A stretch of DNA of 64,000 bases from Anaerolineae bacterium. GTDB lineage: Bacteria; Chloroflexota; Anaerolineae; J036; Brachytrichaceae. How positions within the stretch are numbered: the stretch's first letter is position 1; every line of letters starts with the position of its first letter. The position numbers were made by a program, and so were the translations under genes. Location: assembly GCA_947476335.1 (NCBI GenBank), contig CANJQH010000010.1, positions 1-64,000 on the forward strand, in the 5' to 3' direction. Below, one piece after another: positions 1 to 64,000 of this stretch. The notes under the pieces are model-generated. The model saw only the letters and a list, made by a program, of their open reading frames with translations, searched no databases and was not told where the DNA came from.

Positions 1-245
1 ACGGCGAGCGGCCGTGGCTGTACGTGTTCGTGCCGGCGGGGGCGATGAGGACCGCTGACGGCCGACCACAGACGGCGGCGGTCGGCGGAACCTGGGCACT
101 CGTCCCCGGCCAGACGTACAACCCGGCGACGATGCGGGTGACGGTGCAGCTGTCGCGCATGAAGATCTATGCGCTCAGCACGCTGTTGCTGCATCAGTAT
201 TACGTGCCGCAGGTCGGGCCGTACTTTGCGCAGGACTTAAAGTAA
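1..245 (+). CDS. 3' end of an unidentified protein
   Basis: A reading frame open at the window edge (in phase from position 3) ends at a TAA at 243-245. About 80 codons are visible and I do not recognise the family. The segment near 50-95 encodes a stretch made from the GGTCGGCGG-type repeat found at several other places in this window, so part of this protein may be repeat-derived. The C-terminal part is rich in tyrosine and hydrophobic residues and ends in DLK. The true start lies outside the window. Confidence 0.5.
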   Translation, partial: GERPWLYVFVPAGAMRTADGRPQTAAVGGTWALVPGQTYNPATMRVTVQLSRMKIYALSTLLLHQYYVPQVGPYFAQDLK

Positions 246-250
246 ATCCG

Positions 251-291
251 TAGTTCGAAGTCCGAAGTGGAGCGCCGCTCCGGACTTCGAG
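251..291. repeat. Inverted repeat between convergent genes
   Basis: Two arms related to GAAGTCCGAAGTGGAGC and its complement surround a short GC loop, so transcripts from either side would fold into a stem. It lies in the 50-bp gap between the plus-strand gene ending at 245 and the minus-strand gene ending at 296. It could act as a bidirectional terminator, although there is no clear T-tract. It belongs to the group of short-period intergenic inverted repeats described in the findings. Confidence 0.55.
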
Positions 292-295
292 CTTT

Positions 296-1321
296 CTACT
301 CGGAACTTCCCTTCACCACCACCTTTGATGCTTTGGCGTCGCGCAGCAGGCGGAAGCCAGCGTCGGCTTCGGACAGCGGCAGGGTGTGGCTGACGAGCGC
401 TTCGAGGCCGGCGTAGCCCGGGCCGGCCAGGATGGCCATGGCGCGCCGCAGTCCGTCGGGTGTGGCGGAATAGCTGGTGACGAGGCTGATTTCGCGCAGA
501 AAGGCGTCCCAGTAGGCGAAGGTGAGATCGCTGCCGGGTTTGCCGCCGAAGAGGAGGATCGTGCCGCCGTCGCGCATGCAGGCGAGGGCTGTGCGCAGTG
601 CGGCGTCGTTGACCACGGTGAGGATCACCACATCGACGCCGCGGCCGGCGCTGTGCGCGCGGCAGAGCGCCGGCAGGTCGTCCTGCCCGCTCACCGCGCC
701 GCCGGCGGCGCCCCAGCGCTGCGCTGCCTCGATGCGCTCGGCGCGCACGTCGGCGACCAGCGCCGTCACTGAGCGGTCGCGCAGCAGCGGCACGAACAGC
801 ATTCCCACCGCGCCGGCGCCGACGATGAGTGCGCTGTCGCCTTCGACCAGCCGCACGCGATCGAGCGCGCGCAGGCAGCACGCCAGCGGCTCCATGAACA
901 CTGCGCGAAAGTCTGGCACATGTGCGGGGACGGCAACGACGGTGTTGCGCACGTGTTCGGCCGGCACGCGGATGAATTCGGCGAAGCCGCCCGGCTCGAT
1001 GTTCGAGCGCTTGAACTGCGGGTCCATCGTTTCGCTGCCGCGGCGCGACCAATGCGAGCCGTAATCTGGCACGTGATGCGCTAGCCCGACGCGCTGGCCG
1101 ACGCAGAATTGCGTCACCCCTTCGCCGACCTCGTGCACTACGCCGACGACCTCATGGCCGAGCTGCTGCGGCTTCGGATATGCTCCGTAGACCTTCAGCG
1201 TGTCGGTGCCGCAGATGCCGCAGATGCTCATGCGCACGATAATTTCGCCCGGGCCGGCCGTCGGCTGCGGCATTTCGAGCAGCGCCACCTCATCCTGGGT
1301 GATGCATTTCAAGTAGCGCAT
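296..1321 (-). CDS. Zinc-type medium-chain alcohol/polyol dehydrogenase lacking the structural zinc cysteines
   Basis: This 341-residue MDR-family NAD(P)-dependent dehydrogenase would oxidise an alcohol or polyol. The catalytic zinc site is present: CGICGTD around residues 34-40 and GHE at 55-57. A Rossmann motif VGAGAVG is near residue 167. The usual four-cysteine lobe (CxxCxxCxxxxxxxC) is present as a loop but each cysteine is replaced (Asp, Ser, Ser, Asp) within an otherwise recognisable VPDYGSHWSRRGSETMD segment. The start codon overlaps the stop of the E2 gene (TAATG at 1321), implying translational coupling in one operon with E2 and E1. In acetoin or butanediol operons a dehydrogenase of this type sits next to such a complex, so 2,3-butanediol or a related diol is a reasonable but unproven substrate. 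Confidence 0.9.
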   Translation of the reverse strand: MRYLKCITQDEVALLEMPQPTAGPGEIIVRMSICGICGTDTLKVYGAYPKPQQLGHEVVGVVHEVGEGVTQFCVGQRVGLAHHVPDYGSHWSRRGSETMDPQFKRSNIEPGGFAEFIRVPAEHVRNTVVAVPAHVPDFRAVFMEPLACCLRALDRVRLVEGDSALIVGAGAVGMLFVPLLRDRSVTALVADVRAERIEAAQRWGAAGGAVSGQDDLPALCRAHSAGRGVDVVILTVVNDAALRTALACMRDGGTILLFGGKPGSDLTFAYWDAFLREISLVTSYSATPDGLRRAMAILAGPGYAGLEALVSHTLPLSEADAGFRLLRDAKASKVVVKGSSE

Positions 1322-2937
1322 TACAGCATGACCCCCGGCCGCTCGATAACCTGCTGCAGGTCGCCGAGGAAGCGGCCGACCTGTGCGCCGTCGACGGCGC
1401 GGTGATCGGCGCTGACGGTGAAGGTGGCGATTGCGGCGGTGACGGGCTGGTCGTTCGCGTCGGGTACGAAGCGCTTCGTCGTGCGGCCAATCGCCAGGAT
1501 GGCCGCCTGCGGTGGGTTGACGATGGCGGTGAAGCGATCGACGGCGAACATGCCGAGATTCGAGATACTGAACGTGCCACCCTGCAGATCGGCGGCGGCG
1601 AGTTTGCCGGCGCGGGCGCGCGCCGCGAGGTCGCTCAGTTGTGCGGCGATTGCGCCGAGGTCGAGCGTCGATGCGCGGTGGATGACCGGCACGATGAGGC
1701 CGTCGTCGAGCGCCACGGCGATGCCGACGTTGACATCGGCATATTCGACGATGCCGTCGGGGGTGAAGGTGGCGTTGATGGCGGGGTTGCGCGCCAGCGC
1801 CCAGGCGCAGGCCTTAATCATGAAGGCGGTCAGGGTGACCTTGGAGCCATTTGTGGCGCTGACCTTGAAGTCGTCGACGATGGCCAACGCGCGCGCCATC
1901 TGTACGTCGACGCTCAGGTTGAACTGCGGCGCTTCGTTGACGCTGGCGAGCATTCGGCTGGCGATGGTGCGGCGGATGCCGCTCAGCGGCACGATTCGGC
2001 GGATGGCGGGGGAATCGACCGCAGACGGCCGACCGCCGACAGCCGAGGGGGGAACTTCGACGGCCGACCGCGGACCGCCGACAGCCGAGGGGGGAACTTC
2101 GACGGCCGACCGCGGACCGCCGACAGCCGAGGGGGGAACTTCGACGGCCGACCGCGGACCGCCGACAGCCGCTGGGGGAGTGACGGCGGACGACGGACGA
2201 TCGACGACGGCTGAGGGGGTACTGTCGACCGCCGATCGCGGACCGTCGACGGTGGTCGGTGGTCGGCGGTTGGCCGTCATCCTCTCCACATCCGCCGATT
2301 GAATGCGGCCATCGGGCCCGGTGCCGCGCACGCTGCGCAGATCGACGTTGAGTTCGCGCGCCAGTCGACGCGCCGCCGGCACGGCTGCCGGTGGCTGAAC
2401 TTCGGTGATCGGTGGTCGGCGGTCGGCCGTCTGTTGCTTGCCGTCGTCTGCCACCGGCCGTCGGTGGTCGGTCGTCGGCGGTCTGCGGTCGGCGGTCGCT
2501 TTTTCCACGTCCTCGCGCGTAATCTGGCCATTCTTGCCGGTGCCGCGCACGGTCATCAGGTCGAGGCCAGCCTCTGCGGCCATTTTTTCGGCGACGGGGG
2601 TAGCGGAAGGCGATGACGGACGACGGACGACGGACGGCAGATCACTGACCGTCGGCGGTCGGCGGTCGGTGGTCGGCGGTCGTTGATCCGCCGTCGGCAG
2701 TCCACTTTCGATCTGCGCAATCACCTGCCCGATCGGTATCACGTCTCCTGGTTGTGCGGAGATGGCGCTCAGGATGCCCTTGGCCGGCGACTCGACTTCC
2801 ATGGTGACCTTATCGGTCTCGACTTCGAGGATGGCCTCGCCTTTTTCGATGGCGTCGCCTTCCTGTTTGAGCCAACGGGTGACGGTCCCGGTTTCCTGGG
2901 ACATTTCGAATTTGGGCATGATGATGGGAGTGGACAT
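1321..2937 (-). CDS. Dihydrolipoamide acyltransferase (E2) of a 2-oxoacid or acetoin dehydrogenase complex
   Basis: The 538-residue protein carries the acyl group between E1 and CoA. Domains in order are a lipoyl domain (1-78, lipoyl lysine in ETDKV at about 43), a first subunit-binding domain (about 114-147), a second one (about 188-221) and the catalytic domain (about 311-538), ending with the active-site DHRAVDG at about 511-517. The linkers are not the usual Ala/Pro type. They are built from ADRRPPTTD-like and SAVGGPRSAVEVPP units that are direct translations of a GGTCGGCGG-type DNA repeat also found between genes. Two binding domains in one E2 is atypical. The gene lies between fused E1 upstream and a zinc dehydrogenase downstream, and no E3 is in the window. 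Substrate (pyruvate, branched-chain oxoacid or acetoin) is undecided. Confidence 0.93.
   Translation of the reverse strand: MSTPIIMPKFEMSQETGTVTRWLKQEGDAIEKGEAILEVETDKVTMEVESPAKGILSAISAQPGDVIPIGQVIAQIESGLPTADQRPPTTDRRPPTVSDLPSVVRRPSSPSATPVAEKMAAEAGLDLMTVRGTGKNGQITREDVEKATADRRPPTTDHRRPVADDGKQQTADRRPPITEVQPPAAVPAARRLARELNVDLRSVRGTGPDGRIQSADVERMTANRRPPTTVDGPRSAVDSTPSAVVDRPSSAVTPPAAVGGPRSAVEVPPSAVGGPRSAVEVPPSAVGGPRSAVEVPPSAVGGRPSAVDSPAIRRIVPLSGIRRTIASRMLASVNEAPQFNLSVDVQMARALAIVDDFKVSATNGSKVTLTAFMIKACAWALARNPAINATFTPDGIVEYADVNVGIAVALDDGLIVPVIHRASTLDLGAIAAQLSDLAARARAGKLAAADLQGGTFSISNLGMFAVDRFTAIVNPPQAAILAIGRTTKRFVPDANDQPVTAAIATFTVSADHRAVDGAQVGRFLGDLQQVIERPGVML
2047..2172. repeat. 42-bp in-frame tandem repeat in the E2 linker
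   Basis: Three nearly perfect 42-bp units encode three copies of a 14-residue peptide of the form (S/A)AVGGPRSAVEVPP (residues about 256-297 of E2). Partial and diverged units extend on both sides. The unit length is a multiple of three, so copy-number change would keep the frame. Confidence 0.85.
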
Positions 2938-2947
2938 GGGGAGGTTG

Positions 2948-3098
2948 GGATTTCAGATTTCAGATTTCAGATTTCAGATTTCAGATTTCAGATTGACGAC
3001 CTTCGAAGTCAGGTCAAGGCATCGCGCAGATATGTCAGTCTTCAATCTGAAAACTGAAAACTGAAAACTGAAAACTGAAAACTGAAAACTGAAAACTG
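2948..3098. repeat. Two heptanucleotide tandem arrays between E1 and E2
   Basis: Positions 2948-2993 contain about six copies of ATTTCAG, and 3047-3098 about seven copies of CTGAAAA. The two heptamers are near-complements, so the arrays face each other and can pair. They occupy most of the gap between the E1 stop (3104) and the E2 start (2937). Short tandem heptamers of this kind are known from filamentous cyanobacteria (STRR sequences); the resemblance is in form only. Confidence 0.8.
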
Positions 3099-3103
3099 AA
3101 ATG

Positions 3104-5182
3104 CTAAATGTTCAGCTTCGCCAATCGGCGCGCAGCGGCGATGATGTCGGTGGTTTGGGGCGTGGCGGCGCGTTCGAGGTCGCGGTTGTAGGGGATGGGC
3201 ACGTCGGCGCCGCCGAGGCGGACGATGGGTGCTTCGAGGTAGGCGAAGGCGTCGCTCTGAGCGATGGCGGCGGCGATTTCGGCGCCGTAGCCGCCGAGGA
3301 GAGGCGCTTCGTGGGCGATCAGCAGCCGGCCTGTTTTGCGTACCGAGGTGACGATGGTTGGCAGATCGTAGGGTTTGAGCGTGCGCAGGTCGATCACTTC
3401 GGCCTCGATGCCCTCGGTGGCGAGTTTGTCGGCCGCCTCGAGTGCGCGCGGGACGGTGATGCTGGCGCCGACGATCGTGACGTGCGAACCCGGGCGTCGG
3501 ACGACGGCTTTGCCGATCGGTACGAGGTAGGCAGGTTCGGGCACTGCGCCTTTGGCTTTGTAGATCAGCTTATTTTCGACGAAGATGATCGGGTTCTGGT
3601 CGGCGACGGCGGCGAGCAGCAGGCCTTTGAGGTCGTAAGGCGTGCTGGGGGCGACGACTTTGAGGCCGGGCACGTTGACGAACCACGATTCGAGGCTTTG
3701 GCTGTGTTGGGCGGCGGCGCCGGTGCCGCTGCCGGCGGGCAGGCGCATGACGAAGTTGCACACGGTGCGGCCGCCGAACATGTAGCGCACCTTGGCGGCC
3801 TGCAGCACGAGCTGTTCCATGGCCATGGTGACGAAATCCTGGAACTGCATCTCGGCGATCGGGCGGGTGCCGGTCATGCCGGCGCCGAAGGCGACGCCGG
3901 CGATGGTGTTTTCGGAAATCGGGGTGTCGCGCACGCGATCGGAGCCGAAGCGGTCGAACAGGCCGAGGGTGACGCCGAATGCGCCGCCGTATTTGCCGAT
4001 GTCTTCGCCCATCAGGAAGACGGCCGGGTCGGCGTCCATGGCCTGTGCCATGGCTTCGCGCAGCGCCTCGCTGCCGGTGAGCTCCCGGGTGCCGGCGGCG
4101 GGTTCATAGCCGGCGTGTTGTGGGAAATGGCGGGTGAACCATGTCGGTGCGATTTTCGGCGCGGGCGTGCGCAGCAGCGCCGGCTCAATGCTCAGGCCGC
4201 GCAGCGCGCGGTCGATGGCGTTCGACTCATCTTCGAAATACACGTCGTCGAGCAGCGCCTGCGGGTCTGGGTCGGGCGAGGCTTCGGCGAAGGCGATGGC
4301 GTCGACGACGGCCTGCACGGCGCGTTGTTCGATTCCCTCCGCTTCGGCCTGTGTGAGCGTGCCTGCGGCGATCAGCGCACGCTCAAAGCGAATGATGCAG
4401 TCGCGCTCCTGCCATTCCTTCACTTCTTCTTTTGTGCGGTAAACCTGTTTGTCGCTTTTGGAATGGCCCTTATAGCGGTAGGTGAGTGCTTCGATGAGCG
4501 ACGGGCCTTCGCCGCGGCGGGCGCGATCGACGGCCTGCTGCGTGGCGCGGTGGACGTCGAGCACGTCCATGCCATCGACGCGCTCACCGGGGATGCCGTA
4601 GGAGCCGGCGCGTTCGGCGACGGGCACCGGGATCGAGAAGCGGGCCGGCATGCTCATGGCGTACTGGTTGTTCTCGCAGATGAAGACGACGGGCAGCTTC
4701 CAGATGGCCGCCATATTGAGCGTTTCGTGGAAGTTGCCGTTGTTCGAGGCACCGTCGCCGAAGAAGCACAGCACCACGCGACCGGTATTTTGCAGGTGTG
4801 CGCTGAGCGCGGCGCCGACGGCGCTGGCCATACCGCCGGAGACGATGCCGTTGGCGCCCAGATTGCCGAGTTGCACGTCGGCCATGTGCATGCTGCCGCC
4901 GCGGCCGCGGCAGACACCGGTCTCCTTCGCCAGCAGCTCGGCCATCATCAGGCGCACGTCCTGGCCCTTGGCGATGGCGTGGCCGTGGCCGCGATGCGTG
5001 CTGGTCACCTGATCGTGCGGCTCTGTGGCGGCGATGGCGCCGACGGCGACGGCTTCTTCACCGATGTAGAGATGCATCGTGCCGTGCACTTTGCCGGCGA
5101 AGTACTGCTGTTCGGCTGCTTCCTCGAAGGCGCGCACCAGCCGCATGCGGTAAAGGAGGTCGTGGGTGTCCTGGGTGTCCAT
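3104..5182 (-). CDS. Fused E1 alpha-beta subunit of a thiamine-diphosphate 2-oxoacid/acetoin dehydrogenase
   Basis: This 692-residue protein decarboxylates the substrate with thiamine diphosphate and acylates the E2 lipoyl arm. Residues 1 to about 330 are the alpha part, with a [11 protein letters not shown] motif at 142-149 and HRGHGH near 63-68. Residues about 355-692 are the beta part (GEDIGKYGG, then a transketolase C-terminal region with LRTLKPYD). Alpha and beta are usually separate genes, so this is a fusion. I start at the ATG at 5182 ([13 protein letters not shown]), where similarity to E1 begins; the frame stays open upstream to 5263, but that stretch is translated intergenic repeat. 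It is followed by E2 and a zinc dehydrogenase in the same direction. Confidence 0.93.
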
Positions 5183-5202
5183 CAATGTGCGATTGTAGAG
5201 GG

Positions 5203-5284
5203 GAAGTGATAGTGATAGTAGATAGTGATAGTGCAATCGAAGAGTGCTGCCATTACTATCCACTATCTACTATCCACTATCACT
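5203..5284. repeat. Inverted repeat made of GATAGT-type short units
   Basis: The left arm contains GTGATAGTGATAGTAGATAG and the right arm (5249-5284) its near complement. The gap between them is about 18 bases. The repeat fills the junction between the serine hydrolase (ending at 5280) and the E1 gene (starting at 5182), both on the minus strand, so an intercistronic stem-loop would form. Confidence 0.75.
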
Positions 5285-6680
5285 CTCCCCTCCCATGCAC
5301 CCTTCCGCCCCAGCGGAGCCAGGCGAGCCGGCCGCGGTCGTCGCGCAGGAATTCGCCGCGGCCGCCGAGGACGGGGTCGGCGGCAACGAAGACGCGGTCT
5401 TCGGCGTAGAAGGCGAGTTCGGCCTCCGGGCTGAGCGGATCGCCATGGACGGGGGCGTCGGGGGTGGGGAAGTGTCCGAGGTGGCGCGCCTGTGCGAAAA
5501 GTTTGCCGTCGCGCACGCGCAGCGTCTGTTCGGTGAGGTGCGCGGTGTAGACGCCTTCGTAGCTGCGCAGCTGTGCGGCGGTCATTTTCAGCGGGGTGAC
5601 CGAGTCGAATGAGAGGCCGAGCATGTCGCGCAGCGCGCGGCTGCTGGCGGCGTCGTAGAGCGTCGAGCCGTCGTCGGAGTTCGTCAGGAGGACGATGGCG
5701 AAGCGTTTGCTTGGCACGATGCGCAGCTGCGCGGTGAAGCCGTTGGTGGCGCCGCCGTGTTGCAGAATCAGCGCGCCGTCGGGGTTGAATGGCGTGTTGG
5801 GCGCTGCGTTGAGCCGGCTGAGCCACCATGTCAGGCCCATCGACCAGCGGCCGGTAGCCGGGCAGTTTTCGCGGCGCACGGCGAGCGTGGCGCGCTTGCT
5901 GAGCACGCGACGGCCGTCGGGGGCGGCGCCCTGCGCGATGTGCATGCGGGCGTAGCGCAGCAGGTCGCGCACGGTGGTGTTCACGCCGCCGGCCGGATGA
6001 TTGGCGCGGCCGATTTCCCAGGGGCGGGCGACTTGCACGTTGCCGCCGACGACGTTGTGGCCGACGGCGAAGCGCTGCGTCATGACTTCCGTTGGCCAGA
6101 ATGTTGAGCGCGACATGCCGAGCGGTTCAAAGACGCGCGCGCGCACGATGTCCTCGTACGGCTGCCCGGCGGCGGCCTGCATGACGAGCGCGGCGGCGGC
6201 GAAGCCGACGTTGTTGTACGACCAGGTCGAGCCGAGCGGCGTCCATTGCGGCAGCGCGGCGATTTCATCGACGATGCGGGCGATGGCGTCGGCGCCGAAG
6301 CCGAAGTCGTTGAAGTGGTCGCCCAGCCAGCCGCCGGTGTGGGTGAGCAGATGGCGCAGCGTGACGCGCTGGGCGGTGGGAGCGTCCTGCAGCGCGAAAT
6401 TCGGCAGCCATTGGCGAATCGGCGCATCGAGGTCGAGCAGGCCGTCGTCGACGAGCGCCATGAGGGCGGTGCCGAGGATGGTTTTCGAGATCGAGCCGCA
6501 CTGAAAGAGTGTGTCGGGCGTGACGGGGAGCGGATTTTCGATCGAAGTGACGCCGAGGCCGGCGTAGTGCTCCTCATCGCCATGCAACACGCCGATGGCG
6601 ACGCCGGGGATGCGCAGTTCGCGCATGCGCGGTTCGAGAGAATCGAGCAGGTCGGTGAAAGCGGGGGTGGTGCGCATCAT
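5280..6680 (-). CDS. Class C beta-lactamase-family serine hydrolase with C-terminal domain
   Basis: This 466-residue protein belongs to the penicillin-binding/esterase superfamily. The nucleophile motif SISK (S-x-x-K) lies near residue 60, the YNN motif (Y-x-N) near 150 and the HGG motif (LQHGG) near 310. The last 100 or so residues form a separate beta-rich domain typical of esterase-type members. No signal peptide is evident, so it is probably cytosolic. I start at the ATG at 6680 because a GGAG lies eight bases upstream (6689-6692); an ATG at 6677 is adjacent. It could be an esterase, D-aminopeptidase or beta-lactamase-like enzyme; the substrate cannot be told from sequence. Confidence 0.88.
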   Translation of the reverse strand: MMRTTPAFTDLLDSLEPRMRELRIPGVAIGVLHGDEEHYAGLGVTSIENPLPVTPDTLFQCGSISKTILGTALMALVDDGLLDLDAPIRQWLPNFALQDAPTAQRVTLRHLLTHTGGWLGDHFNDFGFGADAIARIVDEIAALPQWTPLGSTWSYNNVGFAAAALVMQAAAGQPYEDIVRARVFEPLGMSRSTFWPTEVMTQRFAVGHNVVGGNVQVARPWEIGRANHPAGGVNTTVRDLLRYARMHIAQGAAPDGRRVLSKRATLAVRRENCPATGRWSMGLTWWLSRLNAAPNTPFNPDGALILQHGGATNGFTAQLRIVPSKRFAIVLLTNSDDGSTLYDAASSRALRDMLGLSFDSVTPLKMTAAQLRSYEGVYTAHLTEQTLRVRDGKLFAQARHLGHFPTPDAPVHGDPLSPEAELAFYAEDRVFVAADPVLGGRGEFLRDDRGRLAWLRWGGRVHGRGE

Positions 6681-6686
6681 GGAAGA

Positions 6687-6738
6687 AGCTCCGAGTACCG
6701 AGTTCCAAGCATGCTGCTCGGCACTCGGCACTCGGTAC
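6687..6738. repeat. Inverted repeat with GAGTACCGAGT arms
   Basis: GAGTACCGAGTTCC on the left pairs with the ACTCGGCACTCGGTACTT stretch on the right around a GCATGC loop. It sits between two minus-strand genes. The same ACCGAGTTCCGAG words recur at 33507-33521 and 33704-33740. Confidence 0.65.
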
Positions 6739-6745
6739 TTCTGCT

Positions 6746-7576
6746 TTACCCGTACGCCCCATGTTCCAGGAAGCCGAGCATGCGCAGCAGGCGTTCGTCG
6801 GCGTCCTTATATACGTGTTCCGGCATCACGTAATTCATGAACGGGTAGTACAGGGTGTTGATCGAGCGGCGGCCGTAAGTGACCTGCGTGATATAGCGGA
6901 CCTGGTCGCTGGTGTTCGGCCCGCCGCGGTGCCAGACCTGGTTGTTGAACAGGACGACGCTGCCGGCTTTGCCGAGGCACGCGTCAGCTTTGGCCTCCAG
7001 CGCGGGCGGCATCGCCTTCGGCACCGGCTGGCCGAACAGGTGCGAACCGGCGATGCATTCGGTGCCGCCGACTGCGCGGTCGGTTACGTCGGTCAGGTAG
7101 AAATTTGCGGTGAAGAACATTACGGGCAGCCGGACGTTGGTAGGTGGTTCGCCGTGCGTCACCAGGTAATGCGGCGGGTCATCCTGATGCCAGGTGGAGA
7201 TGCCGCCACCGAATTTGGTGGTGAACGAGTTGTTGTGAATCACGTGGCAGTTCGGCGCGATGATCCGTTCGGCGAAGCGCGCGATCGGATCGAGATCGAA
7301 CAGGCGCAGATTCGCCTTGCTGACCTCAAACAGCCGCACGCGGATGCGCAGCACGGCGTCGGTGTCGGGCTCGGAGCCGCGGCCGGCGTAGGTCTGGCTC
7401 ATCGTCGGATCGTTCAGTGCTGCGTCGAGGTCGGCTTTCAGCTCGGCGGTGAACTCGGGCGTCAGGTAGTCCTGTAGAAACAAGTAGCCGTCGCGGTGGA
7501 ACTGGTCGATCCACGGCTGCAAGGCATCGTCGGAGAGATCGCGGTAGCGAGGGGTGACGAGGTGTTGGTTGGACAT
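6746..7576 (-). CDS. Phytanoyl-CoA dioxygenase-family Fe(II)/2-oxoglutarate oxygenase
   Basis: The 276-residue protein fits the PhyH family, which hydroxylates small organic substrates using 2-oxoglutarate and iron. A candidate iron triad is visible as WHQDD (His and Asp, about residues 130-134) and the distal WHRGG His near 225. The start at 7576 (MSNQHLVTPRYRD) matches where the family fold begins; the in-frame extension upstream is inverted-repeat sequence. It is in a run of minus-strand catabolic genes with an SMP-30-like lactonase and a hydrolase. The substrate is unknown. Confidence 0.88.
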   Translation of the reverse strand: MSNQHLVTPRYRDLSDDALQPWIDQFHRDGYLFLQDYLTPEFTAELKADLDAALNDPTMSQTYAGRGSEPDTDAVLRIRVRLFEVSKANLRLFDLDPIARFAERIIAPNCHVIHNNSFTTKFGGGISTWHQDDPPHYLVTHGEPPTNVRLPVMFFTANFYLTDVTDRAVGGTECIAGSHLFGQPVPKAMPPALEAKADACLGKAGSVVLFNNQVWHRGGPNTSDQVRYITQVTYGRRSINTLYYPFMNYVMPEHVYKDADERLLRMLGFLEHGAYG

Positions 7577-7586
7577 GGGAGAAGGG

Positions 7587-7641
7587 GACCGCCGACCGCT
7601 GACCACCGCAAATATTCATCGGCGGTCAGCGGTCGGCGGTC
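7587..7641. repeat. Perfect 18-bp inverted repeat of the GGTCGGCGG type
   Basis: The arms at 7587-7604 and 7624-7641 are exact complements (GACCGCCGACCGCTGACC and its reverse complement) around a 19-base AT-rich loop. The stem would form in the transcript between the SMP-30-like and PhyH-like genes. The same words occur in the E2 linker and at 37190-37225. Confidence 0.85.
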
Positions 7642-7653
7642 GTTTGTCAGCGG

Positions 7654-8520
7654 TTAGAGTCCTACGCGGGAAAGATGCTCGGGTGTGCCGCGCACGCCGG
7701 GGATGCGCAGGCGGTAGAGCGCGCCGGCATGTTCACCGTCGGTGGCCTTCTGGTCTCCGCCGGCGGTGGTGATGTACATGTCGCTCAGGTCGTCGCCGCC
7801 GAAGATGACCGACGAGACTTTGCGCACCGGGAAGGGAATGCGCAGCACTTCACGGCCGGAGGCGTCGTAGCGGTAGAGCGCGTTGCCATCCCAGTGGGCG
7901 GACCAGACGCAGCCGTCGGCGTCGACGGTCATGCCGTCGGGCAGGCCGAGTTCGGGCGCGTGCTGCACGAAGATGCGGCGATTGCTCAGGGAGCCGGTCG
8001 CCTCGTCGTAGTCGAACAGATAAATCGTGTAGCGCTCGGAGTCGGTGAAATACATCTGCTTGCCGTCGGGGGTGTAGCCCATGCCGTTCGAGCAGAGCAC
8101 ATCTTCGATGACGACGGTGAGCGAGCCGTCGAGGTCGAGGCGGTAGAGGCGACCGGGGCCGTTGGGGCTGGGCATCGTGCCGCAGAAGACGCGGCCGTGC
8201 GGATCGGCGAAGACGTCGTTGAAGCGCGACTGGCGTTCGGCGGGGATTTCGTCGACGATGACGCGCTCGATTTTTCCGTCGCGCATGACCGCGATCGTGC
8301 CGCGGTCCATGAACGCGAGCATGGAGCCATCGGTCTGGAAGGTGAAGCCTCCGATGGTGCGGCCGGCGTAGAACTGTTCGTGCTGCCCGGTGGCCGGGTC
8401 GTAGCGGAACATGCGCGGCTGCATGATGTCGAGCCAGTAGATTTTCTTTTCGAAGGGGTGCCAGAGCGGATTTTCACCGCAGGCGCAGGCGTAATCGGCG
8501 AGGATTTCCGGGGTGATCAT
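7654..8520 (-). CDS. SMP-30/gluconolactonase-family sugar lactone hydrolase
   Basis: This 288-residue six-bladed propeller protein would hydrolyse a sugar lactone using a divalent metal. Visible family marks are CGENPLW near residue 14 (metal-binding Glu), FNDVFADPHGRVFCGTM near 105, SNGMGYTPDGKQMYFTDS near 145, and PDGMTVDADGCVWSAHWDG near 195, which should contain the Asn and Asp ligands. I start at the ATG at 8520 (MITPEILADYACACGENP); the upstream extension is low-complexity repeat. It could work with a dehydrogenase producing lactones, but no partner is certain. Confidence 0.9.
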   Translation of the reverse strand: MITPEILADYACACGENPLWHPFEKKIYWLDIMQPRMFRYDPATGQHEQFYAGRTIGGFTFQTDGSMLAFMDRGTIAVMRDGKIERVIVDEIPAERQSRFNDVFADPHGRVFCGTMPSPNGPGRLYRLDLDGSLTVVIEDVLCSNGMGYTPDGKQMYFTDSERYTIYLFDYDEATGSLSNRRIFVQHAPELGLPDGMTVDADGCVWSAHWDGNALYRYDASGREVLRIPFPVRKVSSVIFGGDDLSDMYITTAGGDQKATDGEHAGALYRLRIPGVRGTPEHLSRVGL

Positions 8521-8565
8521 GCCCGGATTGTGCGGCGAGAGCGGGGAGAGGGCAAGTGGGGGCGG

Positions 8566-8629
8566 AAGAGAGTAAAGAGTCAGAGTAGAGCGTGCACACT
8601 CCACACTGACTTTTGACTCTCTACTCCTG
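8566..8629. repeat. Inverted repeat of GAGTCAGAGTAGAG units
   Basis: A left arm related to GAGTAAAGAGTCAGAGTAGAG pairs imperfectly with a right arm ending in TTTTGACTCTCTACTCC. It separates the EamA gene and the SMP-30-like gene. Closely related words recur at 38515-38656, 39968-39999, 47824-47852 and 53483-53543. Confidence 0.7.
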
Positions 8630-9508
8630 CTTCTTCAACAGCGTACCCATCGCTGCGAGCAGCAGCAGTGCGCCGAGGATGGCGCGGCTGCCGAGATGTT
8701 CGCCGAAGAGTATGCCGGCGAGCAGGGTGGCGGTGAGCGGTTCGAGCAGGGTGGCGATGGTGGCAACAGTGGGTGGGGTGTGTTTCATGCCGGCGACGAA
8801 AAGCACGTAGGCCAGCGCCGTCGGGACGATGCCCATGTAAATGAGGATGGCCCAGCCGGTCGGTGGGTAGGTTGTGGTGAGTGTGCCGGTGGATGCGGCG
8901 ATGAGCAGCAGCAGTAATGCGCCGCAGGCGAAGCCGATGGCGGTGATTTGCAGCGGGTGGTGGCGCTGGGTGAGGCTCTGGCTGAGCAGGGTGACGATGG
9001 CGTAGCCGGTGGCGGAACCGATGGCGAGTGCGGCGCCGGTAATAGTAGAGGCGGTGTCACCGCCGGCTGGCTGCCATTCGATGAGCAGTGCAGTGCCGGC
9101 GAGCGCCAGCGTCAGTGCGGATATCAGGCGGTAGCTCGGGCGCTGTTTCAGCAGCAGCGCTGAGAGTGCGGCGGTGATGATTGGTGCGGTGCACAGTGTG
9201 ACGAGTGTGGCGACAGCGACGCCGACGGCGGCGACTGAGGCGAAGTAGCACACCTGATACAGCGCCATCATTGCGCCGATGCCAGCCATGCCGAGGAAAT
9301 CGCGCCGGTTGAATTCAAACAGGCGGCCACGCAGCACGAGATAGCCGGCGATGGCCAGCACAGGCACGGAAAACGCCAGCCTGAACAGCCCGATTGAGAA
9401 CGCATGGGTGGGTGCCAGGGATGTGATCAGCCGCGAGCCGACCCCGACTGTGCCCCACAAGGTCGAAGCCAGCATGACCAGGAAGAGGGGCAGGCGTTTG
9501 GTGTGCAT
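8621..9508 (-). CDS. EamA/DMT-superfamily transporter
   Basis: The 295-residue protein has about ten hydrophobic helices in two repeated EamA halves, starting with the FLVMLASTLWGTVGV signature of the first half and with a second WAILIYMGIVPTALAYVLF segment. Members export or import metabolites such as amino acids, purines or drugs across the inner membrane. The ATG at 9508 lies two bases downstream of the stop of the RodZ-like gene (9511), so the two are probably co-transcribed. The substrate is unknown. Confidence 0.9.
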   Translation of the reverse strand: MHTKRLPLFLVMLASTLWGTVGVGSRLITSLAPTHAFSIGLFRLAFSVPVLAIAGYLVLRGRLFEFNRRDFLGMAGIGAMMALYQVCYFASVAAVGVAVATLVTLCTAPIITAALSALLLKQRPSYRLISALTLALAGTALLIEWQPAGGDTASTITGAALAIGSATGYAIVTLLSQSLTQRHHPLQITAIGFACGALLLLLIAASTGTLTTTYPPTGWAILIYMGIVPTALAYVLFVAGMKHTPPTVATIATLLEPLTATLLAGILFGEHLGSRAILGALLLLAAMGTLLKKQE

Positions 9509-9510
9509 CC

Positions 9511-10632
9511 CTACAGCGAGTACTTGACCCGCACCTTTTCGTTGGGCTGGCCGGGTGTCCCGCGGCGTGCGCCGTTGACGATGACGTCGAAGGCGCCGGC
9601 GTTGCCGGTTTCGATGACGAGCGACCGGGATGCGCTCCAGGTGGGGTTCAATCCGAGCTGTGGCAGGCCTTGAAAGACTAAGTTGCCGTCGATGACGATT
9701 TTGATGAAGGCCTGTTCACGCGCGTCGAGCGCGAGCTGGAAGCCGCCGTCAGGCGCAGCTGATACTTGCACGTCGTTGGTGCGCGCTTCATTTGGGTCGG
9801 GTGTGGCAATTGCATCACCAGGCCCTGCAGCCTCGGGTGACACGACGGTGACGCGCACTACCGTCGCTTCTGCCGCAATTGGCGTTTCCAGAACTTTGAT
9901 GGGGGTGGCGGTCGGCGCGGGGGTGAACCAGCCGGCTCGGCGGGCGGCGGGAAAGCCGACGAAGGCGGCTAGTGCGACGAGCGTGACCGTCGCAACGGTA
10001 GTGATGATTGGGCCTACGGGTGACCGTTCGGGGAAGAGCGCCTTGTCGATGCGATAAATCGAAGGCCGGCCGGAGGTGCGGCGGCGTTTCTCTGGGACAT
10101 TGTTGGCGTCGCTGGCGCGTTCGCCGCGCAGGCGAAAGGAAGAGCGCGATGCGCGCAGTTTTTCGCGTGGGCGGATGACGACGACGCGCCCAGTGGCGCC
10201 GTCGATGCCGCTGATTTCCGGCACGGTGACGGCTGTGTCGTCGTCGTCGGAGAGTATTTCATCGTCAAGCGCGGTCTGGTCTGGGTTCGGCAGGTTGCCC
10301 TTCCAAGTCAGGTTGGGATGCGCGACGCGGGTGTATTCCGACTGCTGCGGGATGCGCTCGGGTGGGGGCGGCACTTCATCACGTATCTGCATGACCGGCA
10401 CGCCGAACTCTGCCTCGAATTGGCTCAGTGCCTCCTCCGGATCGAGGCCGAGGAAACGGGTGTAGTTCTTGATGAAACCGCGGCCGGCTGGGCCATCGGG
10501 AAGCTGGGCAAAATCGCCGTCCTCGATAAATCTAAGGTACCGGCTGCGGATGCGTGTGGTGCGTTCCGCCTGCTCGATGGTGATGTTGCCAGCCTCGCGG
10601 GCCTGCCGGATGCGCTGTGCGAGACCGGACAT
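9511..10632 (-). CDS. RodZ-like protein: HTH domain, membrane helix, C-terminal DUF4115
   Basis: The 373-residue protein has an N-terminal Xre-type helix-turn-helix (about 3-70, GLAQRIRQAREAGNITIEQ), a charged low-complexity linker, one transmembrane helix (about 206-230) and an extracellular beta domain (about 285-373) like the RodZ C-terminal domain. RodZ ties MreB to the membrane in cell-shape control, and shorter homologues occur in many phyla. The ATG at 10632 begins the HTH; the frame runs on upstream to 11130, but that sequence is a mobile palindrome and tandem repeat. Without mreB nearby the role is inferred from architecture only. Confidence 0.85.
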   Translation of the reverse strand: MSGLAQRIRQAREAGNITIEQAERTTRIRSRYLRFIEDGDFAQLPDGPAGRGFIKNYTRFLGLDPEEALSQFEAEFGVPVMQIRDEVPPPPERIPQQSEYTRVAHPNLTWKGNLPNPDQTALDDEILSDDDDTAVTVPEISGIDGATGRVVVIRPREKLRASRSSFRLRGERASDANNVPEKRRRTSGRPSIYRIDKALFPERSPVGPIITTVATVTLVALAAFVGFPAARRAGWFTPAPTATPIKVLETPIAAEATVVRVTVVSPEAAGPGDAIATPDPNEARTNDVQVSAAPDGGFQLALDAREQAFIKIVIDGNLVFQGLPQLGLNPTWSASRSLVIETGNAGAFDVIVNGARRGTPGQPNEKVRVKYSL

Positions 10633-10674
10633 GCGCGGGGATTGTAGCGTATGTTTTTCGTAGGCTGATGCGAT

Positions 10675-10856
10675 GGGTGCATTCGCCAAAAGGGGCAAAC
10701 TTTCGACCGCCGGCAATCGGCACTGATTGGAATTCTCGAAACGCGGTATCTCCCTCCCCCTTCGGGAGAGGGAGATACCGCGTTTCGAGGGATTTACCAA
10801 CGACGGGCCGCACGCGATGGCGGATGACCTAATCGCCCTTTTTGGCGAATGCACCC
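10675..10856. mobile_element. Family B palindromic element (copy 1, 182 bp)
   Basis: The ends are GGGTGCATTCGCCAAAAGGG and its inverted counterpart ending at 10856. The centre is a hairpin with arms starting CGAAACGCGGTATCTCCC around a CCCTTCGGG tip. It is flanked by a perfect 8-bp direct repeat GATGCGAT (10667-10674 and 10857-10864), as expected for a target-site duplication, with the caveat that the right flank is itself rich in GATGCG. It encodes no protein. The second copy at 33522-33703 has the same length and ends. Confidence 0.85.
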
Positions 10857-10975
10857 GATGCGATGTGCGATGTGCGATGGCGATGCGATGCGATGATCGC
10901 GATCTGCGAGCTGCGATCGGGTGCGATGATCGCGATCTGCGAGCTGCGATCGGGTGCGATGATGCGGAGGGGGGT
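10857..10975. repeat. GATGCGATG short repeats and a 33-bp tandem duplication
   Basis: After several GATGCG/GTGCGATG units, a 33-bp unit is present twice in tandem (10890-10922 and 10923-10955) and starts a third time. Each unit contains the palindrome GATCGCGATC. With the family B element this fills most of the 544-bp gap 10633-11176, in which I see no gene. Confidence 0.75.
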
Positions 10976-11176
10976 GCATTCAGGATTTGGGGTGAATTTG
11001 GAAAGCATGCGGTTGCACCGTCGTCACCAGGGGCGATCGCACGTGGCACGGTACGACCGGGCGCGACGCAGCCCCAGCTCAGACCCGCGGCCTGGATGGC
11101 GGCCCGCACCATTTCGTGAAATTTTTCCAAACCGCGGATGCACCCGGGTGGGGGCGTCCGTTAGCATAGAGGTCTT

Positions 11177-11677
11177 GTGAAAAAGACGAGAAGTGAGAAT
11201 GAAGTGGCGGCACTGCGGGCGGCGCGGCGCAGCGGTTGGAAGATGGGTGCGGCGGCGCTGGTGATCGGCGCAGTCATGGTCGTATTGAGCGGCGATTTTG
11301 TGGCGTTGCACTGCGTGTTGCTGGCGGCGGCGGCGCTGGCGGGTGGCCGGGCGGCCGGGGCTGCGGCGGTTGCTTATGACCCGGCGAGCGTTTTGCCCGC
11401 AGGCTCGAGCGGTGGAATGTTGGCGGCGCTCGGATTCGCCCTGCCGTTCATGGCAGCATCGCTGTATCGCTGGGCGACGCTGAACGAGGTGAACGTGCCC
11501 GCGCGCATCGCTGCGCTGTCGCCGCGGGAACTGGCGCAAATGGCACAGTTCAACATCCAGCCCGGCTTGGAGTATTTTGCGGCGGGTGAATGGAGCTATG
11601 TGTTCGGCTATCTGCTGGCGGCGTTGTTGTTCGGCTGGCTGGTCGGTATGGTGGGCGGCACCATGGCGCACCGATGA
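11177..11677 (+). CDS. Small membrane protein of unknown function
   Basis: A 166-residue protein starts with GTG at 11177. After a charged N-terminus (KKTRSENEVAALRAARRSG) there are about four hydrophobic segments (about 22-40, 44-66, 77-95 and 142-162). A polar loop near 95-135 contains an NEVNVPARI stretch. I do not recognise a family. It lies just upstream of the nuo promoter, in the same direction but before the promoter, so it is probably a separate unit. Confidence 0.65.
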   Translation: MKKTRSENEVAALRAARRSGWKMGAAALVIGAVMVVLSGDFVALHCVLLAAAALAGGRAAGAAAVAYDPASVLPAGSSGGMLAALGFALPFMAASLYRWATLNEVNVPARIAALSPRELAQMAQFNIQPGLEYFAAGEWSYVFGYLLAALLFGWLVGMVGGTMAHR

Positions 11678-11712
11678 CACTTGGCGTAAGAGTGGGGTGT
11701 CGTACGTAATGC

Positions 11713-11742
11713 TTGACGCTCACAAAACGCGCGGGCTATAAT
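11713..11742 (+). promoter_or_regulatory. Sigma-70-type promoter of the nuo operon
   Basis: TTGACG at 11713-11718 and a perfect TATAAT at 11737-11742 are separated by 18 bases. The nuoA start codon is 156 bases downstream, leaving a leader of about 150 nt. No other gene lies between, so this promoter should drive nuoA onward. Confidence 0.75.
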
Positions 11743-11897
11743 CACTCGGCTCTCATGCATAAGAGTTGCACATATTTGAGTTTATATGTTCTGTGAGCTG
11801 CATTTTGGTTGAAAAGTCGAGTGTAGTGCGCGGATGAATTCTGGTCTGGCCTGATTCTCTTGATACAACGGCTTGATACACGGATCGAGGTGAACGT

Positions 11898-12266
11898 ATG
11901 GAAACGGCGGTACGTACGGACTTTGGCTTCGTTGGGGTGATGTTTGTCACAGCATTTTTGCTGATGGCGGCGACGCTCTATGCGGCTTCCCTGCTGCGCC
12001 CGAAGAAGCCGAATAAGGAAAAGCTCAGCACGTACGAGTGCGGCATGGAGACAGTCGGCGATACCTGGGTGCAGTTTCGCTCCCAGTACTATATTTTCGC
12101 GCTGGTCTTTGTGTTGTTCGACGTAGAAGTGCTCCTGCTTTTCCCGATCGCGGTGGCCTTCGGCTCGCTTAGTTTGTTTGCGACGCTGCAGGCGATGTTG
12201 TTCGTGGTGATCTTGCTCGCCGCGCTGCTGTTCGCCTGGCGCAAGGGCGTGCTCGAGTGGAAGTGA
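11898..12266 (+). CDS. nuoA: NADH-quinone oxidoreductase subunit A
   Basis: This 122-residue membrane-arm subunit of complex I has three hydrophobic segments. It carries the family signature YECGMETVGDTWVQFRSQYY (about 49-68) and the conserved acidic FDVEVLLLFP helix. GAGGTGAACGT precedes the ATG and gives a good ribosome site. It is first in the operon, but nuoB, C, D and I, which usually follow, are missing; nuoH comes next after 7 bp. Confidence 0.97.
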   Translation: METAVRTDFGFVGVMFVTAFLLMAATLYAASLLRPKKPNKEKLSTYECGMETVGDTWVQFRSQYYIFALVFVLFDVEVLLLFPIAVAFGSLSLFATLQAMLFVVILLAALLFAWRKGVLEWK

Positions 12267-12273
12267 ACCTGTA

Positions 12274-13536
12274 ATGGATCTTCTAAACATCATCAATAAC
12301 CTCCTCAAAATCATTGGCGATTGGATTTACGGCCTCGTGCACGGATTGGTCGGCAATCTGCTGGTGACCGATCTGATCACGATGGGTCTGGCGGCCATTA
12401 TTCTGTGCACGTTCGCGGCGCTGTCCTTCATGGGGTTGACCTACGCTGAACGTAAGATCGTGGCGCGCATTCAGGACCGCATTGGTCCGAATCAGGCGGG
12501 CCCGTTTGGTCTGCTGGTGCCGATCGCCGACGGCATCAAGATGTTCACGAAAGAGGACACGACGCCGACTGCGGCGGACCGCTGGGTGTACAACATCGCG
12601 CCGCTGGTCATCGCCACGGCTGCGCTCACCGCCTACGCAGTGCTGCCGCTGGCCCCGGGTGTGGTCGGCACGAACCTGAACGTCGGCGTGGTGTTCACCA
12701 TTGCAATCGGCTCTGGTTCGGTGGTGGCGATTCTGATGGCAGGCTGGGGCAGCAACAACAAATATGCGCTGCTCGGTGCTTTCCGCACTGTGGCGCAGCT
12801 GATCGGCTATGAAGTGCCGATGTTGTTGAACCTGATCCCGGTGGTGCTTATCGCCGGCTCGCTGAGCCTGGTGGACATCGTCAACGTGCAGAGCACGCTG
12901 AATGGCAGCCCCGGCATCCCCTTCGTGCTTTACTTTCCGGTATCGGCGCTGATCTTCCTGATCAGCGGCATCGCCGAAACAGCACGTTCGCCGTTTGACC
13001 TGCTCGAGGCCGAATCCGAGATTGTGGCTGGCTTTCACGTCGAATACAGCGGCATGAAGTTTGCGTTGTTCTTCCTCGGTGAATACGTCAATGCGCTGGC
13101 GGTGTCGTTCATGTTCGCCACGCTGTTCCTCGGCGGCTACAACGGGCCGATCTTCCCGCCCTACGTGTGGCTGCTGATCAAGGCTGCGGCGGTGTTCACC
13201 ATTCTGATGTGGTTGCGCGGCACACTGCCTCGCATCCGTGTGGACCAGATGCACACGATGAATTGGAAGTTCTTTGTGCCGATTTCGGCGCTGAACCTGA
13301 TCATCCTGTTGCTGGTTGCCAAGATCTTCCAGCCCGGCAACGCTGCGATGCCCTGGGTGACGCCCGGAGTGCAGGCGATGGCGACGGCGATTACGACGCT
13401 GATTCCCTTTCTGGCCGGCTTGAGCATTGCTTCGCGGCGCCTGCGCAGCCAGCGTGATGCAGCTGAAGCGCTGGCGGAAACTCGCCGCGCCGCCAACCGT
13501 GCGGCTGTGACCACTAGTATGGGAGGCGCGCACTAA
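12274..13536 (+). CDS. nuoH: NADH-quinone oxidoreductase subunit H
   Basis: The 420-residue, multi-helix subunit forms part of the quinone-binding chamber where the two arms of complex I meet. The signature YAERKIVARIQDRIGPNQAG (about 55-74) and the EAESEIVAGFHVEYSG loop (about 246-261) are intact. The C-terminus is extended by a polar RRLRSQRDAAEALAETRRA tail relative to standard NuoH. The stop is directly followed by nuoJ. Confidence 0.97.
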   Translation: MDLLNIINNLLKIIGDWIYGLVHGLVGNLLVTDLITMGLAAIILCTFAALSFMGLTYAERKIVARIQDRIGPNQAGPFGLLVPIADGIKMFTKEDTTPTAADRWVYNIAPLVIATAALTAYAVLPLAPGVVGTNLNVGVVFTIAIGSGSVVAILMAGWGSNNKYALLGAFRTVAQLIGYEVPMLLNLIPVVLIAGSLSLVDIVNVQSTLNGSPGIPFVLYFPVSALIFLISGIAETARSPFDLLEAESEIVAGFHVEYSGMKFALFFLGEYVNALAVSFMFATLFLGGYNGPIFPPYVWLLIKAAAVFTILMWLRGTLPRIRVDQMHTMNWKFFVPISALNLIILLLVAKIFQPGNAAMPWVTPGVQAMATAITTLIPFLAGLSIASRRLRSQRDAAEALAETRRAANRAAVTTSMGGAH

Positions 13537-13537
13537 T

Positions 13538-14209
13538 ATGACCATCACCCTGCAAACGATCATTTTCGCCCTGCTGAGCGTTGTGGTGCTCGGAAGTGCG
13601 TTGTTCGTCGTCACGACGCGCAACCTTTTTCACGCGGCGCTGATGCTGATCCTCTCGTTCTTCGGCGTGGCCGGCTTGTATGTGCTGCTGGAGTCGGGAT
13701 TCTTCGCGGTGGCGCAGGTGCTGGTGTACATCGGCGCGATTTCGATTCTGTTCATCTTTGCTGTGATGCTGACGCGTGGCATGGTCGCTATGCCGCGTGT
13801 AAATGCGCAGGCGCAGTTGGCTGCACTTGTGTCGGTGCTGCTCTTTGTTGTGATTGTCGTGATCGTCAACCCGACAGCGCTGTCGATCAAGGTGCTCCCA
13901 GGTGCCAGTGAGCGCGTGCTCGGTGGCATTCCGTGGCAGTTCACTACGGTGACGACGATTACGGACTCGTACATCAAGCAGTTCGGCGCTTCGCTGGTGG
14001 ATGGGAGCGCATATCTGCTGCCATTTCTGCTGGCGGCGGTGCTGCTCGACATTGCACTCGCAGGTGCGGTGCAGGTTGCGCGTGAGCGCCGGCCGGCAGA
14101 AGTGCTGGCCGAGCGTGAATTGATGGCGGCTGAAGCCGCTGAGGAACAGCAGCGGGAACAGGCGTTGGATACGGCGCCCGAAACTGTGCTGGCAGCGGAT
14201 CATCATTAG
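13538..14209 (+). CDS. nuoJ: NADH-quinone oxidoreductase subunit J
   Basis: The 223-residue protein has five hydrophobic segments and the conserved NLFHAALMLILSFFGVAGLY region and VYIGAISILFIFAVML helix of NuoJ. The last 30 or so residues are a charged cytoplasmic tail (EAAEEQQREQAL). It begins one base after nuoH, so the pair is translationally coupled. Confidence 0.96.
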   Translation: MTITLQTIIFALLSVVVLGSALFVVTTRNLFHAALMLILSFFGVAGLYVLLESGFFAVAQVLVYIGAISILFIFAVMLTRGMVAMPRVNAQAQLAALVSVLLFVVIVVIVNPTALSIKVLPGASERVLGGIPWQFTTVTTITDSYIKQFGASLVDGSAYLLPFLLAAVLLDIALAGAVQVARERRPAEVLAERELMAAEAAEEQQREQALDTAPETVLAADHH

Positions 14210-14272
14210 CGAAGAGGCTGCGGCGGCGCCGATTCACTGCATGTGGACGGCGGTGCCAGCTGAAAGCGAACC

Positions 14273-14602
14273 ATGGAACAAGGAATTCTCAACGGCATTC
14301 CGCTGCATTTCTTTCTGATTGTGGCGGCCGGTCTGTTCTGCATCGGGCTCTACGGTGTGCTCGGTCGCAAGAACGCCATCGCCATGCTGATGGGCGTCGA
14401 GCTCATGCTCAATGCCGTCAACATCAACTTGATCGCGTTTTGGCGCTATGTGCGGCCCGAAACCCCGGCAGCGCTCGCCTTCGTGGCGTTCGTCTTCGTG
14501 GTGGCAGCTGCAGAAGCGGCGGTGGGCCTGGCGCTGATCATTTCGGTGTACCGCAACACCAAGAGCGTCGACCCGGAGAAGCTCGACCAAATGAAGTTCT
14601 GA
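14273..14602 (+). CDS. nuoK: NADH-quinone oxidoreductase subunit K
   Basis: This 109-residue, three-helix subunit carries the two conserved membrane glutamates of NuoK, one in LMGVELMLNAVN and one in AAAEAAVGLAL. It is homologous to MrpC. It lies 63 bp after nuoJ and 4 bp before nuoL. Confidence 0.97.
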   Translation: MEQGILNGIPLHFFLIVAAGLFCIGLYGVLGRKNAIAMLMGVELMLNAVNINLIAFWRYVRPETPAALAFVAFVFVVAAAEAAVGLALIISVYRNTKSVDPEKLDQMKF

Positions 14603-14606
14603 GAAC

Positions 14607-16883
14607 ATGATGTTTGCAGAAGCCGCAACCTCCAACCCTCTGGTCGCCACGCTCTTGTGGCTGATCCCGCTGCCGCCTATTCTGGCGTTCGGCTTGATCG
14701 CGCTGTTCACGAACCGCAGCCGCGCAGCAACGACTGCCGTCGCCCTCGGCGGCATGGTGCTGTCGTGGCTGATGTCGCTCGTGGTGTTCTTTTCGGTCTG
14801 GCAGAACCATGAACTCGGCCAGCACCCCATCGGCAGCCAGTTCGCCTGGCTGGCAACGGGCGATACGACGCTGAATATCGGCGTCGTGGTCGACCCGCTC
14901 AGTGCAACCTTTTTGTTCATGGTGCCGCTGGCGGCCACGCTGATTTTTCTGTACAGCACCAGCTATATGGCGCACGAAACGCGATATACGCGCTTTTTCG
15001 CCTATCTGAGCCTGTTCGCCGGCTCGATGATGGGGCTTGTCGTCAGCGACAACCTGCTCACGCTCTTTGTGTTCTGGGAATTGATGGGCTTTTGCTCGTA
15101 TTCGCTGATCGGCTTCTTCTATTACAAAGAATCGGCCTATAAGGCGGCGGTCAAGGCTTTCATGACCACGCGCGTCGGCGATATGCTGCTGATCCTCGGC
15201 ATGGTGTATCTCTACGCGATGACGGGCACGCTGAATTTCCACGACATTCTGCAGAATAAGGAAGTGCTCGAGAAGCTGGCGATGACGCCGGCGGTGCTCG
15301 GCATTGGGCTGCCGGCCGCTGGCCTGATCGGCCTGCTGATCTTCGGCGGCACGGTCGGCAAGAGTGCACAGTGGCCGCTGCATGTGTGGCTGCCCGATGC
15401 GATGGAAGGACCAACGCCGGTGTCGGCCATGATTCACGCCGCCACAATGGTGTCGGCCGGCATCTTCATGACGTTGCGCTTCTTTCCGTTGCTGCAGGCT
15501 GCCGGCGGCATGGGGCATGAAGAAGGGCACGCTGCGGTCAATATCGCGCTGATGATCGTCGGCGTGATCGGTGCGATCACCGCGTTCATGGGTGCGACGA
15601 TTGCCGTGGCGCAATATGACGTCAAACGTGTGCTGGCATTCTCGACCATCTCGCAGCTTGGCTTTATGGTCGCAGCTATTGGCATCGGCGCCTATGCCGC
15701 CGCCGCTTTTCACCTGCTCACACACGCCTTCTTCAAGGCGCTGCTGTTCCTCGGCTCCGGCTCCGTCATTCACGGCGTCGAACATGGGCATCAGCACGTG
15801 ACTGGGCATCATGAGCATGGCGATCCGGCGCAGGTCTACGCAGAGCCGATCCCCGGCGTCGATTACGGCCACGACGATCATCACGATGACGCGCACGGTC
15901 ACGACGATCATCACGATGACCACGGGCCGGCGTTCGACCCGCAGGACATGCGCAACATGGGCGGCCTCGCCAAGCGCATGCCGATTACGTTCGTGACGTT
16001 TCTCATCGGCGGCCTGGCGCTTGCCGGCTTCCCGTTCGTGACGGCAGGCTTCTGGTCGAAGGATGAAATCTTCGCCGATGCATGGAACCACGGTTTCGTG
16101 CACGGCGACCTGCTTGGGCAGATCGTTTTCATTACGCTTGTGCTTTCGGCGCTCATGACCGCCTTCTATACGATGCGGCAGATCGCCATGACCTTCCTCG
16201 GTGCACCGCGCACGGAGGCGGCGGCGCATGCCAGCGAAAATCCGCCGGCGATGACGATTCCGCTGATTGTGCTGGCGGTGTTCGCCGCGCTGATCGGCTT
16301 TGTCAATGTTCCGAAGGACTTCCCGCTCTTCGGAGCGATGATGGGCGATGGCGCCGGCTGGCTGGGTCACTTTCTCGGAAGCCAGCTGCTTGAAGGTGCT
16401 GAACATCTCGCGTTCAACCCGATCCCGGTCGTCTTCTCGCTGGTGGTCGCGCTGGGCGGCCTCGGCCTCGGCTGGCTGGTCTACGGGCGCAACCCGATGA
16501 AGGCCGGGCAGGTCGACGTTGTCGAGAAACTTGGGGGCTTGTTTACGTTCCTGAACCGGCGCTGGATGTGGGATGAGCTGTATCGGAAGATTTTCATCAA
16601 CCCGTTGCAGTGGGTGGCGGATCATTACTCAGCCGCGATCGACAAGCGCGTGCTGGACGTGGTCCTCGAAAGCGTCTATCGGGTCGGCGGCGCGCTGGCC
16701 GGCGGGTTCAAGACCTTCGACAGGACGGTGGTGACCGGGTTCTCGGACTGGGTCGGCAGCGTCTTCAAGGGAGCGGGCGAGATGGGGCGTGAGCTGCAGA
16801 CGGGCCAGATTCAGGCATATCTGCTCTCCGGCTTGGCGATGATCTTGGTCATCGTGATCGCGTTCCTGCTGATGTTCCAGTAG
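14607..16883 (+). CDS. nuoL: NADH-quinone oxidoreductase subunit L, with a His/Asp-rich loop and long lateral helix
   Basis: This 758-residue antiporter-like proton-pumping subunit is clearly longer than the roughly 610 residues usual for NuoL. Core motifs are present, including FWELMGFCSYSLIGFF, the lysine helix KSAQWPLHVWLPDAMEGPTP and HAFFKALLFLGSGSVIHG. Two additions stand out. One is a His/Asp-rich insert at about 388-445 (GHDDHHDDAHGHDDHHDDHG) encoded by a short DNA duplication. The other is a long C-terminal amphipathic region, about 76 residues from DELY to QTGQI. The second addition fits a complex with an extra NuoM, two of which follow. Confidence 0.96.
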   Translation: MMFAEAATSNPLVATLLWLIPLPPILAFGLIALFTNRSRAATTAVALGGMVLSWLMSLVVFFSVWQNHELGQHPIGSQFAWLATGDTTLNIGVVVDPLSATFLFMVPLAATLIFLYSTSYMAHETRYTRFFAYLSLFAGSMMGLVVSDNLLTLFVFWELMGFCSYSLIGFFYYKESAYKAAVKAFMTTRVGDMLLILGMVYLYAMTGTLNFHDILQNKEVLEKLAMTPAVLGIGLPAAGLIGLLIFGGTVGKSAQWPLHVWLPDAMEGPTPVSAMIHAATMVSAGIFMTLRFFPLLQAAGGMGHEEGHAAVNIALMIVGVIGAITAFMGATIAVAQYDVKRVLAFSTISQLGFMVAAIGIGAYAAAAFHLLTHAFFKALLFLGSGSVIHGVEHGHQHVTGHHEHGDPAQVYAEPIPGVDYGHDDHHDDAHGHDDHHDDHGPAFDPQDMRNMGGLAKRMPITFVTFLIGGLALAGFPFVTAGFWSKDEIFADAWNHGFVHGDLLGQIVFITLVLSALMTAFYTMRQIAMTFLGAPRTEAAAHASENPPAMTIPLIVLAVFAALIGFVNVPKDFPLFGAMMGDGAGWLGHFLGSQLLEGAEHLAFNPIPVVFSLVVALGGLGLGWLVYGRNPMKAGQVDVVEKLGGLFTFLNRRWMWDELYRKIFINPLQWVADHYSAAIDKRVLDVVLESVYRVGGALAGGFKTFDRTVVTGFSDWVGSVFKGAGEMGRELQTGQIQAYLLSGLAMILVIVIAFLLMFQ

Positions 16884-16905
16884 GCAGTAGGCGAGGCGCA
16901 CAGAC

Positions 16906-18462
16906 ATGATTCCAAACATCCTTTCGGTCATCACCTTTCTGCCGCTGGTCGGCATGATCCTGGTGCTGCTCACGCCATCGAAGCAGGTCGGCCTGATTCG
17001 CTGGGGTTCGGTGTTGTTCAGCACGCTGGTGCTGGGCTTGGCAGTGCTGCTGTGGACGAGTTATGACTCGGCCGCCGGGCACTTCCAGTTCGTCGAGCAG
17101 GCGGTCTGGTTCCCGCAGGTGAACGCCAGCTATAAGCTCGGCGTCGATGGCATCAGCATTCCGCTGATCGTGCTGACGACGTTTCTGACGCCGCTGGCGA
17201 TGCTGATCTCCTTCCATGTGGAGAAAAACGTGAAAATGTTCTTCGCGTTGTTCTTCCTGCTGGAGATGGCCACGCTCGGCGTGTTCGCATCGCTGGACCT
17301 GGTGCTGTTCTTCGTGTTCTATGAAATCAGCCTGGTTCCGATGTATTTCATGATCAATCAGTGGGGCGGCGCAAATCGGCGCTATGCCTCGCTTAAGTTC
17401 ATGCTCTATACGATGGCGGCCAGCCTCGGCATGCTGCTGGCGATTCAGGTGGTTGGGCTCGCCTCGCGCAGCTTTGACCTGGAATTCTTGATGTCAGTGG
17501 CCGGTCGGCCATTCACCGGCAGCAACACAGTCAACGTGTTTTTCGCCGATCCAAACGTGTGGAAATCGGTGGCTTTCATCGCATTTTCAGCAGCTTTCGC
17601 GCTGAAAGTGCCGATCTGGCCGCTGCATACATGGCTGCCGGACGCACACACTGAGGCGCCGACAGGTGGTTCGATGATGCTGGCTGGCATCCTGCTGAAG
17701 CTCGGCGGCTACGGTTTCCTGCGACTGGTGCTGCCGCTGTTCCCTGATGCCGCGGCGCAGTATGCGCCGGTGCTCGGCGTGCTGGCAATGCTCAGCATCG
17801 TCATCGGAGCCTTTGCCGCCTGGGGCCAGACCGACTTCAAGAAACTGGTCGCGTATTCGTCGATCAATCACATGGGCTTCGTGGCTATGGGCATTGCAGT
17901 GGCTGCTGCAGCGATGGGCGGCGCAGTCAGCAAAACCGACGCGGTGATCGCTGGCAACGGCGCGCTGCTGCAGATGATCACCCACGGTTTGTCCAGCGCG
18001 GCGATGTTCGCGATGGTCGGTGTGATATATGAACGCGCGCACACGCGCGATCTGGCACGCTATGGCGGCCTGTGGACGATCATGCCGAAGTACGGCGCCA
18101 TCGTGATCTTTTGTGCGATGGGATCCGTCGGCTTGCCCGGCCTGGCCGGCTTTGTGAGCGAATTCATGGTCACGCGCGGTGGCTTCCATGCTGGTCCTGA
18201 AGGTGGCTGGACGGTGTTCACAGTGCTCACTGTGCTGTCGATGGCCGGTCTGCTGGTGACGGGTATCTACGTTCTGAAGAGTGTGCAGAAGCTGCTGCAC
18301 GGGCCGATCGGGCATGAATGGAAGGCACACCCGTTGCCGGACATCAACCGGATCGAAATCCTGGGCGTGGCGCCGCTGATGATTGCGCTGCTCGCGCTGG
18401 GCGTACTGCCCTCGATCGTGTTGAACCTGATCAATGTAGGGATTTCGGGTCTTCTGAAATAA
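16906..18462 (+). CDS. nuoM: NADH-quinone oxidoreductase subunit M (first copy)
   Basis: The 518-residue antiporter-like subunit has about 14 helices. NuoM features include FYEISLVPMYFMI (membrane Glu), KVPIWPLHTWLPDAHTEAPT (key Lys) and the SSINHMGFVAMGI segment. It follows nuoL by 22 bp and is followed by a diverged second NuoM after 15 bp. Confidence 0.95.
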   Translation: MIPNILSVITFLPLVGMILVLLTPSKQVGLIRWGSVLFSTLVLGLAVLLWTSYDSAAGHFQFVEQAVWFPQVNASYKLGVDGISIPLIVLTTFLTPLAMLISFHVEKNVKMFFALFFLLEMATLGVFASLDLVLFFVFYEISLVPMYFMINQWGGANRRYASLKFMLYTMAASLGMLLAIQVVGLASRSFDLEFLMSVAGRPFTGSNTVNVFFADPNVWKSVAFIAFSAAFALKVPIWPLHTWLPDAHTEAPTGGSMMLAGILLKLGGYGFLRLVLPLFPDAAAQYAPVLGVLAMLSIVIGAFAAWGQTDFKKLVAYSSINHMGFVAMGIAVAAAAMGGAVSKTDAVIAGNGALLQMITHGLSSAAMFAMVGVIYERAHTRDLARYGGLWTIMPKYGAIVIFCAMGSVGLPGLAGFVSEFMVTRGGFHAGPEGGWTVFTVLTVLSMAGLLVTGIYVLKSVQKLLHGPIGHEWKAHPLPDINRIEILGVAPLMIALLALGVLPSIVLNLINVGISGLLK

Positions 18463-18477
18463 GGCGAAACCACACAC

Positions 18478-20019
18478 ATGAACTTCCCCATCCTGACCCT
18501 GATCATGCTTGCGCCGGCAATCGGCGCGGCGGTGATCCTGCTGATCCCGCGCCAAGAGGCTGCGGCGATCAAGACGGCGGCCGCTGCGTCGCTGGCGGTA
18601 TCGCTGCTGCTGTCGTTTCTTGTTATGTTTGGTTACGACCGCGTACTGGGCGGCTATCAGTTCGTCGAAAAAGCGAACTGGATTCCGTCGCTGGGCATCT
18701 CGTACCACATGGCCGTGGACGGCTTCTCCGCGCCGCAGCTCGTGCTGACGGCGGTGGTGGGCTTCTGCGCCGTGCTGGTTTCGTGGAAGCAGAACGATCG
18801 CCCGCGCGAGTACTTCTCGTTCCTGCTGGCACTCGTCGCCGGCGTGTTCGGCGCCTTCATGTCGCTGGACATCTTCCTGATGCTAATCTTCTACGAGCTC
18901 GTGCTTTTCCCGGTCTACGTGCTCGTGGCGGGCTGGGGCAGCAAGAACCGCGAATACGCGGCCATGAAGCTGACGATTTATCTTTTCCTCGGCTCACTGG
19001 TCTCGGTCGTTGGCATCCTGGTGGTGTACTTCACCGCGACGAACGCGGACGGCAGCCTGACGTTCAATCTTCTTGAGCTGCAGAAGAACGTGGCCACGAT
19101 GCCGAACAGCGTCGCCTTCCAGCAGACGTGGTTTCCGGTGGTGTTCATCGGCTTTGCCGTGCTGGCGAGCATCTTCCCGCTGCACAACTGGTCGCCCGAC
19201 GGCTACGCCGCGGCGCCGACGGCGGTGTCGATGTTGCACGGCGGCGTGCTGAAGGCGACGGGCGCCTATGCCGCACTGCGCTTTGGCCTGCAGCTGCTGC
19301 CGGAAGGCGGCCGCATGTGGATGCCCATCCTCGTCATCTTCTGCGTGGCGGGTCTGATCTATGCCGCCGCCATCGCGTATCGGCAGACCGATCTGAAGTA
19401 CATCATCGGCTTCTCGTCGGTGAGCCACCTCGGTCTCGTGCTGCTCGGTATCGCCTCGATGAACCAGTATGGCCTGAATGGCGCCGGCATCGAGCTGTTT
19501 GCAGGGGGTGTGATGACCGGCCTGATGTTCTCGCTGGTGGGCATGATCTACGAGCGGGCGCACCTGCGCGATATTAACGACCTGAGCGGCCTGGCGAAGC
19601 TGATGCCGCTGGCCGCATTTGGCTGGGTCATCGGCGCGCTGGCGCTGATGGGCATGCCCGGCCTGCCCGGTTTCGTGGCTGAAATCCAGATCTTTATGGG
19701 TCTGTGGCAGGCATCGCAGACGACCAGCGTGCTCAATCCGAGCGCGTTGAACGTGCAATTCGCCGTGGTCGCCATTGTGGCGGTCATTTCAATCGTAATC
19801 AATGCAGCGTGGACGCTGCGGGTGGCGGGGCGAATCTACTTCAGCGAGCCGCAGAATCCGCAGCTGCTGGCGCTGCCGCGGCTCGACGCGCTGGAGAAGT
19901 TCGCCATCGTTTTCATGTGCGCGATCCTGCTGATCGTGGGCACGATGCCGAACACCGTGATGGGTGTGGTGCAGTCAGGCGTGCAATCGATCATGCAGAC
20001 GTTGATGGGCGCTGGCTGA
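18478..20019 (+). CDS. nuoM: NADH-quinone oxidoreductase subunit M-type protein (second copy)
   Basis: The 513-residue protein has the same fold as the preceding gene but is clearly diverged from it. It has FYELVLFPVYVLV in place of FYEISLVPMYFMI, and the lysine helix region reads IFPLHNWSPDGYAAAPTAVS, where the usual Lys-x-Pro-x-x-Pro-Leu-His Lys is replaced (ASIFPLHNW). The HLGLVLLGIAS segment is conserved. Complex I variants with two NuoM-type subunits are known; retention of both genes in tandem suggests that type here. The missing lysine raises a question about whether this copy pumps. Confidence 0.93.
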   Translation: MNFPILTLIMLAPAIGAAVILLIPRQEAAAIKTAAAASLAVSLLLSFLVMFGYDRVLGGYQFVEKANWIPSLGISYHMAVDGFSAPQLVLTAVVGFCAVLVSWKQNDRPREYFSFLLALVAGVFGAFMSLDIFLMLIFYELVLFPVYVLVAGWGSKNREYAAMKLTIYLFLGSLVSVVGILVVYFTATNADGSLTFNLLELQKNVATMPNSVAFQQTWFPVVFIGFAVLASIFPLHNWSPDGYAAAPTAVSMLHGGVLKATGAYAALRFGLQLLPEGGRMWMPILVIFCVAGLIYAAAIAYRQTDLKYIIGFSSVSHLGLVLLGIASMNQYGLNGAGIELFAGGVMTGLMFSLVGMIYERAHLRDINDLSGLAKLMPLAAFGWVIGALALMGMPGLPGFVAEIQIFMGLWQASQTTSVLNPSALNVQFAVVAIVAVISIVINAAWTLRVAGRIYFSEPQNPQLLALPRLDALEKFAIVFMCAILLIVGTMPNTVMGVVQSGVQSIMQTLMGAG

Positions 20020-20044
20020 AGGGCAGCCGACGGAGAGCATACAC

Positions 20045-21601
20045 ATGGGTGGCTTTATCGAAAATCTGAACGGCTTCGCCGATTTTGCGCACATCGTGCC
20101 CGAAATCCTGATTGTGTTGTGGGGCAGTGCGGTGCTGGTGGCCGACCTGGCTTCTAAAGGCTCGATCAAACGATCGGCACTTGGCTGGATGGCTGGCCTC
20201 GGCATGATCGGCATTCTCGTAGTTACGTGGCTGCTGCGCCCAACTGACTTTGCGGCGCACCAGGTGTTTGGTGGCATGATCCGCGACGACATGTGGACCT
20301 GGGCGTTTCGCGTCCTCTTCACCGTGGGCGCCGCGCTTACCTGCATCGCGTCGGTCGACTTCAGACCGGCCAAGGCGGGTGGGGAATATTACGCGCTGGT
20401 GATTCTGGCTGCCATGGCGATGAGCCTGATGGCAGCCTCGACCGACATCGTGATGCTTTATCTGGCCACGGAGACGGCCAGCATCGCACTATATTTGCTC
20501 GCCGGCTTCATGCGCGGCAGCAAACTCAGCGCCGAGGCCGGCCTGAAGTACTTCGTCTTCGGCGCCGTGGCGTCGACGGTGATGCTTTACGGCCTGAGCC
20601 TGATGTTCGGCCTCAGCGGTGGTTCGACCGGTTATGAGGCGATCGCACAGAAACTGTCGTCGCCTGAGCTGCGCACGCCGGCGCTCTTCTCGGCACTGCT
20701 GGTACTCGTCGGCTTCGCCTTCAAGACCAGCGCCGTGCCGTTCCACTTCTGGGCGCCTGACGTGTATCAGGGTGCGCCGACGCCTGTCGCTGGTTTCATC
20801 AGCACAGCGTCCAAGGCGGCTGGCTTTGCCATCCTGCTGCGCTTCCTGTATTACGTGCTGCCGCCGAACGCCTCCGTGGCGGCACTGGCATGGGTCAGCC
20901 TGCTGCGGCCTTTCGCCGTGCTGACGCTGCTGGTCGGCAGCTTGTCTGCGCTGATGCAGAAAAACGTCAAGCGTATGCTGGCGTATTCGAGCGTCGCGCA
21001 GGCCGGCTATGTGTTGATGGGCGTGGCGGCCTTCGCGGCCAGCTCGGTGCCGGAACAACGCGAACAGGCGCTGGCCGCCGTGTTGTTCTATCTGGCTACG
21101 TACATGGTTACCAACATCGGTGCGTTCACCGTCGTCGGTATCGTGTCGCAGAAGGCGGGGGGCGACGACTTCAAGGACTTCGCCGGCCTGGCGCGGCGTT
21201 CGCCCTATACGGCGCTGGCGATGACGGCGGCCATGCTCAGCCTGCTCGGTGCACCGCCGATGGTCGGCTTCGTCGGCAAGCTGTTCCTGTTCCGCAGCGC
21301 CATCGGTGCGTATCAGCAGACGACCGACGTGTTCTTCCTGGCGATGGTCATCGTTGGCGTGTTGATGGTGCTGGTCTCGGTGTTCTACTACCTCGGCGTG
21401 GTCAAGGCGATGTTCGTCGACCGGGCGGAGGGAGATGCCAAGCCGATGTACCTGTCTTCGGCGGTCAGACTGGTTGCTGTAGTGACAGGTCTCGGCATGC
21501 TGGTGACGACGCTTCTGTCGGGCCCGTTGTTTGAGATCGCCACGAGCGCTGCTCGGGCCTTTTTGACATCAGGACAATTCGTTTCTCAGTTGCTGAAATA
21601 G
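20045..21601 (+). CDS. nuoN: NADH-quinone oxidoreductase subunit N
   Basis: The 518-residue antiporter-like subunit closes the nuo cluster. Typical segments are YLATETASIALYLLAGFMRG (membrane Glu), FKTSAVPFHFWAPDVYQGAP (key Lys) and KRMLAYSSVAQAGYVLMG. It starts 25 bp after the second nuoM. The atp genes follow after 10 bp without a visible terminator, so nuo and atp may be partly co-transcribed. Confidence 0.96.
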   Translation: MGGFIENLNGFADFAHIVPEILIVLWGSAVLVADLASKGSIKRSALGWMAGLGMIGILVVTWLLRPTDFAAHQVFGGMIRDDMWTWAFRVLFTVGAALTCIASVDFRPAKAGGEYYALVILAAMAMSLMAASTDIVMLYLATETASIALYLLAGFMRGSKLSAEAGLKYFVFGAVASTVMLYGLSLMFGLSGGSTGYEAIAQKLSSPELRTPALFSALLVLVGFAFKTSAVPFHFWAPDVYQGAPTPVAGFISTASKAAGFAILLRFLYYVLPPNASVAALAWVSLLRPFAVLTLLVGSLSALMQKNVKRMLAYSSVAQAGYVLMGVAAFAASSVPEQREQALAAVLFYLATYMVTNIGAFTVVGIVSQKAGGDDFKDFAGLARRSPYTALAMTAAMLSLLGAPPMVGFVGKLFLFRSAIGAYQQTTDVFFLAMVIVGVLMVLVSVFYYLGVVKAMFVDRAEGDAKPMYLSSAVRLVAVVTGLGMLVTTLLSGPLFEIATSAARAFLTSGQFVSQLLK

Positions 21602-21610
21602 CGGCTCTAC

Positions 21611-21946
21611 ATGTTAGAATCGCCCCGCTTTATGCGCAGCCGCAATACAGATCATCCGATGGTGATCTTTAAAAATGCCTTCCCGCCAACAGTCATCGGT
21701 GCGATGGTGGTGCAGGTGGCGCTGATTAACGGCGTGCTGATTCTGGGTGGAGTTTTCGGTGGAATCTACCTGGATCGCCAGTTTGGCAGCAAGCCGCTGT
21801 TGACGCTGGCACTTGGAATCGGCGGAGCGATTGCAGCAGGGGTGCTGACGTTCGTGGCGGCGATGCGCACGGTAAAACGGGCGCGTGAGGCGTATCTGAA
21901 ATACGCGGACGGCAGGCAGCAGGAGACGTCAGAAGCACATTCGTGA
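21611..21946 (+). CDS. AtpZ/AtpI-like small Fo-associated membrane protein
   Basis: The 111-residue protein has two helices (about 26-45 and 55-77) with the arrangement GGVFGGIYLDRQFG between them, as in the AtpZ/AtpI-type assembly proteins found just ahead of Fo genes. It probably helps c-ring or a-subunit assembly. The start could be the ATG at 21611, 21641 or 21659; the first is taken here by default. Its place directly before atpB supports the call. Confidence 0.75.
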   Translation: MLESPRFMRSRNTDHPMVIFKNAFPPTVIGAMVVQVALINGVLILGGVFGGIYLDRQFGSKPLLTLALGIGGAIAAGVLTFVAAMRTVKRAREAYLKYADGRQQETSEAHS

Positions 21947-21981
21947 CGCATTTGTGACGCATTCGTGATAAGGGTAACGGT

Positions 21982-22002
21982 TCGTCGAAATTGATTCGAC
22001 GA
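21982..22002. repeat. Small hairpin in the atpB leader
   Basis: TCGTCGAA (21982-21989) and TTCGACGA (21995-22002) form a perfect 8-bp stem with a 5-base loop, 37 bases before the atpB start. Just upstream, GCATTCGTGA-type words occur three times (21938-21970). It could tune translation or decay between the assembly gene and atpB; no T-tract follows. Confidence 0.5.
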
Positions 22003-22038
22003 GAGCTTTGAGTGTTGTTTAAATAGCAGTTGATAACT

Positions 22039-23130
22039 ATGGCACCAAAACCAAGACAGGTAATCTGGCTCGTTGTCATCCTTGCGGCGTGCTGGTTTGG
22101 CACGATGCTGAGCTCGGGAATCGAGCTGGGCGGCGTGAAGATCAAGACGTTCATTCCGGTGATCTCGGTTCCGGGCGAAATCATCCCGGGCTTCGAGACC
22201 TCGATCATCGACCCGCTGAGCGGCAAGCCGTTCGGCTTGTACAACACGCTGTTCACGACGATCATCATTGATATTGTGATCGTGGTGATTGCGCTGATTG
22301 GCGGCAGGGCCATTCAGGCGAACGGTGCGAACGCGACGAACTTCCTCGGGCGCGCCTGGGAATCGTTCATCGAGTATCTGACCAAGAACTACATGGTGCC
22401 GACGCTCGGTGCGCGCGCCAGGCAGGTGGTGCCGATTGCAGTGACGTCGTTCGTGTTCATTCTGATCGCGGGCTTCTTCGAACTGCTGCCGGGCCATGAG
22501 GCTGTTGGTGTTCTTGAAGAGTCACACAAAGCCGGCCAAGGCTATTGTCACTACACTTCGGGCAACGTAAGCTTCATCACGGGTTACAAGATGACTGACC
22601 CTGAGTGTGCGCTTACGCATACAGCGGGCAGCGGCAAGGTCGCCGATGTGGCGAACTCGGAAGCTATGACGGGTGCGGTAGTGGTGCCTTTCCTGCGTCG
22701 GCCGACTTCGGACCTGAGCACGACGATTGCGCTGGCGCTGATCGCCTTCTTGTTTATTGAAATTCAGGGCATTCGTGCGAATGGGCTGCATTACTTCGGG
22801 AAATTCTTGGATTTCGGCAACCTGCGCAAGGGCGGCATGATGAAGGGCTTCATCGGCTACATCAGCTTCGTCGTGGGCTTCCTGGAGCTCTTGTCGGAGT
22901 TCATCCGAATCCTCTCGTTTGCCTTCCGTCTATTTGGCAACATGTTCGCCGGAACGATTCTGGTGTTCGTGATGTCGTTCCTGATTCCGATGTTCCTGCC
23001 GACGGTGTTCGTCGCGCTGGAATTCGGCGTCGCAGTCATTCAGGCCTTCGTGTTCCTGATGTTGATCACAGTATTCACGTCGCTCGCGGTGGAATCCCAC
23101 CACGGCGGTGGTGAGGAAGCGCACCACTAG
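22039..23130 (+). CDS. atpB: ATP synthase Fo subunit a
   Basis: This 363-residue membrane subunit forms the proton half-channels against the c-ring. The essential arginine lies in SFAFRLFGNMFAGTILV and the conserved C-terminal FVFLMLITVFTSLA helix is present. The loop after the third helix is longer than usual (about 155-205, with GYCHYTSGNVSF and TDPECALTHTAGSG), accounting for the large size. I start at the ATG at 22039; a TTG three codons earlier is possible. Confidence 0.95.
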   Translation: MAPKPRQVIWLVVILAACWFGTMLSSGIELGGVKIKTFIPVISVPGEIIPGFETSIIDPLSGKPFGLYNTLFTTIIIDIVIVVIALIGGRAIQANGANATNFLGRAWESFIEYLTKNYMVPTLGARARQVVPIAVTSFVFILIAGFFELLPGHEAVGVLEESHKAGQGYCHYTSGNVSFITGYKMTDPECALTHTAGSGKVADVANSEAMTGAVVVPFLRRPTSDLSTTIALALIAFLFIEIQGIRANGLHYFGKFLDFGNLRKGGMMKGFIGYISFVVGFLELLSEFIRILSFAFRLFGNMFAGTILVFVMSFLIPMFLPTVFVALEFGVAVIQAFVFLMLITVFTSLAVESHHGGGEEAHH

Positions 23131-23231
23131 TTTGGGCTGCTGCGAGCGCATTCGTGCGCTGGCAGCCTCAGCACGTGGACTGCGTTGGTAAAACGTACAC
23201 GCCAAAAGCAAGTTGAGGGAGTTGAAACAAA

Positions 23232-23474
23232 ATGGATGCAGAAGCAGCAAAGGAATTGGGTAAGCTGATCGGCGCCGGCATTGCTGGTGGCACGGGCATG
23301 ATTGGCCCCGGCATCGGTATCGGTCTTTCGGGCCTTGGCGCGCTGATCTCGATCGGTCGCAACCCGGAGGTCACCTCGACGCTCCAGACGTACATGATTC
23401 TCGTCATCGCGTTCGCTGAGTCGCTGGCCATCTTCGCGCTGGTCATCGCGTTCTTGCTCTTGTTCGCGATCTAG
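23232..23474 (+). CDS. atpE: ATP synthase Fo subunit c
   Basis: The 80-residue, two-helix proteolipid forms the rotor ring. The glycine-rich first helix (GAGIAGGTGMIGPGIGIGLS), the polar loop RNPE and the ion-binding glutamate in AFAESLAIFALV are intact. A GGAG lies about 9 bases before the ATG. Confidence 0.97.
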   Translation: MDAEAAKELGKLIGAGIAGGTGMIGPGIGIGLSGLGALISIGRNPEVTSTLQTYMILVIAFAESLAIFALVIAFLLLFAI

Positions 23475-23491
23475 TACCGCGGAGGCATATC

Positions 23492-24268
23492 TTGGAAACC
23501 CTGGCAATCGTCCAAGCGGTGTCGCGCGTAGCGGCGGAAGGGGGGGCAGCGGGTAATCCGTTCGGCAACCTCGGCGTCAATACTGCGCTGATTCTCGCTC
23601 AGATCGTCAACTTTGTCTTTCTGCTGGTGTTCCTGAACGGACTTGTCATTAAGCCCGTGCTGGCCAGTCTCGACTCGCGCCGCAAGCGCATCGATGAGAG
23701 CCTGGACAATGCACGCAAGGCTGATGAGCGTCTCGCGAACGTCGAGAAAGATTATCAGGCGCGTATCGCGCAGGCTGAGTCCGACGCAGTTAAGAGCCGC
23801 AGCGAAGTGCTTGCGGCGGCGGCTGCCGAGGCGCAGCGCATTCGCGCGGATGCCGGCACTGAAGTCGAGCGCATTAAGGCACAGGCCCATGCTGATGCCG
23901 TCATCGAGCGCAACCAGTTGCTTGCAGACTCGCGCAATCAGATCGTCGCGCTCGTGATGGCCGCGACGAACAAGCTCGTCGGTGAATCGCTCACCGAAAG
24001 CCGCCAGAAGGCGCTCATCAACGATTTCTTCTCGAAGGTTCCTGAAGGTATCTCGAGCGTAGAAGGCGCTAATGTCGTCGTTACCAGTGCACTGCCGCTC
24101 AGTGCTCGCGAACAGAATCGCGTCAAGACTGAGCTCAGTGTGGCAAACGCAGACTTCGAAGTTGATCCGACCATCCTTGGTGGTTTGATCGTTCGCGTCG
24201 GCGATAAGATCGTCGACGGCAGCATTTCGAACAAGGTGAATTCGCTGCGTCAGCAGCTGAACGCCTAA
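23492..24268 (+). CDS. atpF: Hybrid ATP synthase subunit b with delta C-terminal domain
   Basis: The 258-residue protein starts with TTG at 23492. It has one membrane helix (about 30-52), a long charged b-type coiled coil (about 55-165) and then a delta-subunit C-terminal domain (about 185-258). The last part reads VVTSALPLS followed later by GGLIVRVGDKIVDGSISNKV, the delta signature. The N-terminal helical bundle of delta is absent. No separate atpH follows. The protein would form the peripheral stalk, with the delta-like end meeting F1. It ends the Fo operon. Confidence 0.9.
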   Translation: METLAIVQAVSRVAAEGGAAGNPFGNLGVNTALILAQIVNFVFLLVFLNGLVIKPVLASLDSRRKRIDESLDNARKADERLANVEKDYQARIAQAESDAVKSRSEVLAAAAAEAQRIRADAGTEVERIKAQAHADAVIERNQLLADSRNQIVALVMAATNKLVGESLTESRQKALINDFFSKVPEGISSVEGANVVVTSALPLSAREQNRVKTELSVANADFEVDPTILGGLIVRVGDKIVDGSISNKVNSLRQQLNA

Positions 24269-24291
24269 CCTTCGAGGTGATCACAAAGGAG

Positions 24292-24329
24292 CACGCCCGG
24301 CGGAATTTCTGCCGGGCGTGTTGTGTTTT
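24292..24329 (+). terminator. Rho-independent terminator of the atp operon
   Basis: Perfect 10-bp arms CACGCCCGGC (24292-24301) and GCCGGGCGTG (24311-24320) with a 9-base loop are followed by TTGTGTTTT. It lies 24 bases after the hybrid b/delta stop and marks the end of the Fo operon; no atpA, G, D or C follows. Confidence 0.88.
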
Positions 24330-24405
24330 CCGGCGCTTGGACGAATAACGCGCCGAATGCCCTGAGTATCCTGGCTGACCGTCACGGTAGACATTGTGGC
24401 TTTTA

Positions 24406-24517
24406 GTAACTACTCAGGTCAGCTATTTTTCCAACGCGAAACACACTATTCTCTCCCCCTTCGGGGGAGAGAATAGTGTGTTTCGCGGAAAATACTGATT
24501 TAGGCCTGAGTAATTGC
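24406..24517 (+). mobile_element. Family A palindromic element, copy 1 (112 bp)
   Basis: It starts GTAACTACTCAGG and ends CCTGAGTAATTGC (a slightly changed end). The core hairpin has arms of the CGAAACACACTATTCTCTCC type. A perfect 8-bp duplication GGCTTTTA flanks it at 24398-24405 and 24518-24525. Orientation is the one with the TTTTTCCAACGCG end on the left. It lies in the 380-bp gap 24269-24649, which otherwise holds the terminator and a decayed copy. Confidence 0.9.
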
Positions 24518-24544
24518 GGCTTTTATCAATCTCCGTACCTATTC

Positions 24545-24632
24545 ACGCCTCGATATTTATTTCCCGTGAAACACGCTTTTCATTCCCTTATAGGCCCCTG
24601 CGGAGAAAGGAATGACGAAATTTGTAACAGCG
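24545..24632. repeat. Decayed family A remnant
   Basis: TATTTATTTCCCGTGAAACA on the left and GGAATGACGAAATTTGTAAC on the right resemble the two halves of a family A copy with a damaged core. No intact ends or duplication are visible. Confidence 0.45.
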
Positions 24633-24649
24633 ATGGCGGGGAGCGCACA

Positions 24650-25723
24650 TTATGACCTTGGAAGTTCAAGCTCGGAATTTCTGTTCGGTATAAGGTACGC
24701 GGCATTTCCCCGCCGTCGATTGCGCCGTGTTACAGCCATGCTCACAATGTGCGCAACTGCTTCTCCGTAGTTGTAGCCGGCTGCGTCGCATGCTGCCATG
24801 AAGCCGCCGTCTGACGTAATGTCCGGATTGGGGTTCACATCCACCACGTAGGGGCGTTCATGCTCATCAACGCGCAAATCGACTCGCGCATAGTCTCGGC
24901 AGTCAAATGCGCGGTATGTGCGCAGGGCGATGTCTTCGATGCGCATGCGCAGCGCATCTGATACCTTCGGCTTGGCAATCACCGGCATCGAATTCCACTC
25001 GATGCTGTTCGGAATCCATTTGCTGTCCCATGTCACCATGTGGTGCAATGGGTTCGGAACGCGTGAAAAGTCGATTTCGCGCAGCGGCAGTACGCGCGGC
25101 CGCGCATTTCCCCAGATACCGACGTTGATCTCACGTCCAGTGACAAAGGCTTCCACCAGCGCCGCCTCTTTCACCACGCTGTTCACGTAATGCACGCGTT
25201 CGCGCAGCTGTTCCACTGTATGAACCACCGAGTCACGCGTCACTGCCACCGAACAATGTGCACTGACCGGCTTCACAATCGCCGGGAAGTGCTCCCATGC
25301 AGTCACTTCGTCGGCGTTGCCAAACTCGGCGCCGGGCGGCGTTGGAATTTCAAGCCGCTGCAGCAACCGCTTGACGTGGCCTTTCTGCGTCGACAATCGC
25401 AGGGACCATGGGCCGTTGCCAGTGTAGGCATACCCAAGCTCCTCCAGTTCGCTGCAGATGCGCGCATCTCCACCGATTTCATCTTCGACGCCCTCGCACC
25501 AGTTGAAAACGATCCATTTGGCCGGATCAAAGCGTTCGATCGCCGGCCGCATGTCCTTCCAGAACTCGCATGTGTCAACCACAAAGCCGAGCCGTTGCAG
25601 CTCATCGCGCATTATGTTGGTCACTAAATCTGCGTCAATGCGTTCCTTCGGCGTGTACGTCGAGTAATAGTTGTACAGAATCACGACGTTTGGGCGGAGG
25701 CTGTTCAGACGGGCTTTGGGCAT
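24650..25723 (-). CDS. D-Ala-D-Ala-ligase-like ATP-grasp protein C
   Basis: The 357-residue protein has the ATP-grasp fold of D-alanine-D-alanine ligases, which join a carboxylate to an amine via an acylphosphate. Visible are the N-terminal pre-ATP-grasp domain, a VKPVSAHCSVAVTRDS lid segment, CRDYARVDLRVDE and the metal site as VDVNPNPDITSDGGF (about 294-308). Canonical Ddl has E-I-N-x-x-P-G at the last site, so this belongs to a diverged subfamily shared with protein B. The C-terminus is basic. Its start overlaps the GNAT gene by 19 bp. It is last of a four-gene operon. I cannot name the substrates. Confidence 0.85.
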   Translation of the reverse strand: MPKARLNSLRPNVVILYNYYSTYTPKERIDADLVTNIMRDELQRLGFVVDTCEFWKDMRPAIERFDPAKWIVFNWCEGVEDEIGGDARICSELEELGYAYTGNGPWSLRLSTQKGHVKRLLQRLEIPTPPGAEFGNADEVTAWEHFPAIVKPVSAHCSVAVTRDSVVHTVEQLRERVHYVNSVVKEAALVEAFVTGREINVGIWGNARPRVLPLREIDFSRVPNPLHHMVTWDSKWIPNSIEWNSMPVIAKPKVSDALRMRIEDIALRTYRAFDCRDYARVDLRVDEHERPYVVDVNPNPDITSDGGFMAACDAAGYNYGEAVAHIVSMAVTRRNRRRGNAAYLIPNRNSELELPRS

Positions 25724-26202
25724 AGACGTCTCCAGTAGATCAACAGGTTGTCGCCGTCGATGTAGTAATCGGGCACTTGTGCGCTTGTGACGAATCCTGC
25801 TGATTCATACAGCCGACGTGCCGGCGCGTAGGCAGGGTTTGAGGACGTGTAAATCACCATGATGCGGCCGCCGACGTCAGTTGCGCATCGGACTGCTTCG
25901 TTGATCAGCAGGCGCCCGGCGCCCTTGCCACGCATTTCCGGTCGCAGGCAGATCCAGAACAAATCCCACGTGTTCTTTGTCAGTGATTCGAGGCCAAAGC
26001 AGGCGAAACCGCCAATTTGGCCGGATGGCGCTGTGGCAACAAGCCAGTTGTATCCATCCGGCCGTGGACGCATCCATGTTTCAGCGAACATCTCATCGAC
26101 GCACTCGGCATCGCTCGGCCCAAAAATCTGTGAGGTGAGCAACACTTCGCGAATTGACGAGCGATCTGCCCAGGCGGCGCTGCGCACCATGAATCCGTTC
26201 AC
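25705..26202 (-). CDS. GNAT-family N-acetyltransferase
   Basis: The 165-residue protein has the GNAT fold with the acetyl-CoA pyrophosphate-binding segment LRPEMRGKGAGRLLI (about 86-100) and a C-terminal YAPARRLYESAGF. It would acylate a primary amine. The ATG overlaps the stop of ATP-grasp protein B by four bases and its end overlaps ATP-grasp protein C, so it is embedded in that operon and likely acts on the same product or its precursor. Confidence 0.88.
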   Translation of the reverse strand: MNGFMVRSAAWADRSSIREVLLTSQIFGPSDAECVDEMFAETWMRPRPDGYNWLVATAPSGQIGGFACFGLESLTKNTWDLFWICLRPEMRGKGAGRLLINEAVRCATDVGGRIMVIYTSSNPAYAPARRLYESAGFVTSAQVPDYYIDGDNLLIYWRRLCPKPV

Positions 26203-27227
26203 ATCGCCACCCCTGCCTGCACTGGCACTTGCAGGTGCGCTGATCGCATGATGGCCAGATGAAGCAGCCGCTCCAGCATCGCGCCGTGGCTCAACCCGCG
26301 CGCGCGGGCTGCATTCATGAAGCCGCCGCTGGAGCTGATGTCACAGTTGCAGTTCACATCGAGCACCATCGGCTCGCCATTGCGCAGCCGCAGATCTACT
26401 CGTCCATAATCGCGGCATGCGGACGCACGATATGCGGCAACGGCGACCTGTTCGATGCGCGCCTGCAGTGTCGGCTCCAGCGGTGCCGGGCAGATCGCCG
26501 GAATATGTTGATACGCAGCCGATTTGGGCGTCCACTTGGCATCGAACGTGCACAACCGATCGTGGATGTCCGCGAAGTAGCCGTATTGCATCGACGAAAT
26601 TCCCAGCACCTCGAATCCATCTGGGTGTGCTTCCGAACCCCAGACCGAGACGTTGTACTCGTCGCTGTCAAGAAATTCCTCGATGAGCGCAGGCTGCCGA
26701 TATTCTTCGATCACGTGCTGCACCTGACGGCGCATTTCAGACGCATTCAGCGCGACCGAATTGCGCGTGATGCCGAAGGAACAGTGTTCGGCTGCTGGCT
26801 TGATGATGACGGGGAAAGCGTCGAAGGTGAGCTGATTTGCATCTTTGCACAGCATCCAGCGCGGTGTTGGCACCCCGGCTGTTTCGAGTGCGCGCTTCAT
26901 GCGCCATTTGAACTGATTAACGTCCAGCGACCGCGCGTCTGAACCCGTGAAGGTGTAGCCGAGTGCGCTGAGTCGCGCAGCGACGTGCGCGTAGTAGAAC
27001 ACCTGACTCGGCAGCCCTTCACACACATTCAGCACCACCCATTCGGATGGCGAAAACCTCTGCAGCGACTCGTCAATCTGATGCACCAGTTGCAGAGGCA
27101 TGACATACCAGCCCATCTCAGTCAGCGACTGAATGACTTCCTGTGCAAGATGCAGCGTCGATTCAACCTCGAAATGTGGGCTGTTTTCGTCGATGCCATA
27201 CAGGAGAAGGACCGGAGGTTTTTTCAT
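26199..27227 (-). CDS. D-Ala-D-Ala-ligase-like ATP-grasp protein B
   Basis: The 342-residue ATP-grasp protein is closest to protein C of the same operon. Shared marks are VCEG early on, IKPAAEHCSFGITRNSV in place of the glycine-rich EGTGMGI of Ddl, CRDYGRVDLRLRNGE and LDVNCNCDISSSGGF (about 289-303). It may form an amide bond between unusual substrates. It starts 9 bp after protein A ends. Confidence 0.85.
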   Translation of the reverse strand: MKKPPVLLLYGIDENSPHFEVESTLHLAQEVIQSLTEMGWYVMPLQLVHQIDESLQRFSPSEWVVLNVCEGLPSQVFYYAHVAARLSALGYTFTGSDARSLDVNQFKWRMKRALETAGVPTPRWMLCKDANQLTFDAFPVIIKPAAEHCSFGITRNSVALNASEMRRQVQHVIEEYRQPALIEEFLDSDEYNVSVWGSEAHPDGFEVLGISSMQYGYFADIHDRLCTFDAKWTPKSAAYQHIPAICPAPLEPTLQARIEQVAVAAYRASACRDYGRVDLRLRNGEPMVLDVNCNCDISSSGGFMNAARARGLSHGAMLERLLHLAIMRSAHLQVPVQAGVAM

Positions 27228-27236
27228 GGCACTGCA

Positions 27237-28265
27237 TTAATTGCAAAGGTCGTAGCGCCGCAGGCCGGCGTTTAATACGGAACGAACAAGATCACCGTGC
27301 GTCCAGTTTTCCGTATGTGCCATGAGCGTAAGGTCGCTGCGCGGGGTAATTCCTGGCAACCCATTGATTTCGAGGATGAACAGTTGTCCATCGTCCTGCA
27401 GCCGAAAATCGACGCGTGCGTAGTCGCGGCATCCGGTGACGCGAAAAGTTTGCAGCGTCTGGCGTTGCACTTCGTTCGCGAGTTGTGCGTCGAGCGGCGC
27501 TGGGCAGTGATAGCGGTAGAGATGTTCGAGCGTATTCTTTTGCGCGGTGCCGTACACTGGCACAAGTTCTGCGGGGTAGCCGCTCAGGTCCGCTTCGCTG
27601 ATCGGGAAGAAATGTAAGTCGTCGTTGTTGCCCACAAGCCCGCACGTGATGTCTCGTCCCGCGATGTAACTCTCGACGAGCGCCGGCTGTTGATATGCCT
27701 CGATCATGTAGGCCACACTGTCACGCAGCGATGCTTCATCGTGCACCAGGCTGCGGTTGCCGATGCCCATGCCTGTTCCTTCGTGCGCAGGCTTCACGAA
27801 CAGTGGAAAACGCAACGCCGCATGCAGCGCTGTATCAACAGCGTCGAATACCTGAAACAGCGGCGTCGGCAGATCGTAGTAATGCAGTATGCGCTTCGTC
27901 GTCGGCTTGTCGTTCGTTACTGCGGCAGCCAGCGGCGTCGGGCCCGTATAGCGCATCCCGAGCATTTCCAGCAGCGCTGGAACCTGCGCTTCACGGCTGT
28001 CGCCGCGAAAACCTTCACAGGTGTTGAGACAGATGTCTGGCGCGAATGCCTGCAGATTTGCAGCCAGATGCGGTCCGCCTTCATACGTAGCAACCTCATG
28101 CCCCGCATCACGCAACGCTGTGGCATATGCCGCCGCGGCCGTTTCGCTGTCCAGTTCCACCAGCGCGTCTTCGGGCGCGTTGTCAGGCAATGCCGGAGCA
28201 TTTGAGGCAAGGTTGACGAGCAATGCAACTTTGAAAGCTCGCGTCGATGCAATAGGTAATGTCAT
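27237..28265 (-). CDS. D-Ala-D-Ala-ligase-like ATP-grasp protein A (canonical type)
   Basis: The 342-residue protein is the first gene of the operon and the closest to true D-Ala-D-Ala ligase. It has NTCEG (about 81-85), NDK with the ATP-binding Lys (about 118-120), FVKPAHEGTGMGI (about 156-168), CRDYARVDFRL and the metal-binding EINGLPG (about 299-305). Housekeeping ddl usually lies with mur genes, so this copy with two paralogues and a GNAT probably has another job. I see no clear ribosome site. Confidence 0.87.
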   Translation of the reverse strand: MTLPIASTRAFKVALLVNLASNAPALPDNAPEDALVELDSETAAAAYATALRDAGHEVATYEGGPHLAANLQAFAPDICLNTCEGFRGDSREAQVPALLEMLGMRYTGPTPLAAAVTNDKPTTKRILHYYDLPTPLFQVFDAVDTALHAALRFPLFVKPAHEGTGMGIGNRSLVHDEASLRDSVAYMIEAYQQPALVESYIAGRDITCGLVGNNDDLHFFPISEADLSGYPAELVPVYGTAQKNTLEHLYRYHCPAPLDAQLANEVQRQTLQTFRVTGCRDYARVDFRLQDDGQLFILEINGLPGITPRSDLTLMAHTENWTHGDLVRSVLNAGLRRYDLCN

Positions 28266-28309
28266 ACCGCACGCAATGAAATCGCGCGACTATTCAGCTT
28301 ATGAAAAAA

Positions 28310-28386
28310 TTTCCCTCGAGATGCCCTCTCTTCAGTGGGAGGGTCAGCGTGTTTCACGATGAGAAATAAACTGGCCTGAGTAGCCA
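28310..28386. repeat. Decayed family A right half
   Basis: CAGCGTGTTTCACGATGAGA and then CTGGCCTGAGTAGCCAC resemble the right half of a family A element; the left half is lost. It lies in the promoter region of the ATP-grasp operon. Confidence 0.5.
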
Positions 28387-28481
28387 CGAAATCGCGTAGT
28401 AAACGCGATTGTAAGACGTGCATATAGCAAGTCAATGACTGCGTGTAAGACCCATGCTTAAACTTGAAAATTTAAGGTAAT

Positions 28482-28799
28482 TTAAGGTTGGACCATACGG
28501 TTTTGTTGAGCCATCCATTGCTCATGCGCGACAAATTCGCCGCCCTGTATGCTGCGTTTTGTGATGCGGTATGCGTCATCAAAAAACAGTTCCATCTCGA
28601 TGCGCGAATGGCATTTGCCGTCCATCGCCATCTTTCGCACGAACAGCACATCGTCGTCGTTGCGGCTGATGTCGCTGCCCTTGTTGATGCGCACACGCAC
28701 GACTTCGCCGCACTTTGCGCAGCGTACATAGACCGAAATTCCGTTGGAATCACCATCGGAACGGCGACCGAAGATCATTTGCAGCCATTGCTTGAGCAT
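28482..28799 (-). CDS. Small zinc-ribbon-like protein of unknown function
   Basis: The 105-residue protein has one CAKCGE motif (about 28-33) after VYVRC, followed by VRVRINKGSDISR, and ends with an EQWMAQQ stretch. It has a single Cys pair plus an earlier or later Cys (C62 in GKCHSR), so a full zinc site is uncertain. Codon use and start (MLKQWLQMIFGRRSDGD) look genuine. Small proteins of this form occur in Chloroflexota as I recall, without known function. Confidence 0.7.
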   Translation of the reverse strand: MLKQWLQMIFGRRSDGDSNGISVYVRCAKCGEVVRVRINKGSDISRNDDDVLFVRKMAMDGKCHSRIEMELFFDDAYRITKRSIQGGEFVAHEQWMAQQNRMVQP

Positions 28800-28850
28800 A
28801 TCTTGTTCTCGATGCTTGTCACTGTGTGCCTCAGTTTTTTGCTACTTTTT

Positions 28851-28962
28851 GTGCCTACTAAGGCCGCACTATTTTCCATCGCGAAACACGCTATTCCTTC
28901 CCCCGAAGGGGGAAGGAATAGCGTGTTTCGCGGGAAATACCGATTTGGGCCTGACTAGGTAC
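28851..28962 (+). mobile_element. Family A palindromic element, copy 2 (112 bp)
   Basis: The ends have drifted (GTGCCTACTAAGGCC and GGCCTGACTAGGTAC) but length and layout match. The core stem is of the CACGCTATTCCTTCC type. Flanks TACTTTTT (28843-28850) and AACTTTTT (28963-28970) agree at 7 of 8 positions. Its right end lies next to the stop of the GH3-like gene. Confidence 0.88.
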
Positions 28963-28969
28963 AACTTTT

Positions 28970-31900
28970 TTAGATTGAACGTCTGCGTCGGCTGCCTGTC
29001 GTGATTACGATCAAACTGAAGGCGAGCAATGCGCAAACGCCCGCCACGACTGGCCCGCCGATCCATCCGAACGCAACCGCAAGACGACTGGTGCCGGGAA
29101 CGCTGAGTGCATATGATACGTAGCCGATCCAGCCAGTGATCCACACCACCAGGCTGCTGCGCAGCTGTGTGACATGCCCTGTATCTTGACCTCTATCTTG
29201 ACCTCTATCTTGACCTCTATCTTGACCTCTATCTTGACCTCTATCTTGCTCTGTATATTGCTCTGTATATTGCTCTGTATATCGAAAGCCCGCCACAGCG
29301 ACGTACGTTGCTGCTGCAATGACGAGGATGACGAGAAACGCAGCTGCGAAGCCGGCAATACTCACGCGCACGGCGGGCGTAATGGCTTTGTTTTCCTGCG
29401 TCGGCGCCCGCGTCGGCGTTGGCGTGTCCGTCTCCATGGGTGCGGGGCTCGGCGTCGGCAATGCCGTCGGCTGAATACGTTCGACCGACACCGACTCCGC
29501 AGCTGCGTTCACGCGAATGGTGTCCGAACGTTTCGCCTGATCTGATTCGACGGTGATGTTGAGCGTGCCTTGTCGCTCGATCGGCACCGTGATGCGCGCA
29601 ATGCCGTTGCGCGTCGTCGATGGAATGCGCGGCTGCTCAACGCCTTCGTTGGGATAGTTCAGCATGAAGAACAACTCCGTTCCATCCGGCACTGGGTTGC
29701 CGTTGTAATCGATCACCGGGCCTGCTGTGAGATCGAGCTTGTCACCGATGCGCAGTGCAATTGGCTCCGCTGTCGATGTCGTGCCCGAGACCACGGCTGT
29801 GCTGAACACCGGAATTGATTGTTCTGGATCCGGTGATGTGCGCTGACTAAGCTCGTAACGTGTGGCACTCACCGAAACAGGGGAAGCGCCGATCGGTGCA
29901 AATTCGCCGAACAGCACGCGCGCTGCGGCAGTGAGCGATGCCATCGAACGGCCGTATACGCCGAAGTACGCGGTGACTTTGCTCACTTCGGTCGCATCCA
30001 GGTAATAGGGTGCGCCGAACGCAAATATGATGACGCGTTTGTCTTTGAAGGCGTCGGCCTGTTTGGCCAGAAAGCGATGAAAACTTTGTGATGCCGCGAG
30101 TGTGCCGTCTAGATCGAGCACGCTCAGCACAATCCAATCGGCCTGCGCAACCGCGTTGCGGATGCGCGCCGTCGGGGCGCCTTCAATTATGCTGCTTTCA
30201 GCCGTCGCAGCGAGCAGATTGCCAGCTGCATCGGTGCTGGTTGATGTGATCTGAACCTGTGGCATCTCTGCGTCGTATTCAGCCAGATCACGCAGCGCGA
30301 ATGCGTGGGTTTGCGTTGGTGCAATCTGGCCGGTCACCAGCGGGCCGTACAAGCTGATCGCAATATTACGCAGCGCTTCCGTGTCGATGGCCGGATACGG
30401 TGCGCATGTGGCGCATTCGCGAATCATGCGGTCGTCTGTGATGAAGACGATCGATTCGCCACGGTTTGGCGGTGCTGGAATGGCGCTCGGCAGGTCGCGC
30501 AGGCCGGGTGACAACAGCGTTACTGCATCGCGTGCGACGTTGGCTGCCACTTTGGCCGCCGTATCCGGTGCAATGGCCGGAATTGGCGCATTGTTGAGGA
30601 TGCGCTCGTGCGTGAAGCGGCCACCGTAGAGCCGCAGCTTCAATGCCAAAATGCGCCACACTGCATCGTCGACGCGCGTGGCGAATGCCTGGTCGTCGAC
30701 ATATTTGCCGGCGAAGAAGCTTGCTACCTCTTTGATCGCAGACGACTGTTCCTCCCATGTGTTGCCCAGGCCGAATGAACCCAGCACGAGCACGTCGTTG
30801 CCGGCGACGAATGCTTCCTGCGCGATGCGGCGTGTATTGAACGTTGTTTCGTTTGGATCGTAAAAACGGCGCATCGACCGTGCGCCGAGCTGTTCGGAGA
30901 ATGTGACGCCCCCGTCGGCGTGCCAGACGGCCAGCGCTGGCAGCGAAAACAGCGTTTGGTATGCCTGTGGATCGACACTGAGTGGCCGCGTGCTCGAACG
31001 GATGTTGCCCTGAAAGCCGCGGAAGCGAATGTGCGTCACTTGCAGGCCGTCGACGATGGTGTCACTGATGGCGGTGCGTTGCGTCACCGCGAAGTAGGGC
31101 AGCAGCTCGTTTTGCTGTAATTGATTGAGCGATTTCTGCACTGTTGGGATTTCGTTCAGCACATTGCGGTCGCTCGCGCCGAGTCCGGGGAAATTGCGCA
31201 CCACTAGCGCGGTGCGCGCGTTGCTTCCTTCGCGCAGGCCGTTGTAATACGCTATGCCGAAACGGCCCACCCAGTACGGATCACCGCCGAATAACCGCGT
31301 TCCAAGATCGCCGGGCGTGCCCGGGCGCGGTGCATCGAGCACATCGAGGCCGGGTCCGAAGTACAGGTTCACGCCGGCACGCGCCAGCTGGTTGCCGACG
31401 ATGCGCCCGACATCGGTTGCGTTGCTCGGCTTCCATGTAGCCCCTAGTGCCATTGGGCTGGGTATCTGTGTGGCGCTGTTGCCGAGTTCGGGCACATCCA
31501 GCCCGGCGCCGAATTCGTTGTCTTGTGCGATGCTGATGAACAGTGGAATGGACTGCACCGCCAATGTTGCTGAATTCCGCACCACCGTTGCCGCAACGCT
31601 GTTGATCGGTACCGTTGCTGTTGCCGTCGTTGTTGTTGAAGACGTTGTTGAAGACGTTGTTGAAGACGTTGTTGAAGACGTTGTAATGCCCAGCGCCACC
31701 TCCTGCAGATGTCGCGCCAGCTGCGCCACCTGATCCACCGCCGGGATCTCGGACGCGTTTGTGAAATTCTCCTGCGATGCCTTTAATTGCACTCCGCCGA
31801 TGTGGAAGGTGCGCACGAGATCGGCGATCTCCGATTCCGGCGCGACATCTGTGCCGGGAAAGCTGATCAGCAGCAGCTGGCCGACTTTCTGCTGCGCTGT

Positions 31901-32119
31901 CATGCTGAGCATCAGCTGACGCGCTTCTTCCGCATACTGCAGCTGTGGAATTGGTGTCGCATCCTGCGAAGCCGCCGGCTGCGCACTGAGGATCAGGCTC
32001 GCAGTGATGATGAGCGCCGCAGCTGCGGAACGCTGCGATCGGGCGTGCGGAATGCGGTCTGTAATCACAGGTGCGGTTCGGCTAACGCCCGTGAAGCAGA
32101 TTCTCGTGGCTTGTTTCAA
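28970..32119 (-). CDS. Exported GH3-like protein with altered catalytic residues and repeat tracts
   Basis: The 1049-residue protein has an N-terminal signal segment (about 32-51, ending AASQD), a glycoside hydrolase family 3 (NagZ-like) domain (about 60-510), further domains including an Ig-like region (about 760-860), a Thr/Pro linker and C-terminal membrane helices (about 905-930, 985-1045). Two family motifs are changed: the KHFPGHGD loop reads RNFPGLGAS (about 307-315) and the nucleophile motif FSDDL reads FSEQL (about 405-409). Tetrapeptide tracts TTSS and DRGQ/YTEQ come from 12-bp DNA repeats. It may be a non-catalytic or altered wall-binding protein. It follows the rhodanese gene by 26 bp. 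Confidence 0.85.
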   Translation of the reverse strand: MKQATRICFTGVSRTAPVITDRIPHARSQRSAAAALIITASLILSAQPAASQDATPIPQLQYAEEARQLMLSMTAQQKVGQLLLISFPGTDVAPESEIADLVRTFHIGGVQLKASQENFTNASEIPAVDQVAQLARHLQEVALGITTSSTTSSTTSSTTSSTTTTATATVPINSVAATVVRNSATLAVQSIPLFISIAQDNEFGAGLDVPELGNSATQIPSPMALGATWKPSNATDVGRIVGNQLARAGVNLYFGPGLDVLDAPRPGTPGDLGTRLFGGDPYWVGRFGIAYYNGLREGSNARTALVVRNFPGLGASDRNVLNEIPTVQKSLNQLQQNELLPYFAVTQRTAISDTIVDGLQVTHIRFRGFQGNIRSSTRPLSVDPQAYQTLFSLPALAVWHADGGVTFSEQLGARSMRRFYDPNETTFNTRRIAQEAFVAGNDVLVLGSFGLGNTWEEQSSAIKEVASFFAGKYVDDQAFATRVDDAVWRILALKLRLYGGRFTHERILNNAPIPAIAPDTAAKVAANVARDAVTLLSPGLRDLPSAIPAPPNRGESIVFITDDRMIRECATCAPYPAIDTEALRNIAISLYGPLVTGQIAPTQTHAFALRDLAEYDAEMPQVQITSTSTDAAGNLLAATAESSIIEGAPTARIRNAVAQADWIVLSVLDLDGTLAASQSFHRFLAKQADAFKDKRVIIFAFGAPYYLDATEVSKVTAYFGVYGRSMASLTAAARVLFGEFAPIGASPVSVSATRYELSQRTSPDPEQSIPVFSTAVVSGTTSTAEPIALRIGDKLDLTAGPVIDYNGNPVPDGTELFFMLNYPNEGVEQPRIPSTTRNGIARITVPIERQGTLNITVESDQAKRSDTIRVNAAAESVSVERIQPTALPTPSPAPMETDTPTPTRAPTQENKAITPAVRVSIAGFAAAFLVILVIAAATYVAVAGFRYTEQYTEQYTEQDRGQDRGQDRGQDRGQDRGQDTGHVTQLRSSLVVWITGWIGYVSYALSVPGTSRLAVAFGWIGGPVVAGVCALLAFSLIVITTGSRRRRSI
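29182..29277. repeat. 12-bp coding tandem repeat (about 8 units)
   Basis: Five perfect units of TATCTTGACCTC are followed by three variants with TATATTGCTCTG. On the minus strand they encode YTEQ and DRGQ tetrapeptides between membrane helices of the GH3-like protein. The unit keeps the frame. Confidence 0.9.
31632..31679. repeat. 12-bp coding tandem repeat (4 units)
   Basis: Four units of GTTGTTGAAGAC encode a Ser/Thr-only tract (SSTT repeats) inside the GH3-like domain, near residues 148-163. Confidence 0.9.
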
Positions 32120-32145
32120 GCCAGGGCAATCAGCTCCATCGTTTT

Positions 32146-32481
32146 CTAGTAACGTGCCACATTCGGATCAACGGACAGCGACCAGGCGTCAATGCCGCCG
32201 TCGAGGTTTATGGCCTGTTTGAATCCGCGCGAGCGCAGAAAAGAACACACCATCTCACTGCGACTGCCGTGATGGCACATGATGATGTACGGCTGCTCGC
32301 GATCAAGCGTGTCCACCCATTCCTGAATCGCGCCGAGCGGCATGAGTTCGGCGTCCGCGATGCTTGCGCGTTGAAATTCCCATGGCTCGCGCACGTCGAT
32401 CAGCCGTGGTGATTCGCCTCGCTGGCGCAGCGCGGCGAGCTCCGTGACGGAAATATCTCGTGTGGGCTGCATGCGCGACAT
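32146..32481 (-). CDS. Single-domain rhodanese-like protein
   Basis: The 111-residue protein has the rhodanese fold with LIDVREPWEFQ near residue 26 and the active loop MCHHGSRS (catalytic Cys about 69), then FLRSRGF and LDGGIDAW. Such proteins carry sulfane sulfur. I start at the ATG at 32481; the frame extends far upstream without homology. It is upstream of and in line with the GH3-like gene. Confidence 0.9.
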   Translation of the reverse strand: MSRMQPTRDISVTELAALRQRGESPRLIDVREPWEFQRASIADAELMPLGAIQEWVDTLDREQPYIIMCHHGSRSEMVCSFLRSRGFKQAINLDGGIDAWSLSVDPNVARY

Positions 32482-32520
32482 TGTAACTGTGGGGAGGCTG
32501 AACTCACAGGACGACGGAGT

Positions 32521-32632
32521 TTTTTTAACGCGAATTACACGCACGTTTCGCGTTGGGAAACCGGATGGCCTGAGTAGGTACGGAAAAGGAGAGGGAATAG
32601 GGTGTTTTGTGGAAAAGTCCAAGCCCGAGTCG
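32521..32632. repeat. Two overlapping decayed family A remnants
   Basis: CACGTTTCGCGTTGGGAAAC followed by GGCCTGAGTAGGTAC (to 32581) is the right half of a copy with its core deleted. Directly after, GGAGAGGGAATAGGGTGTTT and AAGCCCGAGT look like another right half. They occupy the gap between the divergent rhodanese and FAH genes. Confidence 0.5.
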
Positions 32633-32661
32633 CGCACTGTGGAGATACACTTGCCCGCACT

Positions 32662-33504
32662 ATGAAGATCGCAACTTATAAAGCCGCCGGCGTCACCGGT
32701 ACTGCTGTGCAGCGCGAAGATGGTTCCTGGATCGATGTCAGCAAAGCAGGCAATGCGCTGGCGCTTCTTTCGGATAAAGAAGTCCGCGCAGCTGCAGCGA
32801 AGATCGTCGCTGGGCGCGGTGTCAAGCCGCTTAAGGGCATCAAGATGGTCGCTCCCGTTACCCCGCGCGCACTGATCTGCATCGGCCTTAACTATATGGA
32901 CCATGTGCTTGAGACGAACGCCAAGGTCCCCGAGAAGCCCGTGATTTTCGGCAAGTTCGCCAATACGCTCGCCAACCCCGGCGATGTGATCACCTGGCAC
33001 GCCGACGCTTCGTCGGAAGTCGATTTTGAAGCTGAGCTCGGCGTCATCATCGGTAAAAAGGCCAGCCGCGTATCGAAGGAGAAGGCGCTGTCGTACGTGG
33101 GTGGCTACACTTGCGTCAACGACATCAGCGCGCGCGACATTCAAAAGTCCGACAGCGGTGGCCAGTGGATCCTTGGCAAGACTTTCGACGGCTTCTGCCC
33201 GATCGGCCCGGTCGCTGTCACCGGCGATGAAGTTGGCGATCCGCAGAACCTCACCATCAAGTGCATTCTCAACGGTGAGACAGTGCAGAACTCGAATACG
33301 CGCGAGATGATCTATAACGTCGCGCATCTCGTCTCGCACCTCAGCCATTACATGACGCTTATGCCCGGCGACCTCATCGCCACCGGTACACCTCCCGGCG
33401 TTGGTATGGGCCGCACGCCACGCCTGTGGATGAAGAACGGCGATGTGTGCACAATCGAGATCGAGAAAATCGGCAGCCTGACGAACAAGATGAAGGTGAA
33501 GTAA
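32662..33504 (+). CDS. Fumarylacetoacetate hydrolase (FAH)-family protein
   Basis: The 280-residue protein has the FAH C-terminal domain, whose members cleave or decarboxylate beta-diketo acids using a divalent metal. Seen are GLNYMDHV (about 77-84), the metal residues in DFEAELGVIIG (about 122-132) and VNDISARD (about 152-159), and the LMPGDLIATGTPPGVG loop near 233-248. I start at the ATG at 32662 (MKIATYK); the frame runs upstream into repeat. Probable role is in catabolism of aromatic or sugar acids. Confidence 0.9.
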   Translation: MKIATYKAAGVTGTAVQREDGSWIDVSKAGNALALLSDKEVRAAAAKIVAGRGVKPLKGIKMVAPVTPRALICIGLNYMDHVLETNAKVPEKPVIFGKFANTLANPGDVITWHADASSEVDFEAELGVIIGKKASRVSKEKALSYVGGYTCVNDISARDIQKSDSGGQWILGKTFDGFCPIGPVAVTGDEVGDPQNLTIKCILNGETVQNSNTREMIYNVAHLVSHLSHYMTLMPGDLIATGTPPGVGMGRTPRLWMKNGDVCTIEIEKIGSLTNKMKVK

Positions 33505-33521
33505 GAAGTACCGAGTTCCGA

Positions 33522-33703
33522 GGGGGCATTCGCCAAAAGGGGCAAACTTTCGACCTCCAGTGATCGGCACTAATTGGAATCCTCGAAACGCGCTATTTCC
33601 CTCCCCCGAAGGGGGAGGGAAATAGCGCGTTTCGAGGGATTTACCAACGATGGGCCGATCGCGATGGCGGATGACCAAATCGCCCCTTTTGGCGAATGCA
33701 CCC
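33522..33703. mobile_element. Family B palindromic element (copy 2, 182 bp)
   Basis: It has the same ends and layout as copy 1 (GGCATTCGCCAAAAGG and GCCCCTTTTGGCGAATGCAC). The core stem starts CGAAACGCGCTATTTCCC with a CCCCCGAAGGGGG tip. A perfect 8-bp duplication GTTCCGAG flanks it (33515-33522 and 33704-33711). The insertion lies inside an ACCGAGTTCCGAG inverted repeat. Confidence 0.9.
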
Positions 33704-33759
33704 GTTCCGAGTGGAAAAGCTCGGAACTCGGTACTTCTTCCTGTGGTAACGTCCGCCGC

Positions 33760-33993
33760 ATGTCTCAGCGTCCGCCGACCGATTCGCGCAAGCAGCGTGA
33801 ACAGCTGAATCGCAGCCTGTTTCTGCTCGTCATATGCGTGCTCGTCGTCGGCGGCGCCGTGCTGATCGGCGTGTTCTACGGCTCGTCGGCCGGGTTGCTT
33901 GGCCTGGCCTGTTTGCTGGGTGGCGCAGGCCTGCTCGGCATGCTGTGGGGCATCTTTACGCTGATCGGCCGCTGGGTTAGCCCGGATGATTAG
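33760..33993 (+). CDS. Small two-helix membrane protein
   Basis: The 77-residue protein starts MSQRPPTDSRKQREQLNRSL and has two hydrophobic helices (about 19-41 and 45-68), the second glycine/leucine rich. No family recognised. The frame extends upstream through the family B element, which I exclude. Confidence 0.65.
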   Translation: MSQRPPTDSRKQREQLNRSLFLLVICVLVVGGAVLIGVFYGSSAGLLGLACLLGGAGLLGMLWGIFTLIGRWVSPDD

Positions 33994-34002
33994 TCGTAAA
34001 GT

Positions 34003-34049
34003 TCGAAGCGCCGAGAAACAGCCTCGAACTTCGAACTTCGAACATCGAA
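34003..34049. repeat. TTCGAA-type inverted repeat
   Basis: GTTCGAAGCGCCGAG pairs with the CTCGAACTTCGAACTTCGAA stretch. It lies between the small membrane gene and the S41-like lipoprotein gene. Confidence 0.55.
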
Positions 34050-34052
34050 AAG

Positions 34053-35324
34053 ATGAACTTACGCCGACTGCTTTCCCTCTCCCTCGCCGTATTTTTGCTC
34101 ACCGGCTGCGCTGATCTGCGCAGCAATATCGAGGAGCGTCTGCAATCGCGGCGTGTTGTAGCCATACCAACCGTGCCCGTCGACGCGCCGGTGGATGTGC
34201 AGGCTGCGTTGCGCGATTACGATCGGGCGGTTGCCAGCCTGCGTACGTTGTACGTGAAGTCCGACAAGGTTGGTGCGGCATGGCAGAAGATCGCCGATGC
34301 GGAGCGGCGCAAGATCATCGACGCCGGCGCCGATCAGGGCGAGCAATTTGCAGTGAGCATGCGCGCGATGATCGATGCGATCGATGACGCGGACATTTCG
34401 CTGCAGTCGATGGCGCCGGCGGCGTCGCAGAAATTCGGCGGTATCGGTGTGAGCGTCGACCTGCCGGACGAGGGTAGGGACCGGCTGTTGGTGCTTTCCG
34501 TGTATCCGAATTCGCCGGCCGAACGCGCCGGCATTCAGCCGCACGACAGCATCATCGCGGTCGAAGGCGAATCGGTGAAGGGCGCCGCCGGTGCGCAGAT
34601 TCTGACGAAGGTGCGCGGTGAGCCGGATACGAAGCTCACATTGACCGTGCGCACGCCTGGCAGGGAGCCGCGCGATGTAACGCTCATGCGGCGCGTCATC
34701 GATGCCTCGCCGGACAATACGCCGGGACAGCATCGGTTCATCGACGGCGCCAACGTCGCCTACGTGGCGCCGAACCCATCTGATGCCGACGGCATGCGCG
34801 ACGACGTCGCCGCAGCGCTGCGCGATCTTTCCACCGATCGGCCGCTCGACGGCCTGGTGCTCGACCTGCGCACGATGCGCGGCCCCGATTTTCCGTTGAA
34901 CGCGATGCTGAGCCTGTTCGTCAACGGTGACGAGGTCGGTGGCAACCGCACGCGCAGCAAAACCACGAAGATTGCCGTGCGCGGCAAGGGCGTGGGTGGT
35001 TCGCAGGATGTGCGCTTGGCTGTGCTGGTCAGTGATCTGACTACGGGGCCGGCCGAGGCCTTCGCCGGAATTCTGCAGGACCTCGGGCGCGCACGCGTGA
35101 TCGGTAATCGCACGCGCGGCCGCACCGCCGTTCTGCAGCACGTGGTGCTGCCGATGTCGCATTTGGAGTTGTCGATTCCGAACGGCGAAGTGCTTGGTGT
35201 GAAGAAGACGAGCTGGTACGGCGCCGGTGTGATGCCTGAAGTGGAGCTGAAGACGCGCTGGGAGGATCACACCGCGGAGGATGATCCGGTGCTGGCGCGC
35301 GCGCAGGAGGAATTGCAGAAGTGA
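34053..35324 (+). CDS. S41/PDZ-type lipoprotein lacking the catalytic Ser-Lys pair
   Basis: The 423-residue protein has a lipoprotein signal (LLTGC, Cys at about 19), a helical region, a PDZ domain (about 120-215) and a C-terminal-processing-protease (S41) domain (about 235-400). The S41 nucleophile segment, normally like T-x-S-A-A/S-E, reads TTGPAEAFAG, and the lysine segment normally like GKGSVQ reads GRTAVLQ. Both catalytic residues are therefore replaced (Ser to Gly, Lys to Arg). It may be a scaffold or peptide-binding lipoprotein on the cell surface. It overlaps the next gene by four bases. Confidence 0.85.
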   Translation: MNLRRLLSLSLAVFLLTGCADLRSNIEERLQSRRVVAIPTVPVDAPVDVQAALRDYDRAVASLRTLYVKSDKVGAAWQKIADAERRKIIDAGADQGEQFAVSMRAMIDAIDDADISLQSMAPAASQKFGGIGVSVDLPDEGRDRLLVLSVYPNSPAERAGIQPHDSIIAVEGESVKGAAGAQILTKVRGEPDTKLTLTVRTPGREPRDVTLMRRVIDASPDNTPGQHRFIDGANVAYVAPNPSDADGMRDDVAAALRDLSTDRPLDGLVLDLRTMRGPDFPLNAMLSLFVNGDEVGGNRTRSKTTKIAVRGKGVGGSQDVRLAVLVSDLTTGPAEAFAGILQDLGRARVIGNRTRGRTAVLQHVVLPMSHLELSIPNGEVLGVKKTSWYGAGVMPEVELKTRWEDHTAEDDPVLARAQEELQK

Positions 35325-36367
35325 GCCGAATGCGCGCGGTGATTTTCAACGGACCGAAGCAGCTCGAACTGTGCGAAGTACCGGTTCCGCAGCCCGGGCC
35401 GGGCGAAGTCGTCGTGCGCGTGCGCTTTGCGCTCACCTGCGGCACCGATCTGAAGGGCTACAAGCGCGGCCATCGGTTGTTCGCACCGGGCATGATTTTT
35501 GGGCATGAGTTCGCCGGCGAAATTTCAGCCGTCGGCGCCGTCGGCGCCGGCATGACGAAGTGGCGCGAAGGCGATCTCGTCACCGCGGCGAATTCGGCGC
35601 CGTGCAACGAGTGCTTCTACTGTCGGCGCGGCCAGCAGCAGCTGTGTGAGGATCTCGACAATCGCTTCAACTGGGGCGCGTTCGCCGACTATATTCGCGT
35701 GCCGGCGCACATCGTGGCGCAGAACATGCATGCGGCGCCGGCGAACGTGTCGCTTGCGCACGCCGGCATCATTGAACCGCTGGCGTGCGCCATTCACGGC
35801 GTCGACGTCGGCCGCGTGCGCTTCGGTGACACGGTGGCGATCATCGGCGCCGGCGCGCAGAGCCTGATGCAGATTCGCATTGCGCGGGCGATGGGCGCGG
35901 CGCAGGTGCTGGTCGTCGGCCGCTCACGCGGCCGCCTCGAGCGCGCGCGGGCGATGGGCGCTACGCACGTGTTCAGCACGCACGACGGCGATGCGCTGGA
36001 ATTCGTGCGCACACACACCGCCGGCCGCGGCGCCGACGTGACGCTCGAAGCCGCCGGCGCGGCCGAGACGTGGCAGCAGGCCTTGGCGATGACGCGCCCC
36101 GGCGGCACAGCCGTGATGTTCAGCGGGCTGCCCGGCGGCACACAGGTCCCGCTCGACGCCACCAAGCTGCACTATGGCCAGGTGGCGGTGCAGGGAATTT
36201 TTCACCACACGCCGCGTTACGTCGAAATGGCGCTGCAGATGCTTGCGTCCGGCGCGCTCGACGCCGGCGCCCTCATCGATGGCGAAATCCCGCTCGAACA
36301 GGTCGAGGATGGTCTGCAGCGCATGGACCGCAGCGAGGTCGTGAAGCTGGCTGTGCGGGTGGGGTGA
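35321..36367 (+). CDS. Zinc-type alcohol/polyol dehydrogenase (MDR family) with full zinc sites
   Basis: The 348-residue enzyme has the catalytic zinc residues (TCGTD, FGHE, with the third ligand region EPLACAIHG) and an intact structural zinc lobe CNECFYCRRGQQQLC (about 94-108). A nucleotide-binding IIGAGAQSLMQI is present. It starts GTG at 35321 overlapping the previous stop; an ATG at 35330 is an alternative. The substrate is likely a sugar alcohol or threonine-like compound. Confidence 0.9.
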   Translation: MSRMRAVIFNGPKQLELCEVPVPQPGPGEVVVRVRFALTCGTDLKGYKRGHRLFAPGMIFGHEFAGEISAVGAVGAGMTKWREGDLVTAANSAPCNECFYCRRGQQQLCEDLDNRFNWGAFADYIRVPAHIVAQNMHAAPANVSLAHAGIIEPLACAIHGVDVGRVRFGDTVAIIGAGAQSLMQIRIARAMGAAQVLVVGRSRGRLERARAMGATHVFSTHDGDALEFVRTHTAGRGADVTLEAAGAAETWQQALAMTRPGGTAVMFSGLPGGTQVPLDATKLHYGQVAVQGIFHHTPRYVEMALQMLASGALDAGALIDGEIPLEQVEDGLQRMDRSEVVKLAVRVG

Positions 36368-36407
36368 TGGGCAGTGGATGGCGGATGACCGACTACGGAT
36401 GACCGTT

Positions 36408-36423
36408 GCCTGAGTAGTTGCGA
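36408..36423. repeat. Tiny family A end remnant
   Basis: TTGCCTGAGTAGTTGC matches the right end of family A. Nothing else of the element is visible in the 66-bp gap. Confidence 0.35.
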
Positions 36424-36433
36424 AGAAAATAAT

Positions 36434-37189
36434 ATGAAGGAATTTCTGAAACGCGTATACCGACGAACTCCGCTGTTCACCTGGCGCAGCATGCGTCGAG
36501 GGGTAAGTCAGTTTGCTGAACTTGCGAACGCGGACATGCCGCCTTTCGTCAATGATCCGATTCTGCGGGATGTGGTGGATCATGTGCTTGATGCAGGCGC
36601 AACGCAGGTGATCGAGACCGGGACCCATCTGGGATTTACCATTCGCTATCTCGCTGCGCGTCATGCCGACTTGCCGATGACGACGATCGAAGCACGTCCA
36701 GATTTCTTCGCAGCCGCGCGCACTGCGTTGAAAAAATATCGGAACATCGAACAGGTGCTGGGTGACTCGTCGAAGGTCCTGGTCAAACGCGCCGCGCGAT
36801 TTTTTAACGGCGTCCCGTTCCTGTTTCTCGATGCGCACTGGGAGAAATTGCCGCTGCTCGACGAAATCCGCTGCGTGGCGCGCAACGCGTCCGACGCGGT
36901 GATTTTGATTCACGACTTTGAAGTGCCGGGGCGGCCGGAATTCGAATTCGACGTCTATGGCGATCAGATCGTCGGGCTGCGCATTCTCTGTGAAGGCTTG
37001 GCGGAGGCGAAGCCGTACGCGATCTATTTGCCGAATTCGGAATACATCGCGGAATATCAGCGACTGCGCGGAGCTCCCGACCGGCGACGCATGCGCGGCA
37101 CAGCGCTGGTATTCATCGGCGCCGACGCCGTGCACGCGAAGTTCAGGGAATTCGGCGGCGCGCACTTCTACACGCGTTGGGCGGCGTGA
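36434..37189 (+). CDS. Class I SAM-methyltransferase-like protein
   Basis: The 251-residue protein has a Rossmann methyltransferase pattern: VIETGTHLGFTIRYLA (motif I, about 58-73), TIEARPDFFAAAR (about 83-95), VLGDSSKVL and FLFLDAHWEKLPLLDEI (about 129-145). These resemble the family of sugar or small-molecule methyltransferases often near polysaccharide genes. The acceptor is unknown. Confidence 0.75.
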   Translation: MKEFLKRVYRRTPLFTWRSMRRGVSQFAELANADMPPFVNDPILRDVVDHVLDAGATQVIETGTHLGFTIRYLAARHADLPMTTIEARPDFFAAARTALKKYRNIEQVLGDSSKVLVKRAARFFNGVPFLFLDAHWEKLPLLDEIRCVARNASDAVILIHDFEVPGRPEFEFDVYGDQIVGLRILCEGLAEAKPYAIYLPNSEYIAEYQRLRGAPDRRRMRGTALVFIGADAVHAKFREFGGAHFYTRWAA

Positions 37190-37225
37190 CGGCGTCGGTC
37201 GGCGGTTGGCCGCCGACCGACGCCG
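37190..37225. repeat. Perfect 16-bp hairpin of the GGTCGGCGG type
   Basis: CGGCGTCGGTCGGCGG (37190-37205) and its exact complement (37210-37225) flank a TTGG loop, directly after the methyltransferase stop. It could terminate or protect the transcript; there is no T-tract. Confidence 0.75.
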
Positions 37226-37310
37226 CATGACAGAAGACTGCAGACTGCCGACATGCGTGCCTGAAGAGGTGCGTGCTCGGCAACGTATTTGTGGTGACGC
37301 CCCTGCAGCG

Positions 37311-38396
37311 TTAAGGTGCGCTTTCTGCGCTGGGAGCGTCGGCGGTCGGCGATTGTCCGGCTTCAATCATTGGCTGGCCAGCGTCGGTGGTCGATGTCAA
37401 TACTGGCGGCGGCGGCGGCGGCGGCGGCGGCGTGGTGAACTCGCGGTACGCCAGCGTCCACAGTGTGGAATCGACTGCTGTGATGAACGAGCCGAGGACG
37501 ATGGCGATCACGATGGTGGTGAGGATGCCGACGGCGATCAGTGCCCATGGAATCGTGCTCATTTGGTCGCTCATCACTGCGGTGGCGACGGTGCTGACGC
37601 CGAAAATGAGCAGCGGAACGGCGATGATGAGGCCGATCACAAAGCCAACCACGGCCATCAGGATTGCCAGCACAATGCTGTCGCCGATGCGGCTGCGGAA
37701 GACCGCCCAGCCGCGCTTCAGGCCGTCGACGGCGCCGAGCCCATTGATCATGATGGCGCGGCGGCCAAAGGTTTCGAGGATGCCGACCAGGATGCCGTAG
37801 ATCACGAAGATGCACAGCAGCGGGATGCCGACGCACAGGATGCCGACCAAGCCGGCACCCATCATGGTGGTGAACATGCTCTCGGAGCTGCGCGTGCCGG
37901 TCGAGCCGGCGATACCGACGACGCCGATCACGAGGATGGCTGCGAAGATCAGGCCGAGCAGGATGCCGGGAATCGCCAGCAGCAGCCGCATCCCCACCAG
38001 CGTGCGCAGGCGCGCAGAGCCGGCTCGCCAACCATCTCCGAAGCCGGGATTCTCACCATGCTCGATGCGATCGACGTTGGCAATCAAGCCACCATGGCCA
38101 ATTTCACTGAGGATGAGCGTGACGATCCAGAGCACCAGCAAAACACACAACAAACCACAGATGGCGGCTAGTACCAGACCACTGTTCTGGTCGAACCAGC
38201 GCGCAACCTGATTGCTCAGTTCGGAGTTGTCCATCCAGCCCGGCAGCGTGTCAGTGTTTCTCTGATTGCTGGGTATGTTCAGGTTGCCACCACCACCACC
38301 GCCACCGCTCAGCGCCGCCAGGAAGCCGAGCAGCCAGAGTGACTTGTGCGTCCATGCGATGCGGAACGCGCGCTTGATCGTGTTGATATAGTTCAT
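37311..38396 (-). CDS. Multi-helix membrane protein, paralogue 1
   Basis: The 361-residue protein has about six hydrophobic segments and opens with MNYINTIKRAFRIAWTHKSL. A glycine tract follows the first helix, and the C-terminus has a nine-proline run and a polar tail. A central amphipathic GDGWRAGSARLRTLVGMRLL and GLKRGWAVFRSRIGDSIVLA are conserved with paralogue 2. These resemble membrane proteins annotated with glycerophosphodiester-phosphodiesterase-type membrane domains, but I cannot assign a function. The start has a strong AGGAGG at 38402-38407. Confidence 0.8.
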   Translation of the reverse strand: MNYINTIKRAFRIAWTHKSLWLLGFLAALSGGGGGGGNLNIPSNQRNTDTLPGWMDNSELSNQVARWFDQNSGLVLAAICGLLCVLLVLWIVTLILSEIGHGGLIANVDRIEHGENPGFGDGWRAGSARLRTLVGMRLLLAIPGILLGLIFAAILVIGVVGIAGSTGTRSSESMFTTMMGAGLVGILCVGIPLLCIFVIYGILVGILETFGRRAIMINGLGAVDGLKRGWAVFRSRIGDSIVLAILMAVVGFVIGLIIAVPLLIFGVSTVATAVMSDQMSTIPWALIAVGILTTIVIAIVLGSFITAVDSTLWTLAYREFTTPPPPPPPPPVLTSTTDAGQPMIEAGQSPTADAPSAESAP

Positions 38397-38410
38397 AAAT
38401 CCTCCTGTTG

Positions 38411-38514
38411 GAATGAAGCTCAGTCAGAATGAAGCTCAGTCAGAATGAAGCTCAGTCAGAATGAAGCTCGGTCAGAATGAAGCTCAGTCAGAATGAAGCT
38501 CAGTCGGAATGAAG
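38411..38514. repeat. 16-bp tandem repeat upstream of paralogue 1
   Basis: Six units of GAATGAAGCTCAGTCA (two with single changes) and a partial seventh lie just before the ribosome site of the membrane protein gene, so they are in its leader or promoter. They may vary in number and alter expression. Confidence 0.9.
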
Positions 38515-38520
38515 AGTAGA

Positions 38521-38632
38521 GTAACTACTCAGGCCCAAATCAGTATTTCCTGCGAAACACGCTATTCCTTCCCCTCACGGGGGAAGGAATAGCGTGTTTC
38601 GCGTTGGAAAACCAGCTGGCCTGAGTCGTTAC
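38521..38632 (-). mobile_element. Family A palindromic element, copy 3 (112 bp)
   Basis: Ends are GTAACTACTCAGGCC and GGCCTGAGTCGTTAC. The core stem is of the CACGCTATTCCTTCC type with a CTCACG tip. A perfect 8-bp duplication AGAGTAGA flanks it (38513-38520 and 38633-38640). Orientation is reversed relative to copy 1. Confidence 0.92.
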
Positions 38633-38656
38633 AGAGTAGAGAGTATTACTCTACTC

Positions 38657-38752
38657 CTAAGTTCCTGTCCATAAGTTTTGTCCGGCAGATTCGCCTCCCC
38701 CGCAAAGCGGGGGAGGCGAATCTGCCGCCAGAACTTTTGGCGACTCACTTAG
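38657..38752. mobile_element. Family C palindromic element, copy 1 (96 bp)
   Basis: It runs from CTAAGTTCCTGTCCATAAG to GGCGACTCACTTAG. The core is a long perfect hairpin beginning GGCAGATTCGCCTCCCCCGC around an AAA loop. The outer ends pair imperfectly. As read by eye, it is the same as the copy at 53384-53479 over all 96 bases. No duplication of the target is evident. The remaining sequence up to 38894 contains only short GAGTCAGAGT-like units and no gene I can support. Confidence 0.8.
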
Positions 38753-38894
38753 AGCGACTTCTTATTCTGACTTTCTGCTCCCTTTTTCAGCGTCATGGCG
38801 GACATATGTAAATTTGGGTCCCCAGGCTTGATGGGTGGGGTGGGGCTGCGTTGTACCTTCGGCGCTGAATCTGCAAGCGGATGCACCCCGACTC

Positions 38895-39950
38895 TCACTC
38901 TCCACTCTGACCCTCCGTCGTCGTCGCCACGGCCGTCGTAAACGTCCGATACGCCAGCGTCCAGGCGGCTGAATTTGCAGCGGTGAGGTACGAGCCGATC
39001 ACGGCGGTCATCAGGATGAAGAGCAGGACGGCGACGGCGACGGCGACGAGTGACCAGGAAATGTTGTCGGTCGTTCCGTCGCTCATCATCACGGCTGCGG
39101 TGCTGACGCCGATGACGACGACCAGCGGCAGGGCGATGATGATGCCCACGATGAAATTGACCACGGCCATCAGGATGGCTATCACGATGCTGTCGCCGAT
39201 GCGGCTGCGGAAGACCGCCCAGCCGCGTTTGATGCTGTCGAAGGTGCCGAGATTTTCCAGCATGATGGCGCGGCGGCTGAATGTTTCGAGGAGGCCGATC
39301 AGGAGGTTGTAGATTGCGACGACGCACAGCAGGGGAATGCCTGCGCAGATCATGCCGATCATTCCGCTGCCCAGGGCGAGGGCGGCATTGTCGGTGATGT
39401 CACCTGCGCTGCGGACTCCGCTGATCAGTGCTGCGATGGTTGGCGCAAACAAGGCGAGCGCGATCAGGACGAGCAGGACGCCGGGGATGGCCAGCAGCAG
39501 CCGCATGCCGACGAGTGTGCGCATGCGCGCTGCACCGGCGCGCCAGCCGTCGCCGAGGCCCGGGCTGCCGCTGCGCTCGATCCCGTCAACGTTGGTGATC
39601 AGGCCGCCCTGGCCGATTTCACCGAGCAGCAATAAGACGATCCAGAGTACGAACAATACGCACAGCAGCACACCAATTGCCGCGAGAATCGTCTCGCTGT
39701 TGTCGGCCAGCCAGCGGCCGATTTCGCGTCGCATCTGTGAGTTGCCCCACCAGCCCGGCAGCGGATTCATGCCCGAACGTCCATCGGAGCTGCTGGAGCT
39801 GCTGCCTGTGCTGAAACTGCTTCCGAAACTGCTTCCGAAACCACCGCCGAAACCACCGCCGCTGAGCGATACCAGAAAGCCGAGCAACCAGAGCGACTTG
39901 TGCGCCCACGCGATGCGAAATGCACGCTTGATTGTTTCTGTGTAGTTCAT
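38895..39950 (-). CDS. Multi-helix membrane protein, paralogue 2
   Basis: The 351-residue protein opens MNYTETIKRAFRIAWAHKSL and matches paralogue 1 along its length, including DGWRAGAARMRTLVGMRLLL and IKRGWAVFRSRIGDSIV. It has a Gly/Ser-rich segment (FGSSFGSSFSTGSSSSSS) after the first helix. The two genes arose by tandem duplication and are now separated by mobile elements. A GGGGGA ribosome site precedes the start. Confidence 0.8.
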   Translation of the reverse strand: MNYTETIKRAFRIAWAHKSLWLLGFLVSLSGGGFGGGFGSSFGSSFSTGSSSSSSDGRSGMNPLPGWWGNSQMRREIGRWLADNSETILAAIGVLLCVLFVLWIVLLLLGEIGQGGLITNVDGIERSGSPGLGDGWRAGAARMRTLVGMRLLLAIPGVLLVLIALALFAPTIAALISGVRSAGDITDNAALALGSGMIGMICAGIPLLCVVAIYNLLIGLLETFSRRAIMLENLGTFDSIKRGWAVFRSRIGDSIVIAILMAVVNFIVGIIIALPLVVVIGVSTAAVMMSDGTTDNISWSLVAVAVAVLLFILMTAVIGSYLTAANSAAWTLAYRTFTTAVATTTEGQSGE

Positions 39951-40012
39951 GGATCCCCCGCGGAAGAAAAAAAGAGTAAAGAGTCAGAGTGGAGAGTGAA
40001 ACGTGATGAACG

Positions 40013-40124
40013 GTAATTACTCAGGCCGGCCAATTTTCCAACGCGAAACACGCGATTCCTTCCCCCGTCAGGGGAAGGAATCGCGTGTTTCGCGGGAAAT
40101 ACTGATTTAGGCCTGAGCAGTTAC
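40013..40124 (+). mobile_element. Family A palindromic element, copy 4 (112 bp)
   Basis: Ends are GTAATTACTCAGGCC and GGCCTGAGCAGTTAC. The core stem is CACGCGATTCCTTCC, pairing with a matching GGAAGGAATCGCGTG. Flanks GATGAACG and GATAAAAG agree at 6 of 8, so the duplication has decayed or is doubtful. Same orientation as copy 1. It lies between guaA and membrane paralogue 2. Confidence 0.85.
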
Positions 40125-40156
40125 GATAAAAGTACTGCTCTTACTCTCGTTCCCCA

Positions 40157-41725
40157 CTACTCCCACTCGATCGTCGCCGGCGGCTTGGAAGTGATGTCGT
40201 ACGTCACGCGGTTGATACCGGGCACTTCATTGACGATGCGGCTCGAGATGCGGGCCAGCACATCGAATGGGATGCGTGCCCAGTCGGCGGTCATGAAGTC
40301 GTCGGTGGTGACGGCGCGGATGGCGATGACTTCGCTGTAGGTGCGGCCGTCGCCCATCACGCCGACGGTGCGCACGGGCAGCAGCACAGCGAAGGCCTGC
40401 GAGGTGACGCGCAGCAGATTTGCGCGCAGCAGCTCTTCCTGCAGCACGGCGTCGGCCGCGCGCAGGCGTTCGAGCCGCTCCCAGGTGATCTCGCCGAGGA
40501 TGCGCACGGCCAGCCCCGGGCCGGGGAAGGGCTGGCGCCACACGATCGAATCCGGCAGGCCGAGCGCGCTGCCCACGGCGCGCGCTTCATCCTTGAACAG
40601 AAAACGCAGCGGCTCGAGCAGCTCGAACTTCATGTCCTTCGGCAGGCCGCCGACGTTGTGGTGCGTCTTGATCTTCGCCGCAGACTGACGCTCCGGCCCG
40701 CGCGATTCGATCACGTCGGGGTACAGCGTACCCTGCGCCAGCAGCGCGCCGTCCTGCGGCCCGGGCACCTGCGCCAGCGTGCGCTCGAATACGCGGATGA
40801 ACTTCTCGCCGATGCGCTTGCGCTTTTCTTCCGGATCGGTCACGCCCTGCAGCGCCTCGAGAAATTCCTCGGCGGCGTTGACGGCGATCAGGCGAATGCC
40901 CTGTTCGCGCTGGAAGGTTTCGATGACCTGATCGGCCTCGTTCTTGCGCAGCAGGCCGGTGTCGACGAACACGCATGTCAGCTGATCGCCGACAGCGCGG
41001 TGCACCAGCGCGGCGACTACGGATGAATCGACGCCGCCGCTGAGGCCGCACAGCACCGGCCGGCCGCCGACTTTGGCGCGGATGCGGGCAATGCTTTCGT
41101 CGATGATGTTGTCCGGCGTCCATGCGCTGCTGCAGCCGCACACGTCATGCACGAAGCGCGCGAGCAGGTCGCGGCCGTGTTCGGTGTGATTGACTTCCGG
41201 GTGAAACTGAATTGCGTAGAGCCGGCGCGTTTCGTCCATCATGCCGGCGACGGGCGAATTTGTGCTGTGGGCGAAAATCGTGAATCCGTTGGGAATTTGT
41301 TCGAGCCGATCGCCGTGGCTCATCCACACATTCAGCGCATCGGAGCCGTTCGTCCACGCTGCGAGGTCCTCGGCACGGGCGAGCGCACTTGGCTGCAGCG
41401 TGACTTGTGCGTGGCCATATTCGCGATGTGTGGATGCGGCGACGCGCCCGCCGAGCGCGTGCGCCAGCAGCTGCATGCCGTAGCAGATGCCGAGCACCGG
41501 CACATTACTCGCCAGCACGTAGTCGGGCAGCTTTGGCGCGCCGGCTTCGTAGACGCTGTTCGGGCCGCCGGAAAGGATAAATCCACGCGGCTGTAGCGCC
41601 GCTGCGCGTTCCGCTGGGGCATCCCACGGCAGGATTTCGCAGTAGACGTTCGCTTCGCGAACACGGCGGGCGATGAGTTGGGTGAATTGTGAGCCGAAAT
41701 CGAGAATGACGATGGTGTCGGGCAT
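40157..41725 (-). CDS. guaA: GMP synthase (glutamine-hydrolysing)
   Basis: The 522-residue enzyme makes GMP from XMP, ATP and glutamine. It has an N-terminal class I glutaminase ([11 protein letters not shown] with the catalytic Cys about 82, [11 protein letters not shown] with His and Glu), the ATP-PPase P-loop [10 protein letters not shown] (about 222-231) and the C-terminal dimerisation domain ending [13 protein letters not shown] start at the ATG at 41725 ([13 protein letters not shown]), where homology begins. Confidence 0.97.
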
Positions 41726-41798
41726 GGCCGTGTGATTGTAACGAGGGCAGACGACTGCCGATGGCCGTACACGAATCACCCCGTGCACGCGCGACCCG

Positions 41799-41845
41799 CC
41801 CGGACCATCGGTCCGGGCTCGGGCAGCGTCGCGCCTCTGGCGCTG
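41799..41845. repeat. REP-like palindrome related to the Y1 transposase ends
   Basis: CCCGGACCATCGGTCCGGG (41799-41817) is a perfect stem, followed by CTCGGGCAGCGTCGCGCC and a GGCGCT. The layout and many bases match the repeat that flanks the Y1 transposase gene at 49010-49055. It lies upstream of guaA. The rest of the 470-bp gap 41726-42195 has another GCACCGAAGGTGC hairpin (about 41939-41951) and the family D element, but no gene I can support. Confidence 0.6.
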
Positions 41846-42037
41846 TTTCGACGGAACATGAGCGCCACGGCGCGGTCCGCCGCAATGAATGGGCCATGAG
41901 CCCTGAAAGGGAGGTCTTTCTTTTCAGCTCGGGGCGAAGCACCGAAGGTGCGCAAGCCCCGGGTGACGGCGGCGCGACGCAACGAAGCGTGGTCCGAATT
42001 CGCCACTAACTGCGGATGCACCCGCAGACTACGGTCG

Positions 42038-42153
42038 GGGGAGTGGCTAAACTCGACTACATGAACCCGCGAATCACGGCATCGCCCCGCCGCCCGCAGG
42101 GCGGCGGGGCGATGCCGTGATTCGCGGAATATCCTTGAGTTTAGTCACTCCCC
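42038..42153. mobile_element. Family D palindromic element (116 bp, single copy here)
   Basis: The ends GGGGAGTGGCTAAACTC and GAGTTTAGTCACTCCCC are inverted repeats. The centre is a perfect hairpin starting CCGCGAATCACGGCATCGCC around a GCA loop. The plan (ends, spacers, central hairpin) matches families A and B. A CGGTCGG word is found on both sides but is common here, so a target duplication is uncertain. Confidence 0.65.
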
Positions 42154-42195
42154 GGTCGGCGGTCTTGACTCGGAACTCAGTACAATCCCCCCACC

Positions 42196-42942
42196 TTGAT
42201 TTACGTCGCACTTCCTGCGTACAACGAAGAAGAAGCGTTGCCGTTATTGCTCAGCCGCATTGCTGGTGTTGCCGAACGGCATTTCGGTGACGATATACAG
42301 GTCATTGTTGTTGATGATGGCAGCCGGGATCGCACTGCTGAGGTGACGCGCGAGTTTGCGGAGCGGAGCCGCATGCAGGTGCATCTTGTGCCGCACGGTG
42401 TGAATCGTGGCCTTGGCCAGGCGATTCAGACTGGCCTGCGTGCCGCGCTTGACCGTGCCGGCGACGAAGACGTGATCGTCACGATGGACTCGGACGACAC
42501 GCATATTCCCGGTCTCATCCCGCGCATGGTGCAGCTGATCGAAGAGGGTAACGACGTGGTCATTGCCTCGCGTTATCAGCCTGGCGCGCGCATGGTCGGC
42601 ATTCCGTGGAACCGGCAGCTGCTCAGCAAGGGCCTCAGCCTGATGTTTCAGGTCGTCTATCCGATTCCTGGTGCGCGCGATTATTCGTGCGGCTACCGTG
42701 CGTACCGTCCGTCTGTGCTGCGTGCTGCGTACGATCGTTGGGGCGACCGTTTTGTTAGTGAACGTGGTTTTGCCTGTATGGTCGACATCTTGATGAAGCT
42801 GCACATGATCGGTGCACTGGTCACTGAAGCACCGATGGTGCTACGTTACGATCGCAAGCCTGGCGAGACGAAGATGCCGGTGCGCAAGACGATCGTGCAG
42901 ACATTTGCGCTCCTGTTGCGGCGCCGCTTTGGAAGAATTTAA
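42196..42942 (+). CDS. Family 2 glycosyltransferase (DPM1-like)
   Basis: The 248-residue protein has the GT-A fold: IYVALPAYNEEEALP at the start, VVDDGSRDRT (about 38-47), MDSDDTHIPGLIP (metal-binding acidic cluster, about 97-109) and SCGYRAYRPSVL. Members transfer sugars to polyprenyl phosphate or other acceptors. The start is a TTG at 42196, as homology begins immediately and no ATG is available upstream. The CapA gene follows one base after its stop. Confidence 0.88.
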   Translation: MIYVALPAYNEEEALPLLLSRIAGVAERHFGDDIQVIVVDDGSRDRTAEVTREFAERSRMQVHLVPHGVNRGLGQAIQTGLRAALDRAGDEDVIVTMDSDDTHIPGLIPRMVQLIEEGNDVVIASRYQPGARMVGIPWNRQLLSKGLSLMFQVVYPIPGARDYSCGYRAYRPSVLRAAYDRWGDRFVSERGFACMVDILMKLHMIGALVTEAPMVLRYDRKPGETKMPVRKTIVQTFALLLRRRFGRI

Positions 42943-42943
42943 C

Positions 42944-44668
42944 GTGAATCAGAAATTGCAGCGCGTTAGCGCTTGTGCATTGGCCGTTTTACTTGTTGCG
43001 TGCGCTGCGCCGCCCATGGCGCGTTCGTTCGTTGGGCCGACCGTCATCATTCCGCCCACTGTGCCGGTGCAGTTCACACCGACGGCGGTGCCCGAACCCA
43101 CGGCAGTGCCCGCTCCGGTTGGACGCGGCATCTGGGTTGACCCGCTGCTGCCCGCTGACGTATATGACGTGCTGCGTCAGCAGCTCGGTGCCATCGCGCA
43201 GACGACGACGGGCTCCGACGCGTTCGTGCTGTCTGCCGACGCCGCATCCGCCGTGGTGCGTGTGCAGGCCGTCGGGCCGTCGGATGCGGCGGTGATTACG
43301 CGCACATATGCGCTCGCTGCGGCATTCCCGACGATTCCGGACGACATCGCGCTTGACGAACTGAGCCGCTTTTGGAGCGGCGATCCGGCGGCGCTGGCTG
43401 AACTCGGTGCTGGCAAGGCGCCGACGATGTATCTCGATTCCGATGCGCGTGCGGCATTGTCCGTGTTGTTCGGTCCGCCGGCTGATTCCGCCAATATCGT
43501 GCTGCTATCGCCACAGGAGGTGCTCTCGAAGACGTGGGAAGGGCGCACGTCGGCCATCGCCGTCGTGCCATTTGACCAGCTTGATGTGCGCTACAAGATG
43601 CTGCACATCAACGGCGTCAACCTTTTCGAGCGCGAGGCTGACATGGCGAACTATCCGCTGGCGTTGCGCATCGGCCTGACAGGTGATCCCACTGCGGTTG
43701 CGCAGTTGCGCACATCGCTGCCGATGGCCGACAATCGCCGGCTCGATAAGATGGCGGTGGTGGCGATGACGGGTGTGACCGCGCTCGTGCGCGGCACGGC
43801 CGTGCGCATGGAGGAGAAGGGCATCACCTATCCCGGCGAAAAAATCCGCGACTGGCTGACGACCGCGGACCTGGCGCATATCTCGAACGAGGTGTCGTTC
43901 TGGGAGAAATGCCCGTTCCCGACGCGCAACGACGGCGTGGTGATGTGTTCAAACTCGAAGTACATGGAGCTTTTGCGCTACGTCGGCACTGATGTGATCG
44001 AACTGACCGGCAATCACACGTGGGACTACGGTGCATCCAAGCTGATCGGCACAATCGACATGTACAACAAAGAAGGCTGGAAGGTCTTTGGCGGCGGGAA
44101 GAATCTCGAAGAGTCGCACAAGCCGGCGATTTACACGATCAACGGCAATAAGATCGCATTCATTGGCTGCAGCTACTTCGGCACGAATTGGGCGACCGAC
44201 GAATATCCCGGCGCCACGCCGTGTGGCACGGTGAATCCACAGGATCTTGACTGGATCATTGGGGCGATTCGGCAGTTGCGCGCTGAGGGTTATCTGGTTA
44301 TCGCCACGCTGCAGTACACCGAGTTCTACACGTACGAGGCCACGCGCCAGCAGGATATCGACTTCCGCGCAGTGCGCGACGCCGGCGCTGTGGTCGTCAA
44401 CGGCAGCCAGGGGCATCATGTGCAGGGCTTCGACGTGAGCGCGGCTGGCTTTTGCCACTACGGCACAGGCAATCTTTTTTTCGGCGACCAGGTTTTTACG
44501 GAAGGTGCGCAGCAGACCTTCGTTGATCGTCACGTGTTTTACGACGGTCGCTACCTTGGCGTCGATTTGCGCACGGCGCACATTGAGGATATCTCGCAAC
44601 CGGTGCCGATGACGCCCGAGGCGCGCGCAGCTCTGCTGAAGAAGCTGTTCGACGTGAGCGGATATTGA
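42944..44668 (+). CDS. CapA-family lipoprotein
   Basis: The 574-residue protein starts with GTG at 42944 and has a lipoprotein signal (LLVAC, Cys about 21). After a Pro/Thr linker and a substrate-binding-like region it has the CapA (poly-gamma-glutamate biosynthesis) metallophosphatase-like domain (about 275-545). This includes ISNEVSFWEKCP, IELTGNHTWDYG (about 350-361) and NGSQGHHVQGF. It is probably anchored outside the membrane and involved in surface polymer or phosphate-ester metabolism. It follows the GT2 gene closely. Confidence 0.88.
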   Translation: MNQKLQRVSACALAVLLVACAAPPMARSFVGPTVIIPPTVPVQFTPTAVPEPTAVPAPVGRGIWVDPLLPADVYDVLRQQLGAIAQTTTGSDAFVLSADAASAVVRVQAVGPSDAAVITRTYALAAAFPTIPDDIALDELSRFWSGDPAALAELGAGKAPTMYLDSDARAALSVLFGPPADSANIVLLSPQEVLSKTWEGRTSAIAVVPFDQLDVRYKMLHINGVNLFEREADMANYPLALRIGLTGDPTAVAQLRTSLPMADNRRLDKMAVVAMTGVTALVRGTAVRMEEKGITYPGEKIRDWLTTADLAHISNEVSFWEKCPFPTRNDGVVMCSNSKYMELLRYVGTDVIELTGNHTWDYGASKLIGTIDMYNKEGWKVFGGGKNLEESHKPAIYTINGNKIAFIGCSYFGTNWATDEYPGATPCGTVNPQDLDWIIGAIRQLRAEGYLVIATLQYTEFYTYEATRQQDIDFRAVRDAGAVVVNGSQGHHVQGFDVSAAGFCHYGTGNLFFGDQVFTEGAQQTFVDRHVFYDGRYLGVDLRTAHIEDISQPVPMTPEARAALLKKLFDVSGY

Positions 44669-44674
44669 GATTTC

Positions 44675-44786
44675 GTAACTACTCAGGCCAGCTATTTTTC
44701 CAACGCGAAACACACTATTCTCTCCCCCGAAGGGGGAGAGAATAGTGTGTTTCGCGGGAAATACTGATTTGGGCCTGAGTAGTTAC
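44675..44786 (+). mobile_element. Family A palindromic element, copy 5 (112 bp)
   Basis: Ends are the full GTAACTACTCAGGCC and GGCCTGAGTAGTTAC. The core stem is CACACTATTCTCTCC around CCCCCGAAGGGGG. The flanks GAGATTTC and GAAATCTG are inverted rather than direct, so no target duplication is visible; the copy sits in an AAATCTGAAATCTG short repeat. It lies between convergent CapA and secF genes. Confidence 0.88.
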
Positions 44787-44810
44787 GAAATCTGAAATCT
44801 GAAGTTCTTC

Positions 44811-45749
44811 CTACGCCGCCTTCTTTTTCTTTGTGCCCCAGAAGTCGCCGGTTTCCCAGCCCACCACCATTGGCACGGCGGTGAAGATCGACGAGTAGGT
44901 GCCACTAACGAGGCCGATCAGCAGCACGGCCACAAACTGGCGGATGCTGGCGCCGCCAAAGACGAGGATGGCGAACATCACCAGCATGTTGATCAGCGAG
45001 ATCGTGAGCGATCGGTGCAGCGTTTCGACGATGCTGCGCGATACGATCGTTTCGAAGTCCATACCCTTGTAGCGGCCGAGATTTTCGCGGATGCGGTCAT
45101 AGACCACGATGGTGTCCGGCACTGAAAAGCCGATGACGGTGAGGATCGCCGTCAAGAACAGCGCATCAATTTCCCAGCCCAGCACGGCGCTGAAGATGGC
45201 CATCACGCCGGCGGCGACGAGTACGTCGTGGACCATCGCCACGATGGCGGCGATGCTGTAGCGGATCGAGTGGCTCGCTTTGCGGAAGGTGATCCAGATG
45301 AACAGCAGGATCATCACCGAGGAGACGATGACGGCGACGAATGCGGTGGTGGTCACCTGGTCGGCCACGGACTTGCTGACCGATTCGATCGACGTTTTGC
45401 CCTGATCGAGCGGCACGACGGCGTTGAGTTTGTCGCGCAGCACCTGCGCTTTGTCGCCTTCGATGTATTCGGTGCGCACCTGCCAGGTGTTATCCGCCTC
45501 TTTTCCGAGGCGCGTGATCTGCGGGCTGCTTACGCCGTTCTCTACGAACGTGTTGCGCAGCTGATCTTCGGTGATTGGCTGGGTGAACTTCAGCTCGAAG
45601 CGGTTGCCTTCGCGGAAGTCCACGCTCAACCGCCACGGCGAGTGCGTCGGCAGGGTGATCGTGTTGTAAATCATCGCCACGATGCCGGGCACGATGATCA
45701 CGATGGAAAGCAGGAACCAAATCTTGCGGCGTTGAACGATCGTAAACAT
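44811..45749 (-). CDS. secF: Protein translocase subunit SecF
   Basis: The 312-residue membrane protein has the periplasmic region between TM1 and TM2 and the SecF core, including VDFREGNRFELKF (about 43-55), VGFSVPDTIVVYDRIRENL-like segment (IGFSVPDTIVVYDRI, about 206-220) and SRSIVETLHRSLTIS. It acts with SecD to drive late steps of protein export. It follows secD after 56 bp. Confidence 0.96.
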   Translation of the reverse strand: MFTIVQRRKIWFLLSIVIIVPGIVAMIYNTITLPTHSPWRLSVDFREGNRFELKFTQPITEDQLRNTFVENGVSSPQITRLGKEADNTWQVRTEYIEGDKAQVLRDKLNAVVPLDQGKTSIESVSKSVADQVTTTAFVAVIVSSVMILLFIWITFRKASHSIRYSIAAIVAMVHDVLVAAGVMAIFSAVLGWEIDALFLTAILTVIGFSVPDTIVVYDRIRENLGRYKGMDFETIVSRSIVETLHRSLTISLINMLVMFAILVFGGASIRQFVAVLLIGLVSGTYSSIFTAVPMVVGWETGDFWGTKKKKAA

Positions 45750-45805
45750 GGTGTTTCTTGGTTCGCACCCCGGCTATGCTGGCCGAGGTGCGTTCGTTTA
45801 GACGT

Positions 45806-47215
45806 TTAGAGTCCCAGCAGCTTCTGATTATTTTCGACGTAGTCCGCCGGTTTGTCCGAGAAGACCAGTCGCATCAGCGTGCGTGTGACGAAGACGGCGC
45901 TGAACAAGCTCATCAGGATGCCGAGGCCGAGCGTAATGGCGAAGCCGCGTACCGCACTCGCGCCGAAGGCGCCGCCGAAGAACAGCAGGATTGCGCAGGT
46001 GATCAGCGCGGCCATGTTGCTGTCGCGAATCGATGACCAGGCGCGCGTGAACGAAGCCTCGACCGAAGCGCGCAGTGTGCGGCCGCTGCGCAGCTCTTCC
46101 TTGAAGCGCTCAAACGTCAGCACGTTCGCGTCGACGGCGGTGGCTACCGAGAGCACGAAGCCGGCGATGCCGGGCAGCGTGAGCACGACCGGAATCAGGA
46201 TGAACACAGCCACCGATGTGAGTGTGAAGAAGGCCAGTGACGCTACTGAGAGCACGCCGGGCAGGCGGTAGTAGATCACCATGAAGATCGCCAGCGCCAC
46301 CAGCGCAATGGCGAATGCGACGCCGCTGCGCCACACGGAGTCCGCGCCGAGTGAGGCGCCGACGTCGCGCGTCGTCTCCAGCTTCAGCGGCACCGGCAGC
46401 GAGCCGTAGCTCAGCGTCAGCGCCAGCTGGCGCGCGCTGTCGTTGGTGAAGTTGCCGCTGATCTGCCCGTCGCTGCTCAGCGCCTGCTGAATCACCGGGC
46501 AGGAAAGCACCTGCTTGTCCAGCACAATACAAAGCGACTGCCCGACGCGGCTGCCCGTGTATTCCTTGAAGGTGTTCACGTGCTCCGGGCGGATGCGGAA
46601 GCTCACTACGTTGCGGCCGACCTGGTCCATCGCCGGATTGGCCGATTCGATGATTTCGCCGGTGAAGGCCGATTTCATCATGTCCGGTGGCGTGTTGTCG
46701 GCGATGGCGGATGCACCTGGACTGGTCTCGGGAAACAGCAGCTGACGCACGCTTGAGAAAGTCGTGGAGATCAGGGTGCCGTCCTGTGGCGGCTTCGTGC
46801 CACCATCGACGAATTCGAGCTGGCCGGTTTGCCGGATCAGGTCGATCGCCTGTGCCCGGTCGGTCACACCTGGAAGTTCGACCAGGATTTTGTCCTGCAC
46901 CGCGCCTGTGCCCTGCAGCTGCACGAGGGGTTCGGCGACGCCGAGGCCGTTCACGCGCTGTTCGACGATGCGCCGCACAGTTTCCATTTGGTCCGCGGTC
47001 GGCTGTACGCCATTCGGGAGGTCGGTGCCGAGGAAGATCTGCAGGCCGCCCTTCAGGTCGAGGCCGAGCTTGATCTGCAGGTCGCGGCCGCGTTCATCTT
47101 GCCAGAAGGCGATGTTGCGCACCGCGGCTGGTTTTTGCACGAACACAATTAGATAAGCTGATAGCAGGGCTAGTACTACTATAAATACCAACCGGACGAG
47201 ATTGCCTTGTCGCAT
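45806..47215 (-). CDS. secD: Protein translocase subunit SecD
   Basis: The 469-residue protein has six helices, the conserved LGLDLKGGLQIFLGTDL region (about 49-65), a P1 domain and the VATAVDANVLTFERFKEEL helix (about 359-377). It is shorter than enterobacterial SecD, as is usual outside proteobacteria. Gene order secD-secF is standard. Confidence 0.96.
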   Translation of the reverse strand: MRQGNLVRLVFIVVLALLSAYLIVFVQKPAAVRNIAFWQDERGRDLQIKLGLDLKGGLQIFLGTDLPNGVQPTADQMETVRRIVEQRVNGLGVAEPLVQLQGTGAVQDKILVELPGVTDRAQAIDLIRQTGQLEFVDGGTKPPQDGTLISTTFSSVRQLLFPETSPGASAIADNTPPDMMKSAFTGEIIESANPAMDQVGRNVVSFRIRPEHVNTFKEYTGSRVGQSLCIVLDKQVLSCPVIQQALSSDGQISGNFTNDSARQLALTLSYGSLPVPLKLETTRDVGASLGADSVWRSGVAFAIALVALAIFMVIYYRLPGVLSVASLAFFTLTSVAVFILIPVVLTLPGIAGFVLSVATAVDANVLTFERFKEELRSGRTLRASVEASFTRAWSSIRDSNMAALITCAILLFFGGAFGASAVRGFAITLGLGILMSLFSAVFVTRTLMRLVFSDKPADYVENNQKLLGL

Positions 47216-47301
47216 AGGGGAGGAAAGTCCTTTCGCTGTGTCGTTGCCATCGCGGGCGCGAGTTTGATTTAACGGAAATGCCCGCGCGCGCGTAACGCGC
47301 G

Positions 47302-47307
47302 ATTATA
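47302..47307 (-). promoter_or_regulatory. Possible -10 box for secD
   Basis: A perfect TATAAT on the minus strand (ATTATA at 47302-47307) lies 87 bases before the secD start. A good -35 at the right distance is not evident. A GCGCG-rich inverted repeat follows. Confidence 0.3.
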
Positions 47308-47338
47308 GCCACGAAGTGCAATGAAATCGGCTGCGTTT

Positions 47339-47818
47339 TTATCGCACAAATGGCGTGTTTTGCCGCTGCAGCGCATCGGCGATGCGGATTTTGTGTGTGA
47401 GTAGCAGTGGAACTGGCAGTGCGCCCAATTCGTAAAAACCGATGGCGACGCTTTCGTGCGAAATCGTCAGTGTGCCGCCGACAATTTCGCATTCGAAACA
47501 GGCGTTGACGGTTTGTGTGATCGTGCCGTCCGGATAGCGCGCAATTGAAAATTCCCGCGGGTTCGAGTACAGCCCAACGAGGCGCTTTACGCGCACGCGC
47601 AGGCCGGTTTCTTCGAATACTTCACGCACGGCGCACGTTTGCAGATCCTCGCCCGGGTCGAGCCGCCCGCCGGGCATCGCCCAGTGTCGGTTGTCCTCGC
47701 GCTGCTGCAGCAGCAGGCGACCGTGCTCGTCGAACACCACGGCTGACGTGCCGACGTGAATCTTTTCAGGCATGCCCGCGACAGGTGCGCCGGTCCAGTC
47801 ATGGAGAAGGTCTTCCAT
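47339..47818 (-). CDS. Nudix hydrolase
   Basis: The 159-residue protein has a complete Nudix box GRLDPGEDLQTCAVREVFEE (about 51-70) followed by TGL, which binds the metal and hydrolyses nucleoside diphosphate derivatives. The substrate is unknown. It follows the MoxR gene by 35 bp of ACTCTGACTC-type repeat and may be co-transcribed with it. Confidence 0.92.
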   Translation of the reverse strand: MEDLLHDWTGAPVAGMPEKIHVGTSAVVFDEHGRLLLQQREDNRHWAMPGGRLDPGEDLQTCAVREVFEETGLRVRVKRLVGLYSNPREFSIARYPDGTITQTVNACFECEIVGGTLTISHESVAIGFYELGALPVPLLLTHKIRIADALQRQNTPFVR

Positions 47819-47853
47819 TTGAACTCTGACTCTCTACTCTGACTCTCCACTGA

Positions 47854-48750
47854 TTAATTCCCGATCGCCCGCTTCGCCCGCCGGATGTCTGACTCATGCT
47901 TGAGCACGACAGACAATGTGTCGTTGACGGTGCGTTCGTCGAGCACGTCGGCGTTGATGGCGACGAGCGCACGCGCCCAGTCAACGGTTTCGGCGACGCT
48001 GGGGCTCTTCTTCAGGTCAAGCTCGCGCAGCTTTTGCACGAGTTCGACGATCTGCCGCGCAATCGCAGGCGCCAGGTCGGGCACGCGCATTTGCACCACG
48101 CGTAGTTCGCTGTCGAAATCCGGATAATCGATGAAGAGATACAGCGCGCGGCGCTTGAGCGCTTCGCTCAGTTCGCGCGTGTTGTTGCTGGTGAGTACCA
48201 CCATCGGACGATGCACGGCCTTGATGGTGCCCAGTTCGGGGATGCTGACCTGAAAATCGCTCAACACTTCGAGCAAAAAAGCCTCAAATTCGGCGTCGGC
48301 GCGGTCAATTTCGTCGATCAGCAGCAGCGCCGGCTGTTCGCTCGTGAGCGCGCGCAGCAGCGGGCGGGGCAGCAGGAAGCGTTTGCTGAAGAAGACGTTC
48401 TCTTCACGGCCGACGCGGTCCGCTGCGTCGCTCAGGCTGGTTGAGTCGCCGATGAGCTGGCCGAGTTTGTCGCGCAGCAGCTGCGTGTAGAGCATCTGCT
48501 TGGCGTATTCCCATTCATAGAGCGCGCGCGCTTCGTCGAGGCCTTCGTAGCACTGCAGGCGAATCAGCTCGCGGCCGCTCGCCGCCGCCCAGGCTTTGGC
48601 CAGCTCTGTCTTGCCAACCCCCGCTGGCCCTTCGGCCAGCACGGGTTTGCCCATGCGCTCTGCCAGGAAGACGACGGTTGAAATTTCGTCGCCGGCGATG
48701 TACTGCTGTCGGAGCAGGTTTTCCCGCACGTCGGTGGTCGAGGTGAACAT
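47854..48750 (-). CDS. MoxR-type AAA+ ATPase
   Basis: The 298-residue ATPase has a Walker A GPAGVGKTELAKA (about 41-53), Walker B LLLIDEIDRAD (about 131-141), sensor SNN (VVLTSNNTRELSEALKRRAL) and the MoxR lid. Members act as chaperones for metal-enzyme maturation, often beside a VWA-domain gene; none is in the window. I start at the ATG at 48750 because the upstream frame is translated tandem repeat. Confidence 0.92.
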   Translation of the reverse strand: MFTSTTDVRENLLRQQYIAGDEISTVVFLAERMGKPVLAEGPAGVGKTELAKAWAAASGRELIRLQCYEGLDEARALYEWEYAKQMLYTQLLRDKLGQLIGDSTSLSDAADRVGREENVFFSKRFLLPRPLLRALTSEQPALLLIDEIDRADAEFEAFLLEVLSDFQVSIPELGTIKAVHRPMVVLTSNNTRELSEALKRRALYLFIDYPDFDSELRVVQMRVPDLAPAIARQIVELVQKLRELDLKKSPSVAETVDWARALVAINADVLDERTVNDTLSVVLKHESDIRRAKRAIGN

Positions 48751-48759
48751 GTGAAAAGG

Positions 48760-49009
48760 ATACAACACGACGACCGACAGAAGACGGTCGACCGCCGACA
48801 ACCGACGGACGACGACGGACGACGGACGACGACGGACGACGATGGACGACGATGGACGACCGAAGACCCAGACCGATGGCAAACGGATGACGATGGATGA
48901 CGGACGACGGACGACGACGGACGACGACGGACGACCGAAGACCCAGACCGATGGCAAACGGATGACGATGGATGACGGACGACGACGGACGACGATGGAC
49001 GACCGAAGA
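48760..49009. repeat. GGACGACGAC-type and longer direct repeats upstream of the MoxR gene
   Basis: Short GACGGACGAC units build longer blocks. A block containing GACCGAAGACCCAGACCGAT and GGCAAACGGATGACGATGGA occurs twice in full (from about 48850 and 48930) and a third time in part, ending in the left end of the Y1 transposase unit. It fills the 312-bp gap 48751-49062; I see no gene in it. Confidence 0.8.
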
Positions 49010-49646
49010 CCCAGACCGATGGTCTGGGCTAGGACTGCGTCGCGCCCTTGGCGCTGGGGGCATTAGTCCCATACGTACCGCTCGTCCCATTCGGCGCCGT
49101 TGTCTTGGAGAAGCGCACGATATTCGTCTTGAAATGACTGATGTGCATGCTGTATTTGCTGATCGGCAATGTATTTGCGAACTGCAGACAATTTTTCCGA
49201 ATTCACTGCGAATGCGCCGTATCCCTTTTGCCAATAAAACGCATGAAATTTAGGGTCGCGCAGTTTCATCCATTTCGAAGATGTAGTTTTAAGGTCTTCG
49301 ACGACGGCACTCATTGAAGACATGCGTCCAAGTTGAAAAAGAATATGTATATGATCTGCGACGGAGTTAATCATTTCCGGGTAGTCGCCTCGTGTGTATA
49401 GAACTCCGCGCATGAATTCGTGCAAATCGGTACGAACGACATCATCGATGAGAAATTGGCGCATGCGCGTACTGAAAACGAGATGAACATAAAGGCGTGA
49501 AATTGATTGCGGCATTTCTTCCCCCTTGAGCAGACTTCATGGTAAAGATATGGTTGTGTTGAATCAAATACTTGGCGAAATAGGTCAGAAATTGTCAGAA
49601 AGCGCTGAAAGCGCGACGCAGTCCTAGCCCAGACCATCGGTCTGGG
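49010..49646 (-). mobile_element. REP-flanked Y1 transposase unit
   Basis: A transposase gene lies between two inverted copies of a REP-like sequence. The first 36 bases at 49010-49045 (starting CCCAGACCGATGGTCTGGG) match the complement of 49611-49646 exactly, and the next ten match partly. Each copy has a perfect 8-bp stem and a second GCGC stem. This is the layout of a RAYT gene with flanking REPs. Confidence 0.8.
49063..49515 (-). CDS. Y1 (HUH) transposase, RAYT/IS200-like
   Basis: The 150-residue protein is a single-domain Y1 transposase: RLYVHLVFSTRMRQ at the start, the HUH motif in ADHIHILFQLG (about 53-63), the GYGAFAV segment (about 98-104) and the candidate catalytic tyrosine in SAVRKYIADQQ (about 115). 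Such enzymes cut single-stranded DNA at hairpins. The inverted REP flanks favour a REP-associated transposase over a free IS200. It looks intact. Confidence 0.88.
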   Translation of the reverse strand: MPQSISRLYVHLVFSTRMRQFLIDDVVRTDLHEFMRGVLYTRGDYPEMINSVADHIHILFQLGRMSSMSAVVEDLKTTSSKWMKLRDPKFHAFYWQKGYGAFAVNSEKLSAVRKYIADQQIQHAHQSFQDEYRALLQDNGAEWDERYVWD

Positions 49647-49733
49647 ATGTGCCCACCATCGACGGCGGGGGTTCCGTCGTGCGGCGACCATCGGTCTGGG
49701 ATGTGCCCACCATCGACGGCGGGGGTTCCGTCG
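49632..49733. repeat. 48-bp direct repeat beside the transposase unit
   Basis: A 48-bp unit starting GACCATCGGTCTGGGATGTG occurs at 49632-49679 and again at 49686-49733. Its first part overlaps the right REP, so these are REP-related tandem copies. It lies between the transposase gene and nifJ, in the 299-bp gap 49516-49814. Confidence 0.8.
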
Positions 49734-49814
49734 CCCGGCGTCTCCTACTGGTCGATTGGCCAGAGGGGGGTGGCCCGTTTTAGGGTGAAATGCAGCGTAG
49801 GCAGGACTACAAAG

Positions 49815-52800
49815 ATGGGGTCTATGTCCAGCAATCGCCGAATTTGTACCATCGAAGGCAACGAAGCTGCTGCTTACGTCGCCTACAAGACGAATGAAGT
49901 CATCGCGATCTATCCGATTACGCCGTCCTCCGGCATGAGCGAATTGGCAGATCAGTGGAGTTCGGGCGAAGCGAAGAACCTGTGGGGTGCGGTGCCCCTG
50001 GTTCAGGAAATGCAGGCCGAAGGCGGCGCCGCCGGCGCCATTCATGGTGCTTTGCAGGCGGGCGCCCTGTCCACGACGTTTACGTCGAGCCAGGGCCTGC
50101 TCCTGATGATCCCGAATATGTTCAAGATCGCCGGTGAGCTGACTAGCACGGTCTTCCACATCGCCGCGCGCTCGATCGCCACGTCGTCTTTGTCGATTTT
50201 TGGTGACCACAGCGACGTAATGGCCACGCGTAGCACCGGCTGGGCGATGTTGTTCGGCAATTCGGTGCAGGAAGTGATGGACTTCGCACTGATTGCGCAG
50301 GCCAGCACGCTGAAGGCGCGCGTGCCGTTCCTGCACATTTTTGATGGTTTCCGCACCAGCCATGAGGTCGCCAAGATCGAGCGACTTGAGGAAGACCAGA
50401 TGCGCGCGTTGATCGACGACGCACTCATCCGCGAACATCGCGCCCGCGCGCTTTCGCCTGACCGGCCGTTCGTGCGCGGCACCGCGCAGAATCCGGACAC
50501 ATTCTTCCAGGCGCGTGAGGCGGTGAACTCGTATTACGAGAAAGTGCCCGGCATTGTGCAGGAAATGATGGATCGCCTGGCTGCGCAGACCGGCCGCGCG
50601 TATCACTTGTTCGACTATGTCGGCGCGCCCGACGCCGAGCGCGTGATCGTGCTGATGGGGTCTGCTGCTGAAACCGCCGAGACTGCGTCGTCCGCAATCA
50701 ACGCTGCCGGCGCGAAGACTGGCGTGCTGATTGTGCGTCTCTACCGGCCGTTCTCGGCCGAGCATTTCATCGCCGCATTGCCGCAGACGGCGCGCTCGAT
50801 CGCCGTGCTCGATCGTACGAAGGAGCCCGGCGCGCTCGGAGAGCCGCTGTACCAGGACGTCGTCGCTGCGCTGGCCGAAACCGGCCGTATCGCGAGCGTG
50901 CATGTGATCGGGGGCCGCTATGGCCTGTCCTCGAAGGAATTTACGCCAGGCATGGCCAGCGCCGTGTTTGATGAGCTGGCGAAGCCGCATCCAAAGACTC
51001 ACTTCACCGTCGGCATCGTCGATGACGTGACGCACACCAGCCTCACCGTTGACGCAGCCTTCGATGTGGAAGATCCGCAGGCAGTCCGCGCTGTGTTCTA
51101 TGGCCTCGGCTCCGACGGCACCGTCGGTGCGAACAAGAATTCGATCAAGATCATCGGCGAGGAGACGGACAACTTCGCGCAGGGCTATTTCGTCTACGAC
51201 TCGAAGAAGGCTGGCGCGCGCACGATTTCGCATCTGCGCTTCGGCCCGCACCCGATCCGCAGCCCGTATCTGATCCAAAAAGCCACGTTCGTGGCGGTGC
51301 ATCAGTACAACTTTCTCGAGCGCTACAACGTGTTCGAGAGCGCTGCACCGGGCGCCACGCTCCTGCTGAACAGCCCGTACGCCGCTGACGCGCTGTGGGC
51401 GCATCTGCCGCGCGCGGCGCAGGAAAAGATCATTTCACTCGGCCTGAAGATTTTCGTCATCGACGCCGACCGTGTGGCGCGCGAGGCCGGTATGGGCGGC
51501 CGCATCAACACGGTCATGCAGGCGTGTTTCTTCGCATTGAGCGGCGTGCTGCCGCGCGACGAGGCGATTGCGAAAATCAAGGACGCCATCCGCAAGTCGT
51601 ACAGCAAGCGCGGCGAGGCGGTGATTCGCCAGAATTTCGCCGCGGTCGATGCATCGCTCGCCAATCTGTTCCCGGTGGAAGTGCCGGCGCAGCCGGTGTA
51701 CAGCGACGCGCCAGCGCATATGCATGTGCCGGCCGAGGCGCCGAATTTCGTGCAGATGGTCACCGCGAGGATGATTGCTGGGGAAGGCGACATGCTGCCG
51801 GTGAGCGCGATGCCGGCTGATGGCACGTATCCGAGCGGCACGACGCAGTGGGAGCGCCGCAATCTGGCCGACGACATTCCGATCTGGGATGCCGATCTGT
51901 GCATTCAGTGCGGCAAGTGCGTGCTGGTGTGTCCGCATGCGGTGATTCGTGCGAAGGCGTACGAGCCGGTGGCGTTGGAAGGCGCGCCTGCGGATTTCCC
52001 ATCGGCGGATGCGCGCTGGAAGGAGCTGCCCGGCAAGAAGTACACGCTGCAGGTCAGCGCCGAAGACTGCACCGGCTGCGCGCTGTGCGTCGATGCCTGC
52101 CCGGTGAAGGACAAGAGCAACGTCGGGCGCAAGGCCATCAACATGGCGCCGATTGCACCGGAGCGCGAGCACGAAGTGCGCAACTGGGAGTTTTTCAAGC
52201 AGCTGCCGGACACGCCGATCTACGACCTGGCGCTGAACGGCGGGAACCTGAATTTCAACAGCGTGAAGAACGTGCAGCTACTGCGGCCGCTGTTCGAATT
52301 CTCGGGCGCGTGCGCCGGATGCGGCGAGACGCCGTACCTGAAACTGCTGAGCCAGCTCTACGGTGAGCGCGCGATGATCGCCAACGCTACCGGCTGCTCG
52401 AGCATCTATGGGGGCAACCTGCCGACGACGCCGTGGGCGGTGAATGCGCAGGGCCGCGGCCCCGCATGGAGCAACTCGCTGTTCGAGGACAACGCTGAGT
52501 TTGGCTTGGGCATGCGGCTGGCGGTGGACACGCAGGTGGCACACGCACTTGATCTGGTGAAGCGCATGCGTGAAGAGATCGGTGCCGAATTGGCAGACGC
52601 CCTCGTTGCGGCCGATCAGTCGAGCGAGTCTGGCATCGCTGCGCAGCGCGGCCGCGTGGCGGCGTTGAAGGCGCGCCTGGCGGACATCGGCGCGCGGCGG
52701 GCGGAGCTGCTCGATCTGAATGCGCTGGCTGATCTGCTGGTGAAGCGTTCGATGTGGATCGTCGGCGGCGACGGCTGGGCCTACGACATCGGCTACGGCG

Positions 52801-53387
52801 GTCTCGACCATGTGCTGGCGAGCGGGCGCAAGATCAACGTACTGGTACTCGATACCGAGGTGTACTCGAACACCGGCGGCCAGTCATCGAAGGCCACGCC
52901 GCTCGGCGCCGTGGCGAAATTCGCCACTTCGGGAAAGCACACGCCGAAGAAGGACCTCGGCCTGCTGGCGATGTCGTACGGCAGCATCTACGTGGCGCAG
53001 ATTGCGATGGGCGCCAATGATGCGCAGACGGTGAAAGCTTTTATGGAGGCCGAAGCGTATCCGGGCTGCTCGCTGATCATCGCTTACAGCCACTGCATTG
53101 CACATGGCATCGACATGACGCGCGGCATGTATCAGCAGAAGCTGGCGGTGGAGAGTGGCTACTGGCCGCTGTATCGCTACAACCCGCTGCTGAAGGCGCA
53201 GGGCAAGAATCCGTTCACGCTGGATTCGGGTGCACCGAAGATCGCGTTCAAGGATTACGCGATGAACGAGATGCGCTACCGCGTGTTGTCGCAGTCGCAC
53301 CCGGTTGAAGCTGAGGCGTTTATGAAGGAAGCACAGGCGCAGGTGACGGCGCACTGGGAGCGCGTGCAGGCGCTGGCGAAGAGCTAA
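49815..53387 (+). CDS. nifJ: Pyruvate:ferredoxin (flavodoxin) oxidoreductase
   Basis: The 1190-residue single-chain PFOR interconverts pyruvate with acetyl-CoA, CO2 and reduced ferredoxin. Domains in order: domain I with YPITPSSGMSELADQW (about 33-48), transketolase C-like II, III, a two-cluster ferredoxin domain (CIQCGKCVLVCP about 695, CTGCALCVDACP about 752) and the TPP domain with CAGCGETPY (about 833) and GDGWAYDIGYGG (about 985). The ATG at 49815 has AGGA eight bases upstream; 49824 is an alternative. The TAA stop is supplied by the first bases of a family C element. A DHOD-like gene follows. Confidence 0.95.
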   Translation: MGSMSSNRRICTIEGNEAAAYVAYKTNEVIAIYPITPSSGMSELADQWSSGEAKNLWGAVPLVQEMQAEGGAAGAIHGALQAGALSTTFTSSQGLLLMIPNMFKIAGELTSTVFHIAARSIATSSLSIFGDHSDVMATRSTGWAMLFGNSVQEVMDFALIAQASTLKARVPFLHIFDGFRTSHEVAKIERLEEDQMRALIDDALIREHRARALSPDRPFVRGTAQNPDTFFQAREAVNSYYEKVPGIVQEMMDRLAAQTGRAYHLFDYVGAPDAERVIVLMGSAAETAETASSAINAAGAKTGVLIVRLYRPFSAEHFIAALPQTARSIAVLDRTKEPGALGEPLYQDVVAALAETGRIASVHVIGGRYGLSSKEFTPGMASAVFDELAKPHPKTHFTVGIVDDVTHTSLTVDAAFDVEDPQAVRAVFYGLGSDGTVGANKNSIKIIGEETDNFAQGYFVYDSKKAGARTISHLRFGPHPIRSPYLIQKATFVAVHQYNFLERYNVFESAAPGATLLLNSPYAADALWAHLPRAAQEKIISLGLKIFVIDADRVAREAGMGGRINTVMQACFFALSGVLPRDEAIAKIKDAIRKSYSKRGEAVIRQNFAAVDASLANLFPVEVPAQPVYSDAPAHMHVPAEAPNFVQMVTARMIAGEGDMLPVSAMPADGTYPSGTTQWERRNLADDIPIWDADLCIQCGKCVLVCPHAVIRAKAYEPVALEGAPADFPSADARWKELPGKKYTLQVSAEDCTGCALCVDACPVKDKSNVGRKAINMAPIAPEREHEVRNWEFFKQLPDTPIYDLALNGGNLNFNSVKNVQLLRPLFEFSGACAGCGETPYLKLLSQLYGERAMIANATGCSSIYGGNLPTTPWAVNAQGRGPAWSNSLFEDNAEFGLGMRLAVDTQVAHALDLVKRMREEIGAELADALVAADQSSESGIAAQRGRVAALKARLADIGARRAELLDLNALADLLVKRSMWIVGGDGWAYDIGYGGLDHVLASGRKINVLVLDTEVYSNTGGQSSKATPLGAVAKFATSGKHTPKKDLGLLAMSYGSIYVAQIAMGANDAQTVKAFMEAEAYPGCSLIIAYSHCIAHGIDMTRGMYQQKLAVESGYWPLYRYNPLLKAQGKNPFTLDSGAPKIAFKDYAMNEMRYRVLSQSHPVEAEAFMKEAQAQVTAHWERVQALAKS

Positions 53388-53479
53388 GTTCCTGTCCATA
53401 AGTTTTGTCCGGCAGATTCGCCTCCCCCGCAAAGCGGGGGAGGCGAATCTGCCGCCAGAACTTTTGGCGACTCACTTAG
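53384..53479. mobile_element. Family C palindromic element, copy 2 (96 bp)
   Basis: Its sequence reads the same as copy 1 at 38657-38752. Its first bases CTAA provide the nifJ stop codon, so the element is at the very end of that gene. The stem follows at once and may end or protect the nifJ transcript. No target duplication is clear. Confidence 0.8.
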
Positions 53480-53556
53480 AGAAGTAGAGAGTCAGAGCGA
53501 ACCTGCACCTGATCTACTCTGACTCTCTACTCTGACTATCTACTTTGTGTGTACCT

Positions 53557-54564
53557 ATGGATCTCACCACAACCTACCTTGGCCTGAAACTGGCCCATCC
53601 GATCGTGCCGTCGGCCTCGCCGCTGTCGACCAGCCTCGACGGCATCAAACGATTGGAGGACGGCGGCGCACCGGCCGTGGTGATGTACTCGCTGTTCGAA
53701 GAGCAGATCGAGCGCGACCTGCAGCTGCTGCACTATCACCAGGACGTTCATGAAGACAGCCACTTCGAGGCGCTGAGTTATTTTCCGACGACGACGCAGT
53801 ACGGCGTCGAAGCAGATCAGTACGTCGGGCTGCTCGAACAGGCTGTCAAGGCGACGAACATTCCGATCATCGGCAGCCTGAACGGCGTGACGACGGGCGG
53901 CTGGGTGAAGTACGCGCGTGCGATGCAGGATGCCGGCGCAGCGGCGATCGAAGTGAATGTCTACTATCTGCCGACCGATCCGCATATGACGGGCGCGCAG
54001 GTCGAGCAGCGCTACCTCGAAATCCTGGCCGAGGTGAAGCGCGTGGTGACCGTGCCGGTGGCGATGAAGCTGAATCCATTTTTCAGCGCACCGATGAACA
54101 TGGCGCAGCGCCTGGCCGTCGCCGGCGCCGCCGGCCTCGTTTTGTTCAATCGCTTTTATCAGCCGGACATCGATCTCGATCTGCTGGAAGTTTCGCATCG
54201 CCTGCGCCTGAGCACGTCCGACGAGCTGCGTATGCCGCTGCGCTGGGTGTCGATCATGCATGGGCGCGTGCCCTGCGACCTGGCGGTGACCGGCGGCGTG
54301 CACACGCACGAAGACGTGCTCAAGGCGCTGCTGGCCGGCGCGAACGTGGCGTTCATGGCGTCGGCGCTGCTGCACCATGGGCCGGGCCACATCGCGAATA
54401 CCGCGGCGGCGCTGCGGGAATGGCTCGAAGAGCATGAATACGATTCGGTGGCGCAGATGATCGGCAGCATGAGTCAGCGCAACGTGCGCAACCCGGACGC
54501 GTACGTGCGCGCCAATTACATGCGCATGCTCGATTCTTGGAAAAGTACGGCGTTGCCGGAATGA
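53557..54564 (+). CDS. Dihydroorotate-dehydrogenase-like flavoprotein
   Basis: The 335-residue TIM-barrel protein resembles class 1 dihydroorotate dehydrogenases: MDLTTTYLGLKLAHPIVPSA at the start, KRLEDGGAPAVVMYSLFEEQ, VAMKLNPFFSAP, and a late VTGGVHTHEDVLKALLAGAN FMN-phosphate segment. The catalytic Cys/Ser region of pyrimidine enzymes is not obvious. Proteins of this type often follow PFOR genes, so an FMN redox role linked to it is plausible. I start at the ATG at 53557. Confidence 0.85.
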   Translation: MDLTTTYLGLKLAHPIVPSASPLSTSLDGIKRLEDGGAPAVVMYSLFEEQIERDLQLLHYHQDVHEDSHFEALSYFPTTTQYGVEADQYVGLLEQAVKATNIPIIGSLNGVTTGGWVKYARAMQDAGAAAIEVNVYYLPTDPHMTGAQVEQRYLEILAEVKRVVTVPVAMKLNPFFSAPMNMAQRLAVAGAAGLVLFNRFYQPDIDLDLLEVSHRLRLSTSDELRMPLRWVSIMHGRVPCDLAVTGGVHTHEDVLKALLAGANVAFMASALLHHGPGHIANTAAALREWLEEHEYDSVAQMIGSMSQRNVRNPDAYVRANYMRMLDSWKSTALPE

Positions 54565-54630
54565 CTGACCTGATTAGTTAACGCGACTTGTTGCCTTGTA
54601 GGGTTTTGTTTATGGGCAACGGCATTTTTA

Positions 54631-54804
54631 TTGGCATTGACATTAGAAAGAAATCGCACAGCGCACTCTGCAGTGCGGCTGTTTCGTGAAGAGGTCGGCT
54701 GTGATGGTTTGTGCGTTCTTGGCCTGATGGTCGAGGTGCGCACGCCGCCGTCCGAGGATCTGGAGCAGACGCCACCGGATGAGCGCGTCATGGATCAAAA
54801 AATC
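54631..54804 (+). pseudogene. Possible coding fragment cut off by a family A element
   Basis: An open frame beginning with a TTG (54631) contains VRLFREEVGCDGLCVLGLM and VRTPPSEDLEQTPPDERV. It runs straight into the family A element at 54805, where coding character ends. No homologue recognised and no ribosome site. It may be the remains of a gene. Apart from this and the element I see nothing in the 357-bp gap 54565-54921. Confidence 0.25.
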
Positions 54805-54917
54805 GTAACTACATCAGGCCCAAATCAGTATTTCCCGCGAAACACACTATTCTCTCCCCCGAAGGGGGAGAGAATAGTGTGTTTCGCGTTGGAAAAATGG
54901 CTGGCCTGAGTAGTTAC
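54805..54917 (-). mobile_element. Family A palindromic element, copy 6 (113 bp)
   Basis: The left end carries one extra base (GTAACTACATCAGGCC), shared only with copy 7. The core stem is CACACTATTCTCTCC. The flanks AAAAAATC and AAAACTAC agree at 5 of 8, so no duplication is claimed. Orientation as copies 3, 7 and 8. Confidence 0.88.
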
Positions 54918-54921
54918 AAAA

Positions 54922-57063
54922 CTACCTTCTGACCACTGTGCGCTCCCCGAAGTCCGTGAGGAATTGCGACGGCTTGTCGCGATCGGCGAGGATGTACAGC
55001 CGGCCTGCTGAGCGCGTCATGCTCACGTAGAAGAGCCGGCGCCAGCCCTGCAGATTTTCCTCACGCGAGGCTTGCACCACTTTTTCTTCGGATGGCGGCC
55101 CAAGATGCCATGGAATGACACCTTGTTCGACGCCGATGAGGAACACCACCGGAAACTCCAGCCCTTTGGCTGAATGCATCGTGATCAGCTTCACCCTGTT
55201 TTCGAAGAGGTCGAAATCCGCCGCCTGATATGTGACGCAGGGAATGCTCATCTGATCGAAGCGTGCGTGGATTGACGAGAGAATTTCCGTGCGTGGCGAC
55301 AACACGGCGATGTCGCGCGGCGGAACGCGATGGCGTTCAGACAACGCCATTACGCGCTCACACAGCTCATCAATTTGTCCGGTCACGCCGTCGCGCAGCA
55401 GCACTTCCGGCAATGGCCCAGTTTTCTGCACCGAATCTGGTTCGATGAATTCATCGCCGAGCGCGGTGGCCATACTTCCGCCGGATTGCATCATGCTCCA
55501 TGCCGCTGCCAGTACCTGGCGTGTGTTGCGGAAATTTTTCTTCAGCATGTAGGTGCGTCCGGTGATGGAGATGCCCGAATCGCGCCAGCTCACGCCGCGG
55601 TAATAGATGCTCTGCGCGGCGTCGGCGAGCAGGATCAGGCCGGCATTGCCAGTGCCGTACTTGGTGCACAGCCGATGCGCCAGCTCCAGCTCGCGCGGGC
55701 GCAGGTCCTGCGCTTCATCGACGACGACGACGTCGTACTCGCCGACGAACTTCTCCGCCTGTATCCTCTCCAGGCAGCGCCGCGCCAGGTCGCCGTAATC
55801 GGCTTTGCCGAGCCGTGCCACCTGTTCCAGATATGCCGTGTACACCTGCCACACCACCTGGCGTGCGTTCTCCTGCAGCGCTACGCCGCGCCCGACGCGC
55901 GATACATTTTTGTATTCCTCCCACGTTCGGATCGCGCGGCCGAAGAACACGTCGTCGATTTCCGCCTGCAGAAAGGCGTTGTAATTCGAAAGACGGAATA
56001 TCAGGCTGTCTGTGTGCTTCAGCCGCACGGATTCGACTGCCGTTTTCATGCAGGCACGCTGATCGATCGTGGTCAGCATCTCCGGCCAGCCGAGATACTC
56101 GCGCATCCAGTCGCGCATGACGATGACGTCGATTTCCTTCGCCTTCTCTGCGCCGTACTGCGCGATGAACATGTCGCGCACACTGTGCGCCAGTGTTTTG
56201 TTGTAGGTCGTGAAAAGCACCCTGCGCGGGGTGGTGAACAGGCCAAGCTGATCTTCGCGCTCATACATCGCCTTGCGCAGGCCGACGGTCGTCTTTCCGC
56301 TGCCAGCCACACCCTTGATCAGTGTGGGGCCATTGGTCCGGATTGCTACCAGCCGCTCCTGCTCCGGGGTCAGATTCAGCAGCAGATTTTTCAGTTCACC
56401 CTTGGCGTAGCTCACCAGTCGATCGGTCGTTTCGCGGAAGAGGATGCGCGGATTGAGCAGCGCGTCCACAACGCTGAGCTGTGGATCGGTGGCGAGCTCC
56501 ATCAGCACCTCGGCGGCGTGTGCCGGCAGGCCGATGTCGAAGAGCATGTTGACGTCGGCCGCAGCCTTGACCTGCGACAGCATCACCGCCGGCACGCCCA
56601 GCAGCCGCAACACCCCGTCCGGCACGCGTGTGAATGGCCCCGCTGGCACCTTCGTCCATGCCGTTGGATCATATTTTGGAATCCTCCGCGTCGTCGCTGG
56701 CGCTGCCGGCGCATCGTTGCCCAGCCCCCATTCGCGCTTATCCAGTGGGCCGATGGCTGTCATATCGTGCCACGTCGCCTGCTCATTGATGTAATCGTGC
56801 TCGCCGGCGCGCAGCATCAGAATGTCGTTCTTGCCCTGATACGACCACAGCATGCGGTGCGCGCCGTCGATGCGCGATTTGTGGATCTTGCCGCCAACTC
56901 CCTTGCCCACTTCGTACGTCTGCAGGCTGCCCTGATGTTTTGTCGGCGAATCGGACAGATGGTCCAGCTGCTTTGCCAATGAATCGACCAGTCCAGGCAC
57001 AGGTTTGATTTCGTCATCGAGATCGTCGATGAAAGCACGGGTGTAAAGGAGGGTGTAAGGCAT
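54922..57063 (-). CDS. UvrD/Rep-family helicase with an N-terminal RelE-like domain
   Basis: The 713-residue protein fuses a RelE/ParE-toxin-like domain (about 1-90, LLYTRAFIDDLDDEIKPVPG and HRMLWSYQGKNDILMLRAGE) to a superfamily 1 helicase. Helicase motifs seen are GVAGSGKTT (about 250-258), VVVDEAQDLRPRE (about 440-452), LADAAQSIYYRG, LKKNFRNT, the MHSAKGLEFPVVFLIG motif V (about 624-639) and LFYVSMTRS. It could unwind nucleic acid in repair or in defence; the toxin-like domain may bind RNA or ribosomes. It is flanked by copies 6 and 7 of family A. No antitoxin partner is visible next to it. Confidence 0.88.
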   Translation of the reverse strand: MPYTLLYTRAFIDDLDDEIKPVPGLVDSLAKQLDHLSDSPTKHQGSLQTYEVGKGVGGKIHKSRIDGAHRMLWSYQGKNDILMLRAGEHDYINEQATWHDMTAIGPLDKREWGLGNDAPAAPATTRRIPKYDPTAWTKVPAGPFTRVPDGVLRLLGVPAVMLSQVKAAADVNMLFDIGLPAHAAEVLMELATDPQLSVVDALLNPRILFRETTDRLVSYAKGELKNLLLNLTPEQERLVAIRTNGPTLIKGVAGSGKTTVGLRKAMYEREDQLGLFTTPRRVLFTTYNKTLAHSVRDMFIAQYGAEKAKEIDVIVMRDWMREYLGWPEMLTTIDQRACMKTAVESVRLKHTDSLIFRLSNYNAFLQAEIDDVFFGRAIRTWEEYKNVSRVGRGVALQENARQVVWQVYTAYLEQVARLGKADYGDLARRCLERIQAEKFVGEYDVVVVDEAQDLRPRELELAHRLCTKYGTGNAGLILLADAAQSIYYRGVSWRDSGISITGRTYMLKKNFRNTRQVLAAAWSMMQSGGSMATALGDEFIEPDSVQKTGPLPEVLLRDGVTGQIDELCERVMALSERHRVPPRDIAVLSPRTEILSSIHARFDQMSIPCVTYQAADFDLFENRVKLITMHSAKGLEFPVVFLIGVEQGVIPWHLGPPSEEKVVQASREENLQGWRRLFYVSMTRSAGRLYILADRDKPSQFLTDFGERTVVRR

Positions 57064-57090
57064 AGGAATGCAAATTTCGCGTAGCTTTGC

Positions 57091-57538
57091 TTAAGATAGC
57101 AGGACTGTGCTACAGAAATTCGTAGACTTGGGTGGGGGAAATAGTGCCTGTGTATTTGCCGGACGTGGGAAATCAGCCTCATCGACAGCGAAGTTCTTGC
57201 CGTGATTTTCGACGATCCGAACAAGACGATCCGAACAAGACGATCGAGAGTTCGGCGTCACTAAGGCAGCTGCGACTTCGTAATCGACCGTGTTTGGTGC
57301 ATGCAGGCGAACGCTGTTTGTCGACGCATAGTCCAACATCGTTAGGCCTTGTTCAGCGAAATCGTAACTACATCAGGCCCAAATCAGTATTTCCCGCGAA
57401 ACACACGATTCTCTCCCCCGAAGGGGGAGAGAATCGTGTGTTTCGCGTTGGAAAAATGGCTGACCTGAGTAGTTACGCGAAATTCCCATTTACGGATATT
57501 TCAACCAGTACGGACGCGTCGAGCACATAACCAATCAT
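57091..57538 (-). pseudogene. PIN-domain (VapC-like) toxin gene split by a family A element
   Basis: The N-terminal part (ATG at 57538) reads MIGYVLDASVLVEI, with the first PIN aspartate, up to the element at 57476. On the other side the frame resumes with LTMLDYASTNSVRLHAPN and VDYEVAAALVTPN, which contains the PIN glutamate. Removing 57364-57476 plus one 8-bp flank joins the two parts in frame (...NGNFAEQGLTML...). Past VTPN the sequence no longer looks like PIN and has a 14-15 bp tandem duplication (about 57208-57243), so the 3' part had decayed too. As it stands the gene is dead, because the element adds a stop (GCG TAA). Confidence 0.7.
57364..57476 (-). mobile_element. Family A palindromic element, copy 7 (113 bp), inside the PIN gene
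   Basis: Ends are GTAACTACATCAGGCC and ACCTGAGTAGTTAC. The core stem is CACACGATTCTCTCC, with the matching change on the other arm (GAATCGTGTG). Flanks GCGAAATC (57356-57363) and GCGAAATT (57477-57484) match at 7 of 8. It shares the extra left-end base with copy 6. Confidence 0.92.
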
Positions 57539-57545
57539 GGTCAAT

Positions 57546-57695
57546 TCAATGGTGCTCTTTTTCTCGATCTTCACGTGCGGCACGAACCAGGTCGGCTCCC
57601 GATAGGGATGTGTGCGGGCGCCGAAGCAGATTGCGGCGAATGCGCAAGACTGCCTCCGCATGTTTTTTGCGTTCTAATTCATGCGTCGTTGAAAA
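57546..57695 (-). pseudogene. Antitoxin-like fragment upstream of the PIN gene
   Basis: A frame ending in TGA at 57546-57548, seven bases before the PIN start, encodes THELERKKHAEAVLRIRRN and then SGADLVRAAREDREKEHH. That is a charged helical pattern like the antitoxins paired with VapC. No start codon is left: an in-frame TGA lies just upstream, near 57708. The rest of the 644-bp gap 57064-57707 is the PIN remnant and the family A element. Confidence 0.4.
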
Positions 57696-57707
57696 TGCGC
57701 TTCCGCG

Positions 57708-58070
57708 TCAGCCGTATCGATTGGCGCCGTCGGTGCCGGGTGCGAAGGCAATGAGCAAAACGCCAAGCATCGGCACGAAGAACCACCAGCCGCTCCGATC
57801 CGAGTCGTGCAGCTGCCGCACGGCCAGCGCTGGCAGCGGCAGGATGCAGGCGAGGATGAACAGCGGCAGGCAGATGCCGTAGATCGTGCCATAGGGCAGG
57901 AACGGCTCGGGCGCGTCGTTAAATATTGCGACGAACCCGACCAGCGCGAACATTACAGTAGCGACCAGCACCGGCAGCAGCATCCACAGCAGGAAAATCC
58001 AGTACTCTCTTCGTGAGGAGCGACCCTTGAAATCGAGGATGTGGCGGTATGGAGTGGTGAAGTATTTCAT
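57708..58070 (-). CDS. DUF805 membrane protein
   Basis: The 120-residue protein has the DUF805 signature FKGRSSRREYWIFLL (about 14-28), three hydrophobic segments and RQLHDSDRSGWWFFVPMLG (about 85-103). Function unknown; members are small inner-membrane proteins. It lies 76 bp after the GH32 gene on the same strand. Confidence 0.9.
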   Translation of the reverse strand: MKYFTTPYRHILDFKGRSSRREYWIFLLWMLLPVLVATVMFALVGFVAIFNDAPEPFLPYGTIYGICLPLFILACILPLPALAVRQLHDSDRSGWWFFVPMLGVLLIAFAPGTDGANRYG

Positions 58071-58146
58071 GATGGCGTTATGTTAATAATTGGGCTCAGC
58101 CGATGCATTTTCACGCTTTTCACCCTTGGCTGCCTTGGCTGCGGCG

Positions 58147-59547
58147 CTATTCTGCCCATTCCCACGCCCGCCCCTGCAGCGACGCGATGCCGGCTTCGGC
58201 GAACAGCGATACGCCGATGCTGTCGGCGCGTGCTGGATAGATGCGGTCGATCCAGCACGCGCGCCCGCCGTCGATGTAAATCTCGAGCACCGAGTGGTCG
58301 ATCAGGATGCGCAGGTCGATTGCATCGCCGGCGCTCGGCAGTGGGCAGGGATCGGCGTTGTCGTCTGTGCCACTGCCCGCGTGCGTGCGGTCGACCCACA
58401 GCTCGCGCCGTGCGAAGTCGCAGATGATGCGCGTCTGTTCAGCTCCGTCGGGTGAACGGCGCACTGCGATGCCTGCGCGCCCGCCTGCACTGGCTTCCAG
58501 CCGCACGTGCATCTCAAGGTAGTCACCAGCAATATTTTCCAGCACTGTTTCGTCCTGTGTCGCCGCTTCGAGCGCGCGCTCGTCGCGGCGCAGGCGTTCG
58601 ATTTCCGGCGCTGGCTGCGCGAGCAGCGCACCGTTGTCGGCGAGGCTCAGCACGCGCGGCAGCGACATCGCGCCGGCCCAGCCGCGCGGATGCGGCTGCC
58701 GATTCTGCGGCTGGTCCTTCTCCCACAGCCAGCCGATCTCGATGCGGCGGCCCGCTTCGTCCCAGAACGACTGCGGCGCGTAGAAGCAGCCGCCATATAC
58801 ATGTGTGCGTGGCGCAGCCGCCGGCGTGAATGTGCGGCCATTCCAGCTTCCGACCATGGATATGGTCTTTGCCAGCGGGATTGGGGATGTCAGCAGGACG
58901 TGTTGATTGCCGAGTGCGAAGAAGTCAGGGCATTCCCACATTTGGCCATTTCTTGCTGGGGCGTCGTCGACGATCATTGGGCCGAGGTCGTCCCACTTCA
59001 CCAGGTCGTCTGAGCGATAGTGCCAGACCGCGCCGAATTTCTGCTCGATTGACGCGCCGACGGCCATGTGCCAGCCGTCGGCTTCGCGCCAGATGGAATG
59101 GTCGCGAAAATCCCCGCCGCCGACGCCGGCCGGTGGTTCAGCCACGAGCGGGTTGGCCGGGTGCTTCTCAAATGTGCGCAGCCCGTCGCGGCTGATTGCC
59201 AGGCATGGCCGGCCCTGCGCGCCGCTGACGGGAGTGTTTACCTGCACGCCGGTGTAATGGAAATACACCACGTCGCCGACGCGCACAGCGCAGCCGGAGA
59301 AGACGCCGGCTGCGTCGTAGTTGTGGTCGGGAAAGAGCGCCAGCGGTTGATGCTTCCAGTGCACTAGGTCGCGGCTTGTGGCATGGCCCCAGTGCATGTC
59401 GCCCCAGAATGGGCCGTTGGGGTTGTGCTGATAGAAGAGGTGATAAACACTGTCGAGCTGAATCAGGCCGTTCGGGTCGTTGATCCAGTTTCGTTCTGCT
59501 GTAAAGTGCGCCGTCGGGCGCTGGGAATGAAGGGTAGGCACTGCCAT
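58147..59547 (-). CDS. Glycoside hydrolase family 32 (beta-fructosidase)
   Basis: The 466-residue enzyme hydrolyses sucrose, sucrose-6-phosphate or fructans. It has the nucleophile motif NWINDPNGL (about 20-28), the transition-state motif FRDHSIW (about 147-153), and the acid/base motif WECPDFF (about 199-205), followed by a C-terminal beta-sandwich. No signal peptide, so an intracellular sucrose hydrolase is likely. It is divergent from an aldo/keto reductase gene and a PfkB sugar kinase lies 3 kb away. Confidence 0.94.
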   Translation of the reverse strand: MAVPTLHSQRPTAHFTAERNWINDPNGLIQLDSVYHLFYQHNPNGPFWGDMHWGHATSRDLVHWKHQPLALFPDHNYDAAGVFSGCAVRVGDVVYFHYTGVQVNTPVSGAQGRPCLAISRDGLRTFEKHPANPLVAEPPAGVGGGDFRDHSIWREADGWHMAVGASIEQKFGAVWHYRSDDLVKWDDLGPMIVDDAPARNGQMWECPDFFALGNQHVLLTSPIPLAKTISMVGSWNGRTFTPAAAPRTHVYGGCFYAPQSFWDEAGRRIEIGWLWEKDQPQNRQPHPRGWAGAMSLPRVLSLADNGALLAQPAPEIERLRRDERALEAATQDETVLENIAGDYLEMHVRLEASAGGRAGIAVRRSPDGAEQTRIICDFARRELWVDRTHAGSGTDDNADPCPLPSAGDAIDLRILIDHSVLEIYIDGGRACWIDRIYPARADSIGVSLFAEAGIASLQGRAWEWAE

Positions 59548-59600
59548 GTGCGTCGCACATCCTAGCGCACTTTCGACGCAAATCGAATATAAGGAACACT

Positions 59601-60551
59601 ATGCAAACGCGACAATTGGGTAAGACGGACCTGCATTTTTCAGTGATTGGATTGGGCGCCTGGGCCATGGGCGGCGGCGGCTGGAAATTCGGCTGGGGCG
59701 AACAGGACGATGATGAGTCGATTCGCACGATGCAGCGCGCGGTCGAGCTCGGCGTGAACTGGATCGACACCGCACCGGTGTACGGTATGGGGCATTCTGA
59801 GGAAGTGCTCGGCCGCGCGCTGAAGGGCATGTCGAAGCGGCCGATCATCGCCACCAAATGCGGCCGGCGCTGGGACGAGACGCGTATGCCGTTCGGCCGC
59901 ATCAAGCGCGAGAGCGTGTTGCAGGAAATTGACGACAGCCTGCGCCGCCTCGATGTCGATTGCATCGACCTTTATCAGATGCACTGGCCGCAGCCGGATG
60001 AGGACATCGAAGAGGGCTTTGGCGCGATGGCCGATGCTGTGAAGGCCGGCAAAGTGCGCCACATCGGCGTGTGCAATTTCAGCGTGGCGCAGCTCAAGCG
60101 CATCCTGCCGATTCACCCGGTCGCTTCGCTGCAGCCGCCGTACTCGATGCTTGTGCGCGGCGTCGAGGCTGATCTGCTGTCGTTCTGCGCAGAAAACGGC
60201 ATCGGTGTCGTTTGCTACAGCCCGATGCAGAAGGGTATCCTGACCGACAAATTCACGCGCGAATGGGTGGCAAGCCTGGCGCAGGATGACCACCGCTCTT
60301 CAGCCGACGCGCGCTTTCAGGAGCCGGAGCTTTCGAAGAATCTGGCGCTTGTCGAGGGCCTCAAGCCGATCGCCCACGCCGCCGGCCGCAGCGTGGCGCA
60401 GCTCGCCATCGCCTGGACCCTGCGGCGTTCTGAGGTGACCAGCGCCATCGTTGGTGCGCGCCGCCCCTCACAAATTGAAGAGACCGTCGGCGCTGGCGAC
60501 TGGTCGCTCTCGGCCGACGAAATTCGCGCCGTGGATTTGCTACTCGCCTGA
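59601..60551 (+). CDS. Aldo/keto reductase
   Basis: The 316-residue TIM-barrel NADPH oxidoreductase has the catalytic tetrad segments WIDTAPVYGMGHSEEVLGRA (Asp and Tyr, about 51-70), IIATKCG (Lys, about 82) and LYQMHWPQPDED (His). AAGGAACACT gives a good ribosome site. It probably reduces or oxidises a sugar aldehyde; the GH32 gene is divergent to it. Confidence 0.93.
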   Translation: MQTRQLGKTDLHFSVIGLGAWAMGGGGWKFGWGEQDDDESIRTMQRAVELGVNWIDTAPVYGMGHSEEVLGRALKGMSKRPIIATKCGRRWDETRMPFGRIKRESVLQEIDDSLRRLDVDCIDLYQMHWPQPDEDIEEGFGAMADAVKAGKVRHIGVCNFSVAQLKRILPIHPVASLQPPYSMLVRGVEADLLSFCAENGIGVVCYSPMQKGILTDKFTREWVASLAQDDHRSSADARFQEPELSKNLALVEGLKPIAHAAGRSVAQLAIAWTLRRSEVTSAIVGARRPSQIEETVGAGDWSLSADEIRAVDLLLA

Positions 60552-60606
60552 GCGCGCCCTGAATGCTGGGTACATTTGGTTTCTGCCCCGACGGTGACCA
60601 ACGAAT

Positions 60607-62577
60607 TTGAACGTAGTTAAAAACAATTCGAATTTGATTTTTTCTTTGAAGAGTGCGCTGCTGCGTATCATTGCGTTTGCGCTCATGTTCATGCCCGCGC
60701 TCGCTGTGCGTGCACAGTCGGACGCGCCGACGTTCGTCTTGCGACCGGGCTGGCGCCTCGTGCAGATCCCGATCCGCAGCGGCGACTGGAGCGTCGCCGT
60801 GGCTGCTGCTGCAGATTCACCTGCATCGACGCTGCTCATCGCGCATCGCACGCCGAGCGGCTGGCGCGTGCTGGCCGCCGATTCCGCCCCACTGGCTGAG
60901 TTCGATGCTTGGCTCGATGCACTGCCGGCGGATCTGCTTTCGATGGAGGACCGCATCTGGTTTCGGCTGAATGCCGCAGAATCTGCGCGCAATGCCACCG
61001 CGGCGGTCGCTGGTTTTCATCTGCCCGTCGCCGGCGGCTGGACGGCGCTGATGACGCAGGGCCCGCTTGGCCCGTTCAGCCACCGCACCTCCTGGGCCAT
61101 CGACATGGTGCTGCCGGATTGGGGGACGTACACGTCGACTGTGGTGGCTGCCAAGTCTGGCGTGGTGATGTACGTCAAAGACGTCAGCACTGTCGGTGGG
61201 CTGGGCACCGGATTTAGTGGCTACGCAAATGGTGTGGTTATTCGCCACGGTCCCGGTGAATATTCGTGGTACTGGCATCTCGCGCAGGGCAGCGTGCCTA
61301 CAGATGTGCAGCCCGGGACGCTTGTCGAGGCGGGCACGGTGATCGGCTGGATGGGGTCGACTGGTTATTCGAGCGGCCCGCATTTGCATTTCCAGATCAG
61401 CAGCAGTTTTCGCTGGCCGGGATGCGATTCGGAATTCGGTTGTCCGTCACGTGAGACCAATGTCGATCGCGCGCCGTGGAGTAGCGACACGCAGCCGATC
61501 GACTTCGAAGAGACGGACAACGAGTCGTCGTGGATCGGCTGCGATGCGCCGGATATATGCGGCGATCTGCCGCCGTCGGCGAATCGCCTGGCCGCGACCG
61601 ACGGCCCTGTGGCGTATTGGGCGCGCGACTACGACGGCCCGGGCTGGAAGATGCGCGCCCCGTTTAGTGGTGACTTGCCTGCATGGCTGGCGGGACGTGC
61701 GCGTTCGCTGGCGCTGCCGGCTGGCTGGTGGGCGACGTTGTATGACCAGCCGGGATTGCAGGGTTCGTCGGTGATCGTCTCCGACAGCCGTCCGTTGCTG
61801 TTCATGCAGCCATGGTCATTGAGCGCGGCACCGGGCGCGGCTCCGCTGGGGCGGCAGGTGACGAAGCGGCTGCGCAGTGACCTGGCTGCGGCGTGGCCAT
61901 ATCTGCTGGGTAGCGCGGATGGGCATGCGTCTGCACTGCAGATCGACGGGCATGCGATCGCGCTCGGCGCGTGCGGCTGGGCCGTCGAAGTGCTGGAGCC
62001 GGGCGCACACGATGTGGTGTTTACGCTGAGCCCCAGTGCGCCGCCTCTTGCCACGCTGACAGCGCAGCGCTGGCCGTTTGCAGTGCCGGCGTGTGTGGCG
62101 CTGCCTGCTGATCCTGGTCCGTCGCCGGGTGAGTCGCCGTGCGTGGATGTGCCGGATGAAGCGGAGCCGAACGACGCGGCCGAACTCGCAGCGCCGTTGC
62201 GTGCGGGCGCGGCACAAATGCAGCGCGTGGCTGCGCCGGGAGATGCCGATTGGGCGGTCTTCACGACGACTGCAGGCTCGTGGTACGCGCTGTTCACAGA
62301 TGCGTTGGAATCGGCGACCGACACTGTGCTCGAGCTGGTTGCAGGTGATGGCATCACTGTGCTCGCGCGCAACGACGATATCGAGGGCGTTGCCGGGGCT
62401 TCACGCATTCTGTGGCGTGCTGGTCAAGATGGCACGTTATATGCGCGGGTTCGGCAGTGGGATCCTGGCATGTCCGGCTGCGACACGGGCTATAGGCTGC
62501 GGCTCATCGAGATGCGCCCACGAGTGTGGGCTCCGATGATGAGCCACAGTATTTCTTTCCCCGTATCTTCCCCGTAG
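60607..62577 (+). CDS. Secreted M23-family peptidase-like protein with PPC domain
   Basis: The 656-residue protein begins at a TTG (60607) with a signal peptide (about 8-36, ALMFMPALAVRAQS). It has an M23/LytM-like domain (about 150-280, WAIDMVLPDWGTY, YWHLAQG, GPHLHFQ), a middle region and a C-terminal PPC-type domain (about 515-640). The first metal His of classical M23 (H-x-x-x-D) is replaced here (SWAID), while the Asp and the HxH are kept, as in a known variant group. The last dozen codons (MMSHSISFPVSSP) are read from a palindrome that also provides the stop. Confidence 0.85.
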   Translation: MNVVKNNSNLIFSLKSALLRIIAFALMFMPALAVRAQSDAPTFVLRPGWRLVQIPIRSGDWSVAVAAAADSPASTLLIAHRTPSGWRVLAADSAPLAEFDAWLDALPADLLSMEDRIWFRLNAAESARNATAAVAGFHLPVAGGWTALMTQGPLGPFSHRTSWAIDMVLPDWGTYTSTVVAAKSGVVMYVKDVSTVGGLGTGFSGYANGVVIRHGPGEYSWYWHLAQGSVPTDVQPGTLVEAGTVIGWMGSTGYSSGPHLHFQISSSFRWPGCDSEFGCPSRETNVDRAPWSSDTQPIDFEETDNESSWIGCDAPDICGDLPPSANRLAATDGPVAYWARDYDGPGWKMRAPFSGDLPAWLAGRARSLALPAGWWATLYDQPGLQGSSVIVSDSRPLLFMQPWSLSAAPGAAPLGRQVTKRLRSDLAAAWPYLLGSADGHASALQIDGHAIALGACGWAVEVLEPGAHDVVFTLSPSAPPLATLTAQRWPFAVPACVALPADPGPSPGESPCVDVPDEAEPNDAAELAAPLRAGAAQMQRVAAPGDADWAVFTTTAGSWYALFTDALESATDTVLELVAGDGITVLARNDDIEGVAGASRILWRAGQDGTLYARVRQWDPGMSGCDTGYRLRLIEMRPRVWAPMMSHSISFPVSSP

Positions 62578-62676
62578 AGGGAAGAAATAATGTGGCTCGC
62601 TGGAAATATTGATCTATTCGTGCAGGGGAAGGAATAGCATGTTTTGCGTTGGAAAACTCGATAGCCTGAGTCGTCA
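62541..62676. repeat. Imperfect hairpin plus decayed family A half
   Basis: GAGCCACAGTATTTCTTTCC (62541-62560) pairs with GGGAAGAAATAATGTGGCTC (up to 62598). From about 62600 follow GGGGAAGGAATAGCATGTTT, GCGTTGGAAAACTCG and GCCTGAGTCGTCAC, the right half of a reversed family A copy. The hairpin overlaps the 3' end of the M23-like gene. Confidence 0.6.
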
Positions 62677-62692
62677 CGAAATCTGAAATCTC

Positions 62693-62804
62693 GTAACTAC
62701 TCAGGCCCAAATCAGTATTTCCCGCGAAACACACTATTCTCTCCCTCGAAGGGGGAGAGAATAGTGTGTTTCGCGTTGGAAAAATAGCTGGCCTGAGTAG
62801 TTAC
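62693..62804 (-). mobile_element. Family A palindromic element, copy 8 (112 bp)
   Basis: Ends are the full GTAACTACTCAGGCC and GGCCTGAGTAGTTAC. The core stem is CACACTATTCTCTCC. Flanks GAAATCTC (62685-62692) and AAAATCTC (62805-62812) match at 7 of 8. It lies at the tail of the PfkB gene, beside an older decayed copy. Confidence 0.9.
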
Positions 62805-62811
62805 AAAATCT

Positions 62812-63744
62812 CTACGTGACTGCGGTCAGCATCACGAGCGGTAGAAATTTTTCGACGTCCGCGCGTCGGCAGTCAGCGGTGGCGGGCATTAGGCACACGG
62901 CTGCGGCGGCGGCAAAGCCGATGCGCAGGCCCTCCTCGATCGGTTGTCGCCGTGAGAGTGCGGCCGCCAGGCCGGCCAGTACTGCGTCGCCGGCGCCTGC
63001 GGGTGAGACTACGTCGATCGCCAGCGGCGGGATGAACCAGCTGCGGTCCGGCAGCACAGCGACGGCGCCGTCGCCGTCGAGCGTGATCACCGGGCACACG
63101 CCGAAGCGTGCGCGCAGTTCTTCGCCAGCTGCGCGCGCGTCAGCGATGGATTCGATCGGGCGGCCGATCAGCCCGCTGAGTTCGTGGCGATTTGGCTTGA
63201 CGAAATCTGGTCGCGCAGCCAGGCCGATGCTCAGCGCCGGCTCAGCCGCATCGAAGATCGTTGGCACGCCGCCCATCCGGGCGCGCGCGATCAGCTCGGC
63301 GAAAAGATCGGGCCCGACGCCGTCGGGCAGCGTGCCGCCGAGGATGATGGCTGTCGCCTGTGACAGAGCTGCGTCGAAGGTGTCGAGCAGCGCCGCACGC
63401 TGCGCTGCGTCGACGCGCAGCGTGGCCGTGGTGATCGTGGTGGCGCTGCCGTCGCTGCGGTCGATCAGTACCGTGTTCAGGCGCGAGCGGCCGTGCACTT
63501 CGGTGAACGCCGGCGTGGCACCCTTGCTGCGCAGCAGCGCCTCGGCGATGCGGCCGACGTCGCCGGCGGCGAAGCCGAGCGCCAGGCTGGGGATGCCCAG
63601 TTCACCGAGTACGTATGAGGCGTCGGTCGGCTTGCCCGCCATGCCGATCGCCGAATCGACAGCACGTGAGGTGCGATTCTTGTGCAGCATATCGACGAAC
63701 ACGACGTGGTCAATGCCGGTGTTCGGGGTGACGGTGATGATCAT
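62812..63744 (-). CDS. PfkB-family kinase (1-phosphofructokinase/tagatose-6-phosphate kinase type)
   Basis: The 310-residue sugar kinase has MIITVTPNTGIDHVVFVD (FruK/LacC-type start), AGKPTDASYVLGELG in place of the common GGKGxNVA, FVKPNRHELSGL and the catalytic SPAGAGDAVLAG (about 253-264). It would phosphorylate a sugar phosphate. I start at the ATG at 63744, overlapping the upstream aldolase stop by four bases; together they suggest a kinase-aldolase sugar pathway. Confidence 0.9.
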   Translation of the reverse strand: MIITVTPNTGIDHVVFVDMLHKNRTSRAVDSAIGMAGKPTDASYVLGELGIPSLALGFAAGDVGRIAEALLRSKGATPAFTEVHGRSRLNTVLIDRSDGSATTITTATLRVDAAQRAALLDTFDAALSQATAIILGGTLPDGVGPDLFAELIARARMGGVPTIFDAAEPALSIGLAARPDFVKPNRHELSGLIGRPIESIADARAAGEELRARFGVCPVITLDGDGAVAVLPDRSWFIPPLAIDVVSPAGAGDAVLAGLAAALSRRQPIEEGLRIGFAAAAAVCLMPATADCRRADVEKFLPLVMLTAVT

Positions 63745-64000
63745 TCGAAGGAGCCGATGATGCGCTCCATGCGTTCGCCGGCGTCCTGCATGGCGGCGGC
63801 GCCGGCCCATTGTCCACCCATGAGCAGGATGTAGGCGTTGTTATCGAGTCGTTCGATGGCGTCAAACGCGGCGTCGAGCGTTTTGCCGATGCAGAAGACG
63901 CCGTGCCAGGGGGCGATGGCGGCGGCAGCGTGCTTGGCGATCATTTTTTCGCGGCCGACCATCGTGGCGGCGATATGACGTGCCAGGTCTTCGCTGTGCG
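63741..64000 (-). CDS. C-terminal end of a class II aldolase/adducin-family protein (partial)
   Basis: The frame is open to the right window edge. The visible 86 codons (HSEDLARHIAATMVGREKMI, then WHGVFCIGKTLDAAFDAIER and LDNNAYILL) match the end of class II aldolase/adducin proteins such as fuculose-phosphate aldolases or epimerases. The HGVF histidine is a plausible zinc-site element. It is upstream of and coupled to the PfkB kinase gene. Confidence 0.75.
   Translation of the reverse strand, partial: HSEDLARHIAATMVGREKMIAKHAAAAIAPWHGVFCIGKTLDAAFDAIERLDNNAYILLMGGQWAGAAAMQDAGERMERIIGSFE

Follow-up and report, generated by a model that had tools for sequence, protein, structure and literature searches.

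A conserved operon of Ddl-like ATP-grasp ligases and an N-acetyltransferase as a candidate pathway for acetylated beta-lysine peptides in Chloroflexota

Organisation of the operon

The genes described here are located in a window of 64,000 nucleotides, the whole stretch of DNA that was analysed, from the genome of an Anaerolineae bacterium, where A, B, G and C form a single operon on the minus strand that is transcribed in this order. Gene A (27237-28265) encodes a Ddl-like ATP-grasp ligase of 342 residues belonging to a group that we refer to as A clade. It is followed by gene B (26199-27227), which encodes a diverged Ddl-like ATP-grasp ligase of 342 residues from a second group, the B clade, by gene G (25705-26202), which encodes a GNAT N-acetyltransferase of 165 residues (PF13508/PF00583), and by gene C (24650-25723), whose product, a third Ddl-like ATP-grasp ligase of 357 residues, is a B-clade paralogue located beyond G. 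A and B are separated by a gap of 9 bp, B and G overlap by 4 bp and G and C by 19 bp. Against the domain model Dala_Dala_lig_C (PF07478), with a cut-off of 24 bits, the three ligases score with 115 (A), 67 (B) and 96 bits (C). The tight spacing of the four genes and the position of the GNAT between two paralogues had already been described in a first-pass annotation of this DNA, and all open reading frames were recovered at the minus-strand positions given above. The motifs that it quoted are equally correct, with EGTGMGI and EINGLPG found in A, EHCSFGI and DVNCNCDISSSGGF in B, and AHCSVAV and DVNPNPDITSDGGF in C.

The order A-B-G-C is common to the host family, which comprises Chloroflexota of the Thermoflexales/Candidatus Roseilinea type and in which we found nine complete copies, and the counterparts of B are 54-62% identical in most of its genomes. 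This recurrence, together with the degree of conservation of B, shows that the arrangement is not due to chance. A possible additional member (28482-28799, minus strand), directly upstream of A, encodes a protein of 105 residues with a CxxC pair, for which no Pfam domain was detected at an E-value of 0.001. The protein occupies the same position in 10 loci of the host family but is not found in the wider class, and its membership in the operon is uncertain in light of this lineage-specific distribution. On the opposite side, beyond C, the plus strand carries genes of respiratory complexes and an ATP-synthase, as judged by reading of the sequence.

Neither a Mur ligase nor an NRPS was detected among the window genes run against family libraries, no van genes were present among the window proteins tested, and no regulator that would tie the operon to osmotic stress was found in the window. 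The earlier statement that mur, NRPS and resistance genes are missing is thus upheld for the tested genes, although the set contained in the window is incomplete, with a further component, the KamA protein described below, being encoded elsewhere.

Relationship of the ligases to D-alanine-D-alanine ligase

The initial assignment of A as canonical Ddl is refuted by its scores of 159 and 146 bits against two curated Ddl models with respective cut-offs of 243 and 245.7 bits. On the former (NF002378), B and C reach 93 and 105 bits, and all three proteins are located far below the cut-offs of Van ligases (495-775 bits). The true Ddl of the genome is encoded on another contig (C44:8376-8996, with 237.7 bits on PF07478), and A, B and C would thus not be required for the synthesis of peptidoglycan. 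The relationship to Ddl is nevertheless reflected in the predicted structures of A and B, whose AF2 models (pLDDT 93.1 and 94.5) matched Ddl in the PDB in a fold search at 15-27% identity, with the best matches being Ddl at 20-27% for A and at about 20% for B.

The distinct character of the ligases becomes apparent in a comparison of their predicted active sites. Equivalents of the ATP- and Mg-binding residues K144, K215, R255, D257, E270 and N272 are found in all 48 members of the A clade and in at least 88 of the 89 members of the B clade, where the position of E270 is occupied by an aspartate in about half of the sequences. Changes are found among the residues which we take to form the D-Ala site of Ddl, namely Glu15, Ser150, Tyr216, Gly276, Ser281 and Leu282. 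The A clade has preserved the equivalents of Gly276 (48/48) and Ser281 (42/48) and lost those of Glu15 and Tyr216. The B clade has replaced Ser150 by alanine, cysteine or glycine (85/89), Gly276 by aspartate (81/89) and Leu282 by glycine or serine (84/89), and it has also lost Glu15, with B of the window carrying cysteine, aspartate and glycine at the three replaced positions. Since Gly276 and Ser281 presumably contact the acceptor amino acid on its carboxylate side, their preservation in A and the replacement of Gly276, Ser150 and Leu282 in B suggest that the acceptors of both enzymes likely differ, with the acceptor of A probably containing a free carboxylate and the one of B likely being something else.

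A tree of 143 ligases, which was calculated with a quick method that leaves many inner branches weak, separates an A clade of 48 sequences from a B/C clade of 89 sequences, and both B and C of the window are found inside the latter. Since archaeal, Bacteroidota, Aminicenantes and Chloroflexota members are contained in either clade, the split is deeper than the phyla, and the two-ligase composition thus appears to be either ancient or to have moved as one unit.

Association of the cassette with lysine 2,3-aminomutase

The first-pass annotation had viewed the operon as a small pathway forming amide bonds in a stepwise manner, which is in line with the preserved ATP and Mg residues and the Ddl folds of A and B, but it had missed a partner, the KamA protein. 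This partner emerged from a neighbourhood search of the ligase subfamily, a check that the same annotation had recommended and that revealed linkage to KamA across phyla. A radical SAM protein of the KamA family, 450-480 residues in length, is encoded immediately before A or overlapping with its start in further families of the class. Named genomes were scanned and whole genomes of other phyla were searched, and the neighbourhood maps show approximately 29 loci, distributed over five or more phyla, in which the genes for KamA, A, a B-type ligase and G lie next to each other, with a median intergenic gap of -4 bp. With KamA abbreviated as K, Chloroflexota have the gene order K-A-B/C-G, while K is found at the other end (A-B-G-K) in Bacteroidota, Aminicenantes, an Acidobacterium and an archaeon. 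Three archaeal proteins of 694-770 residues (L171, L222 and L223) combine Radical_SAM, LAM_C and Dala_Dala_lig_C domains in a fusion of KamA and A. Their ligase half is of the A-type, as it scores with 401-408 bits against an HMM of the A clade compared to 294-313 bits against one of the B clade. Some lineages retain the K-A pair alone.

Relatives in this survey were retrieved by an alignment query, and a scan of genome contigs with B alone gave no matches. At strict thresholds, 28 of 148 Bacteroidota genomes and 15 of 119 genomes of the archaeal phylum contain ligases of the same branch of the superfamily. The PLP-synthase PdxS is annotated downstream in one locus (L065), which would fit the presence of a PLP enzyme in the pathway. 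Many B-clade genes are solitary (Smithella group), and KamA is encoded elsewhere in both such genomes checked. B and C of the window share only about 38-42% identity with the KamA-linked B type, and their substrates may thus have changed. ATP-grasp genes of rhizobial symbiosis plasmids were considered as candidates and rejected as distant solitary homologues that are adjoined by neither KamA nor a GNAT in the loci examined. On a plasmid of Thioflavicoccus, KamA is found together with an SbnA/ornithine-cyclodeaminase pair and a single distant ligase, which is suggestive of diamino-acid chemistry, although the ligase forms a long branch in the tree. Solitary GNAT homologues on plasmids were uninformative, a phage collection contained only two weak matches, both below 28% identity, and PADLOC returned none.

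In the genome of the window, KamA is encoded on another contig (C1:4088-5356). The protein aligns nearly end-to-end with the lysine 2,3-aminomutase of known structure (2a5h) and scores with 521.7 bits on TIGR03820, slightly under the cut-off of 525.4 bits. This is the best-scoring model for KamA proteins. Five full-length copies, either of the operon type or from the own genome, were compared with it, and two of them pass its cut-off. Equivalents of Asp293, Asp330, Lys337 and Arg134 of 2a5h and of its cysteine cluster are found in all 73 KamA sequences, a count that leaves out L224, a ligase that was mis-tagged as KamA. Based on published work on lysine 2,3-aminomutase, we take Asp293 and Asp330 to be the residues of the lysine side-chain site. 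Throughout the host family, KamA is located outside of the operon, and it is not found in 5 of the 27 genomes containing the cassette. Some of these are fragmentary, but two (G004 and G023) are more than 90% complete, and the link is thus strong in this family but not absolute.

The association is also evident on the level of genomes. Among 32 families in the rest of the class, each represented by one genome, KamA is found in 19 of 20 cassette-positive compared to 2 of 12 cassette-negative cases (Fisher P 1e-5), and a tabulation of cassette against KamA in 161 genomes of the phylum gives counts of 30/1 versus 28/102 (Fisher P 2e-15), with shared ancestry being only partly accounted for in both tests. 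When judged by family models, relatives seem to lack the known pathways that would compete for beta-lysine. AblB (TIGR03827) is found above cut-off in none of 60 relatives and has no match in the genome of the window, whereas control genomes were positive, and EpmA exceeds its cut-off in one of the 60. Lysine 5,6-aminomutase was not detected in the same 60 genomes, which constitutes a weak absence, since control genomes were also silent. AblB is also absent from the eight NCBIfam families listed for G, whose closest relative of known structure is 2r7h (E 8e-25), an entry whose depositors chose the name 'Putative D-alanine N-acetyltransferase', which does not constitute functional evidence.

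A proposed pathway and its relation to known systems

Taken together, we consider it probable that the operon is the host-family form of a conserved NRPS-free pathway, which combines the formation of beta-lysine by KamA with ATP-grasp ligation and N-acetylation. The fact that KamA travels with the cassette across phyla suggests beta-lysine as building block. In the proposed mechanism, KamA would convert L-lysine into L-beta-lysine and A would use ATP to activate a carboxylate for the formation of an amide bond involving beta-lysine, a role that is suggested by the K-A fusion and by the lineages containing K and A alone. B-type ligases, which include B and, by duplication, C, would then form one or two more amide bonds, and G would attach an acetyl cap to a free amine. 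As product of these steps, whose substrates, order and biological role we infer from the described relationships, we envisage a short peptide that contains beta-lysine, is N-acetylated and depends on neither an NRPS nor the ribosome for its synthesis. By analogy, it could plausibly act as a compatible solute in neutralised form, akin to N-epsilon-acetyl-beta-lysine, since an acetylated dipeptide is a known osmolyte (PMC1224877). With greater reservation, we propose that KamA, two to three Ddl-derived ligases and a GNAT may define an undescribed class of NRPS-free acetylated beta-lysyl peptides, which would be widespread in Bacteria and Archaea and possibly serve as compatible solutes.

Alternatively, the host family could have repurposed the cassette, with A, B, G and C making an amide compound free of beta-lysine and the distant KamA serving otherwise. 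The unlinked location of KamA and its absence in 5 of 27 cassette genomes would be in line with such a change, and so would be the strong divergence of B and C and the duplication of the B-type ligase. We still regard it as unlikely, since most genomes of the family retain a full KamA without AblB and EpmA, and since A and G have remained orthologous to the KamA-linked forms. It appears even less probable that beta-lysine would be part of a tag placed on a macromolecule such as a protein, a lipid or the cell envelope instead of a free metabolite. Peptide tagging by ATP-grasp enzymes and GNATs has been proposed for other families (PMC4431377), and two archaeal loci of the B clade or related to it adjoin LPG-synthase-C/GNAT-like proteins, but in the neighbourhood maps the operon is not adjoined by any conserved protein that could serve as dedicated target, peptidase or carrier, and ligases of the Ddl type use free amino acids or small peptides.

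A role in the cell wall or in glycopeptide resistance, where the ligases would generate D-Ala-D-X depsipeptide or dipeptide ends, is very improbable. It would be suggested by the shared PF07478 domain of A, B and C and by the Ddl fold of the A and B models, but it conflicts with scores far below the cut-offs of every Ddl and Van model, with the loss of the equivalents of Ser150 and Glu15 in the B clade and of Glu15 in A, with the true Ddl found elsewhere in the genome, with the lack of Van or Mur genes among the tested genes of the window, and with the occurrence of the operon also in archaea.

Genes of lysine 2,3-aminomutase are usually annotated as AblA, with a role in osmolyte synthesis, or as part of lysine fermentation. 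If our proposal is correct, a large share of the KamA proteins of Chloroflexota, and similar ones of Bacteroidota and archaea, would instead supply ATP-grasp ligation into a peptide, which would add another family of small molecules and extend the Ddl superfamily by additional classes of substrates. Environmental members of this superfamily are readily mistaken for cell-wall ligases in annotations. The first-pass annotation knew of no named system of this composition, and a literature search of partial coverage has revealed neither a described pathway of this kind nor work joining lysine aminomutase or beta-lysine with such an ATP-grasp operon, although the operon may have been predicted earlier in the literature on ATP-grasp amidoligases. 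Each ingredient is of a known kind, whereas the combination and its spread appear to be new.

The closest parallel is found in the AblA/AblB route to N-epsilon-acetyl-beta-lysine, which is used by methanogens and some bacteria (PMC12776343, PMC1224877, PMC3543383). It similarly unites a lysine 2,3-aminomutase with an N-acetyltransferase of GNAT fold in one operon. In contrast, the operon described here adds two to three Ddl-like ATP-grasp ligases, and its acetyltransferase G is not AblB, as it does not match TIGR03827. With Ddl (PF07478, TIGR01205), the ligases share the fold, the residues of the ATP/Mg2+ site and their length, but they score far below the cut-offs and differ in their substrate sites, with most changes found in the B clade. 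A cooperation of GNAT and ATP-grasp enzymes is also known from the ggn genes for N-acetylglutaminylglutamine amide (NAGGN), which encode an asparagine-synthase-type amidotransferase in addition to a fusion of GNAT and ATP-grasp domains, whereas G and the ligases of our operon are encoded by separate genes. As acetylated dipeptide osmolyte (PMC1224877), NAGGN resembles the product proposed here. Finally, the predicted operons of the R2K families contain ATP-grasp proteins of another clade, and an aminomutase is not mentioned in their description (PMC4431377), but they share with the operon of this study the linkage of ATP-grasp peptide ligases to a GNAT, for which a role in capping the peptide has been proposed.

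Immediate surroundings of the operon

Upstream of gene A, the first ligase gene of the operon, the minus strand encodes a conserved protein of 105 amino acids carrying a CxxC pair (28482-28799), which occupies a constant position in ten loci of the host family and finds no match in Pfam. The operon is bracketed by two copies of a palindrome (24435-24487 and 28880-28932) belonging to a REP/MITE-like family, which recurs at about seven other intergenic sites of the window (33582, 38551, 40042, 44704, 54836, 57395 and 62723). Two copies were inspected, and in each a 3-nt loop lies between perfect arms of 25 nt with the sequence CGCGAAACAC[A/G]CTATTC.... Matches to the arm number 22, compared to 2.2 expected.

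Neighbouring genes in Deltaproteobacteria and archaea

In three deltaproteobacterial loci (L169, L166 and L180), gene A and the pair encoding the lysine 2,3-aminomutase KamA and ligase B bracket genes that, as judged from their sequence alone, encode a PAS-type sensor and response regulators, suggesting that the proposed acetylated beta-lysine peptide pathway would be under two-component control. The archaeal versions L221, L223 and L224 contain a protein of about 440 residues that combines a PP-loop-like motif, SFGKDS, and a pattern resembling WCxxCxxC (minus strand, 5716-7038 in L223 and 5834-7168 in L224), and in L224 a diaminopimelate-decarboxylase-like gene precedes KamA.

Related ligases in other settings

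The genome harbouring the operon encodes an additional Ddl-like ligase of the A clade, which is located apart from it (G000:C21:15855-16847; locus L002, L104). Downstream of a related ligase in two archaea (L226 and L227) lie proteins of a single cluster, and the match of one of them to LPG_synthase_C hints at another purpose, perhaps one connected with the envelope. A Thioflavicoccus plasmid combines SbnA, an ornithine-cyclodeaminase family gene, a diaminobutyrate transaminase, a Ddl-like ligase and KamA (L039, 4464-9945), and this locus possibly encodes another diamino-acid peptide pathway.
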